Assembly: GCF_005771435.1 (NCBI RefSeq)
Contig: NZ_VANI01000010.1
Location: 62,001 to 126,000, forward strand
Source of the DNA: Microbulbifer harenosus
GTDB taxonomy: Bacteria; Pseudomonadota; Gammaproteobacteria; Pseudomonadales; Cellvibrionaceae
Direction of reading: 5' to 3'
Length of the DNA stretch: 64,000 nucleotides
The first letter of the stretch is position 1; the number at the start of each line of letters is the position of its first letter. The notes beneath the pieces are model-generated. The model worked only from the letters and a program-made list of their open reading frames with translations, searched no databases and was not told the origin of the DNA. The translations under genes and the position numbers were made by a program. This document shows, one piece after another, positions 1 to 64,000 of the stretch.

Positions 1-928
1 GAACGCCGACACCGACGTATTGGGCCTTTACGCCCAGGCCGACTTCACCTTCGCCGACGTCTTCACCCTGACCCCCGGCGTACGCTACGACCGCTTTGAA
101 GCCAAGAGCCAGCAACTGGCGGACTCCGCCCGCGACGACAGCGCAGTGTCGCCATCCCTCACCGCAGCGGTGAAAGCCAGCGACTGGATGACCCTGACCG
201 CCAGCTACGCCAAGGCCTTCCGCGCACCGGGGGTGGAAGAGATGTACACCCAGGGCACGCACTTCTGCTACTTCGGCCCCTTCTGTAACACCTTTATCCC
301 CAATCCGGATCTGGAAGCAGAGGAGGCCCGCAATACCGAGCTGCGTGCGGACTTCGCCTTCCGCGGCCTCGTCAACAGCAACGACGAGCTGACCGCCAGC
401 GCTGCGGTATTCCGCAACAAGGTGGACAATTTTATTGAGCAGTTGGTGGTGAATCCCCACGCCACAATGGGCTTCCCCATGAATACCACGTACCAGAACG
501 TGGACGAAGCGGAGCTGAAGGGGTTTGAACTCGGCGCCAATTATCTGGTGAACGATCTGGCGCTGGGCCTCTCCTACGGCCAGACCGAGGGCCGCGATCT
601 CTCCGACGACAGCTACCTGAGCAATATTCCGGCAGACAAGTGGGTACTGGACCTGGGCTATTACCTCCTGCAGCGCGACCTGAAGGCGGGCCTGCGCACC
701 TCGCTGGTTTCCGCGCAGGAGCAACTGCCGGAATCCGAGACCCGCGAGTTCGACAGCTACACCCTGGCTGACGCCTACGTGACCTGGGAGCCGGCCACCG
801 GCAGCCTGAACGGCCTGAAACTGGCCCTGGCGCTGGACAATCTGGCAGACGAGGAATACCGCGTGGCCTTCCAGGAACTGTATATGCCGGGCCGCAACAT
901 TAAACTGTCCGCGAGCTACCGCTTCTAA
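1..928 (+). CDS. TonB-dependent heme/hemoglobin-type receptor, C-terminal part
   Basis: The gene enters from the left edge; only the C-terminal outer-membrane beta-barrel is visible (about 308 residues, open from the window start). The alternating aromatic strands, the FRAPGVEEMY segment followed by an NPDLEAEEARNTELR stretch, and the terminal aromatic residue (SASYRF) are typical of TonB-dependent receptors of the hemin/hemoglobin group. A Cys pair lies in the loop HFCYFGPFCN. The role fits the neighbours: hutX and hugZ follow on the same strand, so this is probably the outer-membrane heme uptake receptor. Plug domain, TonB box and signal peptide lie outside the window, so the ligand cannot be confirmed; another iron-chelate receptor is possible. 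Confidence 0.82.
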   Translation, partial: NADTDVLGLYAQADFTFADVFTLTPGVRYDRFEAKSQQLADSARDDSAVSPSLTAAVKASDWMTLTASYAKAFRAPGVEEMYTQGTHFCYFGPFCNTFIPNPDLEAEEARNTELRADFAFRGLVNSNDELTASAAVFRNKVDNFIEQLVVNPHATMGFPMNTTYQNVDEAELKGFELGANYLVNDLALGLSYGQTEGRDLSDDSYLSNIPADKWVLDLGYYLLQRDLKAGLRTSLVSAQEQLPESETREFDSYTLADAYVTWEPATGSLNGLKLALALDNLADEEYRVAFQELYMPGRNIKLSASYRF

Positions 929-970
929 TTTCAGCACAGGATTTAGCACGACCTGAGCGGCCCCAGGGGG

Positions 971-1015
971 AATGTTCCGGCAAACGATTGCCGACAGGTT
1001 GTTTGCCGGAGCATT
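971..1015. repeat. Hairpin 1 of a two-hairpin palindromic element
   Basis: A 15-base arm (971-985) pairs with 1001-1015 with one mismatch (a G-T wobble), enclosing a 15-base loop (986-1000, gattgccgacaggtt). The loop is the exact reverse complement of the loop of the second hairpin at 1114-1164. It lies 42 bases after the receptor stop codon. There is no T-run, so it is not a classical rho-independent terminator. Confidence 0.85.
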
Positions 1016-1102
1016 ACCGCTGGGACCGCGCCGCTACGGAGCGCCATTACCCGTGAGTTCCACCCCACTACGGAGCTCCACTACAAGTGAACTCCGTATC
1101 CC

Positions 1103-1175
1103 GCCGAATCAGCGGTGGCCATTGCGCAAACAACCTGTCGGCAATCGTTTGCGCAATGGCCACCACTGCTTCGGC
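1103..1175. repeat. Hairpin 2 of a two-hairpin palindromic element
   Basis: Arms 1114-1131 and 1147-1164 are perfect 18-base reverse complements. The pairing extends outward to 1103/1175 with only two mismatches in 29 positions. The loop 1132-1146 (aacctgtcggcaatc) is the exact reverse complement of the loop of hairpin 1. As a result the 25-base blocks 981-1005 and 1127-1151 form a perfect inverted repeat around a 121-base spacer. The element ends about 37 bases before the hutX start. Within the spacer the word tacggag occurs at 1035 and 1069 and its complement at 1092. Confidence 0.85.
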
Positions 1176-1212
1176 TGGTTTTGTGGTTACTGAAATAGTT
1201 TTGGAATTGCTT

Positions 1213-1725
1213 ATGCAAGAGCAGATAAAAGAATTACTCGACAGTGAATCCGGCTACACGCTGGAAGAGATGGCGGACAAGCTCGACACCAGTGTGCGCG
1301 AGATCATCGCCCAGCTACCCGCGGAGATGGCCTCGCTCGCTGGTGGTGAATACGTCTGGAATTTGATTGAAGAACTGCCCAGCTGGGGCAAGGTCACCAC
1401 CATCGTGCAAAGCGAGGGGTCGGTATTCGAGTTCAAGGGCGAGTTCCCCAAGGGCAACATTGCCCATGGCTACTACAACTTCATGCATCACAAAAGTCCT
1501 TTCCATGGCCACCTGCTGGTGGACGGCATTGTGGAAGTGGCCTTTGTGAGCAAGCCCCACCGCGGCGCGGAGAGCCATTCCATGGTGTTTCTCGCGTCCA
1601 GCGGCAACTGTGCCTTCAAGGTATTTCTGGGCCGGGATACACAGCGCCAGCTGATTCCGGAACAGGTAGCGCGTTTCAAACAGTTAAAGCAGCAGCTGGC
1701 AACCGCCGGCACTGCACATTCCTGA
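1213..1725 (+). CDS. hutX: Heme utilization cytosolic carrier protein HutX
   Basis: A 170-residue soluble protein matching the HutX/HuvX family, which binds heme in the cytoplasm and hands it to the degrading enzyme HutZ/HugZ. Recognisable stretches include LPSWGKVTTIV, the GNIAHGYYNFMHH segment with its conserved histidines, and the C-terminal FKVFLGRDTQRQL. The ATG at 1213 is chosen because it gives the usual family length. Longer in-frame starts would run back through the palindromic element. The gene lies between a heme-type TonB receptor and hugZ (14-base gap), so hutX-hugZ is very likely one transcript. I saw no clear Fur box in 1176-1212. Confidence 0.88.
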   Translation: MQEQIKELLDSESGYTLEEMADKLDTSVREIIAQLPAEMASLAGGEYVWNLIEELPSWGKVTTIVQSEGSVFEFKGEFPKGNIAHGYYNFMHHKSPFHGHLLVDGIVEVAFVSKPHRGAESHSMVFLASSGNCAFKVFLGRDTQRQLIPEQVARFKQLKQQLATAGTAHS

Positions 1726-1739
1726 GGGGGAATCTGACC

Positions 1740-2294
1740 ATGAGCGAACACAAAGCGACACAGGCTGAACATCCAAAAACTGAGGACGGTGCAGATCTGG
1801 TGGCGGAGGTGCGCGATTTTATCGCCACACGAAGACTGCTGAACCTGGCGAGCCTGACGCCAGACGGCTACCCGCACGCGAGCACGGCGCCTTTCCTGGC
1901 GGCGGATGGCAACTTTTACCTGTTTATTTCCGATCTTTCCGAGCATGCGGCGAACCTGAAAGCGCATCGTAAGGCTTCTGTGATATTTAATGCGGACGAG
2001 GCGGATACCAGGCAGGCGTTTGCGCGCTTGCGGGTGACGTTCAACGTGGAGGCGGGAATGATCGGTCGCGAGCTGCCGTTATGGCGGGAGCGCATTGAGC
2101 AACTGCGGGAGAAGTTCGGACCGGTGATGGATCATCTGAAAAATCTCGAGGATTTCCACCTGTTCGAGTTGAAGCCAAGCGCAGGCCGCTATGTAAAGGG
2201 TTTTGGCCAAGCGTATGCACTGGAAGGTCTGGAAAAGCAGGTAGCCCTGCACCTCAAGGACGGCCACCGCGAGAAGGACAGCGACGCGGCCTGA
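1740..2294 (+). CDS. hugZ: Heme utilization/degradation protein HugZ/HutZ (PNPOx-like split barrel)
   Basis: A 184-residue cytosolic protein of the HugZ/HutZ family, which use a flavin-reductase-like split-barrel fold to bind and oxidatively open heme. The family look is clear: an N-terminal helix, then RRLLNLASLTPDGYPHAS with the first barrel strands, YLFISDLSEHAANLK, and the C-terminal FHLFELKPSAGRYVKGFGQAYAL with the glycine/tyrosine-rich end. A purine-rich ribosome site (gaggggga) lies 7-14 bases ahead of the ATG. It is translated directly after hutX. A general pyridoxamine-phosphate-oxidase-like protein is the alternative, but the hutX neighbourhood favours heme use. Confidence 0.87.
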   Translation: MSEHKATQAEHPKTEDGADLVAEVRDFIATRRLLNLASLTPDGYPHASTAPFLAADGNFYLFISDLSEHAANLKAHRKASVIFNADEADTRQAFARLRVTFNVEAGMIGRELPLWRERIEQLREKFGPVMDHLKNLEDFHLFELKPSAGRYVKGFGQAYALEGLEKQVALHLKDGHREKDSDAA

Positions 2295-2343
2295 TCTTTG
2301 CGACGTGATCCAGCGAATCCGGTGGCGGCAAAAAAACTGAAAC

Positions 2344-2370
2344 GCAACTGCAATCGTCAGTTGCTATTTT
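2344..2370 (+). terminator. Possible terminator after hutX-hugZ
   Basis: Arms gcaactg (2344-2350) and cagttgc (2358-2364) form a perfect 7-base-pair stem with a 7-base loop, followed by tatttt. It lies 49 bases after the hugZ stop and before the next gene on the same strand. The stem is modest, so this is only a candidate. Confidence 0.5.
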
Positions 2371-2398
2371 GGTAACAAATAACCAAAGAGTAACCAAC

Positions 2399-2803
2399 AT
2401 GGATTCCCGTAAAGGCTATCTGCTGCCACTCGTTTTTCTCTCCGCCTGCGCCGCCAATCCGGCGCAGCAGCCGCTGACAGCAACCGGTACGCTGGTGCAG
2501 GAGAACGGCAAATATTTTCTGCTGGGGGAGGACAATCGGTATCACCTGAACCGTATGCCGCAGCTGAACTATGAAAAATACCTCGGCTACGAGCTGCTGA
2601 TTCAGGGGGAGATTCCCAGTTACTGCCACCAGGCGTGGCAGGACTCCATCGTGAAGGTGCACGGCGGCGCAGAGATGGTGGACCTGAACCGGGTCGACTG
2701 GTCCGATTGCCTGGAGGCGAACAAGGTGAGCCTGGTGACCGCCGACGGCCCGCGCCTGGTGTACGACTGGGAAAAAATCGACCTGGAAGACTACTACTTC
2801 TGA
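2399..2803 (+). CDS. Small lipoprotein of unknown function
   Basis: A 134-residue protein with a lipoprotein signal: a short charged start (MDSRK), a hydrophobic stretch and the lipobox LSAC, after which the mature protein would begin at the cysteine. The mature part is mainly beta-rich (TGTLVQENGKYFLLGEDNRYHL...YELLIQGEIP), which suggests a small OB-like barrel, but I do not recognise a named family. It contains two further cysteines (near SYCHQ and WSDCLE) that could form a disulfide in the periplasm. The ATG at 2399 is chosen because it starts the signal peptide. It converges with fnr, leaving only a 17-base gap. Confidence 0.75.
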   Translation: MDSRKGYLLPLVFLSACAANPAQQPLTATGTLVQENGKYFLLGEDNRYHLNRMPQLNYEKYLGYELLIQGEIPSYCHQAWQDSIVKVHGGAEMVDLNRVDWSDCLEANKVSLVTADGPRLVYDWEKIDLEDYYF

Positions 2804-2820
2804 TTTTCCGCCCTGCCCGG

Positions 2821-3657
2821 TCAATCGCTGCAGCTGACGCCGGCCAGGGTTGCGAGGCCGGGTTTGTCGAGCAGGGTAATGGCTCTGCCCTGCACCTTGA
2901 TCAGCTCTTGTTTCTGGAAGCGGGAAATCAAGCGGCTGACGGTTTCCGCGGTGAGCCCGAGATAATTGGCGATGTCGATGCGCGGCATGGTGAGGTTGAA
3001 CTCGGTCGCCGAGTAACCGCGCCGCGTGTAGCGCTCGGAGATGTTGATCAACAGGGCCGCCAAACGCGCTTCTGCGGAGCGCTTGCCAAGCAGCATGACC
3101 ACGTCTTTTTCCTGCCGCAGCTCCTCCGAGAAGAGATTGAAAATCTGCTTCTGCAACCCAGGCACCTGCTGCGCGAGGGTTTCCAGCTGCGCAAAGGGCA
3201 ATTCGCACACGCTGCTGTTTTCCAGCGCCTCGGCATAGCTGGGGTGGGCCTGGGTGCTGTAGGCGTCGAGGCCGAGCAGTTCGCCCGGCAGCGCGAAGTG
3301 AGTGACCTGGGCGCTGCCATCGGCGGCGATGACCACAGACTTGAAACTACCGGAGCGGATGGCGTACAGGCTGGTGAATTTGTCGCCAGCGCGAAACAAC
3401 TGATCGCCGGCTTTGATCACGGTTTTCTTGCGGGTGATCTGTTCGAGACGGTCAATATCCTGCGCAGTAAGGCCCGCGGGAAGGCACAGCGCCCTGACCG
3501 AGCAGTTGCTGCAACTGACCTTTGAGATCTGTTCCGCCGATTTTTTCTCATTACTCAAACCGATCACTCTCCCGGCGGCCACTCTAGTTACCGCTTTGCT
3601 GCTGAACCGCACCGCGTTGACTCCCTCTGGCAAATTGTATCCTCCCTGTCTAGTCAT
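2821..3657 (-). CDS. fnr: FNR/ANR-type oxygen-sensing transcriptional regulator
   Basis: A CRP/FNR-family regulator (278 residues from the ATG). The N-terminal cysteines C49, C52 and C58 show the same C-x2-C-x5-C spacing as E. coli FNR. A fourth cysteine, C151 (SSVCELPF), sits 93 residues further on, also as in E. coli, so a [4Fe-4S] oxygen sensor is expected. The helix-turn-helix reads LGLTAETVSRLISRF, with the E-x2-SR residues that read TTGAT. Its ATG overlaps the hemN stop by four bases (ATGA), indicating a hemN-fnr operon. A TTG at 3558, preceded by a better ribosome site (gggaga), would give 245 residues, closer to the E. coli length. Confidence 0.92.
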   Translation of the reverse strand: MTRQGGYNLPEGVNAVRFSSKAVTRVAAGRVIGLSNEKKSAEQISKVSCSNCSVRALCLPAGLTAQDIDRLEQITRKKTVIKAGDQLFRAGDKFTSLYAIRSGSFKSVVIAADGSAQVTHFALPGELLGLDAYSTQAHPSYAEALENSSVCELPFAQLETLAQQVPGLQKQIFNLFSEELRQEKDVVMLLGKRSAEARLAALLINISERYTRRGYSATEFNLTMPRIDIANYLGLTAETVSRLISRFQKQELIKVQGRAITLLDKPGLATLAGVSCSD

Positions 3658-5054
3658 AACACCCGCGAATAGCGCCCGCCGCTGCCGCTGCGGTGCAGGT
3701 GCGCATCGAATGCGGCGGCCACATTGCGCAGGAACCAGCGCCCGCGCTCGCTGACGTGAAGACCAATCTCATCCAGCGCCACCAGACCGTCATCGACCAT
3801 CGGCTGCAGGCGCGCCAGCTCGTCGTGGAAGTAGTGCTCAAAGGGCGCGCCGGTGCGCGATTCCACCGCCCCCCGCTCCACGCGCAACCGACACATCAGT
3901 TCCATAATGAGCCACTGGCGCAGGCGGTCGTCGTCACTCAGCTTCCAACCGCGGGAAATGGCGTTGCCACATCCGCCCACCGCCGCGGTGTAATCCTTGA
4001 CGCCGTGCTGGTTCTGCCAGTAGCCGTCACGGCTGTAGCTGATGGCGGAGGCACCCAGGCCGATCAGCGCATCCGCCGGCATCAGGGTGTATCCCTGGAA
4101 GTTGCGCGCGAGGCGCCCTTCGGCGGCAGCTTGCGCCATGCCGTCGTCCGGCCGCGCGAAATGGTCCATACCGAGAAAGTGGTAGCCCGCCCCCGTCAGC
4201 CGCCGGGTGGCGGCAAGCTGCATGGCGATCTTGTCGGCAGGTGGGGGAATCAGATCCGAGCTGATCAGGCGCTGGGCCTTGAAGCGCTGCGGCAGGTGGG
4301 CGTAGTGGTACAGCGCGATGCGGTCAGGGGCGTGCTCCAACACAATGTCGATGGTCTGCTCCAGGCTCGTCACGCTCTGCCCCGGAAGTCCGTAAATCAG
4401 ATCGTAGGAGATGGAACGAAAGCCCCGCGCCCGCGCACCCTCAGTCAGTGCAAGGACGTCTTCAGGGGGGCAGATTCGGTTGACGGCCCGTTGCACAGCC
4501 GGATTGAAATCCTGAATCCCCATGCTCAAGCGGTTGAAGCCGAGGCGCCGCAAGTTGTCCAGCGTGTGCGGTGCGAGGGTGCGCGGGTCCGCTTCCACGC
4601 TGTACTCAACATCGTCCCCGACCTGCAACGGGAAGACTTCACCGAGACCAAGGATCAACCGCTCAAGGTCGCCGTCGTTAAGGAACGTTGGGGTGCCGCC
4701 GCCGAGATGCAGCTGGGTCACAGGCGCCTCGACGACACAATCGCGATACCAGCGCGCCTCTCGCAACACAGTCTCCAGGTAACTCGCTGCGGAATCGTAC
4801 CTTTTGGTGACAACCTTGTTGCAGGCGCAGAAGTAGCAAAGGGAGCGGCAGAATGGTATGTGCACATAAAGAGACAAGGTCTGCGCTTGTTGCAACGCCG
4901 CCCAAGGCGGCGCACCGGAGCTACCCCCGCGCGCGTGCATAGGCACAAAGCGGTCGGCAGAGGGGTAAGAGGTATAGCGCGGGCACGGGCCGGCATAGCG
5001 CTCCAAGAGCTCGGGCGTAAGCAATGCCGGCGAACTCAGTTCCGCAGTTTCCAT
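3654..5054 (-). CDS. hemN: Oxygen-independent coproporphyrinogen III oxidase (radical SAM)
   Basis: A 466-residue HemN: converts coproporphyrinogen III to protoporphyrinogen IX without oxygen, in the cytoplasm. The radical-SAM cluster motif is visible in HIPFCRSLCYFCACN (C-x3-C-x2-C), followed by LHLGGGTPTFL, the SVEADPRT strand and RLSMGIQDFNPAVQ. The N-terminal RYTSYPSADRF segment is typical of HemN rather than of HemW-like paralogs. It is the first gene of a two-gene unit with fnr. A perfect FNR box sits about 90 bases upstream, so induction at low oxygen is likely and fits the enzyme's role. Confidence 0.95.
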   Translation of the reverse strand: METAELSSPALLTPELLERYAGPCPRYTSYPSADRFVPMHARGGSSGAPPWAALQQAQTLSLYVHIPFCRSLCYFCACNKVVTKRYDSAASYLETVLREARWYRDCVVEAPVTQLHLGGGTPTFLNDGDLERLILGLGEVFPLQVGDDVEYSVEADPRTLAPHTLDNLRRLGFNRLSMGIQDFNPAVQRAVNRICPPEDVLALTEGARARGFRSISYDLIYGLPGQSVTSLEQTIDIVLEHAPDRIALYHYAHLPQRFKAQRLISSDLIPPPADKIAMQLAATRRLTGAGYHFLGMDHFARPDDGMAQAAAEGRLARNFQGYTLMPADALIGLGASAISYSRDGYWQNQHGVKDYTAAVGGCGNAISRGWKLSDDDRLRQWLIMELMCRLRVERGAVESRTGAPFEHYFHDELARLQPMVDDGLVALDEIGLHVSERGRWFLRNVAAAFDAHLHRSGSGGRYSRVL

Positions 5055-5142
5055 GTCTATTTCCGTCAGCCTCCTGTTTTCACCTCGGTTTCTGACCTCG
5101 GTGGCAAGCAGGCGGAGGCTAACGGAGCCGCCGATTCACCTC

Positions 5143-5156
5143 TTGATCTGGATCAA
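5143..5156. promoter_or_regulatory. FNR/ANR box upstream of hemN-fnr
   Basis: The sequence TTGATctggATCAA is a perfect match to the FNR/ANR consensus (TTGAT-N4-ATCAA). It lies in the 125-base gap between mmsB and hemN, about 90 bases ahead of the hemN ATG, a typical place for an activating site. As fnr is the second gene of the unit, the box would also give autoregulation. Confidence 0.85.
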
Positions 5157-5179
5157 GTCTGGGCAAAATTCACCCGCGC

Positions 5180-6088
5180 TCAATTGCCCACCGGGCGGCG
5201 GAACAGGTTCTGAATACTGGAGAAATCCAGCACGCGGTTGATGGGGTCGCCGCCGTGCAACTGGTACAGGTTTTTTGCCAGTGCCCCCAGTGGTGTAGAA
5301 GAAGCGCTGCCGGCGGCGGTATCCATGGCGAGCCCGAGATCCTTCAGCATCAGCGCCACGGAAAAACCGCCCTGGTAGTCCCGCGCCGCCGGCACATTGT
5401 CCATCACGCCCGGATAGGGATTGTATTTTTCCAGCGACCAGTTGCCGCCAGAGCTGGCACGCATGATGTCCGACAGCACTTTGGGGTCGAGCCCGTTATC
5501 CACCCCCATCTGCAACGCCTCGGCGGTGCCTATCATGTGAATCGCGAGCAGCATGTTGTTGCAGATCTTCGCCACCTGACCGCTGCCGGCGGGGCCCGCG
5601 TGAAAGATATTCGCGCCCATGGCTTCAAGTACCGGGCGCGCCCGCTCAAGCGCTTTTTCCTCACCGCCACACATAAATGACAGTGTCCCCGCAGCGGCCG
5701 CCGCGGTGCCACCGGACACCGGTGCATCAATTGCGTCGATACCGCGCTCGCCGGCCGCGGCAATCACCTGGCGGGCGTCGCTGGCGGAGATGGTGGAGCA
5801 GTCGATCAGCAGGGTTTTGGCATCCATCGCCTGCAACAGGCCGTGTACACCGAGATACAGAGACCGCACTGCCTCACCGTGGGGAAGCATCGACACCACC
5901 ACATCTGCGCCGTTTATTGCGGCATGGGCGCTGTCTGCCCGACGACAGCCATTGGCGACTGCACTTTCCAGCATCGGTTTCGACACGTCAAACGCGGTGA
6001 CTGAAAAACCGTGTTTCACCAGATTTGCCGCCATCGGCCCTCCCATGTTGCCGAGACCGAGAAAGGCGATTCTTTGTGACTGTTCCAT
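5180..6088 (-). CDS. mmsB: 3-hydroxyisobutyrate dehydrogenase
   Basis: A 302-residue NAD-dependent beta-hydroxyacid dehydrogenase. It has the Rossmann start AFLGLGNMGGPMAANL, the substrate-site motif DAPVSGGTAAAAAGTL, and the catalytic lysine in GSGQVAKICNN. It oxidises 3-hydroxyisobutyrate to methylmalonate semialdehyde in valine breakdown. The upstream gene on the same strand encodes the preceding enzyme, 3-hydroxyisobutyryl-CoA hydrolase, which supports MmsB over related tartronate-semialdehyde or 6-phosphogluconate-type reductases. No other valine-pathway gene is in the window, so the two may form a small separate operon. Confidence 0.9.
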   Translation of the reverse strand: MEQSQRIAFLGLGNMGGPMAANLVKHGFSVTAFDVSKPMLESAVANGCRRADSAHAAINGADVVVSMLPHGEAVRSLYLGVHGLLQAMDAKTLLIDCSTISASDARQVIAAAGERGIDAIDAPVSGGTAAAAAGTLSFMCGGEEKALERARPVLEAMGANIFHAGPAGSGQVAKICNNMLLAIHMIGTAEALQMGVDNGLDPKVLSDIMRASSGGNWSLEKYNPYPGVMDNVPAARDYQGGFSVALMLKDLGLAMDTAAGSASSTPLGALAKNLYQLHGGDPINRVLDFSSIQNLFRRPVGN

Positions 6089-6154
6089 TCTTTCAACTCC
6101 ATTTCTTTATTATTTTTCCTAAGGGATGACTTCCGCCGCCGGCGGACGCGTCAA

Positions 6155-7258
6155 TTACAGATCCTGCAGCGGACTTCGGCTCCAGGGCTCGGCGAAACAC
6201 GCGTCCACCTGCGCGCGCGTAACATCTTCAAGCTTCGCCGGTTGCCAGCGGGGATTGCGATCCTTGTCGATCAACAGGGCGCGCACCCCTTCTTTTACCT
6301 GGCCATTGCTGCACATATTTACCGCAAGTGCCAACTCCATCCGCAGTACATCCGCGAGCGACATGTGTTTGCTGCGGCGCAGCTGCTCCCACACAATCCA
6401 CGCAGTGAGCGGGCAGCCCGCGCACAAGGTTTTGGCCGCGCGCTGGAGCCATTCATCGTCGCCACTATAGTCAGCGATGGTTTGGTATACGTCGGGCAGC
6501 GTCGCGCCGTCGGTCAGTTCCTGGATCACATCGTAGTGGACGCGCAGATTCGGTGCCGGGTGTTCACCGGCGGGCATTTCCCGCGACTGGACCGCCTTGC
6601 TCACCAGTACATGGTTCTGATCCTCGTCCGCGGTGAATGTCAATGCGGCCAGTGCATCAAGCAGGGCTTCTTTACCGGCGGCGGGCAACAGGCGATCCGC
6701 CATACCGCAGTAAAGCGCATCTGTGCCATTGAACTGTGCGCCGGTGAGGCCCAGGAACAGGCCAGTGCGGCCCGGCATCCGGTTCAGAAACCAGCTGCCC
6801 CCCACATCGGGGAAGAGGCCGATGGTGATTTCCGGCATGGCCATACGGGTGGTCTCGGTGACGATGCGGTGGCTGGCGCCACTCATAATGCCGATGCCAC
6901 CGCCCATAACGATGCCGCTGCCCCACACGACGATGGGTTTGGGGTAGGTGTGGATGCGATAGTCGAGGCGGTATTCGCGGGTGAAGAAGTCCTGCACGAA
7001 CTGGCTGGCGCCCTGTTCGCCGTAACTGCCGGATTCCCGATACAGCGCCACCACATCGCCACCGGCGCACAGGGCCTTGTCGCCGGCGCCGTCGATCCAG
7101 ATACAGGCCACAGTGTCGTCCTGCTCCCATTGATCCAGCTGCGCAGCCATCCGGTCGATCATGTCAAGATTAAGGGCGTTGAGGGCTTTGGGCAGATTGA
7201 GTGTCAATTTGCCGAGTGCGCCCTGGCGTTCGACGAGGACGGGTGATTCCTGGGTCAT
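6155..7258 (-). CDS. 3-hydroxyisobutyryl-CoA hydrolase (enoyl-CoA hydratase/isomerase family)
   Basis: A 367-residue crotonase-fold enzyme of the valine-degradation hydrolase subgroup, longer than ordinary enoyl-CoA hydratases. Seen motifs are NLPKALNALNLDMI, the oxyanion-hole regions LCAGGDVVALY and GSGIVMGGGIGIM, and PEITIGLFPDVGGSWFLNR, which is characteristic of this hydrolase. It releases 3-hydroxyisobutyrate from its CoA ester for MmsB, encoded 66 bases downstream. The start is placed at the ATG at 7258 (MTQESPVLVER). An upstream in-frame start would add a proline-rich, non-conserved leader. It diverges from ettA. Confidence 0.9.
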   Translation of the reverse strand: MTQESPVLVERQGALGKLTLNLPKALNALNLDMIDRMAAQLDQWEQDDTVACIWIDGAGDKALCAGGDVVALYRESGSYGEQGASQFVQDFFTREYRLDYRIHTYPKPIVVWGSGIVMGGGIGIMSGASHRIVTETTRMAMPEITIGLFPDVGGSWFLNRMPGRTGLFLGLTGAQFNGTDALYCGMADRLLPAAGKEALLDALAALTFTADEDQNHVLVSKAVQSREMPAGEHPAPNLRVHYDVIQELTDGATLPDVYQTIADYSGDDEWLQRAAKTLCAGCPLTAWIVWEQLRRSKHMSLADVLRMELALAVNMCSNGQVKEGVRALLIDKDRNPRWQPAKLEDVTRAQVDACFAEPWSRSPLQDL

Positions 7259-7437
7259 ACTGGTTTCCGGTTGTTTGGTTTGGGGCAAAGTTAAACACAG
7301 ATGGGTTGGTGGTGGCATTACCCCCGGCTTCCCGGCCCGCTTCCCCGCGCCTCACCGGAGCGTTTCTTCGCAGGTTGAAGTTTCCCGCCAACCTGATAAC
7401 TTGCGCCCAAATTCTGACCGACTGGAATCGATCTCTA

Positions 7438-9102
7438 ATGGCTGAATACGTCTTTACCATGAACCGCGTGGGCAAGGTTGTTCCTCCCAAGCGCGAAATC
7501 CTGAAAGATATTTCCCTGTCCTTCTTCCCCGGCGCCAAAATCGGCGTACTGGGCCTGAACGGCGCCGGTAAATCCACCCTGCTGCGCATCATGGCCGGCG
7601 TGGATCAGGACTATAACGGCGAAGCCCGCGCCATGCCCGGTATCAAGGTCGGCTACCTGCCCCAGGAGCCGCAGCTGGACCCGGCCAAGAACGTACGCGG
7701 CAACGTGGAAGACGGCGTGCGTGAGGCTATCGACGCCCTCGCCGGCCTGGAGCAGGTTTACGCCGACTACGCCGAACCCGATGCCGACTTCGATGCACTG
7801 GCCAAGAAACAGCAGAAATTCGAAGACATTATCCAGGCCTGGGATGCGCACAACCTCGAGCACCGTCTCGAAGTGGCCGCCGACGCCCTGCGCCTGCCGC
7901 CGTGGGATGCGGATGTAAACAACCTGTCCGGCGGTGAAAAGCGCCGCGTGGCCCTGTGCCGCCTGCTGCTGTCGCGCCCGGACATGCTGCTGCTGGACGA
8001 ACCCACCAACCACCTGGACGCGGAATCCGTGTACTGGCTGGAGCGTTTCCTGCACGACTTCGACGGCACCGTGGTGGCAATTACCCACGACCGCTACTTC
8101 CTCGACAACGTCGCCGGCTGGATTCTGGAACTGGACCGCGGCCACGGCATTCCGTGGGAAGGCAACTACACCACCTGGCTGGAGCAGAAAGAGAAGCGCC
8201 TGGAGCAGGAACAGAAGGGTGAACAGGCCCGCGCCAAGGCCATGCAGAAAGAACTGGAGTGGGCCCGCCAGAATCCAAAAGGCCGTCAGTCCAAGAGCAA
8301 GGCGCGTCTCGCCCGTTTGGAAGAAATGCAGTCGCAGGAATTCCAGGCCCGCAACGAGACCAACGAAATCTACATTCCGCCGGGTGAACGCCTGGGCGAC
8401 AACGTGATTGAATTCAACAACGTGTCCAAGGGCTTCGGCGACCGCCTGCTGATCGACAACCTGTCGTTCCGCGTACCCAAGGGCGCGATTGTCGGTATCG
8501 TCGGCGGCAACGGCGCGGGTAAATCCACCCTGTTCCGCATGATCAACGGCAAAGAGCAGCCGGATTCCGGTGAGATCAAAATCGGGGAAACCGTGCAGAT
8601 CGCCAGCGTTGACCAGAGCCGCGAAAACCTGGACAACAACAAGACCGTGTGGGAATGCATTTCCGACGGCCACGACATTCTCAAGATCAACAACTACGAA
8701 GTGGGCTCGCGCAACTATATTGGCCGTTTCAACTTCAAGGGCAGTGATCAGCAGAAACGTGTGGGCGAACTCTCCGGCGGTGAGCGCGGCCGCCTGCACC
8801 TGGCCTACACCCTGAAACAGGGCGCCAACGTGCTGTTGCTGGACGAACCGTCCAACGACCTGGATATCGAAACCCTGCGCGCCCTGGAAGAAGCCCTGCT
8901 GAGCTTCCCCGGCTGCGCCATGGTGATCTCGCACGACCGCTGGTTCCTCGACCGCGTGGCGACTCACATCCTGGCCTACGAAGGCGACAGCAGTGTGGTG
9001 TTCTTTGAAGGCAACTACACCGAGTACCACGAGGACTTCGTGAAGCGGAATGGAGAGAATGCCACGCCGCATCGGATGCAGTATAAGAAGTTGAAGACCT
9101 GA
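7438..9102 (+). CDS. ettA: Energy-dependent translational throttle protein EttA (ABC-F ATPase)
   Basis: A 554-residue soluble ABC-F protein with two ATPase halves: Walker A GLNGAGKS and GGNGAGKS, signatures LSGGEKRRV and LSGGERGRL, Walker B runs ending LLLDEP. A charged coiled linker (KEKRLEQEQKGEQARAKAM) and the YIPPGERLGD segment typical of EttA lie between the halves. EttA binds the ribosomal E site and tunes entry into elongation according to ATP/ADP. Length and start (MAEYVFTMNRVGK) match the family. It ends in a strong terminator at 9131. It is a housekeeping gene separating the left part from the polysaccharide genes. Confidence 0.96.
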   Translation: MAEYVFTMNRVGKVVPPKREILKDISLSFFPGAKIGVLGLNGAGKSTLLRIMAGVDQDYNGEARAMPGIKVGYLPQEPQLDPAKNVRGNVEDGVREAIDALAGLEQVYADYAEPDADFDALAKKQQKFEDIIQAWDAHNLEHRLEVAADALRLPPWDADVNNLSGGEKRRVALCRLLLSRPDMLLLDEPTNHLDAESVYWLERFLHDFDGTVVAITHDRYFLDNVAGWILELDRGHGIPWEGNYTTWLEQKEKRLEQEQKGEQARAKAMQKELEWARQNPKGRQSKSKARLARLEEMQSQEFQARNETNEIYIPPGERLGDNVIEFNNVSKGFGDRLLIDNLSFRVPKGAIVGIVGGNGAGKSTLFRMINGKEQPDSGEIKIGETVQIASVDQSRENLDNNKTVWECISDGHDILKINNYEVGSRNYIGRFNFKGSDQQKRVGELSGGERGRLHLAYTLKQGANVLLLDEPSNDLDIETLRALEEALLSFPGCAMVISHDRWFLDRVATHILAYEGDSSVVFFEGNYTEYHEDFVKRNGENATPHRMQYKKLKT

Positions 9103-9130
9103 TAGTTCTTCGACCCACAGTAGAATCATG

Positions 9131-9155
9131 AAGCCCGCATACGCGGGCTTTTTTT
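9131..9155 (+). terminator. Rho-independent terminator of ettA
   Basis: The perfect stem aagcccgc/gcgggctt with loop atac is followed by a T-run, 28 bases after the ettA stop codon. Confidence 0.9.
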
Positions 9156-9210
9156 ATGTGCAATGACTGTGGAACTCGAGTTCAACACCATCCCTCAAAG
9201 CCCCGGCAAC

Positions 9211-9235
9211 AAAAAAGGCAGCCCGAAGGCTGCCT
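9211..9235 (-). terminator. Rho-independent terminator of the TonB receptor gene
   Basis: Read on the minus strand, the stem aggcagcc/ggctgcct (9216-9235) is followed by a run of six T. It lies 34 bases beyond the receptor stop codon. Together with the ettA terminator it separates the two convergent units. Confidence 0.88.
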
Positions 9236-9268
9236 GAAGAGGGTCACGATACCAATCAGAAAGAACGA

Positions 9269-12097
9269 TTAAAATGAGTAACGGGCGCCCAGGGCGAAGG
9301 TGCGGCTGAAGATGGCGTTGCCCAGGTTATAAACCGACTGGTTTTCGTAGTAGCTACGATATTCTTCGTCGGTCAGGTTGGTCGCATCGAAGGTAACGAC
9401 AAAATTGTCATTAACATCGTAGCTCGCCTGGAAATCCATGCTGACTTCAGCCTCGCGATATACGCCCAGGGGGTTCGCGAACGATCGCGCTTCGTAGTTC
9501 GCCAGGAAGTCATCACGCCATACGTAGGAAAGACGCATATCGAGGTCGTTCTTATCGTATGCCAACACAACGCTGTAGGAGGAATCGGAAACGCCGAAGA
9601 TCGGGGTGTCATCCATTCCTATCAGCTTGCCAGTCAGGTCGTCGTAAATCGGTACTTCCTGCTCGGAGTCCAACATCGTATAACTGGCCTGAATCCCAAA
9701 ACCGTCCAGCAGGCCCGGCAGGTTTTCCGGGAAGTAAGTTGCACCCAACTCCAGCCCCTGCAGCACACCGTTGGAGGTGTTGCCCGGGGTGGTCAGGATA
9801 TAACGGGAGGGTTCATCCTCAGTTTCAGCCTGATGTGTAACGTAACTCTTCGCGTCGTAGAAGAAGCCTTCGATATCACGGCGGAATACCGTGCCATAGA
9901 GTGCACTTGCATCGGCAAAGTACCACTCCAGAGACAGGTCGTAGTTCTGGGATTCCACCGGCTCCAGATCCGGATTACCGGCCGTGGCGGTACCGTTGGC
10001 ATCGGTTACCGTGGGAGAGTAATTGATCCATGGGTTCAGCTGAGTGAAACCCGGACGCTGCAAGGTACTGGTATAGGCAAAGCGTGCAATAAGATCATCA
10101 GTGATTCCATAGCGCACTGTGAAAGTGGGTAGCAGTTTGGAGTTGCTGCCGCTACCAGTCTCGGGCGCAGCATTGCCATTCTCATCAAGCTGGGCAACAT
10201 CAAAGAACGTCATATCGCGAGAGGTGTGGACATAACGCACACCGAACTGGCCATCCAGGATATGGCCGGCGATATCAAACTCGTAATCCGCTTGCGCGTA
10301 AACGGAAGTGGTATCTTCATCCAATTCGAAGGTGGTCAAGGCCTGCTCTGCAGTCAGACCATAAAGCGCACGGAACTCATCGATGTTGTCGCGAATATAG
10401 TGCCCATTGGGCGCCGCCCATGACAGTGGGATATCCGCGCGACCATCGTAGAAATTCTTGTTGATGCTGACCAGGTTGTCATTGAACTCAGCAGCATTAC
10501 GTCCCAGGAATCCTTCCTGCCCGCGAGTTGCTTCGGAGGCAAAACGCCCTTCATGACGCAAACCAAAGTTCACCAGATTGATCGGCCCCCAATCTACATC
10601 CAGCTCTCCGTCCAGCTTGAAGGTCACCGCATCGCCTTCGCGACTGCCGCCGTTGTCATACAGCTGGGCAACATTCCACTGAGCGGCATCGGTCAGGTCA
10701 CTCTCGTCCACATCCGGTGTTTCCGGATTGTCGTAGAACTCCAGCGCCGGCTCCCCGTTGCCGGTATTGAAATCCACACCGAGACCATAGGCAACGCGAT
10801 CAAATCGCATCGCGATGAAACTCTCTTCATAGGTACTGTCTTGATAGATCAGCTCGGAAGAAAGACGGAAGCTGTCGCTGATGTCCCAGTTGCCCCCCAA
10901 GGCATAGACAAAGCTGTCGGTTTTACCACTCAGGATGTCGCCGCTGGTGAAACCATAGGGTGCGGCCACATCGCGACTCTTGACCACATTGGTGCCATCA
11001 AACAGCTCAACTTCACCGCCCCTCGGCAGGTGAGAGTTGTCTCCCCACCAGTCCACGAAAGTGAAATTCAGGGAGTTGAATGACTCATTGCGATAGCCGT
11101 TATAAAAGGCTTCGAACAAGTACTCGGAAGTTTCATTCGGAGCCCACTGCAGGGAGATATTTGCGGCCGGGCGCTCACGCTTACCGGTAAAATCCGAGGC
11201 AAATACGGCATCACGCCCCAGAATATACTCAACCTCTTCGCCATTCATGGTCAGCGTAGAGCCTGCGCCATATGGCAAGCCACTTTCCAGGCCGGGCTCC
11301 CACACGGGGCTTTCGGCCACACGATCATCATCAGTCTGGATACGCTCATAAGGCACCCATCCCTCCGGCGCATCGCCGGTTACAAACGGAACCGCGGCGC
11401 CCGGAGTAATACTCTGGTCGCGATAGTTGGTTTCCGCGTAAGACACGTTCACCAGCGCGCCAAACTTGCCGAAGCCTCCTTCCCAGGAGTTGGCAAACAG
11501 GCCACTGAAGTTGGGATCCGTAGAGTCGGCCTGCTCTTGATAAATTCCGCGGCCAGCCAGTACCACTTTACTGCCGTCGAAATCAAATGGTCGGTTGGTG
11601 CGAATGTCGATCTGCCCGGCAATACCACTGGAAATCTGGGAAGCCGCGCGAGTTTTGTAAACTTCAACACCCCGCAACAGGCTGGCGGGAATATCGGCCA
11701 GCGCGACGGAGCGACCGGATGCCGTGAAAATCTGGCGGCCATTTACGGTAGTTGTCACATCGCTCAGGCCGCGGATGGCGACGGTAGAAACTTCGCCGGC
11801 TCCGCGATCTGTTACCTGTACGCCGGTTACACGCTGGAGGGCTTCCACTACGTTGTTGTCTGGGAATTTGCCAATGTCTTCCGCAACAATGGAATCCACA
11901 ATCTGGAACTTGTCCCGCTTGATATCAATCGCTTTGGACAAACTCGCCCGAACACCTGTCACCACCACTTCTTCAAGTGCCGTTGACTCATCAAACTCCG
12001 CATCGTACTTAGTATCCTGAGCCTGCACTGCACTGCTCATACCGCCGAGTGCCGTTGCCATGGCGATGGACGAACTCAATAGGTGTCGCTTGAACAT
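9269..12097 (-). CDS. TonB-dependent receptor of the carbohydrate (oar/Caulobacter-type) group
   Basis: A 942-residue outer-membrane receptor with a clear signal peptide (MFKRHLLSSSIAMATALGG... cleaved after AVQAQ). The mature N-terminus contains ALEEVVVTGVRASLSKAID, the plug region FPDNNVVEALQRVTGVQVTDRGAGE, and the protein ends FALGARYSF. This pattern is typical of the large receptors that carry plant oligosaccharides in Caulobacter, Xanthomonas and Cellvibrio relatives. The start at 12097 follows a gggagaga ribosome site. The gene diverges from a GH43 arabinanase-like lipoprotein gene across a 923-base control region, so an arabino-oligosaccharide substrate is inferred but not shown. Confidence 0.9.
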   Translation of the reverse strand: MFKRHLLSSSIAMATALGGMSSAVQAQDTKYDAEFDESTALEEVVVTGVRASLSKAIDIKRDKFQIVDSIVAEDIGKFPDNNVVEALQRVTGVQVTDRGAGEVSTVAIRGLSDVTTTVNGRQIFTASGRSVALADIPASLLRGVEVYKTRAASQISSGIAGQIDIRTNRPFDFDGSKVVLAGRGIYQEQADSTDPNFSGLFANSWEGGFGKFGALVNVSYAETNYRDQSITPGAAVPFVTGDAPEGWVPYERIQTDDDRVAESPVWEPGLESGLPYGAGSTLTMNGEEVEYILGRDAVFASDFTGKRERPAANISLQWAPNETSEYLFEAFYNGYRNESFNSLNFTFVDWWGDNSHLPRGGEVELFDGTNVVKSRDVAAPYGFTSGDILSGKTDSFVYALGGNWDISDSFRLSSELIYQDSTYEESFIAMRFDRVAYGLGVDFNTGNGEPALEFYDNPETPDVDESDLTDAAQWNVAQLYDNGGSREGDAVTFKLDGELDVDWGPINLVNFGLRHEGRFASEATRGQEGFLGRNAAEFNDNLVSINKNFYDGRADIPLSWAAPNGHYIRDNIDEFRALYGLTAEQALTTFELDEDTTSVYAQADYEFDIAGHILDGQFGVRYVHTSRDMTFFDVAQLDENGNAAPETGSGSNSKLLPTFTVRYGITDDLIARFAYTSTLQRPGFTQLNPWINYSPTVTDANGTATAGNPDLEPVESQNYDLSLEWYFADASALYGTVFRRDIEGFFYDAKSYVTHQAETEDEPSRYILTTPGNTSNGVLQGLELGATYFPENLPGLLDGFGIQASYTMLDSEQEVPIYDDLTGKLIGMDDTPIFGVSDSSYSVVLAYDKNDLDMRLSYVWRDDFLANYEARSFANPLGVYREAEVSMDFQASYDVNDNFVVTFDATNLTDEEYRSYYENQSVYNLGNAIFSRTFALGARYSF

Positions 12098-13020
12098 ATT
12101 ATCTCTCCCATCTTGGGTGTTTTTATTGTGTTGCCGAATTCCGGAGAGGGCGGGCACCGCTCCCGGTTTTTCCACGCTGAACCTCTGCGTGGGCTTTGGC
12201 CAGTGATCAGCCAGACGAGCGTGCCGGCCACTGGATGGCGGCGGGTCTCGCTCCGCTGACGAATCGCGGGCATCAAGGGATTAATCGCTCTGAGAGCACA
12301 AACCCCATTCGGTATCGGGCAGATGAGAGCCATACTGGCTGATTGGGCAGGCAACAGACGACTGATGCAGCCCCTGAAGGGCGCGGGGAAGCCGTCTCTC
12401 GCACATCGCTTGTCTTCGACTCTCTTATTATTCGGTGCTCATCTCGGCCAGGCCGGCTCGCACTCTCTTATATTCGGTGTCGGTCCTATGGCTGCCACGC
12501 AGTCGCTGCCAGACAGGGTCAGGAGTATTTACACCTATTTGTATTACTTTTTGGCATCCTAGCCCCTTAATTCGACCTCGTCAACGACGTTTTTTCGCTT
12601 TTTGTTATACAAAATGATATTTGAGAGTGAAAAATCGCCGAATCATACGCGTTGTAACCAGATTGCTTGGCTGGCAGCCCGGGAACCAACGACTTTCCTC
12701 CTATCTTACCGAACGACCTGCCAGAATGACGCACAATTCCTCATTAACCGTGCAATAAATCAACATCCACCGCAAGGCTTCAGCACTAAGCAGCATTACT
12801 CCCATACAGCAGCGGGAATTTTGCCCGTATATTCGTCACTCAATCAAAATATTATTGTAATACCATATTCTTATTGGCAAGATTCATGGCTACCCATGCC
12901 GGGGTGGCGGCGAAGCTGCTGCCGACACCGACAGCTCGCTGGGCACTGCGGTTTTGAGTGCGCACGAGGGGCAATAGCAGAGAGAAACTCCAGATAATAA
13001 ATAAAAGAGGGATTCCCCCC
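12098..13020. other. Long divergent intergenic region with repeated motifs
   Basis: A 923-base stretch between the receptor (minus) and the GH43 lipoprotein (plus) without a convincing gene. It holds an imperfect direct repeat, actctctta plus tattcggtg, at about 12419-12437 and 12462-12479, and two oppositely oriented copies of a TTTGTATWAC motif at 12538 and 12604. It becomes AT-rich towards 12840-12880. Open frames here have no plausible composition or ribosome sites. It probably carries both promoters and long leader sequences. Confidence 0.6.
12538..12613. promoter_or_regulatory. Inverted pair of TTTGTATWAC motifs
   Basis: The word tttgtattac (12538-12547) and the inverted form gttatacaaa (12604-12613, i.e. 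tttgtataac on the other strand) face each other in the divergent region. The second sits in a local palindrome, tttgt-tat-acaaa. A related word, attgtatgac, lies upstream of the arabinonate dehydratase gene at 52579. The shape resembles GntR-family operators; the regulator is not in the window. This is pattern reading only. Confidence 0.4.
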
Positions 13021-16000
13021 ATGAAAAGCAACCAGCGGGCCAGCTACCAGGCTCTAGTGCTATCCACCATTCTTTTAACCACAGGATGTCTTGACTCAGA
13101 TTCCGGCGGCGGCGATGGCCCTATCGTCAAACCACAGCCCGATCCCCAACCGGAGCGCCCCAGGGTTCCAGATACAGCAGACCCCACCGCCGAAGCATCG
13201 GCAATCCTCTATAACGACATGCCTGTGCACGATCCCTCGGTAATCCGCGACGATGACGGTGTGTTTTACGTATTTGGCTCCCACCTGGCCGCGGCCAGGT
13301 CCCGTGATCTGATGATCTGGGAAGAGGTTGCGCCCGGGATAACCGCGGATACGGTCGACCAGAACAAACTGTTCAATACCTACTCCAGCGAAATCTCCGA
13401 AGGCATCGAGTGGGTAGGCGGCCACAAAGGATCCTGGGCTGCGGACGTAATCAAGCTGAACGACGGCAGGTACTATTTCTATTACAACCACTGCGCCAAT
13501 CCCGAGAGCGAGACCGGCGACTGCAATACGCCCCGCTCTTATCTGGGGGTCGCGGTTTCTGAAAGCATTGAGGGCCCTTACACCGATCTCGGTATTTTTC
13601 TGCGCTCTGGCCTCACGGCCGAGGAAGTAGCCGCGGGCTATGGACCAGAGGGCTTTAGCGAAACCGAATACAACGCCTGGATACACCCCAACGCCATCGA
13701 CCCGGATGTCTTCCACGATAAAGACGGCAAACTGTGGATGACCTACGGCTCCTATTCCGGCGGCATCTTCATTCTGGAAATGGACGAGACTACCGGCAAA
13801 CCGCTCCCTGGTCAGGGGTATGGCAAGCACCTCACCGGCGGTGACCACAGTGCCATCGAAGGCACCTACATGCTGTACAGCCCGGAGAGCGATTACTACT
13901 ACCTGTTTATGTCCTTCGGCGGCTTCGTCTCCACCGACGGCTATAACATCCGCGTAGCGCGCTCCAAAAACCCGGACGGTCCTTTCCTGGACGCCGAAGG
14001 CAATGACATGGTCGATGCCCGCGGCAATTGGGACAGTATTGCCCCCTACGGTGTGAAGCTGATGGGCGGGTTTGAATTCGAATCCGACGTGGGCGACACC
14101 GTGGCCAGCCGCGGTTACCTGGCCCCCGGCCACAATTCCGCCTATTACGATGCAAACACCGGCAAGCATTTGCTGATTGCGCATACCCGCTTCCCGAACC
14201 GTGGCGAACAGCACTCTGTGCGGGTGCACGAGCTGTATGTGAACGCCGATGGCTGGCTGGTGGCGTCGCCGCAGCGCTATGCGCCCATTGCCGGCGACAA
14301 CATTGTCGACAGCAATGATCTGAACGGCACCTACAAGCTCATCAATCACGGCAAGGATATAAACCGCACCGCCAAGCCCACGCACTACGTCACCCTGAAT
14401 GACGACGGCACGATCAGCGGCGAGGTCAGCGGTGAATATGCGCACAATGTAGAAAATCCGGAACGGATCAGCTTCACACTAAACATCGACGGTACAAGCG
14501 TCACTTATCAGGGGGTAACCCAGTGGCAGTGGAGCGAAGTGTCGGACAGTCTGGTACCGGTATTCACCGCCGTGTCTGGCAGCGGCGAGTCCATCTGGGG
14601 CTCGAAGATGGAGAGCCTGGCGGATTCGGAAGTGATGGCAAACATCAGCGACGCTCTTGTTCTGCCGGCCAGCAGCACCGATAACCGCCTGACCTTGCCC
14701 ACCCGCGGGACCCGCGCCGCAGAAATTACCTGGGCCAGTAGCAATGAGCAGGTGATAAAACCCAATGGCGATGTGGTGCGCCCCAATGTCGGCGCCGGAG
14801 ATCAGACCGTTACCCTGACCGCCACGATTGAGCTTAACGGCGCGACCAGCAGCAAGTCCTTCGACATCACCATCCCGCAACGACAGGCCTACAACCGCAC
14901 CGCCTGGTTCCCATTTGAAAACAACCTGACAGAATCCGCCGGCCGTTTCGATCCGGCTACTGAGACCGGCGACCGGATCAACAGCACCGGCACCATCGCC
15001 TACGGCGCAGGTCAGGCTGGAGAGGCACTGCTACTGGATGGCAGCAACGGGGTGCTCTTGCCGGAAGGGCTGATCAACAACTACGAGTACACGGTTTCCT
15101 TCTGGGCCAACCCCAGTATTGTCACCGGCTTTACTACCGCCTTCTTCGGCGCGGTAAACGAGCAGATAGATGCGAATAACGCACCCTACTCCAACAACTG
15201 GGTCAGTTTCCTGCCCCAGAGCTGGGACGGCAACACCATGCTGTGGAGCGGCAGCGAGGTCTGGTTCGACGGTTCCGCCGGCGAGCGTATCGCTGAGGGA
15301 ACCTGGACCCATATGGCCTTCTCCGTCAATAAAGGACTGGTGAATGTGTACCTGAACGGCGAGCAGAAATTCTCCGGAGGCAGCCTCAGCGATTTCTTCA
15401 GCAACAACACCGGAAAATTCGCCCTCGGCGTCAATTACTGGGATACGCCCTTTACTGGCATGATTGACGAGCTGAAGATTTACGAGGCCGCGCTGACTGC
15501 GGAAGAAGTCCGCTTCCTGGATATCGACAACAAATCTGATGCGGAGTTGTTGGCTTCCGCCGCAGCGATCCTCGATCTCGGCGACCTCTCCGCGATTGCC
15601 GAAAATATCCAGTTACCCGTTACCGGCCCATACGCCGCGGCCATTCACTGGACCTCGTCGGACCCCGCAGTAATCGAGGTATCCGGCGATACCGCAATCG
15701 TCACTCGCCCGCAAGGCACCGATGCGGAAGTTGCTCTTACCGCCATTGTGACCCTGAACGGCGCCCAGGAAACGAAGTCCTTCATCGCTACGGTGAAATC
15801 CTCCGGTCTGCCTGAACCCGTAGCCCACTATCGTTTTGAGCAGAATCTGGATGAAACCACCGGTAACTTCGGCAGTGGTACCGTGGTTGGCAAACTGATC
15901 AACGAAACCGGCGGAGCCATTACCTACGCCCAAGGTGTCATTGGCCAGGCTGCGGTATTCGACGGCGCTTCCGGTGTGGTACTGCCCGACAGCCTGATCG

Positions 16001-16443
16001 CGGATAACAACTACAGCTTCACCCTGTGGCTGAGCCCATCGGCGCTGACCGCCTATACCACCAGCTTCTTCGGCTGGGCCTCCGATTCCAGCTGGATCAG
16101 CCTGCTGCCCAACGGTTTCGGCAACGACACCATGTTGTGGTCCGGTACCGCTTGGTACGATGCCAACACCGGGGCACAGATTCCGCAGGATAACTGGAGC
16201 CAGCTGGCGGTAACCGTCAGTGGCGGGGACGTAAGTGTGTATATCAACGGTGAAAATGCCTTCAGTGGCAGTAACTTCCCGGATGTTTTCGGTCCTGCCG
16301 CCGAACGCCACTTCGCTCTCGGCGTAAACTTCTGGGATACACCTTACGCTGGCATGATGGACGAACTGAAAATCTACGCGGACGCGATCCCGGCATCTGA
16401 TATGGTAAAACTCTACGAAGCAGAATTGCTCGCCGAGCAATAA
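13021..16443 (+). CDS. Large GH43 arabinanase-like lipoprotein with Ig-like and LamG modules
   Basis: A 1140-residue lipoprotein: signal with lipobox TTGC, a Gly/Pro-rich linker, then a GH43 five-bladed propeller (about residues 60-430) with the three catalytic acids in VHDPSVIRDDD, AIDPDVFHD and HSAIEGTYM. Next come the small beta-barrel domain typical of extracellular endo-arabinanases (NDLNGTYKLINHG...), a bacterial Ig-like domain (ITWASSNEQVI), a LamG-like concanavalin domain (AWFPFENNLTE), a second Ig-like domain (IHWTSSDPAVIE) and a second LamG domain. The likely role is cell-surface cleavage of alpha-1,5-arabinan, with the LamG pair binding glycan. The ATG at 13021 starts the signal peptide. 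A serine hydrolase gene follows 65 bases later. Confidence 0.88.
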   Translation: MKSNQRASYQALVLSTILLTTGCLDSDSGGGDGPIVKPQPDPQPERPRVPDTADPTAEASAILYNDMPVHDPSVIRDDDGVFYVFGSHLAAARSRDLMIWEEVAPGITADTVDQNKLFNTYSSEISEGIEWVGGHKGSWAADVIKLNDGRYYFYYNHCANPESETGDCNTPRSYLGVAVSESIEGPYTDLGIFLRSGLTAEEVAAGYGPEGFSETEYNAWIHPNAIDPDVFHDKDGKLWMTYGSYSGGIFILEMDETTGKPLPGQGYGKHLTGGDHSAIEGTYMLYSPESDYYYLFMSFGGFVSTDGYNIRVARSKNPDGPFLDAEGNDMVDARGNWDSIAPYGVKLMGGFEFESDVGDTVASRGYLAPGHNSAYYDANTGKHLLIAHTRFPNRGEQHSVRVHELYVNADGWLVASPQRYAPIAGDNIVDSNDLNGTYKLINHGKDINRTAKPTHYVTLNDDGTISGEVSGEYAHNVENPERISFTLNIDGTSVTYQGVTQWQWSEVSDSLVPVFTAVSGSGESIWGSKMESLADSEVMANISDALVLPASSTDNRLTLPTRGTRAAEITWASSNEQVIKPNGDVVRPNVGAGDQTVTLTATIELNGATSSKSFDITIPQRQAYNRTAWFPFENNLTESAGRFDPATETGDRINSTGTIAYGAGQAGEALLLDGSNGVLLPEGLINNYEYTVSFWANPSIVTGFTTAFFGAVNEQIDANNAPYSNNWVSFLPQSWDGNTMLWSGSEVWFDGSAGERIAEGTWTHMAFSVNKGLVNVYLNGEQKFSGGSLSDFFSNNTGKFALGVNYWDTPFTGMIDELKIYEAALTAEEVRFLDIDNKSDAELLASAAAILDLGDLSAIAENIQLPVTGPYAAAIHWTSSDPAVIEVSGDTAIVTRPQGTDAEVALTAIVTLNGAQETKSFIATVKSSGLPEPVAHYRFEQNLDETTGNFGSGTVVGKLINETGGAITYAQGVIGQAAVFDGASGVVLPDSLIADNNYSFTLWLSPSALTAYTTSFFGWASDSSWISLLPNGFGNDTMLWSGTAWYDANTGAQIPQDNWSQLAVTVSGGDVSVYINGENAFSGSNFPDVFGPAAERHFALGVNFWDTPYAGMMDELKIYADAIPASDMVKLYEAELLAEQ

Positions 16444-16508
16444 GCTGCAGCGGCAAGGGTGCTCTCACGAGCGCCCTTTTCCAGCATCCAACAGGAAGGA
16501 AAAAATTT

Positions 16509-17852
16509 ATGAAGTTGCCTATTTTGAGGATCGCAACCGCGTCCATACTGGTCGCGACTGCGGCCGCCGTGCATGCGATGGAGATGGCACCGGAAAACCG
16601 TACCCCGCAACAGTTTATCTATCGCGAAGCACAGCAATATGCAGAAGCGCCGGTGGTAAAGGAAATCAACGATTTACTGCAATCCTACGTGGACGGGGAA
16701 AAGACCGGAAGCGTGGCCGGCTTTGTGGCCGTAGATGGCGAGGTACTTTATTCCAACGCCTTTGGCTGGAAAAACAAAGAACGTCGGATACCCGCTTCAG
16801 TGGAGGATTACTACGTTTTGTTTTCCCAGACCAAAGCCATCACAACCGTTGCATTCATGACTCTTGTGGAGCAGGGACTGGTGGATATCAACGATCCGGT
16901 CTCGAAATATTTTCCCGGTATTCCCAACCAGGTGATTACCGCCATAAATGAAGACGGCAGCTACGAAACCCGGCCCGCCTCCACGCCCATGACATTCGTC
17001 CACCTGATGTCGCACACCTCTGGTTTGAATGCCGGCCTCGCCGGCCAGGCGCGCCTGGCTGACAGCGGAAAATCGGGCGCACCGCTCGGATTCGACGGCA
17101 AAAAACCGACCATACAGCCCAGTGGCCAGCACACCGGCGGCGGCAATTACGCGGCGCGCTTCCTGGAAGAAGAGATGCTCGACCTGGCGAAGTATCCCCT
17201 CGGCTTCGATCCCGGTTCTGCATGGGACTACCATATCAGCACCAACATGCTCGGCTATATGATAGAGCGAATCTCCGGCACGACATTGCAGGAATATGTG
17301 AAGGAAAAAGTACTGAAACCGCTCGGCATGAACGAGACAGACTGGTACTACGAACCGGAAGCATTTGAGCGTTTCGTAACGCCCTACAGTCTGGCGGAAG
17401 GTAAATTGATTCCCGGGTCAACCGTGTACAGCAGGGGCGCCGTAAGCACTCAGCAAACCTACGCGGAGGGGGCTATCGGCCTGAACGGCCCCATTGGGGA
17501 CTACGCAAAGTTCTGCCAGATGCTGCTCAACAAGGGAACATTCAATGGGCATCGCATCCTGAAACCGGAAACCGTGAAGCTGATGACCACTGTCAATCGC
17601 TTACCGGAACCAAAAAACAGTGACAATAGCTTTCGCTTCGGCCTTGGATTCGAACTCTATAACGAACACAAAAAACCCGCACCGGAAGTATCGAACTCTG
17701 CCTTCGCCTGGGGAGGAATGATGGGTACGGAATACATCATCGATCCCGAAAATAATCTGATCGCTCTGTTTTACGTGAATATGTATCAGCGCGACGCACT
17801 CTACCCGGCGTTTCTAAGCCGCGCGTACAAACTGAGCGCCGCCGGCCAATAA
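16509..17852 (+). CDS. Exported serine hydrolase of the beta-lactamase/class C family
   Basis: A 447-residue protein with a signal peptide (MKLPILRIATASILVATAAAVHA) and the beta-lactamase/esterase family VIII fold. It has the nucleophile motif S106-Q-T-K109 in LFSQTKAITTVAFM, LVEQGLVDINDPVSKYFPGI, MSHTSGLNAG, and the late GGMMGTEY strand. Members include penicillin-binding enzymes, D-aminopeptidases and carboxylesterases, so the substrate cannot be read from sequence. Since it directly follows a GH43 arabinanase gene (65-base gap, aggaagga ribosome site), removal of ester groups from plant glycans is a reasonable inference; resistance to beta-lactams is less likely here. Confidence 0.82.
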   Translation: MKLPILRIATASILVATAAAVHAMEMAPENRTPQQFIYREAQQYAEAPVVKEINDLLQSYVDGEKTGSVAGFVAVDGEVLYSNAFGWKNKERRIPASVEDYYVLFSQTKAITTVAFMTLVEQGLVDINDPVSKYFPGIPNQVITAINEDGSYETRPASTPMTFVHLMSHTSGLNAGLAGQARLADSGKSGAPLGFDGKKPTIQPSGQHTGGGNYAARFLEEEMLDLAKYPLGFDPGSAWDYHISTNMLGYMIERISGTTLQEYVKEKVLKPLGMNETDWYYEPEAFERFVTPYSLAEGKLIPGSTVYSRGAVSTQQTYAEGAIGLNGPIGDYAKFCQMLLNKGTFNGHRILKPETVKLMTTVNRLPEPKNSDNSFRFGLGFELYNEHKKPAPEVSNSAFAWGGMMGTEYIIDPENNLIALFYVNMYQRDALYPAFLSRAYKLSAAGQ

Positions 17853-17869
17853 CAGCGGGCGGTGATTTC

Positions 17870-17908
17870 CAGCAAGCATCTGCGTTTATCCACCGCAGAT
17901 GCTGCTGA
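17870..17908. terminator. Hairpin between convergent genes
   Basis: Arms agcatctgcg (17875-17884) and cgcagatgct (17894-17903) pair perfectly and are extended by cagc/gctg after a one-base bulge. The hairpin sits between the convergent serine hydrolase and xylanase genes and could stop both transcripts, but it lacks a T-run. Confidence 0.55.
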
Positions 17909-17924
17909 AGCCTAAAATCAGACG

Positions 17925-20084
<2,160 letters not shown>

Positions 20085-20133
20085 TCATTATTTTTTTGGA
20101 GAGGTCCCGCTGCGCAGATACGGGAAAAGCCCT

Positions 20134-20163
20134 CTCATACAGCCAACATGTTAGCGCTAACAA
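20134..20163 (-). promoter_or_regulatory. Candidate promoter of the GH11-CE4 gene
   Basis: On the minus strand TTGTTA (20158-20163) and TATGAG (20134-20139) are separated by 18 bases, a plausible -35/-10 pair. The -35 hexamer overlaps the palindrome at 20149-20162, so a repressor bound there would block the promoter. Confidence 0.45.
20149..20162. promoter_or_regulatory. LacI-family-type operator
   Basis: TGTTAGCGCTAACA is a perfect 14-base palindrome with the central CG typical of LacI/GalR operators. It is one base away from the box described for the xylan regulator XylR of Xanthomonas (TGGTAGCGCTAACA). It lies about 90 bases ahead of the GH11-CE4 start. No LacI-family gene is in the window. 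Confidence 0.75.
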
Positions 20164-20480
20164 AATGGGTTCACACTCAACCCGTGTCAACAAGTGCCGA
20201 ACGCAATCGCGCTAAAAACGGCCAATGGCGCAAAACTCATCATAAAAAAAAGACATACATCACAGATTGAAGCGGTTCGGGAAAAGGAAAAATACGTATT
20301 TCCCAATCCTGTATAAAAACGGGTGGAGTAGGCACACAGTGAACGCTGCGCTCGGGGTTTGCACCTGGGGCGCCCCGGGTTAAAAGAAAATCGCGCCACC
20401 ATTATGAAAAACAGAAAGATTGCCGAGCTCGGCATGTTTGATTAGGGTGGCGGGATACCGACGCCAATACAGACCTTGCC
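20164..20480. other. Upstream region of the histidine kinase gene
   Basis: About 317 bases without a gene. It contains the perfect 12-base palindrome AAATACGTATTT (20290-20301), flanked by ggaaa and tcc so that the symmetry extends further with a one-base bulge, and a TATAAA-like word about ten bases later (gtataaaaacggg). These could be an operator and -10 element for the kinase gene. Otherwise nothing was seen. Confidence 0.4.
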
Positions 20481-22295
<1,815 letters not shown>

Positions 22296-22310
22296 CGCCT
22301 CGCGAAAGAA

Positions 22311-22343
22311 ATAAAATGGGCGGCCAGTGGCCGCCCATTTTAT
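22311..22343. terminator. Bidirectional terminator between the kinase gene and katG
   Basis: A perfect 15-base-pair palindrome (arms 22311-22325 and 22329-22343, loop agt) with an AT-rich outer part and a GC-rich core: aaaatgggcggcc against its complement. It lies between convergent genes and provides T-rich tails in both directions. Confidence 0.85.
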
Positions 22344-22403
22344 TGGCCGCATCCTGTCAGCGGCATTTCGCACTATGGCAAATCCATCCTGTGAGAGATC
22401 GGA

Positions 22404-24641
<2,238 letters not shown>

Positions 24642-24797
24642 TCATCCATCGGACAAAAGAATCCTATAGAGGTACACAATCACGTTGAAATTAGAGGTTA
24701 TTATCGACCTTATTAACAGTGACAATTTAATTATGAAAACCAATAGCCGCGGGATATCAGCCTTATAAGCAGCGACAATCCATGGAACAGAAAACCA

Positions 24798-25994
24798 TCA
24801 ATCTGCCTGAAGACTGGCGAGAGGCACCCGGGTAACGACGATGTCTTCCTTGTTTTCCCCGTATGCCACGTACAGATGGTTTTTCCACACAAAGGATTTC
24901 GGGTAACTAAACCCCCTGCGTTTGTACAGACCATCATAGCGGGGGTCCGCAAGTTGCGCGCCGCCCGCACGCAGCAGAAAAGCCTGGTCAAACATTTCAC
25001 CGTCGCCGCTCAAGGTTATCGCCAGCGGCTCGCGGTTTTTCGAGCCGCTGGGATTATTTACCAGATATGCAGTGCCATCTGGCAAATTGCCCGCACTCTG
25101 TTTGGCGCGGGAGTCCGGCAGGTTGGTAGGCTGCGCGCTGGACCAAGTCTCGCCATTATCCCAACTCAGTGACGCCAGCACGCGGAAGCTACCCTGCTGG
25201 TCTCGAAACACCATTACCAGGGCCCCGTCTTCGCGCCGGAAACTGCTTGGCTCCAGCTCGCGGCTCACTGCCTTTTCGATCGAGTGATTGGTAAATGCAC
25301 CGACCTTCCAGCCTGAAAGTGCAGATGCGTCATCGGTGTAAACCGGAGTCGCGCGCAAACCCGGCTGCCGGTGCAGTGCCGTGACGATACGGCCCCGCTG
25401 GGAGCGATGGAAATCCTGCTCGATAATACCGTCCAGCGGGTGGCCATCGGCAAAAATGGGGCGGCCAACATTTTTCCAGTGCTCACCGTCACTACTCGCC
25501 AGCACTTCCACATGGCCACCGCGGGGTTGCAGATCGTTTGGCCACACATTGAGGAATGCGTAGAGTGTATCCCCCGTTGACCACCAGCCACCAGTGGTCA
25601 CCAACGCGTCGCTGCGTGCCTTTTCCAGCACCGCAGGCTCGCTCCAATGCAGCCCGTCGCGGCTGCTGGCGTAGAGTACGGAAGTATCCGCCGCATCCTC
25701 GTCACGCTTGGAACTCTGCCACTGCAGATACAATTTGCCCGCAAAGGCATACAGGACCGTGCCGTGGTTATATTGGCTCTTGCCCGCTTCGCCGGTGTAA
25801 ACAGTAACGTGTTCAACGCCTTCCGGCGTCGACAGTCCCAGTGTATCCGGCTTCGCGCTATCGAACAGGTCAGTAGTCACGGTAAATGGCTGAGCGGCAA
25901 CGCTGATCGGGGCTGAGAGCAGGGTCGGTAGAAGCAGGGTCGACAGCCATTTTTTAATCTGCACCGGAGCGCCAGCTGCTGCGGTCATTCTCAT
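24798..25994 (-). CDS. Secreted sialidase-fold (six-bladed propeller) protein
   Basis: A 398-residue protein with a signal peptide (hydrophobic LSTLLLPTLLSAPISVAAQ). At least three Asp-box motifs (SRDGLHW, SSDGEHW, SWDNGETW) mark the sialidase/BNR propeller fold. The exact activity is unclear. In this arabinan cluster an exo-acting arabinanase or another exo-glycosidase of that fold (GH93-like) is as likely as a sialidase, and the typical sialidase arginine triad could not be confirmed by eye. The ATG at 25994 is preferred over an upstream TTG because it starts just before the signal peptide; ATG 25988 is also possible. It follows the S9 peptidase gene on the same strand after 52 bases. Confidence 0.7.
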   Translation of the reverse strand: MRMTAAAGAPVQIKKWLSTLLLPTLLSAPISVAAQPFTVTTDLFDSAKPDTLGLSTPEGVEHVTVYTGEAGKSQYNHGTVLYAFAGKLYLQWQSSKRDEDAADTSVLYASSRDGLHWSEPAVLEKARSDALVTTGGWWSTGDTLYAFLNVWPNDLQPRGGHVEVLASSDGEHWKNVGRPIFADGHPLDGIIEQDFHRSQRGRIVTALHRQPGLRATPVYTDDASALSGWKVGAFTNHSIEKAVSRELEPSSFRREDGALVMVFRDQQGSFRVLASLSWDNGETWSSAQPTNLPDSRAKQSAGNLPDGTAYLVNNPSGSKNREPLAITLSGDGEMFDQAFLLRAGGAQLADPRYDGLYKRRGFSYPKSFVWKNHLYVAYGENKEDIVVTRVPLASLQAD

Positions 25995-26046
25995 CGCATA
26001 ATTCCAATTGGTTTCAGGCGCCCGCAAAAGCGGGCTGAAAATACGG

Positions 26047-28032
26047 TCATTCTGTGCTTGGTTGCAGATACTGGTCTACGAAATCCACTATTGCTTCCAC
26101 TGTCTGCAGCCGGGTTTCGTTGTGGAGCAGATGATGGGTTTCATCTTTCAGCTCTACCAGTTGCACCGGCTTTTTCGCGCGTTTGAGTTTTTTGTACATA
26201 TCCTTAGATTGCGAGAAAGGTACGGTGAGATCATCTTCACCGTGGATCAACAGCACCGGAGCCTGAAAACTGTCCGCGTACCGCACTGGCGATACCTTGC
26301 GCAACAGATCCCGGGACGCTTCGCCCTTGCCGATATTTTTCTGCCAGTACGCCACTACCCAGTGATCGTCGCCGTGTTGGCGCTCCTCATCCCGCAGCAT
26401 ATCCTCCAAATCCGCAACTCCATTGATGGAGACCACACACTGATAAAGCTCCGGAGTAAAGGCTCCACCGGCCAGTGCCGCATAACCGCCATAGCTGGCA
26501 CCGACAATACATACGCGCTCCGGATCCACAATTCCCTTTTTTGCCAGCACGCTCACCGCATCGGTGAGATCATCCTGCATTTTACCGCCCCACTCGCCAT
26601 GTCCCGCAGTGTAATGCGCGAGGCCAAAACCGGTGGAGCCGCGGAACTGCGGCTGAATCACCAGGTAACCACGATTGGCCAGCGCCTGCGCCAGCCAATC
26701 GAAACCCACACGGTCGTAGGAGCCGGGGCCACCGTGTGGCATCAGCACCGCAGGAAGATTTTTCAGCTCTGCAACGGAGTTTCTTGGGATGGTGAGCAGA
26801 CTGGGAATGATCATTCCATCTCTGGCCCTGAAACTCATGCGCCCAATCGGATGCACCATCTCGTCCGCAATTCCCGGGCGTGCGGAAGCCATCTGTACCG
26901 GTGCCTGTCCTTTACTGAATTTGTAATAGATACCGGCGACATTCGAACCTTCTACATACACGATAAGGTCATCCCATCCCTCGCTCCAGTCACGCAACCA
27001 GACAGAGTGTTCGGGGAAGTAGGCCTGGATCTCTGCCATGCGTTTGTCGAGGTCTTCGTCGAAAAACTTGTAGGAAGGGTTGAATCCGGAATAGCTCACG
27101 CCCCACACAACCCGGTCCATGCCGGTGAAGGTGCTTTCGATATCGGCATCGCTTCGCCCGAGCCCCGCATTCTCGATCTCGCCGGTGACGAGATCCATGA
27201 TGAAATAGTCATCGCGATTGGTCTCGGAGTTGTTTGCCACAAGAACCAGCGATTCGCGGTCCGGCGTCAGGCCGACCACGGAGATTTTCATGAGTTCGGT
27301 GTCTTCGCGGTAGATTTCCTTCCACTCGTCGCCCTGAAGCGCGAGAATCGTGTGTCGATTTTTGCGATTATCGAACAGCTCATGGGCGATCACCTGCCCC
27401 TTGTCATCCAGGAAGAAATCTATAGATTCGTCCTGCCCTTTGAAGTGGACGCGGGGGCGGCGCGGCGAGTCGAGTTCCACCTGCACCAGGGACATGCGCG
27501 GCGACTGGTCATACTCGTCGTCCGGTACATAGGCCGGCATATATACAAACTTCTTGTCTGGCGAGAAGCCGGCAATGCGCCCGAGACCGCTTTGGCCTCG
27601 GTAGATGAGATCGCCCGGAGTCAACAGCTGGCGCACTTCGCGCTGCTCAAGGTTGAATGCATAGGCGGTGCTGAGGTCCAGCTTGTCGCGAAATCCAAAG
27701 AGCCTGCGCACCTCGGAAGCCACCAGTATCAGTTCATCATCGGTGGCGAAATACATATTGCGCGGGGTAATTTCACTGAGATCCAGTGACGCGACGTGAC
27801 GCTTTTCACTCAGCGAGTAAATAATGGCGAAATCCTTGCCGTCGGCGGTGCTACGGTAGGCGATACGCTCACCGCTCGGGGAAATTGTCATCATGCTGAT
27901 ACTGGGGAGAGTACCGTAATCCCGCGCTGTCAGCCCTTCCGTTGAGGACTGTTCTTTGGCCGGCACCATTTGAGGGAAAAGCAGGATCGCGACAAGCGCG
28001 GTAATCTTCCATTGACGTAGACGAGCAATCAT
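26047..28032 (-). CDS. Exported S9-family prolyl oligopeptidase/acylaminoacyl peptidase
   Basis: A 661-residue serine peptidase with a signal peptide (MIARLRQWKITALVAILLF), a beta-propeller (about residues 40-370) and a C-terminal alpha/beta-hydrolase domain. The nucleophile serine is in VGASYGGYAALAGG, the catalytic Asp in LLIHGEDDLTVPFSQS and His in LKDETHHLL. Such enzymes trim peptides in the periplasm. Some S9-like proteins in carbohydrate loci are in fact esterases, so another substrate is possible. The ATG at 28032 follows the ribosome site aagaaggtgg. A terminator at 28178 separates it from the GH51 gene upstream. Confidence 0.88.
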   Translation of the reverse strand: MIARLRQWKITALVAILLFPQMVPAKEQSSTEGLTARDYGTLPSISMMTISPSGERIAYRSTADGKDFAIIYSLSEKRHVASLDLSEITPRNMYFATDDELILVASEVRRLFGFRDKLDLSTAYAFNLEQREVRQLLTPGDLIYRGQSGLGRIAGFSPDKKFVYMPAYVPDDEYDQSPRMSLVQVELDSPRRPRVHFKGQDESIDFFLDDKGQVIAHELFDNRKNRHTILALQGDEWKEIYREDTELMKISVVGLTPDRESLVLVANNSETNRDDYFIMDLVTGEIENAGLGRSDADIESTFTGMDRVVWGVSYSGFNPSYKFFDEDLDKRMAEIQAYFPEHSVWLRDWSEGWDDLIVYVEGSNVAGIYYKFSKGQAPVQMASARPGIADEMVHPIGRMSFRARDGMIIPSLLTIPRNSVAELKNLPAVLMPHGGPGSYDRVGFDWLAQALANRGYLVIQPQFRGSTGFGLAHYTAGHGEWGGKMQDDLTDAVSVLAKKGIVDPERVCIVGASYGGYAALAGGAFTPELYQCVVSINGVADLEDMLRDEERQHGDDHWVVAYWQKNIGKGEASRDLLRKVSPVRYADSFQAPVLLIHGEDDLTVPFSQSKDMYKKLKRAKKPVQLVELKDETHHLLHNETRLQTVEAIVDFVDQYLQPSTE

Positions 28033-28177
28033 TTGCCACCTTCTTTTTTGGTTGTTTTTTATTCTTCCTGCAGTCGATCTGCGTTTCCGCCGTAAGCGTA
28101 GCGACCCTGCGACGGGATATTCTAACGGCAACAGCTCCCGTTTCCGAACACCTGTCTTACATCAAGCGGCCAGATAC

Positions 28178-28211
28178 AAAAAAGGGGCTGTATGACAACA
28201 GCCCCTTTTTA
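28178..28211 (-). terminator. Rho-independent terminator after the GH51 gene
   Basis: Arms aaaaaaggggctgt and acagccccttttt form a stem of at least 8 GC-rich pairs plus an A/T base with a 6-base loop. On the minus strand the stem runs into a T-run. It lies 20 bases beyond the GH51 stop and is symmetrical enough to act in both directions. Confidence 0.88.
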
Positions 28212-28230
28212 TTGCGCTATTCGTCTGAGA

Positions 28231-29781
28231 TCACTGACCCAGCGCCACCACCATTACGGATTTGGCGGGCAGCTGCAACTGCAATTCCCCCGCGCTTTCG
28301 GCAGCGTGGTAGTTCGCAGGGCCAACGTTTTTCGGAGAGGAGAAGGTGTTGTGAGCATCCATGCGGCTGGAGGTGAGCAACCGCCCCGTGGCCTCAGTCA
28401 CTTCCAATCCGTTTACATCCACGGAAACCGTCTGTGCCTTCGACGGATCCAGGTTTACCAGCGACAGATACAGCTTGCCGTCTTTGCCCTTTGCGGCAGA
28501 TGCGCTCACGCCGGGCAGCGACTTGCCGCCCTTGCGGTAACTCACAGGATTGGAAATCTCCAACGGTAGCGCGCTGGCATCCTGGAATACCTGGTAAAGG
28601 TCGTAAACATGGTAAGTGGGCGTCAGCACCATTTTCTCTTTATCGGTGAGAATCATCGCCTGCAGCACATTCACCATCTGCGCGATATTGGTCATGTGCA
28701 CGCGATCGGCGTGTTGGTGGAAAATGTTGAAATTAACCGCAGCCACTACAGCATCGCGCAGGGTATTCTGCTGGTACAGGAAACCCGGTTCGCGCCCTTC
28801 CTCGGGGTTGTACCAGGTGCCCCACTCGTCCACGTAGAAGCCAATCTTTTTCTCCGGATCATTCTTGTCCAGCACCTTCTTGTTCAGGCGGATAAATTCG
28901 TCCATCCGCATGGTCTGCCAGAGTGTGGAAAACCACTGGTCCTCACCGAAACCGATGGCCGCGCCCTTGTCGTCCCACTCTCCCGTCGGCAGCGTGTAGA
29001 AGTGAAAGCTGATGCCGTCCATCTGCCGCTGGATGTTTTTACTCAGCGTATCGGTCCAGGAGGTATCGGTGGTGTGGCCACCACTGGCAACAAATTTTGG
29101 CTCACTACCCCGGGGAGTTTTCAGGAAAGTGGCGAAGTGGTTGTAGAGATCCGCATAGTACTCCGGGCGCATATGTCCGCCGCAGCCCCAGGCCTCGTTG
29201 CCGACACCGAAATAGGCCACAGACCACGGCTTATCGCGGCCATTCTTACGGCGCTCTTCCACCACAGCGGAATTACTGGTACCGGTGATGTATTCCAGCC
29301 ACTCGGCCATTTCCCGCGGATTGCCGGTTCCCAGGTTGCCGTTTACATAGGCCCTGGCACCAAGCAGTTCCACCAGTTCAAAGAATTCGTGGGTACCGAA
29401 GGCATTGTCTTCTTCCACCCCGCCCCAGTGGGTATTTACCCGCACCGGGCGCTGATCCCGCGGACCAACTCCATCGCGCCAGCGGTACTCATCGGCGAAA
29501 CATCCACCGGGCCAGCGCACCAGAGGAACATTGATCTTGCGCAGGGCCTCCACCACATCGGTGCGGAAGCCGTTAATATTCTCGATATCCGAATCTTTCC
29601 CGACCCAGATACCCTCATAGATCCCACGCCCCAGATGCTCGGCGAACTGGCCGTAGATATCCCGGTCGATGGTTGGTCCCGGATTCGTGGCATCGATGGT
29701 GATGCGCAGATTTTCCTCCGCGGCCGCAGCGGAAAAAGACAGGCCTATTGCCGCGGCGGCGAGGCAGTGTTTCAGTTTCAT
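28231..29781 (-). CDS. abfA: GH51 alpha-L-arabinofuranosidase, exported
   Basis: A 516-residue GH51 enzyme with a signal peptide (MKLKHCLAAAAIGLSFSAAAA). The family start FAEHLGRGIYEGIWVG, the RWPGGCFADEYRWRDG stretch, the acid/base Glu in VGNEAWGCGGHMRPEYYAD, and the nucleophile Glu in YVDEWGTWY are all seen. GH51 enzymes release terminal arabinofuranose from arabinan and arabinoxylan side chains. Many are cytoplasmic; the signal here puts this one in the periplasm or outside. It is probably transcribed with the GH43-CBM13 gene upstream (105-base gap) and ends at a strong terminator. Confidence 0.95.
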   Translation of the reverse strand: MKLKHCLAAAAIGLSFSAAAAEENLRITIDATNPGPTIDRDIYGQFAEHLGRGIYEGIWVGKDSDIENINGFRTDVVEALRKINVPLVRWPGGCFADEYRWRDGVGPRDQRPVRVNTHWGGVEEDNAFGTHEFFELVELLGARAYVNGNLGTGNPREMAEWLEYITGTSNSAVVEERRKNGRDKPWSVAYFGVGNEAWGCGGHMRPEYYADLYNHFATFLKTPRGSEPKFVASGGHTTDTSWTDTLSKNIQRQMDGISFHFYTLPTGEWDDKGAAIGFGEDQWFSTLWQTMRMDEFIRLNKKVLDKNDPEKKIGFYVDEWGTWYNPEEGREPGFLYQQNTLRDAVVAAVNFNIFHQHADRVHMTNIAQMVNVLQAMILTDKEKMVLTPTYHVYDLYQVFQDASALPLEISNPVSYRKGGKSLPGVSASAAKGKDGKLYLSLVNLDPSKAQTVSVDVNGLEVTEATGRLLTSSRMDAHNTFSSPKNVGPANYHAAESAGELQLQLPAKSVMVVALGQ

Positions 29782-29886
29782 ACTTTTCTCTCCATTATTT
29801 TTTTACTGCAAGTTTTCAAATAAAAAGGGGTGGTCTACATCGCTGCAGCCACCCAAGCCCGATAAACTCGGTTAGCAGGGTCGAAC

Positions 29887-31752
29887 TCAGCCGCGCACAG
29901 GAACCGCTCGCAGCTGGAATTTCTGGCAGTCATTATCCGCCGCCGGTGCTTGGGCAAAGGTATTGCCCTCGGCGAGTCCACAGTGGGCCAGGTCCAGATT
30001 GTGCTTGCTCTCGCGGTTTTTGATCTGCAAGCTGCCGTCCGCCAAAGGTTGTAGCAACCACTGACTGCTGGTTGTGTCACATCGGCCGAGCACTGCTGGC
30101 GCACCGGGAACGACCGCGTTGCTGGCAATCGTCACACACCGTTCGCCGCTGCGGATGCTCACAAAACCCTCGTCCTCCCGCTGTAGACTCCAGCGCTGGC
30201 AGGATTCTCCTTTCCAGGCACCTTGACTTACCTGCCCGCCCGCGGCGCATCCCGCCACCTGCAATACGCGTCCACTCTGCACACTGGCAATTGCCACTTC
30301 GCCGGCTGGTTGCAGAGCCCACTGTGTACAACCATCACCACTGCAGTCTTTCGCCTGCAGAGCCTGTCCGGAACGCCGGTTCAGCAGTTGTACCCAGCCA
30401 TTGTCGCTCTGCTGTAACGTCCAGCGCTGCGCATCGGTATTGGTCCAGGGGGCCAGTTCACCGCTGCCGTCGAGGAAATTTCCACTGACAGCATTGGCCA
30501 GGCGGTAGGCACCATCGGCGGTACTATCCAGAACCCATTCGCTGTCAGCGGATTTGCAGTTTCCGCTCCCCTTGCCCGTCAGGCACAGATCGTTCACCGC
30601 ACTGGCGAGTGTCCAACGCGCGCCCTGCACCCGAGTGGTGATCGGGCCGTTTTCACCCGCCGGCAATTTCTGGAGTTCGCCTTCCGGAACCGGCACGCCA
30701 AAATTCGGGGTACCGTCATCCTTCCAGTCAAACTTCTGCGCGCGCACTGAACGGGTTGCACTGCAACCATCGGTCTCTCTGGAATTACCGTGGTAGACGA
30801 TCCAGTCTTCGCTGCCGTCCGGCGATTTGAAGAAGCCGTTATGGCCGGGGCCGAATACGCCGTTGCCGCGCTGGAACACCGGCTCGCGGTGTTTGGTCCA
30901 GTGCTCCGGATTCATGGGGTCATCACCGGTGAGCTCCTTCATTACCAGCTTGTAATCCGGTGTATCGCAGGAGCTTGCGGAATAAATCATAAACGTGCGG
31001 CCATCCTTTTTCAGAATTTCCGCGCCTTCATTCACCTTGCGACCGCTCTGCTCCCATTCGGCTTCTGGACGGGTAATGACCACCCGCGGCCCTTCGATGG
31101 ACCAGGGGTTGGTCATCTTGGAAATCCAGTTCAGCTGCTCGTCACCCACCCATTCTGACCATAGCAAGTACAATTGGCCGTTGTGCTCGAAGTAAGTGCC
31201 GTCGATATTCCAGGAATTTGGCATAGGTGACCCCTTGTAGACATATGGGCCCATGGGATCATCGCCGACACTTTCCAGAACCGAAAGATGCTGGTGGTCG
31301 AGGGTGCCGTGCTGGCCGGAGGTGTACATCAGATACCAGCGCCAACCGTTGGGACCATTCAAGCGGTGGAACTCGAACGCCCAAAAATTGCAGCACCGCG
31401 CCGGGTCGGTGTCGGACCAGATATTGATCGGCGCGGCGGTGGCGAGACCATCGAGCGTTGGCGATTTGCGCATTACCAGCTGGGACGTCCAGGTAGTGGT
31501 GGTGAGATAGTAGTTTCCGTCCCAGTACTCCAGCCACGGATCAGCACCGTTGGCAAACAACGGGTTGGCGAACATACCTTCCGGCGTCGCCTGGGCCTGC
31601 GCCGGTTGTACGCCCATCAGCGGTGTGCTGCCCATTAGTACAGCTTCGGTCGCTGCCTCTCCCTTGTCGGCGGAAGGCTGACAGGCAGAGAGTGCCGCCA
31701 GGGCCATTCCAACAAAAATAGACTTGGGAATAGACCGTATATGTCTGTGCAT
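29887..31752 (-). CDS. GH43 exo-arabinofuranosidase-like lipoprotein with CBM13 (ricin-type) domain
   Basis: A 621-residue lipoprotein (lipobox ALSAC). The GH43 domain (about residues 58-375) shows GADPWLEYWDGNYYL with the base Asp, NIDGTYFEHNG, and the acid Glu in KVNEGAEIL, in the style of GH43 subfamily 26 exo-arabinofuranosidases. The C-terminal half (about 395-620) is a beta-trefoil with repeated QxW-like motifs (AQRWTLQQ, CTQWALQP, CQRWSLQ, SSQWLLQP), i.e. a CBM13 binding domain. It is the second gene from the 3' end of the minus-strand arabinan operon, with only 15 bases to the GH97 gene upstream. Confidence 0.9.
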   Translation of the reverse strand: MHRHIRSIPKSIFVGMALAALSACQPSADKGEAATEAVLMGSTPLMGVQPAQAQATPEGMFANPLFANGADPWLEYWDGNYYLTTTTWTSQLVMRKSPTLDGLATAAPINIWSDTDPARCCNFWAFEFHRLNGPNGWRWYLMYTSGQHGTLDHQHLSVLESVGDDPMGPYVYKGSPMPNSWNIDGTYFEHNGQLYLLWSEWVGDEQLNWISKMTNPWSIEGPRVVITRPEAEWEQSGRKVNEGAEILKKDGRTFMIYSASSCDTPDYKLVMKELTGDDPMNPEHWTKHREPVFQRGNGVFGPGHNGFFKSPDGSEDWIVYHGNSRETDGCSATRSVRAQKFDWKDDGTPNFGVPVPEGELQKLPAGENGPITTRVQGARWTLASAVNDLCLTGKGSGNCKSADSEWVLDSTADGAYRLANAVSGNFLDGSGELAPWTNTDAQRWTLQQSDNGWVQLLNRRSGQALQAKDCSGDGCTQWALQPAGEVAIASVQSGRVLQVAGCAAGGQVSQGAWKGESCQRWSLQREDEGFVSIRSGERCVTIASNAVVPGAPAVLGRCDTTSSQWLLQPLADGSLQIKNRESKHNLDLAHCGLAEGNTFAQAPAADNDCQKFQLRAVPVRG

Positions 31753-31767
31753 GGTACTACCTGAGTT

Positions 31768-33720
31768 TCAGTTTTTTGCCAGTGCGTCCGCGGGAAAGAG
31801 CAGCGCAAATCCGCCGCAGGATGCCATGGAAATGCTCACACTGCTGCCGCTTTCTATCTCGCTGTGCACCAGCTCTCTCGCATTGGAACCATCGCCAATC
31901 AGGCTGCCGAGCCGGGCACCAATAAATGAGAGATCCAATTGCAATGTTTTTTCCTGCTCGCTGGCGTTGATGCCGGATATATACCAGCTGTCACCACTCC
32001 GACGGGCAATCACCGCGAACTCACCCGGGTAGCCATCCAGCAGGCGGCTCTCGTCCCAGATTGCAGGAATATCCCGCAGGTAGTCGCGCGCAAACTGCGG
32101 TACCTGTGCCATGCCCTCGCCGACTTCAGCGATGTGCTGTATACCAGACAGGAAAAGTACCGGCAGTGCCAGCTCGAATCCATTACTGGTGCGGCGCTCG
32201 ATATTTGGGATTGCGGAAAATACCGTGGGAGTAAAATCCATGGGATCAAAGACATTGCGGGTAAACGGCAGCATCGCCATATGCGCGGCGGCTTTGTCGG
32301 CAGACGACTGCATAAAGGTGATCATCTCGAAGCCGTGCACCGCCTCCGCGGTCATGAAATTCGGAAAGGTGCGCTGCAGTCCGCGCGGCAAGGTGGCACC
32401 GTGAAAATTCACCAGTAATTCAAAATCCGCAGCATCGGCGAGAATCTGGCGGTAGTAATCGATCATGGAAACACCATCGCCCGCGAAGAAATCCACCTTG
32501 ATCCCAGCGATGCCCATTTGCTGCAAACGGGCGAATTCCGCGCGGCGCTGTTCCCGGGTCAGCAGTGCACTCTTCGGCGTGTACTCGGTAGTGTTCCAAC
32601 TTCCAGAGGAGTTGTACCACAACAGCAGGGCCACCTTTTTCTGTGCGGCATAGTCTGCCAGTTCGGCGATTTTTTCATACCCGATTTTTCGGTCCCAGTC
32701 GGCGTCCACCAACACATAGGGCCATCCCATGTCAGCGGCATAGTCGATGAAACGCATTTGGGTGTCGTAATTGACGGAGTCGTCTTTCAGCAGCGCCCAG
32801 CTCCAACTGGCTGTCCCGGGTTTTACCCATTCCATCGCCGCGATGGCGGGCTCGGCAAGATCGGTACCAAGCGTGGAAGCAACAATCGTGTCGAGCCCAC
32901 CTACGACAATGATCCGCCAGGGAGATTGGAATGGCAGCTGCGACTGCGCCAGCAGCGCACCATTTGTAAAACGCTCCGCATCCATGGGGTAGCCGATGCG
33001 AAACTCGCCATTGTCAACTTCACCCTGCAGGCGTGAAGCGTGATAGTGGCCGTCCATTCCCGCCTCGGTGATCAGCACCCAGCCGCCGTCGGTTTTGAAC
33101 AGTGCCGGAAACACCCAACCCGCGGCGCTGGCTTCGACGTCGCGCACCGGGATGTCCATACGGTAGTGTTCTTCATAGGACGGGTTGGTGTTGGCAAAAC
33201 CAGTCTGCGCCACAGCCACCGGTTGCAGCCAGGCTTTTGTGGTCTCGGCGAAACCAAAACTGGTATTCTCCGCGGTTACGCTTGCGATCTCAGTTGATTT
33301 TCCCGGTAGACGGTACTGGAAAGCCACGCCGTCGTTGGAGACACGAAAAGCGATTTCCAGTTTCTGTTGTTCACTGTTCTGCAGTTGGAATACCTGCTCC
33401 ATGGCGGTGTAGGTATTATGTCGGCGCTTACCGTGATGCAATTCATACTCGTCGTGTACCAGCTTGGGGTTACTTACCGATACTAGCGATAAATCACTAC
33501 TCAGGTCGCGCTCGTCCAGGACAATACCGAGAGCCGAATTGTTCAGTATTGTTACCTGATTGCGGCGAACAGCATAGCGGGCCTCGCCGGAATCGTTGAG
33601 GAAAAAGACTACCTCCAGGCTCCCGTCGGGACTCTGTAGTTTGTAGTCTGTTTTTTGCTCGCAGGCAGTAATGGCCAATATATAGGCCAGCATCAGTGCC
33701 GGGATCAGGTATTTTCTCAT
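31768..33720 (-). CDS. GH97 glycoside hydrolase (retaining type), lipoprotein
   Basis: A 650-residue GH97 enzyme with lipobox AITAC. The N-terminal beta-sandwich (SPDGSLEVVFFLNDSGEARYAV) and the central barrel (GTASWSWALLKDDSVNYDTQ, WPYVLVDADWD) are typical. The catalytic position reads GIKVDFFAGD, where an Asp nucleophile marks the retaining branch. That branch includes alpha-galactosidases and beta-L-arabinopyranosidases. The surrounding arabinan genes favour removal of galactose or arabinopyranose caps, but this is inference. The gene lies between two GH43 genes on the minus strand. Confidence 0.9.
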   Translation of the reverse strand: MRKYLIPALMLAYILAITACEQKTDYKLQSPDGSLEVVFFLNDSGEARYAVRRNQVTILNNSALGIVLDERDLSSDLSLVSVSNPKLVHDEYELHHGKRRHNTYTAMEQVFQLQNSEQQKLEIAFRVSNDGVAFQYRLPGKSTEIASVTAENTSFGFAETTKAWLQPVAVAQTGFANTNPSYEEHYRMDIPVRDVEASAAGWVFPALFKTDGGWVLITEAGMDGHYHASRLQGEVDNGEFRIGYPMDAERFTNGALLAQSQLPFQSPWRIIVVGGLDTIVASTLGTDLAEPAIAAMEWVKPGTASWSWALLKDDSVNYDTQMRFIDYAADMGWPYVLVDADWDRKIGYEKIAELADYAAQKKVALLLWYNSSGSWNTTEYTPKSALLTREQRRAEFARLQQMGIAGIKVDFFAGDGVSMIDYYRQILADAADFELLVNFHGATLPRGLQRTFPNFMTAEAVHGFEMITFMQSSADKAAAHMAMLPFTRNVFDPMDFTPTVFSAIPNIERRTSNGFELALPVLFLSGIQHIAEVGEGMAQVPQFARDYLRDIPAIWDESRLLDGYPGEFAVIARRSGDSWYISGINASEQEKTLQLDLSFIGARLGSLIGDGSNARELVHSEIESGSSVSISMASCGGFALLFPADALAKN

Positions 33721-33815
33721 CGCAGTAGTGCCTGGTTATAAGTTATTCTGGCGTAAAACTGTCGTGCTCTGTTTTCGCGGAAGCCCAGTCACGGGCCTCA
33801 GTAAAGGAGACCGGA

Positions 33816-34766
33816 TTATTTGACCGGCGCCACACCCTCAGACGTCATCACTACACGCTTGATGGTACCGTCTTCGTTGTAGTGCAGATCGTCAATACAC
33901 ACAGATCGGCGGAAACTGCCCCCCTCAGGGGTACCGCCGTTGTGATAGATAAAGAATGAGCGGCCCTTATAGTCGATAACGGATTGGTGATTGGTGTTCG
34001 AGTTTCCCGCCAGCTCGTTGAGAATTCCCTTGTATTCCCAGGGACCTTCAATGGACTTGCTCATGGCATAGCCTATTTTTTCCGGGAAGCCCATGGCGTA
34101 GGTCAGATAGTAGTAATCGCCGTGTTTGTGCGCGTAAAGCGCCTCGGTAAAGTTCGGCAGGTCCAGACTGTGGATGGGGCCATCCAGCTCAATCATATTA
34201 TCCTTGAGTTTGGCCCAGCGTGGTTTGGTATTGCCCCAGAACAGATAGGCCTCACCGTTGTCGTCAATAAACGCCGCCGGGTCCAGATCGTCCCAGTCGA
34301 TTTCGGTATCGGTGGTCATGTCGTTGCTGATCAGTGCGCGGCCAAGAGCATCTTTGAACGGGCCTCTCGGATTGTCGGAAACCGCTACACCGATGGCAAA
34401 ACCAGGTTTGCTCTCATCGTGACGCACGGTGGTGTAAAAATAGAATTTTCCGTCTTTCTCCACCACATGACTGGCCCAGGCATCGCCTCTCGCCCACTTG
34501 AAATCCTTTACCGCCAGCGGAGACCCTTCATTTTTCCAGTTCACCATATCGGTGGAGGTAAACAGCAACCACTTGTGCATTTCGTAGAAGCCCTTGTTGT
34601 CTTTGGCTTCGTCGTGGCCGGTATACAGGTAAACGGTGCCGTCGTGCACCATGGCAGCCGGATCAGCGGTGAGAACATCGGTGATGATTGGGTTGGCTGC
34701 CAGCACAGTGGTCGCCGCGCTCGCCAAGCCAAGTGTGCCAAGGCAGGAGATCAATTGCTTTCTCAT
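33816..34766 (-). CDS. Secreted single-domain GH43 enzyme
   Basis: A 316-residue exported GH43 with a signal peptide (MRKQLISCLGTLGLASAATTVLA). Catalytic acids sit in TADPAAMVHDGTVYLYTGHD, LDPAAFIDDNGEAYLFW and NFTEALYAHK. It closely resembles the N-terminal GH43 domain of the GH43-GH10 protein at 57243-60611 and the end of the partial gene at the right edge, suggesting arabinofuranosidase or xylosidase activity on arabinoxylan or arabinan. The ATG at 34766 is chosen over an upstream GTG. It belongs to the run 35893 to 28231 of minus-strand hydrolases. Confidence 0.88.
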   Translation of the reverse strand: MRKQLISCLGTLGLASAATTVLAANPIITDVLTADPAAMVHDGTVYLYTGHDEAKDNKGFYEMHKWLLFTSTDMVNWKNEGSPLAVKDFKWARGDAWASHVVEKDGKFYFYTTVRHDESKPGFAIGVAVSDNPRGPFKDALGRALISNDMTTDTEIDWDDLDPAAFIDDNGEAYLFWGNTKPRWAKLKDNMIELDGPIHSLDLPNFTEALYAHKHGDYYYLTYAMGFPEKIGYAMSKSIEGPWEYKGILNELAGNSNTNHQSVIDYKGRSFFIYHNGGTPEGGSFRRSVCIDDLHYNEDGTIKRVVMTSEGVAPVK

Positions 34767-34807
34767 CTTTCTCACTCGCGTTAATTCATTTATTCAGTAC
34801 ATTTCAT

Positions 34808-34825
34808 GGGAGCCTGCCTGCAGGC
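34808..34825. repeat. Single REP-like repeat
   Basis: The 18 bases gggagcctgcctgcaggc match the arms of the REPIN-like element at 49789-49859 almost exactly and contain the palindrome cctgcagg. It lies in the short gap between two GH43 genes. Confidence 0.6.
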
Positions 34826-34840
34826 CCTTGCAAAAAACGA

Positions 34841-35893
34841 TCAATCGGGTTCCTGCTGACGAAAATCCGGCATACCGGTTTCATCCCAGTGCAGCACACG
34901 CACCCGGGTCGCACGATTACCATCGTTCAGCGGATTACCCTTAATCTCGCGGTAATCGCGCGCGTGATACACCAGAAGATCCGTTTTGCCGTCCTCTGCC
35001 AGGGTAAAACTATTGTGCCCGGGGCCATAGCGTTTCACATCGGCATTACTGGCGAATACGGGTTGCGGGGACTTGTGCCAGCTGCGCGCGTTCATCAGAT
35101 CGGCGTCATCGTCGGCCCACAAGAGCCCCATGGCATAGTTGGCATCAGTGGCGCTGGCCGAGTAGGTAATAAATATGCGACCGTCTTTTTGCAACACTGC
35201 CGGGCCTTCGTTGACCTTGTGGCCTTGAATTTCCCAATCGAATGTCGGCGTCGACAGAGTAACGACCGGCTCGCGGATTTTTGTCGGCGATTCCAGCTCG
35301 GCCATCAACAACTGAGAGCCGAGGTCATTCTGGGTGTCGTATTGGGCCCACACCAGGTAACGCTTGCCGTTGTGCGCGAAGCTGGTGGCGTCCAGCGAAA
35401 AGCTGTCTACCGGTGTGGCAATAGTCCCCATCTCCTCCCATTCACCGTGCAACGGATTTTCCGCCGGGTTGCGCAGGGCATACATGCGAATCTTCCAGGG
35501 ATTTTCCGCCTCACCGGCCGCGAAATAGATATACCAGGCTCCGTCGATCCGGTGCAGTTCCGGTGCCCAGATATGTTCGCTCATGGGACCCGTGGTGTGC
35601 TTACGCCAGAGAACCTCGGGCTCTGCGGCAGTGATACCGGCAATGGTATCGGCACGGCGTAGCTCGATACGGTCATACTCCGGTGCCGTGGCGATAAAGT
35701 AATAGTGATCCCGATACCGCAACATCCACGGGTCGGCCCGTCGCGGCACTAGCGGATTGGGGTAAACAAGACTCTCGGCCGGCGCGGATCGCGGCGCTGC
35801 CGAGGGGGAATCGGCCATCGCGGTGTCCGGCGGTGCCGCCAGCCACAGCAAGACGGCGCCGAGCGCTGCTCTGTGCAGGTATCGAATCTTCAT
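34841..35893 (-). CDS. Secreted GH43 exo-arabinofuranosidase-like enzyme
   Basis: A 350-residue enzyme with a signal peptide (MKIRYLHRAALGAVLLWLAA). The GH43 catalytic residues are in RRADPWMLRYRDHYYF, SLDATSFAHNG and KVNEGPAVLQ, the same subfamily style (GH43_26-like) as the GH43 domain of the CBM13 protein downstream, but without a binding domain. The predicted action is release of single arabinofuranose units from arabinan chains. It is the first gene of the minus-strand arabinan operon and diverges from the endo-arabinanase gene across a 184-base shared promoter region. Confidence 0.9.
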   Translation of the reverse strand: MKIRYLHRAALGAVLLWLAAPPDTAMADSPSAAPRSAPAESLVYPNPLVPRRADPWMLRYRDHYYFIATAPEYDRIELRRADTIAGITAAEPEVLWRKHTTGPMSEHIWAPELHRIDGAWYIYFAAGEAENPWKIRMYALRNPAENPLHGEWEEMGTIATPVDSFSLDATSFAHNGKRYLVWAQYDTQNDLGSQLLMAELESPTKIREPVVTLSTPTFDWEIQGHKVNEGPAVLQKDGRIFITYSASATDANYAMGLLWADDDADLMNARSWHKSPQPVFASNADVKRYGPGHNSFTLAEDGKTDLLVYHARDYREIKGNPLNDGNRATRVRVLHWDETGMPDFRQQEPD

Positions 35894-36077
35894 CGCTTGG
35901 TTTATTCGTTATCTTTGTTCTGATATTGGGTCCCGCCGCCGCTCTCGGTTGCCGGAACGAGAACAATATTATTATACTACCAATAACCTGCCAACCCCTG
36001 CTGTCCTTACTGCGGCAATGGGCGAGGAATTGAGAAAAGCGCGTGAATTGAATAAAGAGAAACGTAAGAGAAGAGAT

Positions 36078-37121
36078 ATGCTCCGACTCGCTCTGTGGCG
36101 CAGTGCCGCCGCCCTTCTGAGTGCAGGCCTCGCCCTGACGGCCTGCGCCGAAAGTGACACAGCACACGAACGCCAGATCGATGTCCACGACCCGGCAATG
36201 GCAAAAGAAGGTGATACCTTTTACCTGTTCAGCACTGGCCCGGGCATTACCATCTATCGCTCTCAAGACATGCGCCAGTGGAAATTCTCAGACCGCGCCT
36301 TTGCTACAGAGCCGGACTGGGCGAAAAGCGTTTCGCCTACGTTTAATGGCCATCTGTGGGCACCGGATATCATCGAGCACGATGGACGCTTTTACCTGTA
36401 TTACTCGGTTTCGGCCTTCGGCAAGAATACCTCGGCCATTGGTGTAACGGTTTCCGAGACTCTGGACCCGAATTCACCGGAGTACGGTTGGAGGGATCAG
36501 GGTATTGTGGTGCAGTCAATTCCTCACCGGGATCACTGGAATGCAATTGATCCCGCGGTAATTTTTGATGAGTCCGGCACCCCGTGGATGAGTTTCGGTT
36601 CTTTCTGGGAGGGGCTGAAGCTGGTGAAGCTGGACACGTCGCTGACGAGACTGGCGGAGCCACAGGAATGGCACACGATTGCGCGGGGCGACCGGCAAAA
36701 ATTCCATCCGGTGGATAAGGCGGGCTCGGAGGAAATCGAAGCTCCATTTCTTTTCCGCAAAAACGGCTTCTATTATCTGTTCATTTCCCGGGGGCTCTGC
36801 TGCAAGGGGGATGACAGCACCTATCGACTTGCCGTCGGCCGATCCAAATCCGTGACCGGGCCATATCTGGACAAGAATGGTATAGACATGGCGAATGGTG
36901 GTGGTACGCCGTTAATTTCTGGCAATGAGCGTTGGCCGGGGCTTGGACACAACAGTGCCTATACCTCTAATGGCAAAGACTACCTGGTGCTGCACGCGTA
37001 TGAATCTGCCGACAATGGATTGCAGAAACTGAAGATTCTGGACATGGATTGGGACGAGGAACTCTGGCCGGTGGTGAATATTTCCCAGCTTGATTCTTAC
37101 CAGGGGTTCAAAGTCCAGTAA
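36078..37121 (+). CDS. GH43 endo-alpha-1,5-L-arabinanase, lipoprotein
   Basis: A 347-residue lipoprotein (lipobox LTAC). The GH43 propeller has DVHDPAMAKEGDTFYLF, WNAIDPAVIFDESG, and the acid Glu in SEEIEAPFLFRKNGFYYLF, followed by GLCCKGDDSTYRLAVGRS, a typical endo-arabinanase segment. It should cut the alpha-1,5-arabinan backbone at the cell surface. The ATG at 36078 follows gagaagagat and begins the signal peptide. An earlier ATG at 36018 would add a charged leader ahead of it. The GH127-type gene follows after 81 bases, so both are probably co-transcribed. Confidence 0.92.
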   Translation: MLRLALWRSAAALLSAGLALTACAESDTAHERQIDVHDPAMAKEGDTFYLFSTGPGITIYRSQDMRQWKFSDRAFATEPDWAKSVSPTFNGHLWAPDIIEHDGRFYLYYSVSAFGKNTSAIGVTVSETLDPNSPEYGWRDQGIVVQSIPHRDHWNAIDPAVIFDESGTPWMSFGSFWEGLKLVKLDTSLTRLAEPQEWHTIARGDRQKFHPVDKAGSEEIEAPFLFRKNGFYYLFISRGLCCKGDDSTYRLAVGRSKSVTGPYLDKNGIDMANGGGTPLISGNERWPGLGHNSAYTSNGKDYLVLHAYESADNGLQKLKILDMDWDEELWPVVNISQLDSYQGFKVQ

Positions 37122-37202
37122 CCGGAAAAAGTTACTGGAAGCGGCACCCATAGACCTGGAATTTTTCTACATCCACAACAATAAATCTAAAAGCATATCG
37201 TT

Positions 37203-41387
<4,185 letters not shown>

Positions 41388-41399
41388 TCAGAATTGCTC

Positions 41400-42320
41400 T
41401 CAAGTAGGTTCCGGCTCGGCTATTTTTTCCAGCAGCTGGTTGGTACTGAAGCGGAACCCCATGGCGCCTTTGAACGGTGTCTGGAACACAAACAGGTTGC
41501 CCGCCTGCCACTCGCGATCCAGGCTCCACTCGTTGAGGGACTCCCGGGCGCTGGTGACAAACATCAAATCCATGTTTGGACCACCAAAAGTGACGCAGGT
41601 GGGCTGACTGACCGGCACGGGAACCGCTCCCGCCAGTTTGCCGTCTGGGCTGTAGCGCTGGATACGCGCGCCGCGCCACTGTGCAGACCACAGGTAGCCT
41701 TCTGCGTCCACTGTGGCGCCATCAGGATAAATACCAAACATGGTGCGGGCAAACAGTTCACGTCGACCCAGATCACCACGGCGGGCGTCAAACTTGTAGC
41801 GATAGATGCTGCGGCGCGGCGAGTCGGCGAAATAGAAATGACTGGAACTGACATCCCAGCAGCATCCATTGGAAATGTGGACACCTTTCACCTGCTCGCT
41901 GACCACACCGTTGGCCTCCAGGCAGTAGAGTACTCCGGCGGGTTCCTCGCGGCCGTCTTCTGCCATTGTACCGGCCCAGAAGCGCCCCTGGCGGTCGACC
42001 TTGCCATCGTTGAAACGCACCCCGCAGCCTTTTTCCAACAGGGTTTTTCGCCACAGAATCCTGCCGCGGCGATAGTCGAACAGGGCAAAACCGGTCTCAA
42101 ACGCGGCAACGATGCAATCGTCGCGCTCGGTAAACGCGAAGGCGCAGAGCCGCTCTGGTGTGTCGAATACCTCAAGCACGCGCCCGGGCCAGGTGAGGCG
42201 ATAGAGCTTGCATGCGTGAATATCCGTCCACCAGACGCTCTGCTCTTTGTGGTTCCACAGTACACCCTCACCGAGGGTGTTGCCCACTTCGATTGCATCT
42301 ATGCGTTGTACTTCCAGCAT
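41400..42320 (-). CDS. L-arabinonolactonase (SMP-30/gluconolactonase family)
   Basis: A 306-residue cytoplasmic beta-propeller lactonase. It has the metal-site Glu in LGEGVLWNHKEQSVWWTD, RFNDGKVDRQGRFWAGTM, and the late strand YPDGATVDAEGYLWSAQW. It hydrolyses L-arabinono-lactone to L-arabinonate, the second step of non-phosphorylative arabinose oxidation. Family members also take glucono- or xylono-lactones. The neighbours (arabinonate dehydratase, pentose dehydrogenase, semialdehyde dehydrogenase, arabinose-type ABC importer) make arabinose the natural substrate. It is the last metabolic gene of the minus-strand block. Confidence 0.88.
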   Translation of the reverse strand: MLEVQRIDAIEVGNTLGEGVLWNHKEQSVWWTDIHACKLYRLTWPGRVLEVFDTPERLCAFAFTERDDCIVAAFETGFALFDYRRGRILWRKTLLEKGCGVRFNDGKVDRQGRFWAGTMAEDGREEPAGVLYCLEANGVVSEQVKGVHISNGCCWDVSSSHFYFADSPRRSIYRYKFDARRGDLGRRELFARTMFGIYPDGATVDAEGYLWSAQWRGARIQRYSPDGKLAGAVPVPVSQPTCVTFGGPNMDLMFVTSARESLNEWSLDREWQAGNLFVFQTPFKGAMGFRFSTNQLLEKIAEPEPT

Positions 42321-42376
42321 ATGAGCCTCTTTACTGTCGGTCGCTTCGTTGTTTAACGGCGGGTCTTACGAAGCAA

Positions 42377-43366
42377 TTAGTGTGCCGCGCCGGTAGCAAG
42401 GCGCGCGGCCTGCTGCCGGGTCAGCAAACGCTGCATGCCGATAAAGGCGAACAGCAGCAGACCGATGACGATTTTGGTCCACCAGCTGTTGAGGGTGCCA
42501 TCGAATGAGATATACGTCTGAATGACGCCCATAATCAATACGCCGATTACGGTCCCCAGCACATAGCCGGAACCTCCGCTCAGCAGGGTACCACCAATCA
42601 CCACCGCCGCAATGGCGTCAAGCTCCATGCCCACGGCAGCCAGGGAGTACCCGGAGAACGTGTAAAAGGAGTAGACGATCCCACCAAGCGCCGACAGGAA
42701 TCCACTGATAGCGTAAATGCTGACGGTGGTGCGAGCGACAGGTACCCCCATCAGCTGCGCAGACTGAGCGCTACCGCCGAGGGCGTATATATATCCACCA
42801 AGGCGGCTGTAATGGGCCAGTATCACCGCCGCCACCAACACCAGCAAGAGGATCAGCGTAGATGCTCCCACCCAGGCGCCGCCGGGCAGCAGCATGCCGA
42901 AGTCGGACACGGCATCGTAGAACGCGTGCTCAATAGGAATCGACTCCTCACTGAGCGTGGTCGCCAGACCACGGGCCAGAAACATGCCGGCGAGCGTAAC
43001 GATAAACGGCTGCAACCGGTAATAGTGAATCAGTGCCCCCATGGCCGCGCCGAACAGGCCGCCACCCACCAGTACCAGAGGAAATACCAGCAATGGGTGC
43101 ATCTGCAGCTCACCGATCAAAAGACCGCACACCACACCAGTGAGTGCTATCACCGCACCCACCGATAAGTCGATACCACCAGAAATAATCACAAACGTCA
43201 TGCCGATGGCGGTAATCACCAGAAAGGCATTATCCGAAAACAGGTTGGCTACAACCCGGCTGCTGCCAAAGCCTTCAAACTGGAAAGCACCAACCAGAAA
43301 CAGCAGACAAAAAAGCGCGGTGGTGATGTAGAGTGACGAAAACCGGGATAAAAACAGAGATTGCAT
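42377..43366 (-). CDS. yjfF: ABC sugar transporter permease YjfF-like
   Basis: A 329-residue inner-membrane permease with eight to ten hydrophobic segments and the family motif GMTFVIISGGIDLSVGAVIALTG. The second part reads LDAIAAVVIGGTLLSGGSG, typical of RbsC-type permeases. Together with the next permease it forms the channel of a YtfQRT/YjfF-type importer, which handles furanose sugars such as galactofuranose or arabinofuranose. The ATG at 43366 overlaps the stop of the upstream permease (TGATG), indicating coupled translation; a GTG one codon earlier is also possible. Confidence 0.9.
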   Translation of the reverse strand: MQSLFLSRFSSLYITTALFCLLFLVGAFQFEGFGSSRVVANLFSDNAFLVITAIGMTFVIISGGIDLSVGAVIALTGVVCGLLIGELQMHPLLVFPLVLVGGGLFGAAMGALIHYYRLQPFIVTLAGMFLARGLATTLSEESIPIEHAFYDAVSDFGMLLPGGAWVGASTLILLLVLVAAVILAHYSRLGGYIYALGGSAQSAQLMGVPVARTTVSIYAISGFLSALGGIVYSFYTFSGYSLAAVGMELDAIAAVVIGGTLLSGGSGYVLGTVIGVLIMGVIQTYISFDGTLNSWWTKIVIGLLLFAFIGMQRLLTRQQAARLATGAAH

Positions 43367-44433
43367 CACACCTTCGCCTCCGTATTAGTACGCTTCTGAA
43401 ACCGGGCAAAGAGTGCACCCATCTGCTGTTGGAATAGTGGCGATTGCAGCAGCAGCACGAAAATTACCACCACAGCCTTGATCAGCAGATTAAATTTTGC
43501 CGGCAGGCCGCTCATGATGATCGTTGTCCCAAGGCACTGGATCACCAGCACGCCCACAATAGAAAGCGGTATTGAAAAGCGCCCGCCCATCAGCGATGCA
43601 CCACCGATCACCACCGCAAGAATTGCATCGAGCTCCAGCCACAGGCCCGCATTGTTCGCATCCGAGCCCTGGATATCTGCGGCGGAAATCATACCTGCCA
43701 GCGCGGCGCAGATACCGGCGATACAGTACGCCACTATTTTCACCGCACGCTGGTTGATCCCCAGATAGTAGCTGGCCCCGGCATTGCAGCCGACACTCTC
43801 CACAAACAGGCCCAGCGCGGTTTTTCGCATCAGCAGCTGCACCAGTGCAAACACAATCAGTACCAGCACAATAGGAAACGGCAGACCGAGCAAGGTCCCA
43901 GTACCGATGAAGGCAAACGCCTCGCTTTGGAAAGTGACAATTTGCCCTGCGTTGATCAGCTGCGCGATCCCGCGACCGGCCACCATCAGGATAAGGGTGG
44001 CGACGATCGGCTGGATGCCCATATAACTCACCAGTCCACCATTGACGGCACCAGCCATCAGACCAGCGGCAAGTCCCGCAGCGACCACCAGGAAAATACT
44101 GTCGACCCCGCCTACGATCAGATTGGCGCAAACCGCACCGGCGATGGCCATGGTGGCTCCCACGGACAGATCGATACCGCCGGTGGCAATCACCAGCGTC
44201 ATGCCTATGGCCAACAGCGCCACCGGTGCGCTGCGGTTCAACACGTCGATCAAACTGCCGTAGAGGCGGCCGTCCTGGATTTCGATACGAAAAAATTCAG
44301 GGGTGATGGCGAGGTTCACCGCCAGCAGGAGAAAAAGCCCCAATAGCGGCCACAGATAGCGGCCGTTTACCCGGGGTAGTTTTATTTTTGCCGGGGCCGG
44401 AGGCCGGCCCGCGGTAGTATTCAAGTTACTCAT
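43366..44433 (-). CDS. ytfT: ABC sugar transporter permease YtfT-like
   Basis: A 355-residue permease, partner of the YjfF-like protein. An N-terminal cytoplasmic stretch is followed by the first membrane helix (YLWPLLGLFLLLAVNLAI) and the motif GMTLVIATGGIDLSVGATMAI. LDAILAVVIGGASLMGGRF matches the family. Gene order (binding protein, ATPase, permease, permease) is that of ytfQRT-yjfF, and the gaps are two bases to the ATPase gene and an overlap with the next permease. Confidence 0.9.
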   Translation of the reverse strand: MSNLNTTAGRPPAPAKIKLPRVNGRYLWPLLGLFLLLAVNLAITPEFFRIEIQDGRLYGSLIDVLNRSAPVALLAIGMTLVIATGGIDLSVGATMAIAGAVCANLIVGGVDSIFLVVAAGLAAGLMAGAVNGGLVSYMGIQPIVATLILMVAGRGIAQLINAGQIVTFQSEAFAFIGTGTLLGLPFPIVLVLIVFALVQLLMRKTALGLFVESVGCNAGASYYLGINQRAVKIVAYCIAGICAALAGMISAADIQGSDANNAGLWLELDAILAVVIGGASLMGGRFSIPLSIVGVLVIQCLGTTIIMSGLPAKFNLLIKAVVVIFVLLLQSPLFQQQMGALFARFQKRTNTEAKV

Positions 44434-44435
44434 TG

Positions 44436-45926
44436 TTACGCCTCGGCGATGGCACGCATGATATTGCCCTCGGTGATATCATCACCTTCGATCTCCGCGA
44501 CTTTGCGGCGATCGCGCATGACGGCCACGCGGTCGGAAAAGGCCAGCAGTTCGTCCAGTTCGGATGACGTCACCAGCAGGGACATGCCGTCGCGGCAGAA
44601 CTGCCTGATCAGTTTGAGAATTTCCGCGTGCGCACCGATATCTACGCCGCGCGTGGGTTCGTCCAGAACAAGCAGCTGAGGACTGGTGGCGAGCCAGCGA
44701 GCGAGAATAACCTTCTGCTGATTGCCGCCACTCAACTGCTCGATGGGTTTCTCGGCATCCGGCGTGGCGATTTGCAACTCACGAATGAAGCGCTGCGCCA
44801 GCCGTTCCTGCTCAACCCGGCTGATAGGGCGCCACCAGCCGCGCCGGGCCTGCAGCGCCAGAGCAATGTTTTCACGGATGGAAAGCGGCCCGACGATCCC
44901 GCTGGTTTTCCGATCTTCCGGACATAGCGCCAGACCTTCGCTGATGGCATCCGCGGGTTGCAGAAAATGCTTCTCGGCATCGTTGACCTTGAGCGTGCCG
45001 GACGTCTTCCGATCCACACCGAACACCGCCCGGCACACTTCCGAGCGCCCGGAGCCCAGCAGGCCGGCAAGGCCTACCGCTTCCCCGCGGCGCACGCAGA
45101 GAGAAGTAGGCTGCAGCGAACCAGACACCGCAAGCTCCTGAACCTCCAACAGCGGTTGCGTCAGTGATTTTTCTTCCCGGTGTTCGCGCCCATGGGTCTG
45201 AGCCTGCAGTTCCTTGCCAAGCATGTGCCCAACCAGTTCACTGCGAGACAGGGTCGCGGCCTCAAACTCACCTACCAGTTGGCCGTTACGCAATACAGTG
45301 ATGCGATCGCACACCGCGTAGACCTGATCCAGAAAGTGGGTAATAAACACAATGCCGATACCCTTGTCCCTGAGTTCGCGCATCACGCCAAACAGCTGTT
45401 CGCATTCATCCGCGTCCAGACTGGCGGTAGGCTCATCCAGGACCAGCACCTTCGCCGACATATCCACGCCGCGCGCAATTGCGATCAACTGCTGCACCGC
45501 CACAGAGAAGCTCGACAGCGGGCGGGAAACATCAATATCCAGATCGAATCGTTTCAGCACCTCGCGCGATTGCCGATTAATTCGCTTCCAGTCAATCAGC
45601 CCGAAGCGTTTCGGCTCGCGTCCCAGATAGAGATTCTGTGCCACGGTGAGATTCGGCAGCAGGTTTACTTCCTGATAAACCGTGCTGATACCCACGCTTT
45701 GGGCGTGTGCGGTACTTTTCAGTTTCAGCGGCGCACCGAGAAATGACATGCTGCCGCCGTCACCTTGCAGCGCACCAGTCATGACCTTGACCAGCGTCGA
45801 CTTGCCAGCGCCATTCTCTCCCAGCAGCGCGTGAATTTCTCCCGCACGCAACTGAAAGTCCACGCCGTCCAGCGCTTTCACACCGGGATAGCGCTTTTCC
45901 ATCCCGCTCAGGCTCAATAAATTCAT
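44436..45926 (-). CDS. ytfR: ABC sugar transporter ATP-binding protein YtfR-like
   Basis: A 496-residue fused double ATPase. The N-terminal half has Walker A GENGAGKS and VLVLDEPTASLD; the C-terminal half has a degenerate Walker A (GLLGSGRSEV), the signature LSGGNQQKVILARW and LLVLDEPTRGVD. This two-half arrangement is normal for RbsA/AraG-type sugar importers. It would power the YtfT/YjfF channel. It lies 42 bases after the binding-protein gene. Confidence 0.93.
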   Translation of the reverse strand: MNLLSLSGMEKRYPGVKALDGVDFQLRAGEIHALLGENGAGKSTLVKVMTGALQGDGGSMSFLGAPLKLKSTAHAQSVGISTVYQEVNLLPNLTVAQNLYLGREPKRFGLIDWKRINRQSREVLKRFDLDIDVSRPLSSFSVAVQQLIAIARGVDMSAKVLVLDEPTASLDADECEQLFGVMRELRDKGIGIVFITHFLDQVYAVCDRITVLRNGQLVGEFEAATLSRSELVGHMLGKELQAQTHGREHREEKSLTQPLLEVQELAVSGSLQPTSLCVRRGEAVGLAGLLGSGRSEVCRAVFGVDRKTSGTLKVNDAEKHFLQPADAISEGLALCPEDRKTSGIVGPLSIRENIALALQARRGWWRPISRVEQERLAQRFIRELQIATPDAEKPIEQLSGGNQQKVILARWLATSPQLLVLDEPTRGVDIGAHAEILKLIRQFCRDGMSLLVTSSELDELLAFSDRVAVMRDRRKVAEIEGDDITEGNIMRAIAEA

Positions 45927-45968
45927 AGCTCAGGCCTGTCAGTACTTGTGGTTTCTATTAGTAATTCA

Positions 45969-46916
45969 TTATTTCCCGGCGCGCTTCGCATATTCTTCCG
46001 CGGCGGTGGCCTGGGTAAACAGATCCCCGGTAGTGGTAATCAGCTTTTCCACTTTGCGGTCGCCTTTCAGATAGGCCTCGATCACATCGAAGGCCGGCGC
46101 GCCCAGGTGCGGGTTCAATTCCACCGTCGCGTTGGCGTCGCCATCTGCCATGGCCTTGAAGTAATCCGGTACACCATCCACCGACACGACCAGCATATCT
46201 GTGCCCGGCTTCAGCCCCGCCTCCTTGATCGCCTGGATGGCACCGATGGCCATTTCATCGTTGTGAGACCAGAGTGCGCAGATGTCCCTGCCGCCATTCT
46301 CCGCCTTCAACATGGCCTCCATTACTTCCTTGCCCTTGGTACGGGTGAACTCCCCGGTCTGGCTACGCACGATGGTCGCATCGGGAAAATCCGCGATGAC
46401 TTCATTGAAACCCTTCATGCGGTCGATCGCCGCAGTGGCGCCGACGGTGCCCTGCAGCTCAAGAATACGGCAGTTGCCGTCGGTCTCGTCCATCAGCCAA
46501 CGGGCGGCGCGGCGGCCCTCTTCGACGAAGTCGGAGGCGATACGGGTGAGGAAGAGTCCATCGCCGCTGGCGTCTACATTGCGATCCAAAATTACCACCG
46601 GAATACGCGCACGCTTGGCCTCCCGCAGCACAGGCTTCCAACCAGTTTCGACCACGGGCGCGATCATGATCGCGTCAACGCCCTGGGCGATAAAACTGCG
46701 CACGGCTTTAATCTGATTCTCCTGCTTTTGCTGGGCGTCGGAAAACTTGAGTTCAATACCGCGTTTTTTGGCTTCGGCTTTTACTGATTCACTGAAACTC
46801 GTGCGCCAACCGCTTTCCGAACCAACCTGGGAAAAACCGATGGTGGTGGCAAGCGCGCTGTGACTGGCACAAAGGACAAGCACCATTGCGGCGGGCAGGA
46901 ATTGAGAGATCTTCAT
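45969..46916 (-). CDS. ytfQ: Periplasmic sugar-binding protein YtfQ-like
   Basis: A 315-residue type I periplasmic binding protein with a signal peptide (MKISQFLPAAMVLVLCASHSALA). The mature start TIGFSQVGSESGWRTSFSES and the strand VVILDRNVD resemble YtfQ, which binds galactofuranose; LWSHNDEMAIGAIQAIKEAG is typical for the family. The genetic setting suggests L-arabinofuranose or arabinose as ligand. The ATG at 46916 begins the signal peptide. A 178-base gap upstream may hold its own promoter, since binding-protein genes are often expressed above their transporter partners. Confidence 0.9.
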   Translation of the reverse strand: MKISQFLPAAMVLVLCASHSALATTIGFSQVGSESGWRTSFSESVKAEAKKRGIELKFSDAQQKQENQIKAVRSFIAQGVDAIMIAPVVETGWKPVLREAKRARIPVVILDRNVDASGDGLFLTRIASDFVEEGRRAARWLMDETDGNCRILELQGTVGATAAIDRMKGFNEVIADFPDATIVRSQTGEFTRTKGKEVMEAMLKAENGGRDICALWSHNDEMAIGAIQAIKEAGLKPGTDMLVVSVDGVPDYFKAMADGDANATVELNPHLGAPAFDVIEAYLKGDRKVEKLITTTGDLFTQATAAEEYAKRAGK

Positions 46917-47094
46917 ATCGGACTCCTCATCACTTTGGATTGTCTGTTTATATTTATTTTGGGGAGCAAACTCCCTATTCGGTCCATCCAACTACTCAGA
47001 ATGAACACAAAGAACTTCAATGCGAAGCTCCCGATACCGGTGAGAGGTAGCGCCAACCAATCCGGAGGGCCACCACCTCTAGCTAAAAGCCAAT

Positions 47095-48177
47095 TTACTC
47101 CGCAGAAAACTGATAGATCGTCGTCTGCCGGTATTCTTCCCCCTTCTTCAGGATTACCGAAGGGAAATTCTGGTGATTGGGTGCATCCGGAAATCCGTGG
47201 GTTTCCAGACACAGGCCAGCATACTTGTGTATGGGCGATCCACTGTCGCGGTTGCGGCTGCCATCCAGGAAGTTGCCGCTGTAGAACTGCACTCCGGCTT
47301 CGCTGGAAACGACTCTCACCGAGCGCCCGGATGCGGGGTGCACCAGCGAAGCAATCGGCTTCAGTGTTTTCTCAGCAGTCTCATCCACTACCCAGAAATT
47401 GTCATAGCCTCCCGGCCACCAGTCGATATCGCGGCCGATTTTCTTGCGCTTGCGGAAATCCACCGGAGTGCCCGCAACGTTGAATAACTCACCGGTGGGA
47501 ATCAGCTGCTCGTCCAGCCGCAGCAGCTGGTTCGCATGAATCTCCAGCTCGTGCTCAAGAATTCCGTCGGCACCCGCCAGATTCCAGTAGCAATGGTTCG
47601 TCAGGACCACCGGCGTATCCGCATCGGTCAGTGCACGGTATTCGAGCGTTAGCGCATCGTCTTCGTCCAGACAGTAGGTCAGCTCGATGTCCAGATTGCC
47701 AGGGTATCCGCCTTCGCCATCTTCGCTCACACAGCGAAAGGTTACCGATTGGAATCGCGCGGAGGATTCACTCTGTACGACCTGCCAACGCTTGGTATGC
47801 AGCCCCTGCGGGCCACCGTGCAAATGATTTTTGCCGTCATTTACCGGCAGCAGATAGGTCTCGTTGCCGAGGGTGAAACGCGCATCGCCGATGCGGTTGG
47901 CGACGCGTCCCGCGGTCACCCCCAGATACCAGTGATTTTCCAACCAGTGCTGGGGGTCGGCATAGGTCAGCAGGATATTGTCGCTGTGGCCGTAGCGATC
48001 CCTGGTGTGAATGGAATACAGGCTGGCACCCAAGTCACACAAGGTGACCCGCGTGCCGCGGCCATTTTCCAACGTCACCAGTTGCAGCGGCAGACTGCCG
48101 TCGCGAGTAAACACTTCAGAGGCAACAATCCCCCGCGTCAGGCTCAATTCAGACGGCATCACAGGTTTTTTCACCAT
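47095..48177 (-). CDS. galM: Aldose 1-epimerase
   Basis: A 360-residue GalM-type mutarotase that interconverts alpha and beta sugar anomers. The catalytic His and Glu are in KNHLHGGPQGLHTKRW, LTNHCYWNLAG and CLETHGFPDAPNH. It supplies the right anomer of arabinose for the dehydrogenase, which explains its place between the dehydrogenase genes and the transporter. The start overlaps the end of the semialdehyde dehydrogenase gene by 29 bases; ATG 48159, with an 11-base overlap, is an alternative. No signal peptide is seen, so it acts in the cytoplasm. Confidence 0.92.
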   Translation of the reverse strand: MVKKPVMPSELSLTRGIVASEVFTRDGSLPLQLVTLENGRGTRVTLCDLGASLYSIHTRDRYGHSDNILLTYADPQHWLENHWYLGVTAGRVANRIGDARFTLGNETYLLPVNDGKNHLHGGPQGLHTKRWQVVQSESSARFQSVTFRCVSEDGEGGYPGNLDIELTYCLDEDDALTLEYRALTDADTPVVLTNHCYWNLAGADGILEHELEIHANQLLRLDEQLIPTGELFNVAGTPVDFRKRKKIGRDIDWWPGGYDNFWVVDETAEKTLKPIASLVHPASGRSVRVVSSEAGVQFYSGNFLDGSRNRDSGSPIHKYAGLCLETHGFPDAPNHQNFPSVILKKGEEYRQTTIYQFSAE

Positions 48178-49741
48178 TGACGAGACGACAAATATTCAAC
48201 GGATTGCTATTTTTCAGTGCGTCCGGCAGCAGCGCTTCCGGGTAATTCTGGAAGCAGATCGGGCGCACAAAACGGGCGATGGACATAGTGCCAACAGAAG
48301 TAAAGCGCGCGTCGGTGGCCGCTGGGAAGGGGCCACCATGCATCATGGAGTGACACACTTCCACCCCGGTGGGGAAGTTGTTGCACACAACGCGGCCCAC
48401 TTTCTGGCGCAGCACGTCCACCAGATCGCCGTAGTTAACCAGCTCGGATTCGGTGCACTGCAAAGTGCCGGTAAGCTGGCCCTGCAGCGCCGACACCGCC
48501 TGCAGAAGTTCGCTGCGGTCGCGGCACTTCACTACCAGGGACATGGGGCCAAACACTTCCTCCTGCAGCGTGTGATTACTCAGGAATTCTTTTGCGGTCA
48601 CGGTGAGCAGCCCCGCCTGACAAGTAAAACCGCCGTCGCCGCGGGCTGGCTCGCCAGTGGCGACCTGCTCCACACCCGCCTGGTCGCGCAGGCGAGCGAC
48701 ACCGCTCTGATAGCCGGCCAGGGTATTCTTATTCAGCATCACACCGGCCGGCACCTTGGCAAGCGCGGCGCTGGTGGCGGCGATGAAACGGTCCAGACCT
48801 TCATCTTCCACCGCAATCACCAGCCCCGGATTCACACAGAACTGGCCGGTGCCCAGGGTCAAGGAACCCACAAAACCTTCAGCGATGGCTTCTGCGCGCG
48901 CCTTCAGCGCTTCCGGCAAAAGCACCACCGGGTTGATGCTACCCATTTCCGCAAATACCGGGATGGGTTCCGGACGCTCATTGGCCAGTTTGAACAACGC
49001 CATACCGCCTTGCAGCGAACCGGTAAACCCGACGGCTTTGATACCCGGCGACTTGACCAGTTCCGCACCAACGCGGGTTCCAGAACCGAGTATCAGGGAA
49101 AAAACACCTCCCGGCAGACCGCATTTTTTCACCGCGTTAGCCACAGCCTGTGCCACCAGTTCGCTGGTACCGGGATGGGAATTGTGTCCTTTGACGATTA
49201 CCGGACAGCCGGCAGCAAATGCCGCCGCGGTGTCGCCGCCGGCGACGGAGAACGCCAGTGGGAAATTGCTCGCCCCAAACACCGCCACCGGTCCCAGCGC
49301 CTGGTTGAAGCTGCGCAGGTCCGGGCGCGGCAGCGGTTGGCGCTCCGGCAGCGCGGTGTCGATGCGCGCATCGAGGTACTCGCCTTTGACAATCCAGTCG
49401 GCGAACAGACGCAGCTGGCCGCAGGTGCGCCCGCGTTCGCCCTCGGCGCGGGCGCGCGGGTATCCGGTTTCGGCGGATACCCGCTCCAGCAGTTCGTCAC
49501 CGAGCGCCATGATTTCATCGGCGCAGGTATTCAGGAACTCCGCGCGTTTTGCCGGTGCCAGGTTGGCAAACTCGCCCGCGCAGGCACTGGCGGCATGGAC
49601 CGCTTCGGCCACCTGGAATTCATCGGCCGCGGTGAACGCCGGTTGCAGGTCTTCGCCGGTCGCGGGGTTCACACCGTAAAAATTGCCGGCGCGTCCATCG
49701 GTCCAGTTGCCTGCGATAAGTTGTTTTCCGGTAATGGTCAT
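48149..49741 (-). CDS. 2-oxoglutarate semialdehyde (2,5-dioxopentanoate) dehydrogenase
   Basis: A 530-residue aldehyde dehydrogenase. The catalytic Cys lies in GTGQFCVNPGLV and the activating Glu in PVFAEMGSINPVVL; the cofactor segment reads VAVFGASNFPLAFS. These are typical of the 2-oxoglutarate-semialdehyde branch used in oxidative pentose and hexarate pathways. It makes 2-oxoglutarate, the end of the arabinose route. It overlaps galM by 29 bases, so translation is likely coupled. A REPIN-like element separates it from the dehydrogenase gene upstream. Confidence 0.92.
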   Translation of the reverse strand: MTITGKQLIAGNWTDGRAGNFYGVNPATGEDLQPAFTAADEFQVAEAVHAASACAGEFANLAPAKRAEFLNTCADEIMALGDELLERVSAETGYPRARAEGERGRTCGQLRLFADWIVKGEYLDARIDTALPERQPLPRPDLRSFNQALGPVAVFGASNFPLAFSVAGGDTAAAFAAGCPVIVKGHNSHPGTSELVAQAVANAVKKCGLPGGVFSLILGSGTRVGAELVKSPGIKAVGFTGSLQGGMALFKLANERPEPIPVFAEMGSINPVVLLPEALKARAEAIAEGFVGSLTLGTGQFCVNPGLVIAVEDEGLDRFIAATSAALAKVPAGVMLNKNTLAGYQSGVARLRDQAGVEQVATGEPARGDGGFTCQAGLLTVTAKEFLSNHTLQEEVFGPMSLVVKCRDRSELLQAVSALQGQLTGTLQCTESELVNYGDLVDVLRQKVGRVVCNNFPTGVEVCHSMMHGGPFPAATDARFTSVGTMSIARFVRPICFQNYPEALLPDALKNSNPLNICRLVNGEKTCDAV

Positions 49742-49788
49742 TGGTTTCTCCTGAATTTTTTTCGATGTTTCGTGCGGCTGCCTTCTTT

Positions 49789-49859
49789 GTAGGAGCCTGC
49801 CTGCAGACGAACTTTTCTGGTTCTGTGCGTGCTCGGTTCGCCTGTAGGCAGGCTCCTAC
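49789..49859. repeat. REPIN-like inverted repeat
   Basis: Two 24-base arms (49789-49812 and 49836-49859) are inverted copies with two mismatches, around a 23-base spacer. Each begins gtaggagcctgcct and ends cgaac, very like the REP sequences of Pseudomonas (gtaggagc...cgaa). A single related copy lies at 34808. Such pairs are usually spread by a REP-associated tyrosine transposase encoded elsewhere. Confidence 0.85.
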
Positions 49860-49868
49860 GGTCAGGGC

Positions 49869-50630
49869 TCAGATCCAGCCGCCGTCTACGATGAAGTTCT
49901 GTGCGGTACACATCGAAGCATCATCAGAGGCCAGAAACAGCGCCATCGCACTGATGCTCTCGGGCATCAAGGGGTCTTTCACGCTCTGGCCTTTGTCGAT
50001 GGCCTCGCGTGCGGAGGCATCAATCCGCTCATTTAATTGTTTCTCGGTCATCACCCAACCGGGTACCAGGCAATTCACGCGGATTCTGTCTGGGCCCATA
50101 TCGCGGGCGAGACCGCGGGTCAGGCCCTCGATGGCCGCCTTGGAGCAGGTGTAGCCCGGCATACCGCCCTGCCCCGCGTGCCAGCTCATGGAGCCGAGAT
50201 TGATGATCGCACCGCGGCCCAGTTGCTTCATGTACGGGTACACGGCCTGAGCGGCAAAGAAATGATGCCGCAGGTTGACCGCCAGGCACTTGTCCCACTG
50301 TTCCGGGGAGACTTCGCGGAAATCGTGGCGGGTGTCGTTGGCGGCGTTGTTGATCAGCACCGATATCGGACCCAGATCGTCAGCCGCCTGTGCAATTACC
50401 GCCTGCAGGCGCGCGACATCGGTCAGATCGCACGGATAAAAGCGCACATCGTCGCTGCCGAGGCGCGCTACCAGAGCGTTAGAGACATCCTCCTGAATAT
50501 CCACAAAGGCTACTTTAGCCCCCTGCTGAAAAAAAGCCTCCACCAGGCTGGCGCCGATGCCGGAACCACCGCCGGAGACGAATACAGTCCGGCCCTTGAG
50601 GCTCGGGTATTGGTTGGTCAGCGTCATCAT
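49869..50630 (-). CDS. L-arabinose/D-xylose 1-dehydrogenase (SDR family)
   Basis: A 253-residue short-chain dehydrogenase strongly reminiscent of Caulobacter XylB: YPSLKGRTVFVSGGGSGIGASL, NNAANDTRHDF, VNLRHHFFAAQAV, INLGSMSWHAGQGG with the catalytic Y-x3-K in YTCSK, and ALFLASDDASMCT near the end. It would oxidise the sugar to its lactone for the SMP-30 lactonase. Given the arabinonate dehydratase upstream, L-arabinose is the likely substrate, though xylose is possible because xylan genes are also present. The start could be ATG 50630 or 50627, or a GTG at 50657 with an agagg ribosome site. Confidence 0.88.
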   Translation of the reverse strand: MMTLTNQYPSLKGRTVFVSGGGSGIGASLVEAFFQQGAKVAFVDIQEDVSNALVARLGSDDVRFYPCDLTDVARLQAVIAQAADDLGPISVLINNAANDTRHDFREVSPEQWDKCLAVNLRHHFFAAQAVYPYMKQLGRGAIINLGSMSWHAGQGGMPGYTCSKAAIEGLTRGLARDMGPDRIRVNCLVPGWVMTEKQLNERIDASAREAIDKGQSVKDPLMPESISAMALFLASDDASMCTAQNFIVDGGWI

Positions 50631-50728
50631 TCGCTCACTTGATTCATTGTTACTCACGCCCTCTGTGGGACCGCGATACAGATTCCTGCAGCACACAGTC
50701 TACCGCTTATGCCAGCGACGTTTGCGAG

Positions 50729-50751
50729 AAAAAGGCGCCCCGGAGGGCGCA
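50729..50751 (-). terminator. Terminator after the arabinonate dehydratase gene
   Basis: On the minus strand gcgccc and gggcgc form a stem that continues into ctttttctcg. It sits about 56 bases beyond the dehydratase stop and 99 bases ahead of the dehydrogenase gene, so it would stop or attenuate read-through. Confidence 0.65.
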
Positions 50752-50806
50752 GGGAGTCAAACGTGATAAACCGGACTGCGCTTATCTGTAAAGAAACATG
50801 GCATGC

Positions 50807-52543
50807 TCAGTGTGAGTGCGGCGGCACTTCCGCACCGCGGCACCCCACCAGGAAGTCGAAGTCACAACCCTCATCCGCCTGCATCACATGGTTGCGGTAC
50901 ATAGCTTCGTAACCGCTGGTACTGGCGATAACACGATTGGCCTTGAGCTTTTCCAGCCGCGCGGCAATTTCCTCATCCGGCACCTCGAGGTGCAGCACAC
51001 CATTATGCGCGTCCAGGTGGATCATATCGCCATCTTGCACTGCGGCCAGCGGGCCGAATTCCATTGCTTCCGGCGCGGTGTGCAATACCACGGTACCAAA
51101 AGCGGTACCGCTCATGCGCGCGTCGGAGATACGCACCATATCCTTGATACCCTTTTTCAGGATCTTCGCTGGCAGGCCCATATTGCCCACTTCCGCCATG
51201 CCCGGATAACCCTTCGGGCCGCAGTTTTTCAACACCATTACACAGGTTTCGTCGATGTCCAGATCCGGATCGACAACGCGGGATTTGTAGTGCTCGAAGT
51301 CTTCAAACACCACCGCACGACCGCGATGATTCATCAGCGCCGGCGTGGCCGCGGATGGCTTCAACACGGCGCCGCGCGGAGCCAGATTGCCGCGCAGTAC
51401 ACAGATGCCACCGTTTGCTACCAGCGGGTTGTCCAGCGGACGAATCACATCGTCGTTATAGCAAGGCGCGTCCGCAACATTCTCCCCAATGCTCTTGCCA
51501 TTGACGGTGAGGCAGTCTTTGTTGAGAACACCGCATTCCCCCAAGCGCTTCAGCACCGCGGGCAGGCCGCCGGCGTAGTAGAAGTCTTCCATCAGGTACT
51601 GACCGGAAGGCTGCAGATTTACCAGCGTCGGTACACCGCGGCCTTCTTTCCAGTCGTCCAGATCCAGATCCACGCCCATACGCCCGGCGATGGCCTTGAG
51701 ATGGATCACCGCATTGGTGGAGCCACCGATGGCCGCATTGGTGCGAATGGCGTTGAGGAAAGCCTCGCGGGTGAGCACCTTCGACAGGGTCAGGTCTTCG
51801 TGCACCATGTCGACGATGCGCATACCGGAGAGGTGCGCCAGCACATAGCGGCGGGAGTCCACCGCGGGAATCGCGGCGTTGTGCGGAAGACTGGTGCCGA
51901 GGGATTCCGCCATACACGCCATGGTGGATGCCGTACCCATGGTGTTACAGGTACCGGCGGAGCGGGACATGCTGGCCTCGGCACTGAGGAACTCGTGCAG
52001 GGAGATGTTGCCCGCCTTGTACTCTTCGTGGGCCTGCCACACCAGAGTGCCGGAACCCACATCCTTGCCTTGGTGTTTGCCATTCAGCATTGGTCCGCCG
52101 GTAACCACGATGGTCGGCAGGTTACAGCTGGCGGCCCCCATCAGCAGGGCTGGCGTGGTTTTGTCACACCCCACCAGCAACACCACGGCGTCGATCGGGT
52201 TACCGCGAATAGCCTCTTCGGTATCCATCGCCGCGAGGTTGCGGGTGAACATGGCGGTGGGACGCAGGTTGGATTCGCCGTTGGAAAACACCGGAAATTC
52301 AACCGGCACACCACCGGCCTCGATCACACCTTTCTTGACGTGCTCGGCAATTTTGCGGAAGTGGGCGTTGCACGGGGTCAGCTCGGACCAGGTATTGCAG
52401 ATACCGATGACCGGTTTGCCCTCAAAGTGGTGCTCGGGGATACCCTGGTTCTTCATCCAGCTGCGATACATGAACCCGTTCTTGTCACGTGTTCCGAACC
52501 AGTTGGCCGACCGCAGTACCGTCTTTTTCTTATCACTGGCCAT
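50807..52543 (-). CDS. L-arabinonate dehydratase (IlvD/EDD family)
   Basis: A 578-residue iron-sulfur dehydratase. Cluster cysteines are in NTWSELTPCNAHF, LVGCDKTTPALLMG and SAGTCNTMGTASTM, and the sugar-acid branch is suggested by NWFGTRDKNGFMYRSWMKNQG. It converts L-arabinonate to 2-keto-3-deoxy-L-arabinonate. Relatives handle xylonate or gluconate, but its neighbours fit arabinose. It is the first gene of the minus-strand arabinose block, with the motif attgtatgac 36 bases upstream of its start. Confidence 0.9.
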   Translation of the reverse strand: MASDKKKTVLRSANWFGTRDKNGFMYRSWMKNQGIPEHHFEGKPVIGICNTWSELTPCNAHFRKIAEHVKKGVIEAGGVPVEFPVFSNGESNLRPTAMFTRNLAAMDTEEAIRGNPIDAVVLLVGCDKTTPALLMGAASCNLPTIVVTGGPMLNGKHQGKDVGSGTLVWQAHEEYKAGNISLHEFLSAEASMSRSAGTCNTMGTASTMACMAESLGTSLPHNAAIPAVDSRRYVLAHLSGMRIVDMVHEDLTLSKVLTREAFLNAIRTNAAIGGSTNAVIHLKAIAGRMGVDLDLDDWKEGRGVPTLVNLQPSGQYLMEDFYYAGGLPAVLKRLGECGVLNKDCLTVNGKSIGENVADAPCYNDDVIRPLDNPLVANGGICVLRGNLAPRGAVLKPSAATPALMNHRGRAVVFEDFEHYKSRVVDPDLDIDETCVMVLKNCGPKGYPGMAEVGNMGLPAKILKKGIKDMVRISDARMSGTAFGTVVLHTAPEAMEFGPLAAVQDGDMIHLDAHNGVLHLEVPDEEIAARLEKLKANRVIASTSGYEAMYRNHVMQADEGCDFDFLVGCRGAEVPPHSH

Positions 52544-52578
52544 TATTAATGAACCCCATTCGTTCTCACATAAATGTT

Positions 52579-52588
52579 ATTGTATGAC
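52579..52588. promoter_or_regulatory. TTGTAT-type motif ahead of the dehydratase gene
   Basis: The word attgtatgac lies 36 bases upstream of the dehydratase start. It shares the TTGTATxAC core with the motif pair at 12538 and 12604 and could bind the same regulator (GntR-like by shape). Confidence 0.35.
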
Positions 52589-52693
52589 TTATTAAAATCG
52601 GGAACAAGCCCCAAGCATTCGATGGCGACGAGGGAGCCCCCGCCGCCAGCACAGTGGAACCACCCGCACCGGGCGAAGCAGGCCCCTACAGCA

Positions 52694-54406
52694 TCACAGC
52701 GGCAGTGTCGGGCCCCGCATATAGGGTGCAGGCTTATTCAGCCTGAAATAGTCGAAATCCACGTGGCCTCCCGGCTCCGCGGTCGCGAAACTGAACAGGC
52801 CGAAGCGATAGCCCATAAAGTGTGGCAGGGTGTATGTCATCGCCAGCGGCGCTCCAATAGCAAGCCACGCCTCGCCATCCGTGCTGTAAGAAAAGTGTGC
52901 GGTATCTTTCAGGTCGCGGAAATCCGCGTGCGCCTTGAGGTAGACTACGTCGCCCTGCAGACGCACGCGGTCGAGTTCCCGCGGCGACTTCCCCTCCGCG
53001 CTCATCATGACGATAAATCGCTCCCCCGCTTCCCGCACCACACCGACATAGCCGTAGTGCTTCTGCAGCAGTGTCAGGCCGGCAACGTCGCCGTCGTGCA
53101 TCGCCGACAGGTCGAGACGCACTTCCGCAGTGCTTTCCGGGCCAAAGGTGCGCTGAGTCAGGGTATTGCGAGCCTGTAGGAGATCGGTATCCACGCGGCC
53201 ATTGGTCAGACGCAGATATCCGGGGCGGGCGGACAGAGACCAGTGATCGTTATCCGGATTGTGATTCCACTGCCAAGGCAGGGGCAGCCTGGGTTGGTCG
53301 AACTCGTCCGAAGTGACCATACCGACAACATTCGTGTTTGCCACTGGTTTTCCATTCACCGGAACATCGAGGGCGGTGGGAACCGCACCTTCCCGCCCCA
53401 GTATCGGCCACCCCTCTTTCCAGGTGACCGGTACCAGATAGGGAATGCGCCCCACCGCGCCGCGATCGCCAAACAGCAGCGCATACCAATCTCCCTCCGG
53501 CGTGTCGATCAGCCCGCCCTGGGCGATCCCCTGATACTGCAGCGCAACTCTGCCCTCGTATGGTCCGGTAAGTTGATCAGCGCGATGAATCACTACCGTA
53601 CGCATACCGTTGCGTGGCCAGGTGATGTTCATCAGGTAATAGCGACCATCTATTTTGTGAAGCTGCGATCCCTCCGCCGGTAGCAGGATGTCTTCCCCCG
53701 CCACTTTGCCGGCATCGGCAATGATCACTTGATTGATACCGTCGGTTTTTATTCCCGAGAAATCTTCCTCCAGCTCGACCAACCGAATTTCGTTACTGCC
53801 GTAAACCATAAAGACGCGGCCGTCGTCAAAAAACAGTGAATGGTCGTGCAGGTCCGGCTCAAAGGCGGTCTCATGCCAATTCCCGCGCTCGATGTCGTCC
53901 GTTCTGTACACATGGGTTTTGCCGGAAGTGGCGGAGAAGGTGGACACATAAAACCGGCCGTCGTGATAGCGCAGGCTGCTCGCCCAGGAGCCTTTGCCAT
54001 AGGCATTTTTGCCGTCCTCCAGATTCATCTGAGCGTTGTCGACCAGTGTGTCGTAGGCGTATCCCAGCAGCGTCCAGTTCACGAGGTCCCGGGATTTCAG
54101 GATCGGCAATCCCGGATTCATGTGCATGGTGGTGCTGCTCATGTAGTAGTTGTCGCCGACGCGGATTACCGACACGTCGGGAACGTCCGCCCAAATTATG
54201 GGGTTGCGCGTTGCGACCGCCTCGGGGACGCCTGCGGCGCTGTTGACACCCGAGGCCCTATTAAAAGTATCGCTGCCTGCAGATGCGCGCAGGCCTGCAC
54301 TTTCCGCTCCGCACCCCGGCAGACCGAGCGACAGCGCGAGGATCACCGGAACGCAAAACATTGATCGCCGATACACAGCGGCCTGTACATCTTGTTTCTT
54401 TTTCAT
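52694..54406 (-). CDS. GH43 beta-xylosidase/arabinofuranosidase-like lipoprotein
   Basis: A 570-residue lipoprotein (lipobox LPGC). The GH43 propeller (about residues 65-360) shows WADVPDVSVIRVGDNYYMSS with the base Asp, DLHDHSLFFDDGRVFMVYG, and the acid Glu in LPAEGSQLHKIDG. The C-terminal 200 residues form a beta-sandwich (SDEFDQPRLPLPWQW..., FGLFSFAT...HVDFDYFRL) common in two-domain xylan-active GH43 enzymes. It probably removes xylose or arabinose from short arabinoxylan pieces. The esterase gene lies 15 bases upstream, so they share a transcript. Confidence 0.9.
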   Translation of the reverse strand: MKKKQDVQAAVYRRSMFCVPVILALSLGLPGCGAESAGLRASAGSDTFNRASGVNSAAGVPEAVATRNPIIWADVPDVSVIRVGDNYYMSSTTMHMNPGLPILKSRDLVNWTLLGYAYDTLVDNAQMNLEDGKNAYGKGSWASSLRYHDGRFYVSTFSATSGKTHVYRTDDIERGNWHETAFEPDLHDHSLFFDDGRVFMVYGSNEIRLVELEEDFSGIKTDGINQVIIADAGKVAGEDILLPAEGSQLHKIDGRYYLMNITWPRNGMRTVVIHRADQLTGPYEGRVALQYQGIAQGGLIDTPEGDWYALLFGDRGAVGRIPYLVPVTWKEGWPILGREGAVPTALDVPVNGKPVANTNVVGMVTSDEFDQPRLPLPWQWNHNPDNDHWSLSARPGYLRLTNGRVDTDLLQARNTLTQRTFGPESTAEVRLDLSAMHDGDVAGLTLLQKHYGYVGVVREAGERFIVMMSAEGKSPRELDRVRLQGDVVYLKAHADFRDLKDTAHFSYSTDGEAWLAIGAPLAMTYTLPHFMGYRFGLFSFATAEPGGHVDFDYFRLNKPAPYMRGPTLPL

Positions 54407-54421
54407 CGCCCGATACCACTC

Positions 54422-55375
54422 CTACGCCTTGGCTGCGAGAAAACCATTCACATTCAACCAATGCATAAAGGCATCAAACCAGCGATTGCTGGTGCGGTCG
54501 GGATTGCCGAGACCGAAACCGTGGCCGCCATTCTGGTAAAGGTGAAACTCCACCGGCCGGCCCGCTTCGAACCAGGACTTGACCACACCGAACTGGCCCC
54601 GGAAGAGAAAATCATCGGTGGCGATAACATTGAACATAGGTGGCGCATCCGCCGGCACCTCGACCGGACCCATGCCGCCATAAACAGGCCCGATAAAGGC
54701 CAGATCCATGGTCTTGGAATTAAGCGCCGAGTGCATCGTGAGCGCGGCGCCCGCAGAAAAGCCGATCATACCCAGGCGATCGGTGTCCACTCCCCACTCG
54801 CCGGCGCGCTCGACGATCAGAGCGTAGGCAGCCTCGGCATCCTCCAACTGATTGGACAGATCCCAACGCGGCGGGCGCGACGGATTCTCGTCTTTTTTCT
54901 CAGCGTCAGGCGTCGCACCAGCTTCGGCGAAAAGTTGCTTCATCGATTCCCTGAAGCCGTCCAGTGATTCCGGTGTCGGCTGGAGGCGGTACTTGAGCAC
55001 AAAGGCTGCGATCCCCTGCTCGGCAAGGGCCTCCGCGACCTCCCAGCCCTCATTGTCTATCGACAGCCATCTGAAGCCGCCACCGGGAGCCACAATGATC
55101 GCCGCACCATTTGCTTTGCCCGGTTCGGGCAGGAAGGGAGTGAGCGTTGCCTTAGAGATATTCCTCGCCATAGGATCCCCCCACTGGCGGAACCAGGTCT
55201 CGGGCACGGTCTGTCCCTCGACGCCACCGGTACCCAAAGGAATGGCTTTCGGCTCCTCGGGGGCTTGCAGCGGGTATATGGTTCCGTCCTGCGCCATCGC
55301 GGGTGCGGCGAAGACGAGCGCGCTTGCAGCACATACAAGCAGTGAAGCAAGAGTTGTAATTCTGGTCAGGCTCAT
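54422..55375 (-). CDS. Exported alpha/beta-hydrolase, probable glycan esterase
   Basis: A 317-residue exported esterase with a signal peptide (MSLTRITTLASLLVCAASALVFA). The oxyanion motif APGGGFRWLS, nucleophile Ser in MIGFSAGAALTM, Asp in NVIATDDFLF and His in YQNGGHGFGLG make up a complete triad. This type is frequent in xylan clusters as an acetyl-xylan or feruloyl esterase. The substrate is inferred from the neighbours: GH43 downstream, CE1 and GH10-containing genes upstream on the same strand. Confidence 0.85.
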   Translation of the reverse strand: MSLTRITTLASLLVCAASALVFAAPAMAQDGTIYPLQAPEEPKAIPLGTGGVEGQTVPETWFRQWGDPMARNISKATLTPFLPEPGKANGAAIIVAPGGGFRWLSIDNEGWEVAEALAEQGIAAFVLKYRLQPTPESLDGFRESMKQLFAEAGATPDAEKKDENPSRPPRWDLSNQLEDAEAAYALIVERAGEWGVDTDRLGMIGFSAGAALTMHSALNSKTMDLAFIGPVYGGMGPVEVPADAPPMFNVIATDDFLFRGQFGVVKSWFEAGRPVEFHLYQNGGHGFGLGNPDRTSNRWFDAFMHWLNVNGFLAAKA

Positions 55376-55461
55376 AAATATCCTGGTATTGATTTATTGA
55401 TTGCACATTGGAAGTTGTTGGCCGCCCCGCGAAGATCACTCCTGCACAGAGACAGAAATGA

Positions 55462-55492
55462 CAGCGCCCGCCGCTATACGCGGTGGGCGCTG
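55462..55492. terminator. Strong hairpin after the CE1 esterase gene
   Basis: Arms 55462-55474 and 55480-55492 pair over 13 positions with one G-T wobble around loop tatac. It lies 38 bases beyond the esterase stop on the minus strand, without a T-run. It may terminate transcription or protect the 3' end. Confidence 0.55.
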
Positions 55493-55529
55493 CCTCTCCA
55501 GTCACATTCTTCGTGAGACCGGGCCGGGC

Positions 55530-57086
55530 TCAGAACCGGCTGAAGAAATCCCAGACGGCGGTGGAGTAAAACGACGGCGTCGTGTGGTCTCCATTAAACG
55601 GACACCAGACAACGGGATGTCCAGCATCACAGTTTTGATATTCCACACAAGGCCACGGGTCAGCGGGGACCGTTGTGTTGGAGCAGTTATTGGCCGAGAC
55701 GTAAAGATCTTTTGCCTCCTGCCCACTACCAAACCCAACGACACTGTCACTGGTCCCGTGAGATATCCACGCGGCCATTGGTAAACCGCTGTCGCTGTAC
55801 GGCGTCCACAGTGCGCCCGATGAAGGGGCAATAGCGCGGAAGGTTGCGGCCATCTCGCGGCCCACAGCGAAAGACATCATTCCGCCGTAACTCCAGCCAG
55901 CAGAGAAGATACGCTCTTCGTCGATACACAATGCATTGTTGAACTCATTGAGCATCGCCCGCAGAAAATCCATATCCCGCCCATTCGTGTTGGGCCAACC
56001 GTTGTCGTCCTGCCCCGTGGGAGATACGTATCGGTCGGGCGCCACGAAGATGGCCGTGCCATTCGACAGCCCTTTCAGGTTGTAATACGCATCGTTTGCA
56101 ACGTTAGCCGCCGATCCGCCGCGCCAATGCCAAGCGAAAACGAGCCGATAGGGATTGTTCATGTCATAGTTGCTCGGGATATCGATAATGTATTCCCGGT
56201 TCAACCCGCCGACATTGATACTGTGCCGGCCGTTGCTCAATCCCAAAGCCGTACCGCACCCGGCCGATCCACCGTGATCTGAACCCGACAAACTGCCGAA
56301 ATTGATATAACCGTTACAGTGCAGCCACTCACTGTGCGAGCCCCCGCCACATTGGCTATTGCCCCAGGCGCCGGTGTTCTCACTCTGATTTTCAGCCTGG
56401 CGAATTTGATCGTTAACCTCCACGTAATCAATCTGCACATCGGCATCGCCGTTGTCGTCGTTAGTGAAACTCACCGTGACATCGCCGTCCAGGTCGGTGG
56501 TGGCAATGTAATCCATCATGGCGGTTGTGAGCGTCCAGCTCTGTACTTCGGTACCGCCTACACTCAGTGTGATGGACTCGCTGCCAGTGGTGCCGCGGGC
56601 GCGTACGGTGATTGCGTTGCTACCACCACTGGAGCTTGATCCGCTTGATGAACCCGAGCTACTTGATGAACCGGAACTGCTCGAGGAGCTGCTACTGGAA
56701 GAGCTTGAGCTGCTGGATGAGCTGGAGCTGGTGTCACCATTGATCGTAACGCTCACCGCAGACAGATTGCCGGGTGACGCGTTAAAACCGAAGGTTATCG
56801 AGGCCCCGGGTGCTATCTCAGTATTCCAGGCGACCGGTTCAATAACGAAATGGTTCCCATTGCTCGACTGGACCTGCGCACTCCAGATGTTGTCGATGGA
56901 AATGGCCATATCGAATTCGGCCGTCCAGTTTGTGAGAACACTGCTGCCGTCATTGGTAACCGTCACCTCGCCTTGAAAACCCGAACCCCAGTCGTTGACG
57001 ATGGTCATGGAGCCCTGCGCGGCGTGTCCCGTTGACCACATCAGGCACAAAAGTACTGCAGCCAGACTGCGCTTGAAGACAGTCAT
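55530..57086 (-). CDS. Modular esterase: CBM2-CBM60-CE1
   Basis: A 518-residue secreted protein. After the signal peptide comes a CBM2 (about residues 24-115, with WTAEFDM and the late NGNHFVIEP strand), a polyserine/glycine linker (about 118-158), a CBM60 (AITVRARGTTGSESITL to CGGGSHSEWLHCNG), and a CE1 esterase domain with Ser in SAGWSYGGMMSF, Asp in HGTSDSVVGF and His in FNGDHTTPS. It likely removes acetyl or feruloyl groups from xylan bound to cellulose. Polyserine linkers are a hallmark of Cellvibrio-type bacteria. It lies between the alpha/beta-hydrolase and GH43-GH10 genes. Confidence 0.92.
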   Translation of the reverse strand: MTVFKRSLAAVLLCLMWSTGHAAQGSMTIVNDWGSGFQGEVTVTNDGSSVLTNWTAEFDMAISIDNIWSAQVQSSNGNHFVIEPVAWNTEIAPGASITFGFNASPGNLSAVSVTINGDTSSSSSSSSSSSSSSSSSSSGSSSSSGSSSGSSSSGGSNAITVRARGTTGSESITLSVGGTEVQSWTLTTAMMDYIATTDLDGDVTVSFTNDDNGDADVQIDYVEVNDQIRQAENQSENTGAWGNSQCGGGSHSEWLHCNGYINFGSLSGSDHGGSAGCGTALGLSNGRHSINVGGLNREYIIDIPSNYDMNNPYRLVFAWHWRGGSAANVANDAYYNLKGLSNGTAIFVAPDRYVSPTGQDDNGWPNTNGRDMDFLRAMLNEFNNALCIDEERIFSAGWSYGGMMSFAVGREMAATFRAIAPSSGALWTPYSDSGLPMAAWISHGTSDSVVGFGSGQEAKDLYVSANNCSNTTVPADPWPCVEYQNCDAGHPVVWCPFNGDHTTPSFYSTAVWDFFSRF

Positions 57087-57176
57087 AAGAAATTCCTCCG
57101 CTGCTATTCATGTAATTGGTTCATTGAGAAAAACCGGGCCCTCTCGCCGGGGCGACATCCTGCCGCCGGACTGATT

Positions 57177-57204
57177 GCAGCGCCCCTGGTTAAAAGGGCG
57201 CTGC
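57177..57204. terminator. Hairpin after the GH43-GH10 gene
   Basis: The perfect 9-base-pair stem gcagcgccc/gggcgctgc has a 10-base loop and lies 39 bases beyond the GH43-GH10 stop, upstream of the CE1 gene. There is no T-run on the minus strand, so terminator function is uncertain. Confidence 0.45.
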
Positions 57205-57242
57205 TTGTTATCGGCGTTCAGACTCGGTAATCACCGGGCGCG

Positions 57243-60200
57243 CTACCGACCCAGATAGTTCATCAACCAGGTCATGGCCGGGCGATGTGTTCCATCACTG
57301 CGGATAAGACCACTGTTGGGCACCCAGGTTTGGCCATGCACATAACCCCACAGCGTAATCCCGACAACGGAAGGGTGATTGATAAACATCGTGAACTGTT
57401 CCTGCATGATCTGTAGCTGTCTCTGGTCATCGGCGTGATTGACGTCGTACTCAGAGATATAAATGGGCAAGCCGAGAGCGGCCACCGCGTTGAGCTTGCT
57501 TTGCAAATCATTCAGGGACCAGTCCTCCAGGCCGTGAGCCTGCAGGCCGATGGCGTCCACCACACCAGCCTCAACCGCCGGTCTGGCCATGTCGATAAAC
57601 TCCTGGGTGTTCCAGCTCAGCACGTTGTAATCGTTCAGAATCAGTACGGCATTCGGACAATACTGCTTGGCGAGTTGGAACGAACGGATAATCCAGTCAT
57701 TCCCGAAAGCGCTTTGCGCGTAGCCGGCGGGCGCATGGCCTGGAGTAGCCTCGTTGACCACATCGATCATCTCGGTATCCGGATAGCGTGCACAGTAATC
57801 GCGAATCCACTCTTCGATTTCCGCGGCCTGCTCCGAGGGGTTGAGATTATTGATCCAACTCGGTGACTGATTTCCCCATACAAAGGTATGCTGCTTGAAC
57901 GGAATACCGTTCTGCTTGGCAAAGTTGTAGGCCGCATCAAGGCCACTCCAGTTGTACTGATCGCGGGTTCCTTCCACGCTGCTCCATTTACCTTCGTTCT
58001 CCGGTGTGATCTGGTCCCAGTACTGCATAAAGTCGGAGCGAACCTGACCACCGGTAGTGATGTTGCCAACAAAGAACGGGATAGGAGAAGGGCCGGGGTT
58101 TGCACCGAACACAGGTCCGAAGTTGATGTGACCGCTGCAATGCAACCACTCAGAGTTCGCACCACCACCACACTGGTCGTTGCCCCAAACACCGGTATTT
58201 TCGCTCTGGTCCTCGGCCTGGCGGGTCTGGCCATTTACCACCACGTAATCAACCTGTACATCTGCGTCGCCACTGTCGTTGGTATAAGCCACGATTACGT
58301 CGCCAGTCAGATTGGTAGTCGCCGTGTAGTCGGCCATGGCCGTAGTGAGCGTCCAGCTCTGCAGGTCCGAATCACCCGAGCGCAAGGTAATCAACTCGGT
58401 ACCAGTGGTGCCCCGGGCACGCACAGTGATGGTGCTGGCAATGGGGCCGAAATTGATGTGACCATTGCAGTGCAGCCACTCACTGTTTGAGCCGCCGCCA
58501 CACTGATCATTGCCCCAGACACCGGTATTTTCGCTCTGATCCTCAGCCTGGCGGACCTGGCCATTGATCTCGACGTAATCCACCTGCACGTCCGCGTCGC
58601 CGCCATCGTTGGTGAAAACAACGGTGACGTCGCCGGTAAGGTCGGTGGAAGCTGCGTAGTCCATCATGGCCGTGGTAAGAGTCCAGCTCTGCATATCCGT
58701 GTCACCCACACGCAGGGTAATGGACTCGGTGCCGGTGGTACCGAGGGCGCGAACTACAATATTGTTGTCACCACCAGCGCCAGAGGCTGAGATCTCTCCG
58801 GCAGACGCAATCAATGTAACCCGATCCAGCCCCGCGCCATCTTCGCGCCGCAAAATACGCAGCGTGTGATCACCTGCCGCCAGGTTGCCGAAGGTGGTCG
58901 GCATCAGCGTTTCCCAACCACTTGTAGCGGTATTGTTCTGGGTACTCCACGCGCCGGAATCCAGTTTGTAATAGAAGGAATCGTCGTCACCGTTGGCCAT
59001 ATTGGCCCGGATCTGAAACTGCACGTCCGCCGATTGCGAGAGTGTGAACGGGATCTCGACCTGGCCAGTTTCACCGTCCGCAGGCGAACTCAGTATCTGG
59101 ACCCCGTTGTTCGGCCACGCTATATACTGCCCGCCGGAAGCGGCGGAATCGAACTCCACATTGAATGGAGAAAAACTGCTCTGCCCGGAAAGGCTTTCCA
59201 ATTCCACCTCAAGCGTGCTGCCCTGACCTGCGCCACCAGTGAACCGATACCAGTCCAGATTGAGTAGATAGTCGGCCGAACCGGAAAATCGCAGATACAG
59301 ATCGTGGAGACCAGTCACGGTGTTGATTTGCGTTGACGTAGTCTGCCAACTCTGCCATCCACCGGTATTGCCGACACTGAGACTGCCGACCGGCGCATTG
59401 TTTACATCATCAATAATGATCTCAATAGCACCACCCGTCGTATCGGAAGCGACACTCGCCTCGAAACCGGTAGCGCCCGCTCCGAAATCAACGTTGGAAA
59501 TTTTTACCCAGTCGCCGTTTTGGATAAATGCCAGATTTCTGGTACCAGTGGCGGGACCCTCGGTCTCTATACCCTGCTCTTTATCAATGGTTTCCGCTTC
59601 GTTCCTGACAAAAGGATCCACGTTTTTCAGCTTGGGCACACCCGCCGACCCGGCAGCAACTTGCTGGATGCTGCCGTCGTTGTTATAGAAAAGTCGATCC
59701 ACATTGATGGATCGCTGGTAGGTACTGGCACCGCGCGCATTGGCCACTGCGCGGTTGTGGTAAAAGATGTACCACTGGTTGTTGAATTCCAGAATGGACT
59801 GATGGTTGTTGTTATTGTTGTTCTCCCAGGGATTTGGAAGCACCGTGCCGCGGTGAACGAATCCCGATGTCGGATTGTTGCTGGTCATGTAGTCGATCGC
59901 CAGCCCGCCCGCGGTATTGGTGGAATACGACAGATAGTAGGTACCGTTGCGCTTGTGCATATACAGCGCTTCAAAAAAATTCGGCACGTCCAATGTTATT
60001 GCAGAGCCACTGGTGCTTATCATGTCTTCGTTCAGGCGGATAACACGCGCGTTACCCGGTCCACCGCCACCGAAATACAAATAGGCCTGGCCGTCGTCAT
60101 CAATAAACACACCCGGGTCGAACACCCAATCCACATTGCCATTGGGGGTATTGCGATCGATGAGGGGACCACCCAGCGGATCGGTAAACGGCCCCGTGGG

Positions 60201-60611
60201 GCTGTCGCTCACCGCCACACCGATCGAGTTGGCGCCATTGGGAAAGTACAGGTAATACTTCCCATTGCGCTCAATCATGTCCGGCGCATAGGCGAGATTG
60301 GCCCAACTGCTGTCGGTGCGCGCATCGAAGACCACACCGTGATCCTGCCAGTTGATCATGTCCTCCGAAGAGAACATATAGTAATCATGAAGCTCGCTGT
60401 AATCCGACTGGGTATCCTGGTCGTGAGTAACAATGACATATACGCGGCCGTCAAATACCCGTGCAGCCGGGTCCGCCGTGTAGACTTGGGATACCAACGG
60501 ATTGTCAGCCAGGCAGGCGGCAGAAGCCGAAAGCGCAAACATCGCCGCAGCAGTTTTCATACAGCTGCCCATCGATGGCATAAACGACGGAATTATTTTC
60601 TTTAGATTCAT
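57243..60611 (-). CDS. Giant bifunctional enzyme: GH43-CBM6-(beta-sandwich)-CBM60-CBM60-GH10
   Basis: An 1122-residue secreted protein. Order: signal peptide, GH43 (about 36-330; TADPAARVFDGRVYVIVTHD, FDPGVFIDDDGQAYLYF, NFFEALYMHKRNG), CBM6 (334-462), a second CBM-like beta-sandwich (465-605), two CBM60 modules (about 613-724 and 725-835), and a C-terminal GH10 xylanase (about 843-1122) with acid/base E954 (VVNEATPGH) and nucleophile E1054 (ISEYDVN). One molecule would strip arabinose and cut the xylan chain. The two CBM60 copies are nearly identical, which suggests recent tandem duplication. The usual nucleophile motif ITELD is here ISEYD. Confidence 0.94.
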   Translation of the reverse strand: MNLKKIIPSFMPSMGSCMKTAAAMFALSASAACLADNPLVSQVYTADPAARVFDGRVYVIVTHDQDTQSDYSELHDYYMFSSEDMINWQDHGVVFDARTDSSWANLAYAPDMIERNGKYYLYFPNGANSIGVAVSDSPTGPFTDPLGGPLIDRNTPNGNVDWVFDPGVFIDDDGQAYLYFGGGGPGNARVIRLNEDMISTSGSAITLDVPNFFEALYMHKRNGTYYLSYSTNTAGGLAIDYMTSNNPTSGFVHRGTVLPNPWENNNNNNHQSILEFNNQWYIFYHNRAVANARGASTYQRSINVDRLFYNNDGSIQQVAAGSAGVPKLKNVDPFVRNEAETIDKEQGIETEGPATGTRNLAFIQNGDWVKISNVDFGAGATGFEASVASDTTGGAIEIIIDDVNNAPVGSLSVGNTGGWQSWQTTSTQINTVTGLHDLYLRFSGSADYLLNLDWYRFTGGAGQGSTLEVELESLSGQSSFSPFNVEFDSAASGGQYIAWPNNGVQILSSPADGETGQVEIPFTLSQSADVQFQIRANMANGDDDSFYYKLDSGAWSTQNNTATSGWETLMPTTFGNLAAGDHTLRILRREDGAGLDRVTLIASAGEISASGAGGDNNIVVRALGTTGTESITLRVGDTDMQSWTLTTAMMDYAASTDLTGDVTVVFTNDGGDADVQVDYVEINGQVRQAEDQSENTGVWGNDQCGGGSNSEWLHCNGHINFGPIASTITVRARGTTGTELITLRSGDSDLQSWTLTTAMADYTATTNLTGDVIVAYTNDSGDADVQVDYVVVNGQTRQAEDQSENTGVWGNDQCGGGANSEWLHCSGHINFGPVFGANPGPSPIPFFVGNITTGGQVRSDFMQYWDQITPENEGKWSSVEGTRDQYNWSGLDAAYNFAKQNGIPFKQHTFVWGNQSPSWINNLNPSEQAAEIEEWIRDYCARYPDTEMIDVVNEATPGHAPAGYAQSAFGNDWIIRSFQLAKQYCPNAVLILNDYNVLSWNTQEFIDMARPAVEAGVVDAIGLQAHGLEDWSLNDLQSKLNAVAALGLPIYISEYDVNHADDQRQLQIMQEQFTMFINHPSVVGITLWGYVHGQTWVPNSGLIRSDGTHRPAMTWLMNYLGR

Positions 60612-60709
60612 GCGTTTTCTCCGGAATTGATTTTTATTGTTACCGCGGTTTTCTCTCTTGAGATCTTGTATTTGAAATATTTACATCATCGCTTTCTTGA
60701 AAAATGGCT

Positions 60710-61852
60710 CTACCACCAATAGATGGAGGCCCATGGAAAATCTCCGGCAGTGGCTTCAAAAACGTAGTAGTCGCCGGCCCCTTTCGGCGGCAACGGTGCA
60801 CCGGGACTAGTTACCGCTGCCCCGGAGCCGTTCACCGTCACGGAAATTGTGCGTCCGGAAAAGTTCGAAACACCCCAGCCGGAAATTGAATCCTGTGTAT
60901 GGAAACCGTAGGCGCCACTGGTGTTGAAATTGCCTGACTGGCCGCCGGATATCACCGGGTATGCGCCGCCGCCCGATCCACTGGAAGATGAGCTGCCGCT
61001 GGATGAACTGGAAGACGAACTGCCGCCGGAAGAACTTGACGATGAACTGCTGGACGATGAGCCCGAGCTACCGCCACTATCTCCTGGAGGAACACCATTA
61101 AAGCCTTCCTGCCCCTCGTGGGTCAGAGACAGCACCAAATAGCCGTTGACGGTTGTCGCGTTGGCCGGAGCAAAATCCGCGCGGTTTTCCGCGAAGGTCC
61201 AGTCAGCCACTCCCCAGCGACCGCTGTCAAATGCGTTGAAATCATCCCGCCACTCGAAAGTGAACCCGGCACCGTTCCAACTGTGATACTCCACCCAGTT
61301 GACGAACATATGCACTGGAAGGATGCTGTCGTTCCAGGGGCCAACCCAGGAGGGAATATTCGGTGGCCAGAAATTGAAACGAGCCTGGGATGGGTTGATC
61401 AGGTCGCCGGCTTGGCCGCCCTGCGTTTCGCGCACCAACTGCCCATCAACCAGCCAGCGAACCCATTGCGGCGTCCATTCTATGCTGTAGGTGTGGTAGT
61501 CATCGGCAAGAGACACGCCAGCGTTGTGCACCTGCTCGGAAGTGATCCGGTTGTCCAGGCCGGTAATGATGTTGCTTTGCCATGAGCGGGCCTGGTTCTT
61601 ACCAAAGACTTCGATGTCGACCTCCTCCCAAGTCACACCCGCAAGTTCAGACCCTTCTTTCCACAGGAAAAAATTCGAGATGATCCCGCTGCCTTCAGCC
61701 GCACGCATCCGAAACACATACTTACCGTAGAGTTGGCTGTTGTTGGTAAAAACTTCCGCGGCCTTGTATGGTTTGGCGCCAACTGCCAAAGACCCAAGTA
61801 CCGCGACGGCTATTAATGCCGTCCGTAATACAAGAACGGTTGAATGAAACAC
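60710..61852 (-). CDS. GH16 endo-glucanase-like enzyme with polyserine linker and C-terminal module
   Basis: A 380-residue secreted enzyme from a GTG start at 61852, chosen because the strong ribosome site gggaggag lies 5-12 bases ahead and a signal peptide (MFHSTVLVLRTALIAVAVLG) follows at once. The GH16 domain (about 30-275) carries the catalytic motif E77-V-D-I-E81 and the strand FNFWPPNIPSW. After a polyserine linker, an about 85-residue C-terminal module (GAYPVISGGQSGNF...ASIYWW) is probably carbohydrate-binding, but I do not recognise its family. The likely substrate is a mixed-linkage or beta-1,3/1,4-glucan. It lies in tandem with the AraC-type regulator upstream. Confidence 0.85.
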   Translation of the reverse strand: MFHSTVLVLRTALIAVAVLGSLAVGAKPYKAAEVFTNNSQLYGKYVFRMRAAEGSGIISNFFLWKEGSELAGVTWEEVDIEVFGKNQARSWQSNIITGLDNRITSEQVHNAGVSLADDYHTYSIEWTPQWVRWLVDGQLVRETQGGQAGDLINPSQARFNFWPPNIPSWVGPWNDSILPVHMFVNWVEYHSWNGAGFTFEWRDDFNAFDSGRWGVADWTFAENRADFAPANATTVNGYLVLSLTHEGQEGFNGVPPGDSGGSSGSSSSSSSSSSSGGSSSSSSSSGSSSSSGSGGGAYPVISGGQSGNFNTSGAYGFHTQDSISGWGVSNFSGRTISVTVNGSGAAVTSPGAPLPPKGAGDYYVFEATAGDFPWASIYWW

Positions 61853-62048
61853 GTTTTCTCCTCCCTGGAGATGTGAACAATCTTTATCGGAACCTGAAAC
61901 CGCCTTCTGTATCCGCCTGGGTACAACTCCGATACGCCCGGCGCTACTCAGGTAGTTCAGACCTCCTTCGCCTGTACTACATAAGACGAATTGTCGGTCA
62001 GACGATGGCTCCCAAAGCCTGATACGGCTGCCGCAGCGGGTAAAGCTG

Positions 62049-62071
62049 CAATTTTTGCCGAACAAAAATTG
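62049..62071. other. AT-rich palindrome after the AraC-type gene
   Basis: Arms caatttttg and caaaaattg are perfect complements around loop ccgaa, 29 bases past the regulator stop and about 200 bases upstream of the GH16 start. It may be a terminator or a regulator-binding site; the sequence alone cannot decide. Confidence 0.4.
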
Positions 62072-62100
62072 AGACGCATAGCAAACCCATAACACCACAC

Positions 62101-63261
62101 TCAATCAGGCAAGCCGGACAGGCAGCGGCGCCGGAATTCCGTCGGCGTAACACCGGCAAACTTCTTAAAGAACCGATTGAAGGTGGCCTTGCTGTTAAAC
62201 CCGGATTTAGACGCGATATCGAGTACCGATTCGTCGCGATTCGCGGGATCGGCCAGCCCGATTTTTGCCTCCTGCACGCGGTAGCTGTTGACGTACTCAA
62301 GGAAATTACACCCGTATCGGCTCTTGATCGCCGAAGAAACCTGGCGCGGCGGCAGTTTTACGTGCCCGGCAAACTCTTCTACGGTGAGCCTGGGATTGAG
62401 AAACAGTCTGCCGCTTTCCATCGCGGCACAGATTCTCTCGATAAGACTCTGATCCATCGGCGCAGGGTCTCCACGGCTGGTATTTTTACCTGGCCGGAGG
62501 CCTCCGAGGAGGCCCGAGCCAAGCAGGCTGTAGAACATCAGAACAGTGGTCAGCAAAACGGTCATGTAATTGCCGGTGATTCCCATCACGTTACTGGCAT
62601 CAACGGACCGGAATACACTCCATATGTGCGCGGCCAAACTCCAGATCCAGACCAGTAGGAATCCTCCGATCAGCAAGTGCAGCCAGACGAAAATGCTGTT
62701 CTTGCTGATCGAACGTTGATGTTTGGGCAGCACAAGATCGCGCGCAAGCAGAAAAAAACAGGCAATTCCGTAAACCACAACCATTGCTTTTTGCGCCAAC
62801 CAAAAAAGATCGTGATACCCGCCCGAGAAAAGGAAAACGCTCTTCCCCAGAACCAGGTTAATTTGGACATCCGCGGGGTAGCGATGGTACACAAGGAACA
62901 GATACAGCTGCGCGGTAGCCGCCGGAATCAAGTGCAATGCATGCAAGCGGCGAAATGAAGATTCGCGAAAAATTACCGCACGCGTATAAAAGTAAAGCGC
63001 CGGTCCCAGCAAAAAATAGGCGAACCCAAAAAGAAAAAACAGGTCAGGCGAGACAAAAAACACCCAAAAACAAAATACTTCACCCCGGCATATTAGCGTA
63101 TCGATCGCGATCAGCATGTTCATAAGCATAAAAATTGCCATGAGGGAGTGCGCCAAGCGCCGATTGCTTCTGTACGCAAAAAACAGCATTGCCAACATGC
63201 CGCACTCACCAGCGATCAACAGGAGTGCGACATCATGAATATTGAAGACAATACCGTTCAT
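62101..63261 (-). CDS. Membrane-anchored AraC-family transcriptional regulator
   Basis: A 386-residue regulator with about seven hydrophobic segments over the first 250 residues (e.g. DVALLLIAGECGMLAMLFF, LFFLFGFAYFLLGPALYFY) and a C-terminal AraC-type double helix-turn-helix (about 280-380: LTVEEFAGHVKLPPRQVSS..., VLDIASKSGFNSKATFNRFFKKFAGVTP split over two helices). Proteins of this layout are thought to sense a membrane or periplasmic signal and regulate neighbouring genes. It sits between the GH16 gene and the partial GH43 gene, so it may control the right-hand glycan cluster. Confidence 0.88.
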   Translation of the reverse strand: MNGIVFNIHDVALLLIAGECGMLAMLFFAYRSNRRLAHSLMAIFMLMNMLIAIDTLICRGEVFCFWVFFVSPDLFFLFGFAYFLLGPALYFYTRAVIFRESSFRRLHALHLIPAATAQLYLFLVYHRYPADVQINLVLGKSVFLFSGGYHDLFWLAQKAMVVVYGIACFFLLARDLVLPKHQRSISKNSIFVWLHLLIGGFLLVWIWSLAAHIWSVFRSVDASNVMGITGNYMTVLLTTVLMFYSLLGSGLLGGLRPGKNTSRGDPAPMDQSLIERICAAMESGRLFLNPRLTVEEFAGHVKLPPRQVSSAIKSRYGCNFLEYVNSYRVQEAKIGLADPANRDESVLDIASKSGFNSKATFNRFFKKFAGVTPTEFRRRCLSGLPD

Positions 63262-63268
63262 ATTGAGA

Positions 63269-64000
63269 TCATCGCTCTAGAAGCGTATCCCCATATAGTG
63301 CCAGGCTAAAATCGCCTGCTCCTTGTACGTTTTTCATTGGTGACCGGTCGTAATAAGCCGTACCGTCTGCGTAGGTATCCGACTTTGTCCTGCGCCAGAA
63401 AAGTGGCGCCGAACCACGCACACCCTGCAGCTCCAACACATAACGTTTACCCGCATGCAATACCGGCTGACGGCTTTCCTCCAACCGCAGTTGAAGCAAT
63501 CCCTGCGCCTGCGGTACGTAATTAATCTTCAATCCGTCATCCGGTCCCAGCAGATTCTTTCCTGTCGCATAGGAGTCAGCGAGGTGTCCGCCTGCGTCGC
63601 CTTCATGAAGTTCATACAAGGCTAAAGTTACAGGTTCAGATTCAGTGGTGCCGAGTCCATCTCCGGCGTACAAGTTGATTTCGCGTAATCTGAAATCGAC
63701 ATCCGGACGGAACGCCTGCCCCAGAGTGGCAGCACCACTATCGCCACGATTAAAACTCTCCGGGACGATTGCCGTCTGGTAAGGATCAGCGGTGGTCTGT
63801 AATACCGGTGTTCCTTTCCATCTTGTTGCCGCAGTTGCCGTATTTTGCGCGACATGCACATCGCTTTTTACCTCAGCCAAAGGGCCCGCAGGATTGAAAA
63901 CCGGCCCTTGGTAACTTCCGGGCGGATCGGGCGGCAAACTCACGCCCTGCTTCGTTTGAGGGATCGGTTTGATGGTCCCGTCTTCGTTGTAGTAAAGATG
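63269..64000 (-). CDS. GH43-type protein, C-terminal part with an unassigned domain (runs off the window)
   Basis: Only the 3' end is inside the window (at least 244 residues, open to the right edge). The first residues read HLYYNEDGTIKPI, the very end of a GH43 propeller, matching the same place in the GH43 proteins at 33816-34766 and 57243-60611. After it comes a long C-terminal domain of about 200 residues (e.g. VPESFNRGDSGAATLGQAF, FRLREINLYAGDG, FSLALYGDTLLER) that looks like a beta-sandwich, but I cannot assign it to a family. The catalytic region lies beyond the window. It is directly upstream of the AraC-type regulator on the same strand (7-base gap). Confidence 0.78.
   Translation of the reverse strand, partial: HLYYNEDGTIKPIPQTKQGVSLPPDPPGSYQGPVFNPAGPLAEVKSDVHVAQNTATAATRWKGTPVLQTTADPYQTAIVPESFNRGDSGAATLGQAFRPDVDFRLREINLYAGDGLGTTESEPVTLALYELHEGDAGGHLADSYATGKNLLGPDDGLKINYVPQAQGLLQLRLEESRQPVLHAGKRYVLELQGVRGSAPLFWRRTKSDTYADGTAYYDRSPMKNVQGAGDFSLALYGDTLLER

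Follow-up and report, generated by a model that had tools for sequence, protein, structure and literature searches.

Two long hairpins, H1 and H2, occupy the gap between a TonB-dependent receptor gene and hutX, and we read them, with a probability of roughly one-half, as head-to-head copies of a nonautonomous, REP-like, mostly extragenic hairpin repeat (type A) whose tip is recognized, probably in the form of single-stranded DNA. REP-type repeats are the best-known short mobile palindromes of bacteria. An earlier note on this DNA had proposed that the two hairpins form an RNA switch, an invertible segment, or a mobile palindromic element, and its interpretation as a whole is partly supported. 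The third reading is the best among them: searching the host genome and its relatives for copies, as the note had suggested, uncovered a dispersed family of which H1 and H2 are both members, and the symmetry that the note described comes from a single tip motif that occurs in two head-to-head copies.

The hairpin pair in the receptor-hutX gap

The window, i.e., the whole 64-kb stretch analyzed here, belongs to a 4.67-Mb genome (G000) of the genus Microbulbifer. Its receptor-hutX gap extends from position 929 to 1212, between the C-terminal part of the TonB-dependent receptor (2 to 928, + strand; Pfam PF00593) and hutX (1213 to 1725, + strand; Pfam PF06228). H1 (957 to 1029; inverted repeat I3 and fold) carries its tip on the + strand and H2 (1100 to 1178; inverted repeat I1 and fold) on the − strand, and the type-A covariance model matches them at G000:C1:62955-63033 (+) and G000:C1:63099-63177 (−). 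The stems are long, as the earlier note had recognized, but they extend beyond the limits that it gave. Similarly, its perfect inverted repeat is exact but measures 27 nt rather than 25 nt: the cores of H1 (980 to 1006, + strand) and H2 (1126 to 1152, − strand) are exact reverse complements (repeat I2, 100%; fold) with 119 nt between them. The H1 core contains the bulge ATT at 987 to 989 and the loop GACA at 993 to 996, and the H2 core, read on the − strand, has its bulge at 1143 to 1145 and its loop at 1136 to 1139. The spacer (1026 to 1093, + strand; repeat D1) is made of two 34-nt direct units, 74% alike, that bear CTACGGAGC; strings related to CTACGGAGC/CTTACGAAGC trail several other type-A copies, as judged by eye from their flanks.

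Both the inverted repeats and the folding confirm that the two hairpins are real. H1 and H2 are the top two palindromes of the window, with 22 to 23 and 21 Watson-Crick pairs in a scan using 25-bp arms and a loop of 13 or 15 nt; ten shuffled windows (first-order Markov) reached maxima of 16 to 19 pairs in the same scan. RNA folding of positions 940 to 1200 yielded z scores of −8.9 (+ strand) and −9.0 (− strand), with 0 of 200 shuffles equally stable on either strand. The minimum-energy RNA fold consists of the two local hairpins, and the long-range 27-bp pairing is not formed.

Because the pair sits between two heme genes, it might serve as a local regulatory device, such as an attenuator, a kissing-loop switch, or an invertible segment. 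Among the 16 genomes that contain the receptor, 8 carry H1 and H2 head to head (by eye), such that the symmetry is conserved in relatives sharing the gene order, and the pair has been retained in these genomes with compensatory changes in place. The H1 orthologues (n = 8) contain 26 double-change cells versus 8.6 ± 2.2 when shuffled, and the H2 orthologues (n = 9, 8 of them distinct) contain 8 versus 2.6 ± 1.2; in neither case did any of 500 shuffles reach the observed number, although kinship of the sequences can inflate such tests. Slid controls at this locus gave at most 5 double-change cells for H1 and 1 for H2. Stable folds and covariation, which the earlier note had suggested looking for, are both present. 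The remaining genomes argue against a local device: the hairpins are absent from 5 of the 16, and three others have instead a lone hairpin interpretable as H1 and H2 fused by a deletion (G022), a tipless remnant (G006), or a different, type-B hairpin (L234, in G007), all as judged by eye.

Moreover, the partner loops are identical in 4 of the 8 pairs and different in the other 4, indicating that the conserved feature is the tip motif and not exact complementarity, and arguing against a kissing-loop switch. An inversion between the cores would swap the inner arms and spoil both stems, so the invertible segment is not supported by genome comparison: in the 8 orthologous loci with the pair, pairing is retained in both stems (87.5% and 90.7% of cells), and the inverted arrangement occurs in 0 of 8. 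Given also that the identical element type adjoins many unrelated genes, a device local to the heme genes is very unlikely. The pair is best explained as a long-standing resident of the receptor-hutX gap that has been inherited vertically and for which any regulatory role is only putative.

Anatomy and distribution of the type-A repeat

Type-A hairpins have a nearly constant tip, AACGATTGCC-GNN(N)A-GGYTGT, containing a 3-nt bulge and a 4- to 5-nt loop, below which lies a stem of ~30 bp whose sequence is free to drift; the whole element is ~80 nt long. The tip helix (GCC/GGY) is short, and the first loop base is G and the last is A. In DNA, closure of the C-GNNA-G type gives loops of unusual stability, a property that our literature search did not confirm. 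Of the 121 hairpins collected from 80 loci (see below), 97 measure 80 nt and have sufficient flanking sequence; filtering at 85% identity leaves 89. Throughout these 89 copies, both T's of the bulge, the G of the loop, and the GG that follows the loop are invariant, and the A of the loop is present in 88. There is a second conserved box (GG/CC) ~14 bp above the stem base, and many copies have a tandem G-A/A-G mismatch at positions 27-28/51-52 that is Watson-Crick paired in others. Some copies bear an enlarged tip. In the 30 copies, found by tip pattern, from which the covariance model was built, 87.6% of cells are paired, and there are 290 double-change cells versus 102 ± 9 when shuffled. Conservation outside the hairpin fades over ~10 nt, and an outer stem continuing past the hairpin was rejected, as the 89 copies show no strong covariation there.

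Exact matches to the central 17 nt of the tip are present at 7 sites in G000, all of which sit in a long inverted repeat with differing stems, the one at C42:417936 being without its outer left arm. A 20-nt core allowing up to 2 mismatches was found in 13 of 48 genomes of the genus (reversed control, 0). The covariance model, searched against genomes with stricter filters and counting some hairpins on both strands (up to 49 matches, in G036), matched 33 of the 48 genus genomes at an E value of up to 0.01 and 34 of 144 family genomes at up to 0.001, representing 2 of 32 genera. The second genus is that of G054, whose copies share the type-A tip with an enlarged loop; at L319, L321, L322, and L323 in this genome, type-A relatives form short clusters of mixed orientation in which the loop is extended by an additional hairpin. 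A search across the class matched 6 of 369 genomes, namely, G000 and five with a single, candidate two-mismatch hit. Of 20 stretches from genome_contigs, 9 were hairpins of Microbulbifer; the other 11 came from different groups and lacked a type-A stem. Carriage by phages or plasmids was not seen, with no type-A match in viral_contigs, plasmids, or phages.

The 80 loci, from 8 genomes (1.007 Mb), gave 164 model matches, reduced to 121 hairpins after the weaker strand was removed. Based on gene positions from a codon-based gene caller made for this analysis, only 3 hairpins are contained in a predicted gene, another 10 extend into a gene end by at most 57 bases, and the rest are extragenic. When arrays are collapsed, the copies occupy 99 places, of which 43 are antisense and 35 are sense to co-directional neighbors, 16 are convergent, 4 are divergent, and 1 is unassigned. 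Copies are therefore antisense to their neighbors as often as sense, which further weakens the RNA-switch reading. The neighbors are many unrelated genes; recurrent clusters near the hairpins were considered as a source of a partner protein and rejected, as they resemble ordinary conserved genes (first 70 residues, by eye).

Type-A copies occur as singles, inverted pairs, and tandem arrays. The arrays include 5 units of ~170 bp and 6 units of ~124 bp in G036 (L122 and L123) and 7 units of ~134 bp in G035 (L124), and an identical 80-nt unit is present at two separate loci of G035 (L221 and L223). Presence also differs between species. Tandem arrays, identical units, and presence/absence differences show that this is a repeat that multiplies. 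Many copies are old and orthologous, in agreement with vertical inheritance, and no clean empty site was recovered in six alignments between G008 and G019 or in eight further alignments (two of them repeating earlier cases), from which two misaligned comparisons against L245 were excluded.

Several individual loci record rearrangements at hairpins. An orthologous hairpin of G008 and G019 (L162:8986-9065 and L171:7410-7506) has its tip flipped and of a different subtype in the sister genome. At L158:7465-7562 (G008), an enlarged-tip type-A copy lies between two inverted GTAG-REP-like sequences, and the block is missing from G019. At L011 (G000:C42:417000-421500), ~76 nt comprising the tip and the right arm are common to two type-A copies of like orientation, between which lie two genes that match no Pfam family. 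The frames on the outer sides match an RND transporter and an RNA methyltransferase; this arrangement could be due to recombination at the hairpin.

Strand asymmetry of wobble pairs

Within the inner ~17 bp of the type-A stem, one strand is favored, on which G-T pairs are tolerated and A-C pairs are not. Read on the tip strand, the stems of the 89 copies contain 93 G-T and 34 A-C pairs overall, and 57 versus 4 in the inner stem, whereas the basal stem has no strand bias (36 versus 30). To guard against bias from the model, copies were also detected by the tip alone (112 finds, of which 57 were nonredundant and 54 had at least 15 of 30 Watson-Crick pairs), and these 54 copies displayed the same pattern, with 44 G-T versus 2 A-C in the inner 17 bp and 73 versus 43 in the whole stem. 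The 30 copies in the model alignment have 27 G-T and 3 A-C pairs in the inner stem, and 8 and 13, respectively, in the basal stem. The inner-stem bias goes with the element and not with the host transcript: the inner stems of 32 copies that are antisense to both neighbors have 25 G-T and 0 A-C pairs, and those of 31 sense copies have 19 and 3, bearing in mind that the copies are related and that these wobble and orientation counts are not of independent events. As a control, 53 type-B elements had no bias (58 G-T to 56 A-C).

The simplest cause of this bias is a functional single strand of the element itself, to which both single-stranded DNA and an RNA driven by the element conform. DNA folding also differs between the strands, the tip strand being the more stable for both H1 (−30.0 versus −23.8 kcal/mol for the complement) and H2 (−39.2 versus −33.0 kcal/mol).

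The wobble excess suits RNA as well as it does single-stranded DNA. The tip strand might be transcribed, whether from its own promoter or because spread proceeds through an RNA intermediate, with recognition and selection acting on the folded RNA; tolerance of G-U together with avoidance of A-C is a classic mark of RNA structure, and two G-U pairs of the tip hardly vary (28 and 29 of 30 copies). Opposing such an RNA element, the bias is undiminished in antisense copies, a crude scan of window positions 850 to 1300 found no match to a sigma-70-type promoter or a terminator, and Rfam 15 yielded nothing at the gathering score in window positions 1 to 5000, where five weak matches below that score are of the miRNA-hairpin kind. 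Since the antisense copies keep the bias and no promoter-like site was seen, single-stranded DNA is favored, and we regard an RNA element as somewhat unlikely.

Less probable still is that these are passive palindromes, i.e., old inverted repeats kept perfect by template switching or by repair templated on the hairpin and disseminated through ordinary recombination and duplication with no dedicated enzyme. Such a process would accommodate the tandem duplications, the inversion and exchange of tips at orthologous places, and the basal stems without strand bias, but it leaves unexplained both the near-invariant unpaired bases of the tip and the strand-specific wobbles of the inner stem.

Under the preferred reading of a tip-recognized mobile repeat, the tip strand would be recognized at the tip as folded single-stranded DNA by a putative structure-specific protein that reads the tip and spreads the element, by analogy with REP/TnpA-REP or IS200/IS605 hairpins, and the stem would serve mainly as a scaffold. 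Replication provides a further consideration. IS200/IS605-type elements use the lagging-strand template. Among 73 type-A copies placed on replichores, the tip strand runs opposite to fork movement in 49 and along it in 24, a skew driven by G036 (23:5) and G008 (10:2), with ratios of 10:9 in G035 and 2:4 in G010. In the opposite orientation, the leading-strand template carries the tip strand, which is a poor fit with the simplest lagging-strand-template model.

Counting G-T versus A-C pairs is a simple way to learn which of the two strands is the important one in a palindromic repeat, and it distinguishes whether selection acts on the host mRNA or on the element.

Relation to REP sequences and to type-B hairpins

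In general kind, type A is a dispersed extragenic palindromic repeat (121 hairpins, 80 loci, 8 genomes). It resembles REP/BIME sequences and their TnpA-REP (RAYT) proteins in comprising extragenic palindromes, inverted pairs, and clusters and in having a bulge and loop that matter; TnpA-REP is described as acting on one strand of folded single-stranded DNA (PMC8266576). REPs are described as 20 to 40 bp long, with 5- to 13-bp stems and a GTAG or CGTC tag (PMC3733652). In contrast, type A is ~80 nt long with a stem of ~30 bp, and a GTAG/CGTC tag is absent from the foot of the palindrome, where the consensus 5′ flank of the 89 copies is gATGcGA-AGGCC. Like type A, REPINs are long hairpin units of similar size, and compensatory changes are reported to be common in them (PMC3116915). 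They differ, however, in that REPINs are described as having two invariant ends and a variable spacer (PMC3116915), whereas the tip of type A is near-invariant and its stem is variable. By these tested features, type A is of a REP-like kind but is neither a REP nor a REPIN, and the mechanism proposed for it is one that we infer.

The window itself contains a REP-like palindrome with GTAG ends at 49789 to 49859, GTAGGAGCC...GGCTCCTAC. Y1 transposase matches are present in 45 of the 48 genus genomes, including all 15 that lack type A, and are absent from 3 of the 33 that have it. RAYT was rejected as the partner, there being 0 type-A matches (E value of up to 1) in 20 Y1 loci covering 133,520 bases. 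Of 8 Y1 loci examined for inverted repeats, 2 (L249, G000:C11:125500-132000, and L255, G008:C9:237500-244000) have REP-like palindromes on either side of a RAYT-like Y1 gene. At G000:C2:130855-131727 (L248), a 339-amino-acid frame matches Y1_Tnp and the DnaA C-terminal domain, and similar frames occur in G010, G023, and G035. This DnaA_C-Y1 fusion was likewise rejected as a partner, as it is present in 4 of 16 searched genomes (G000 and the three just named) and is missing from the copy-rich G036, G008, and G019.

Integron attC sites and the ends of IS200/IS605 elements are also similar to type A in being folded single strands whose unpaired bases are read by a recombinase. No attC boxes were seen in type A, and resemblances to attC and to hammerheads were considered and dropped. 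No linked integrase or transposase was found for type A, nor was a protein partner of any other kind.

A scan of 1.07 Mb for long palindromes revealed a second hairpin family, type B, with a long stem and a 52-nt tip, GTGAATACATCCNTGTANGCT, that has two side hairpins. We know of no established name for these hairpins. Type B resembles type A in combining a long, free stem with a conserved tip and differs in that its tip is two-armed and its stems are without strand bias. Examples are at L161:10498-10603, L178:5593-5692, and L182:5510-5615, in the hut gap of G007 (L234), and elsewhere. With up to 1 mismatch, the type-B tip string is present in 39 of 272 genera, corresponding to 42 of 369 genomes, of the Gammaproteobacteria (0 for the reversed control); a single genome has 370 sites, and G000 has 51. 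Of 20 type-B loci fetched from other genera, 15 pass the stem cut, and their stems are unrelated in sequence. The complement of one type-B side hairpin, TACAKGGATGTA, is near the CsrA SELEX consensus, RUACARGGAUGU (PMC7652899), and the lack of strand bias in type-B stems speaks against a simple RNA role. Types A and B lie side by side at several places in Microbulbifer and have a mid-stem CCGG box in common (by eye).

Neither tip is described in the literature listings and abstract openings searched, where a sequence-string search covered part of the type-B tip. The 92 stem-loop families of Cozzuto 2008 (PMC2267715) could include a relative of these tips. The novelty of type A rests on these literature searches and the Rfam scan.

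Type A could represent the local form of a more general design. Tentatively, and as a possibility to which we assign less than even odds, types A and B could be two lineages within a so far undescribed class of gammaproteobacterial mobile hairpins. The conserved tip of such hairpins would be the address for a trans-acting, RAYT-independent enzyme working on folded single strands, and the stem would be a scaffold of free sequence that is renewed through compensatory or templated changes. If true, this class would amount to a REP-like system turned inside out. The pattern of conservation in type A, opposite to that of REP-type repeats, together with the finding of no transposase alongside, points to another route by which hairpins are recognized and spread, and the occurrence of the related type-B tip in 42 of the 369 gammaproteobacterial genomes suggests that the design is widespread.
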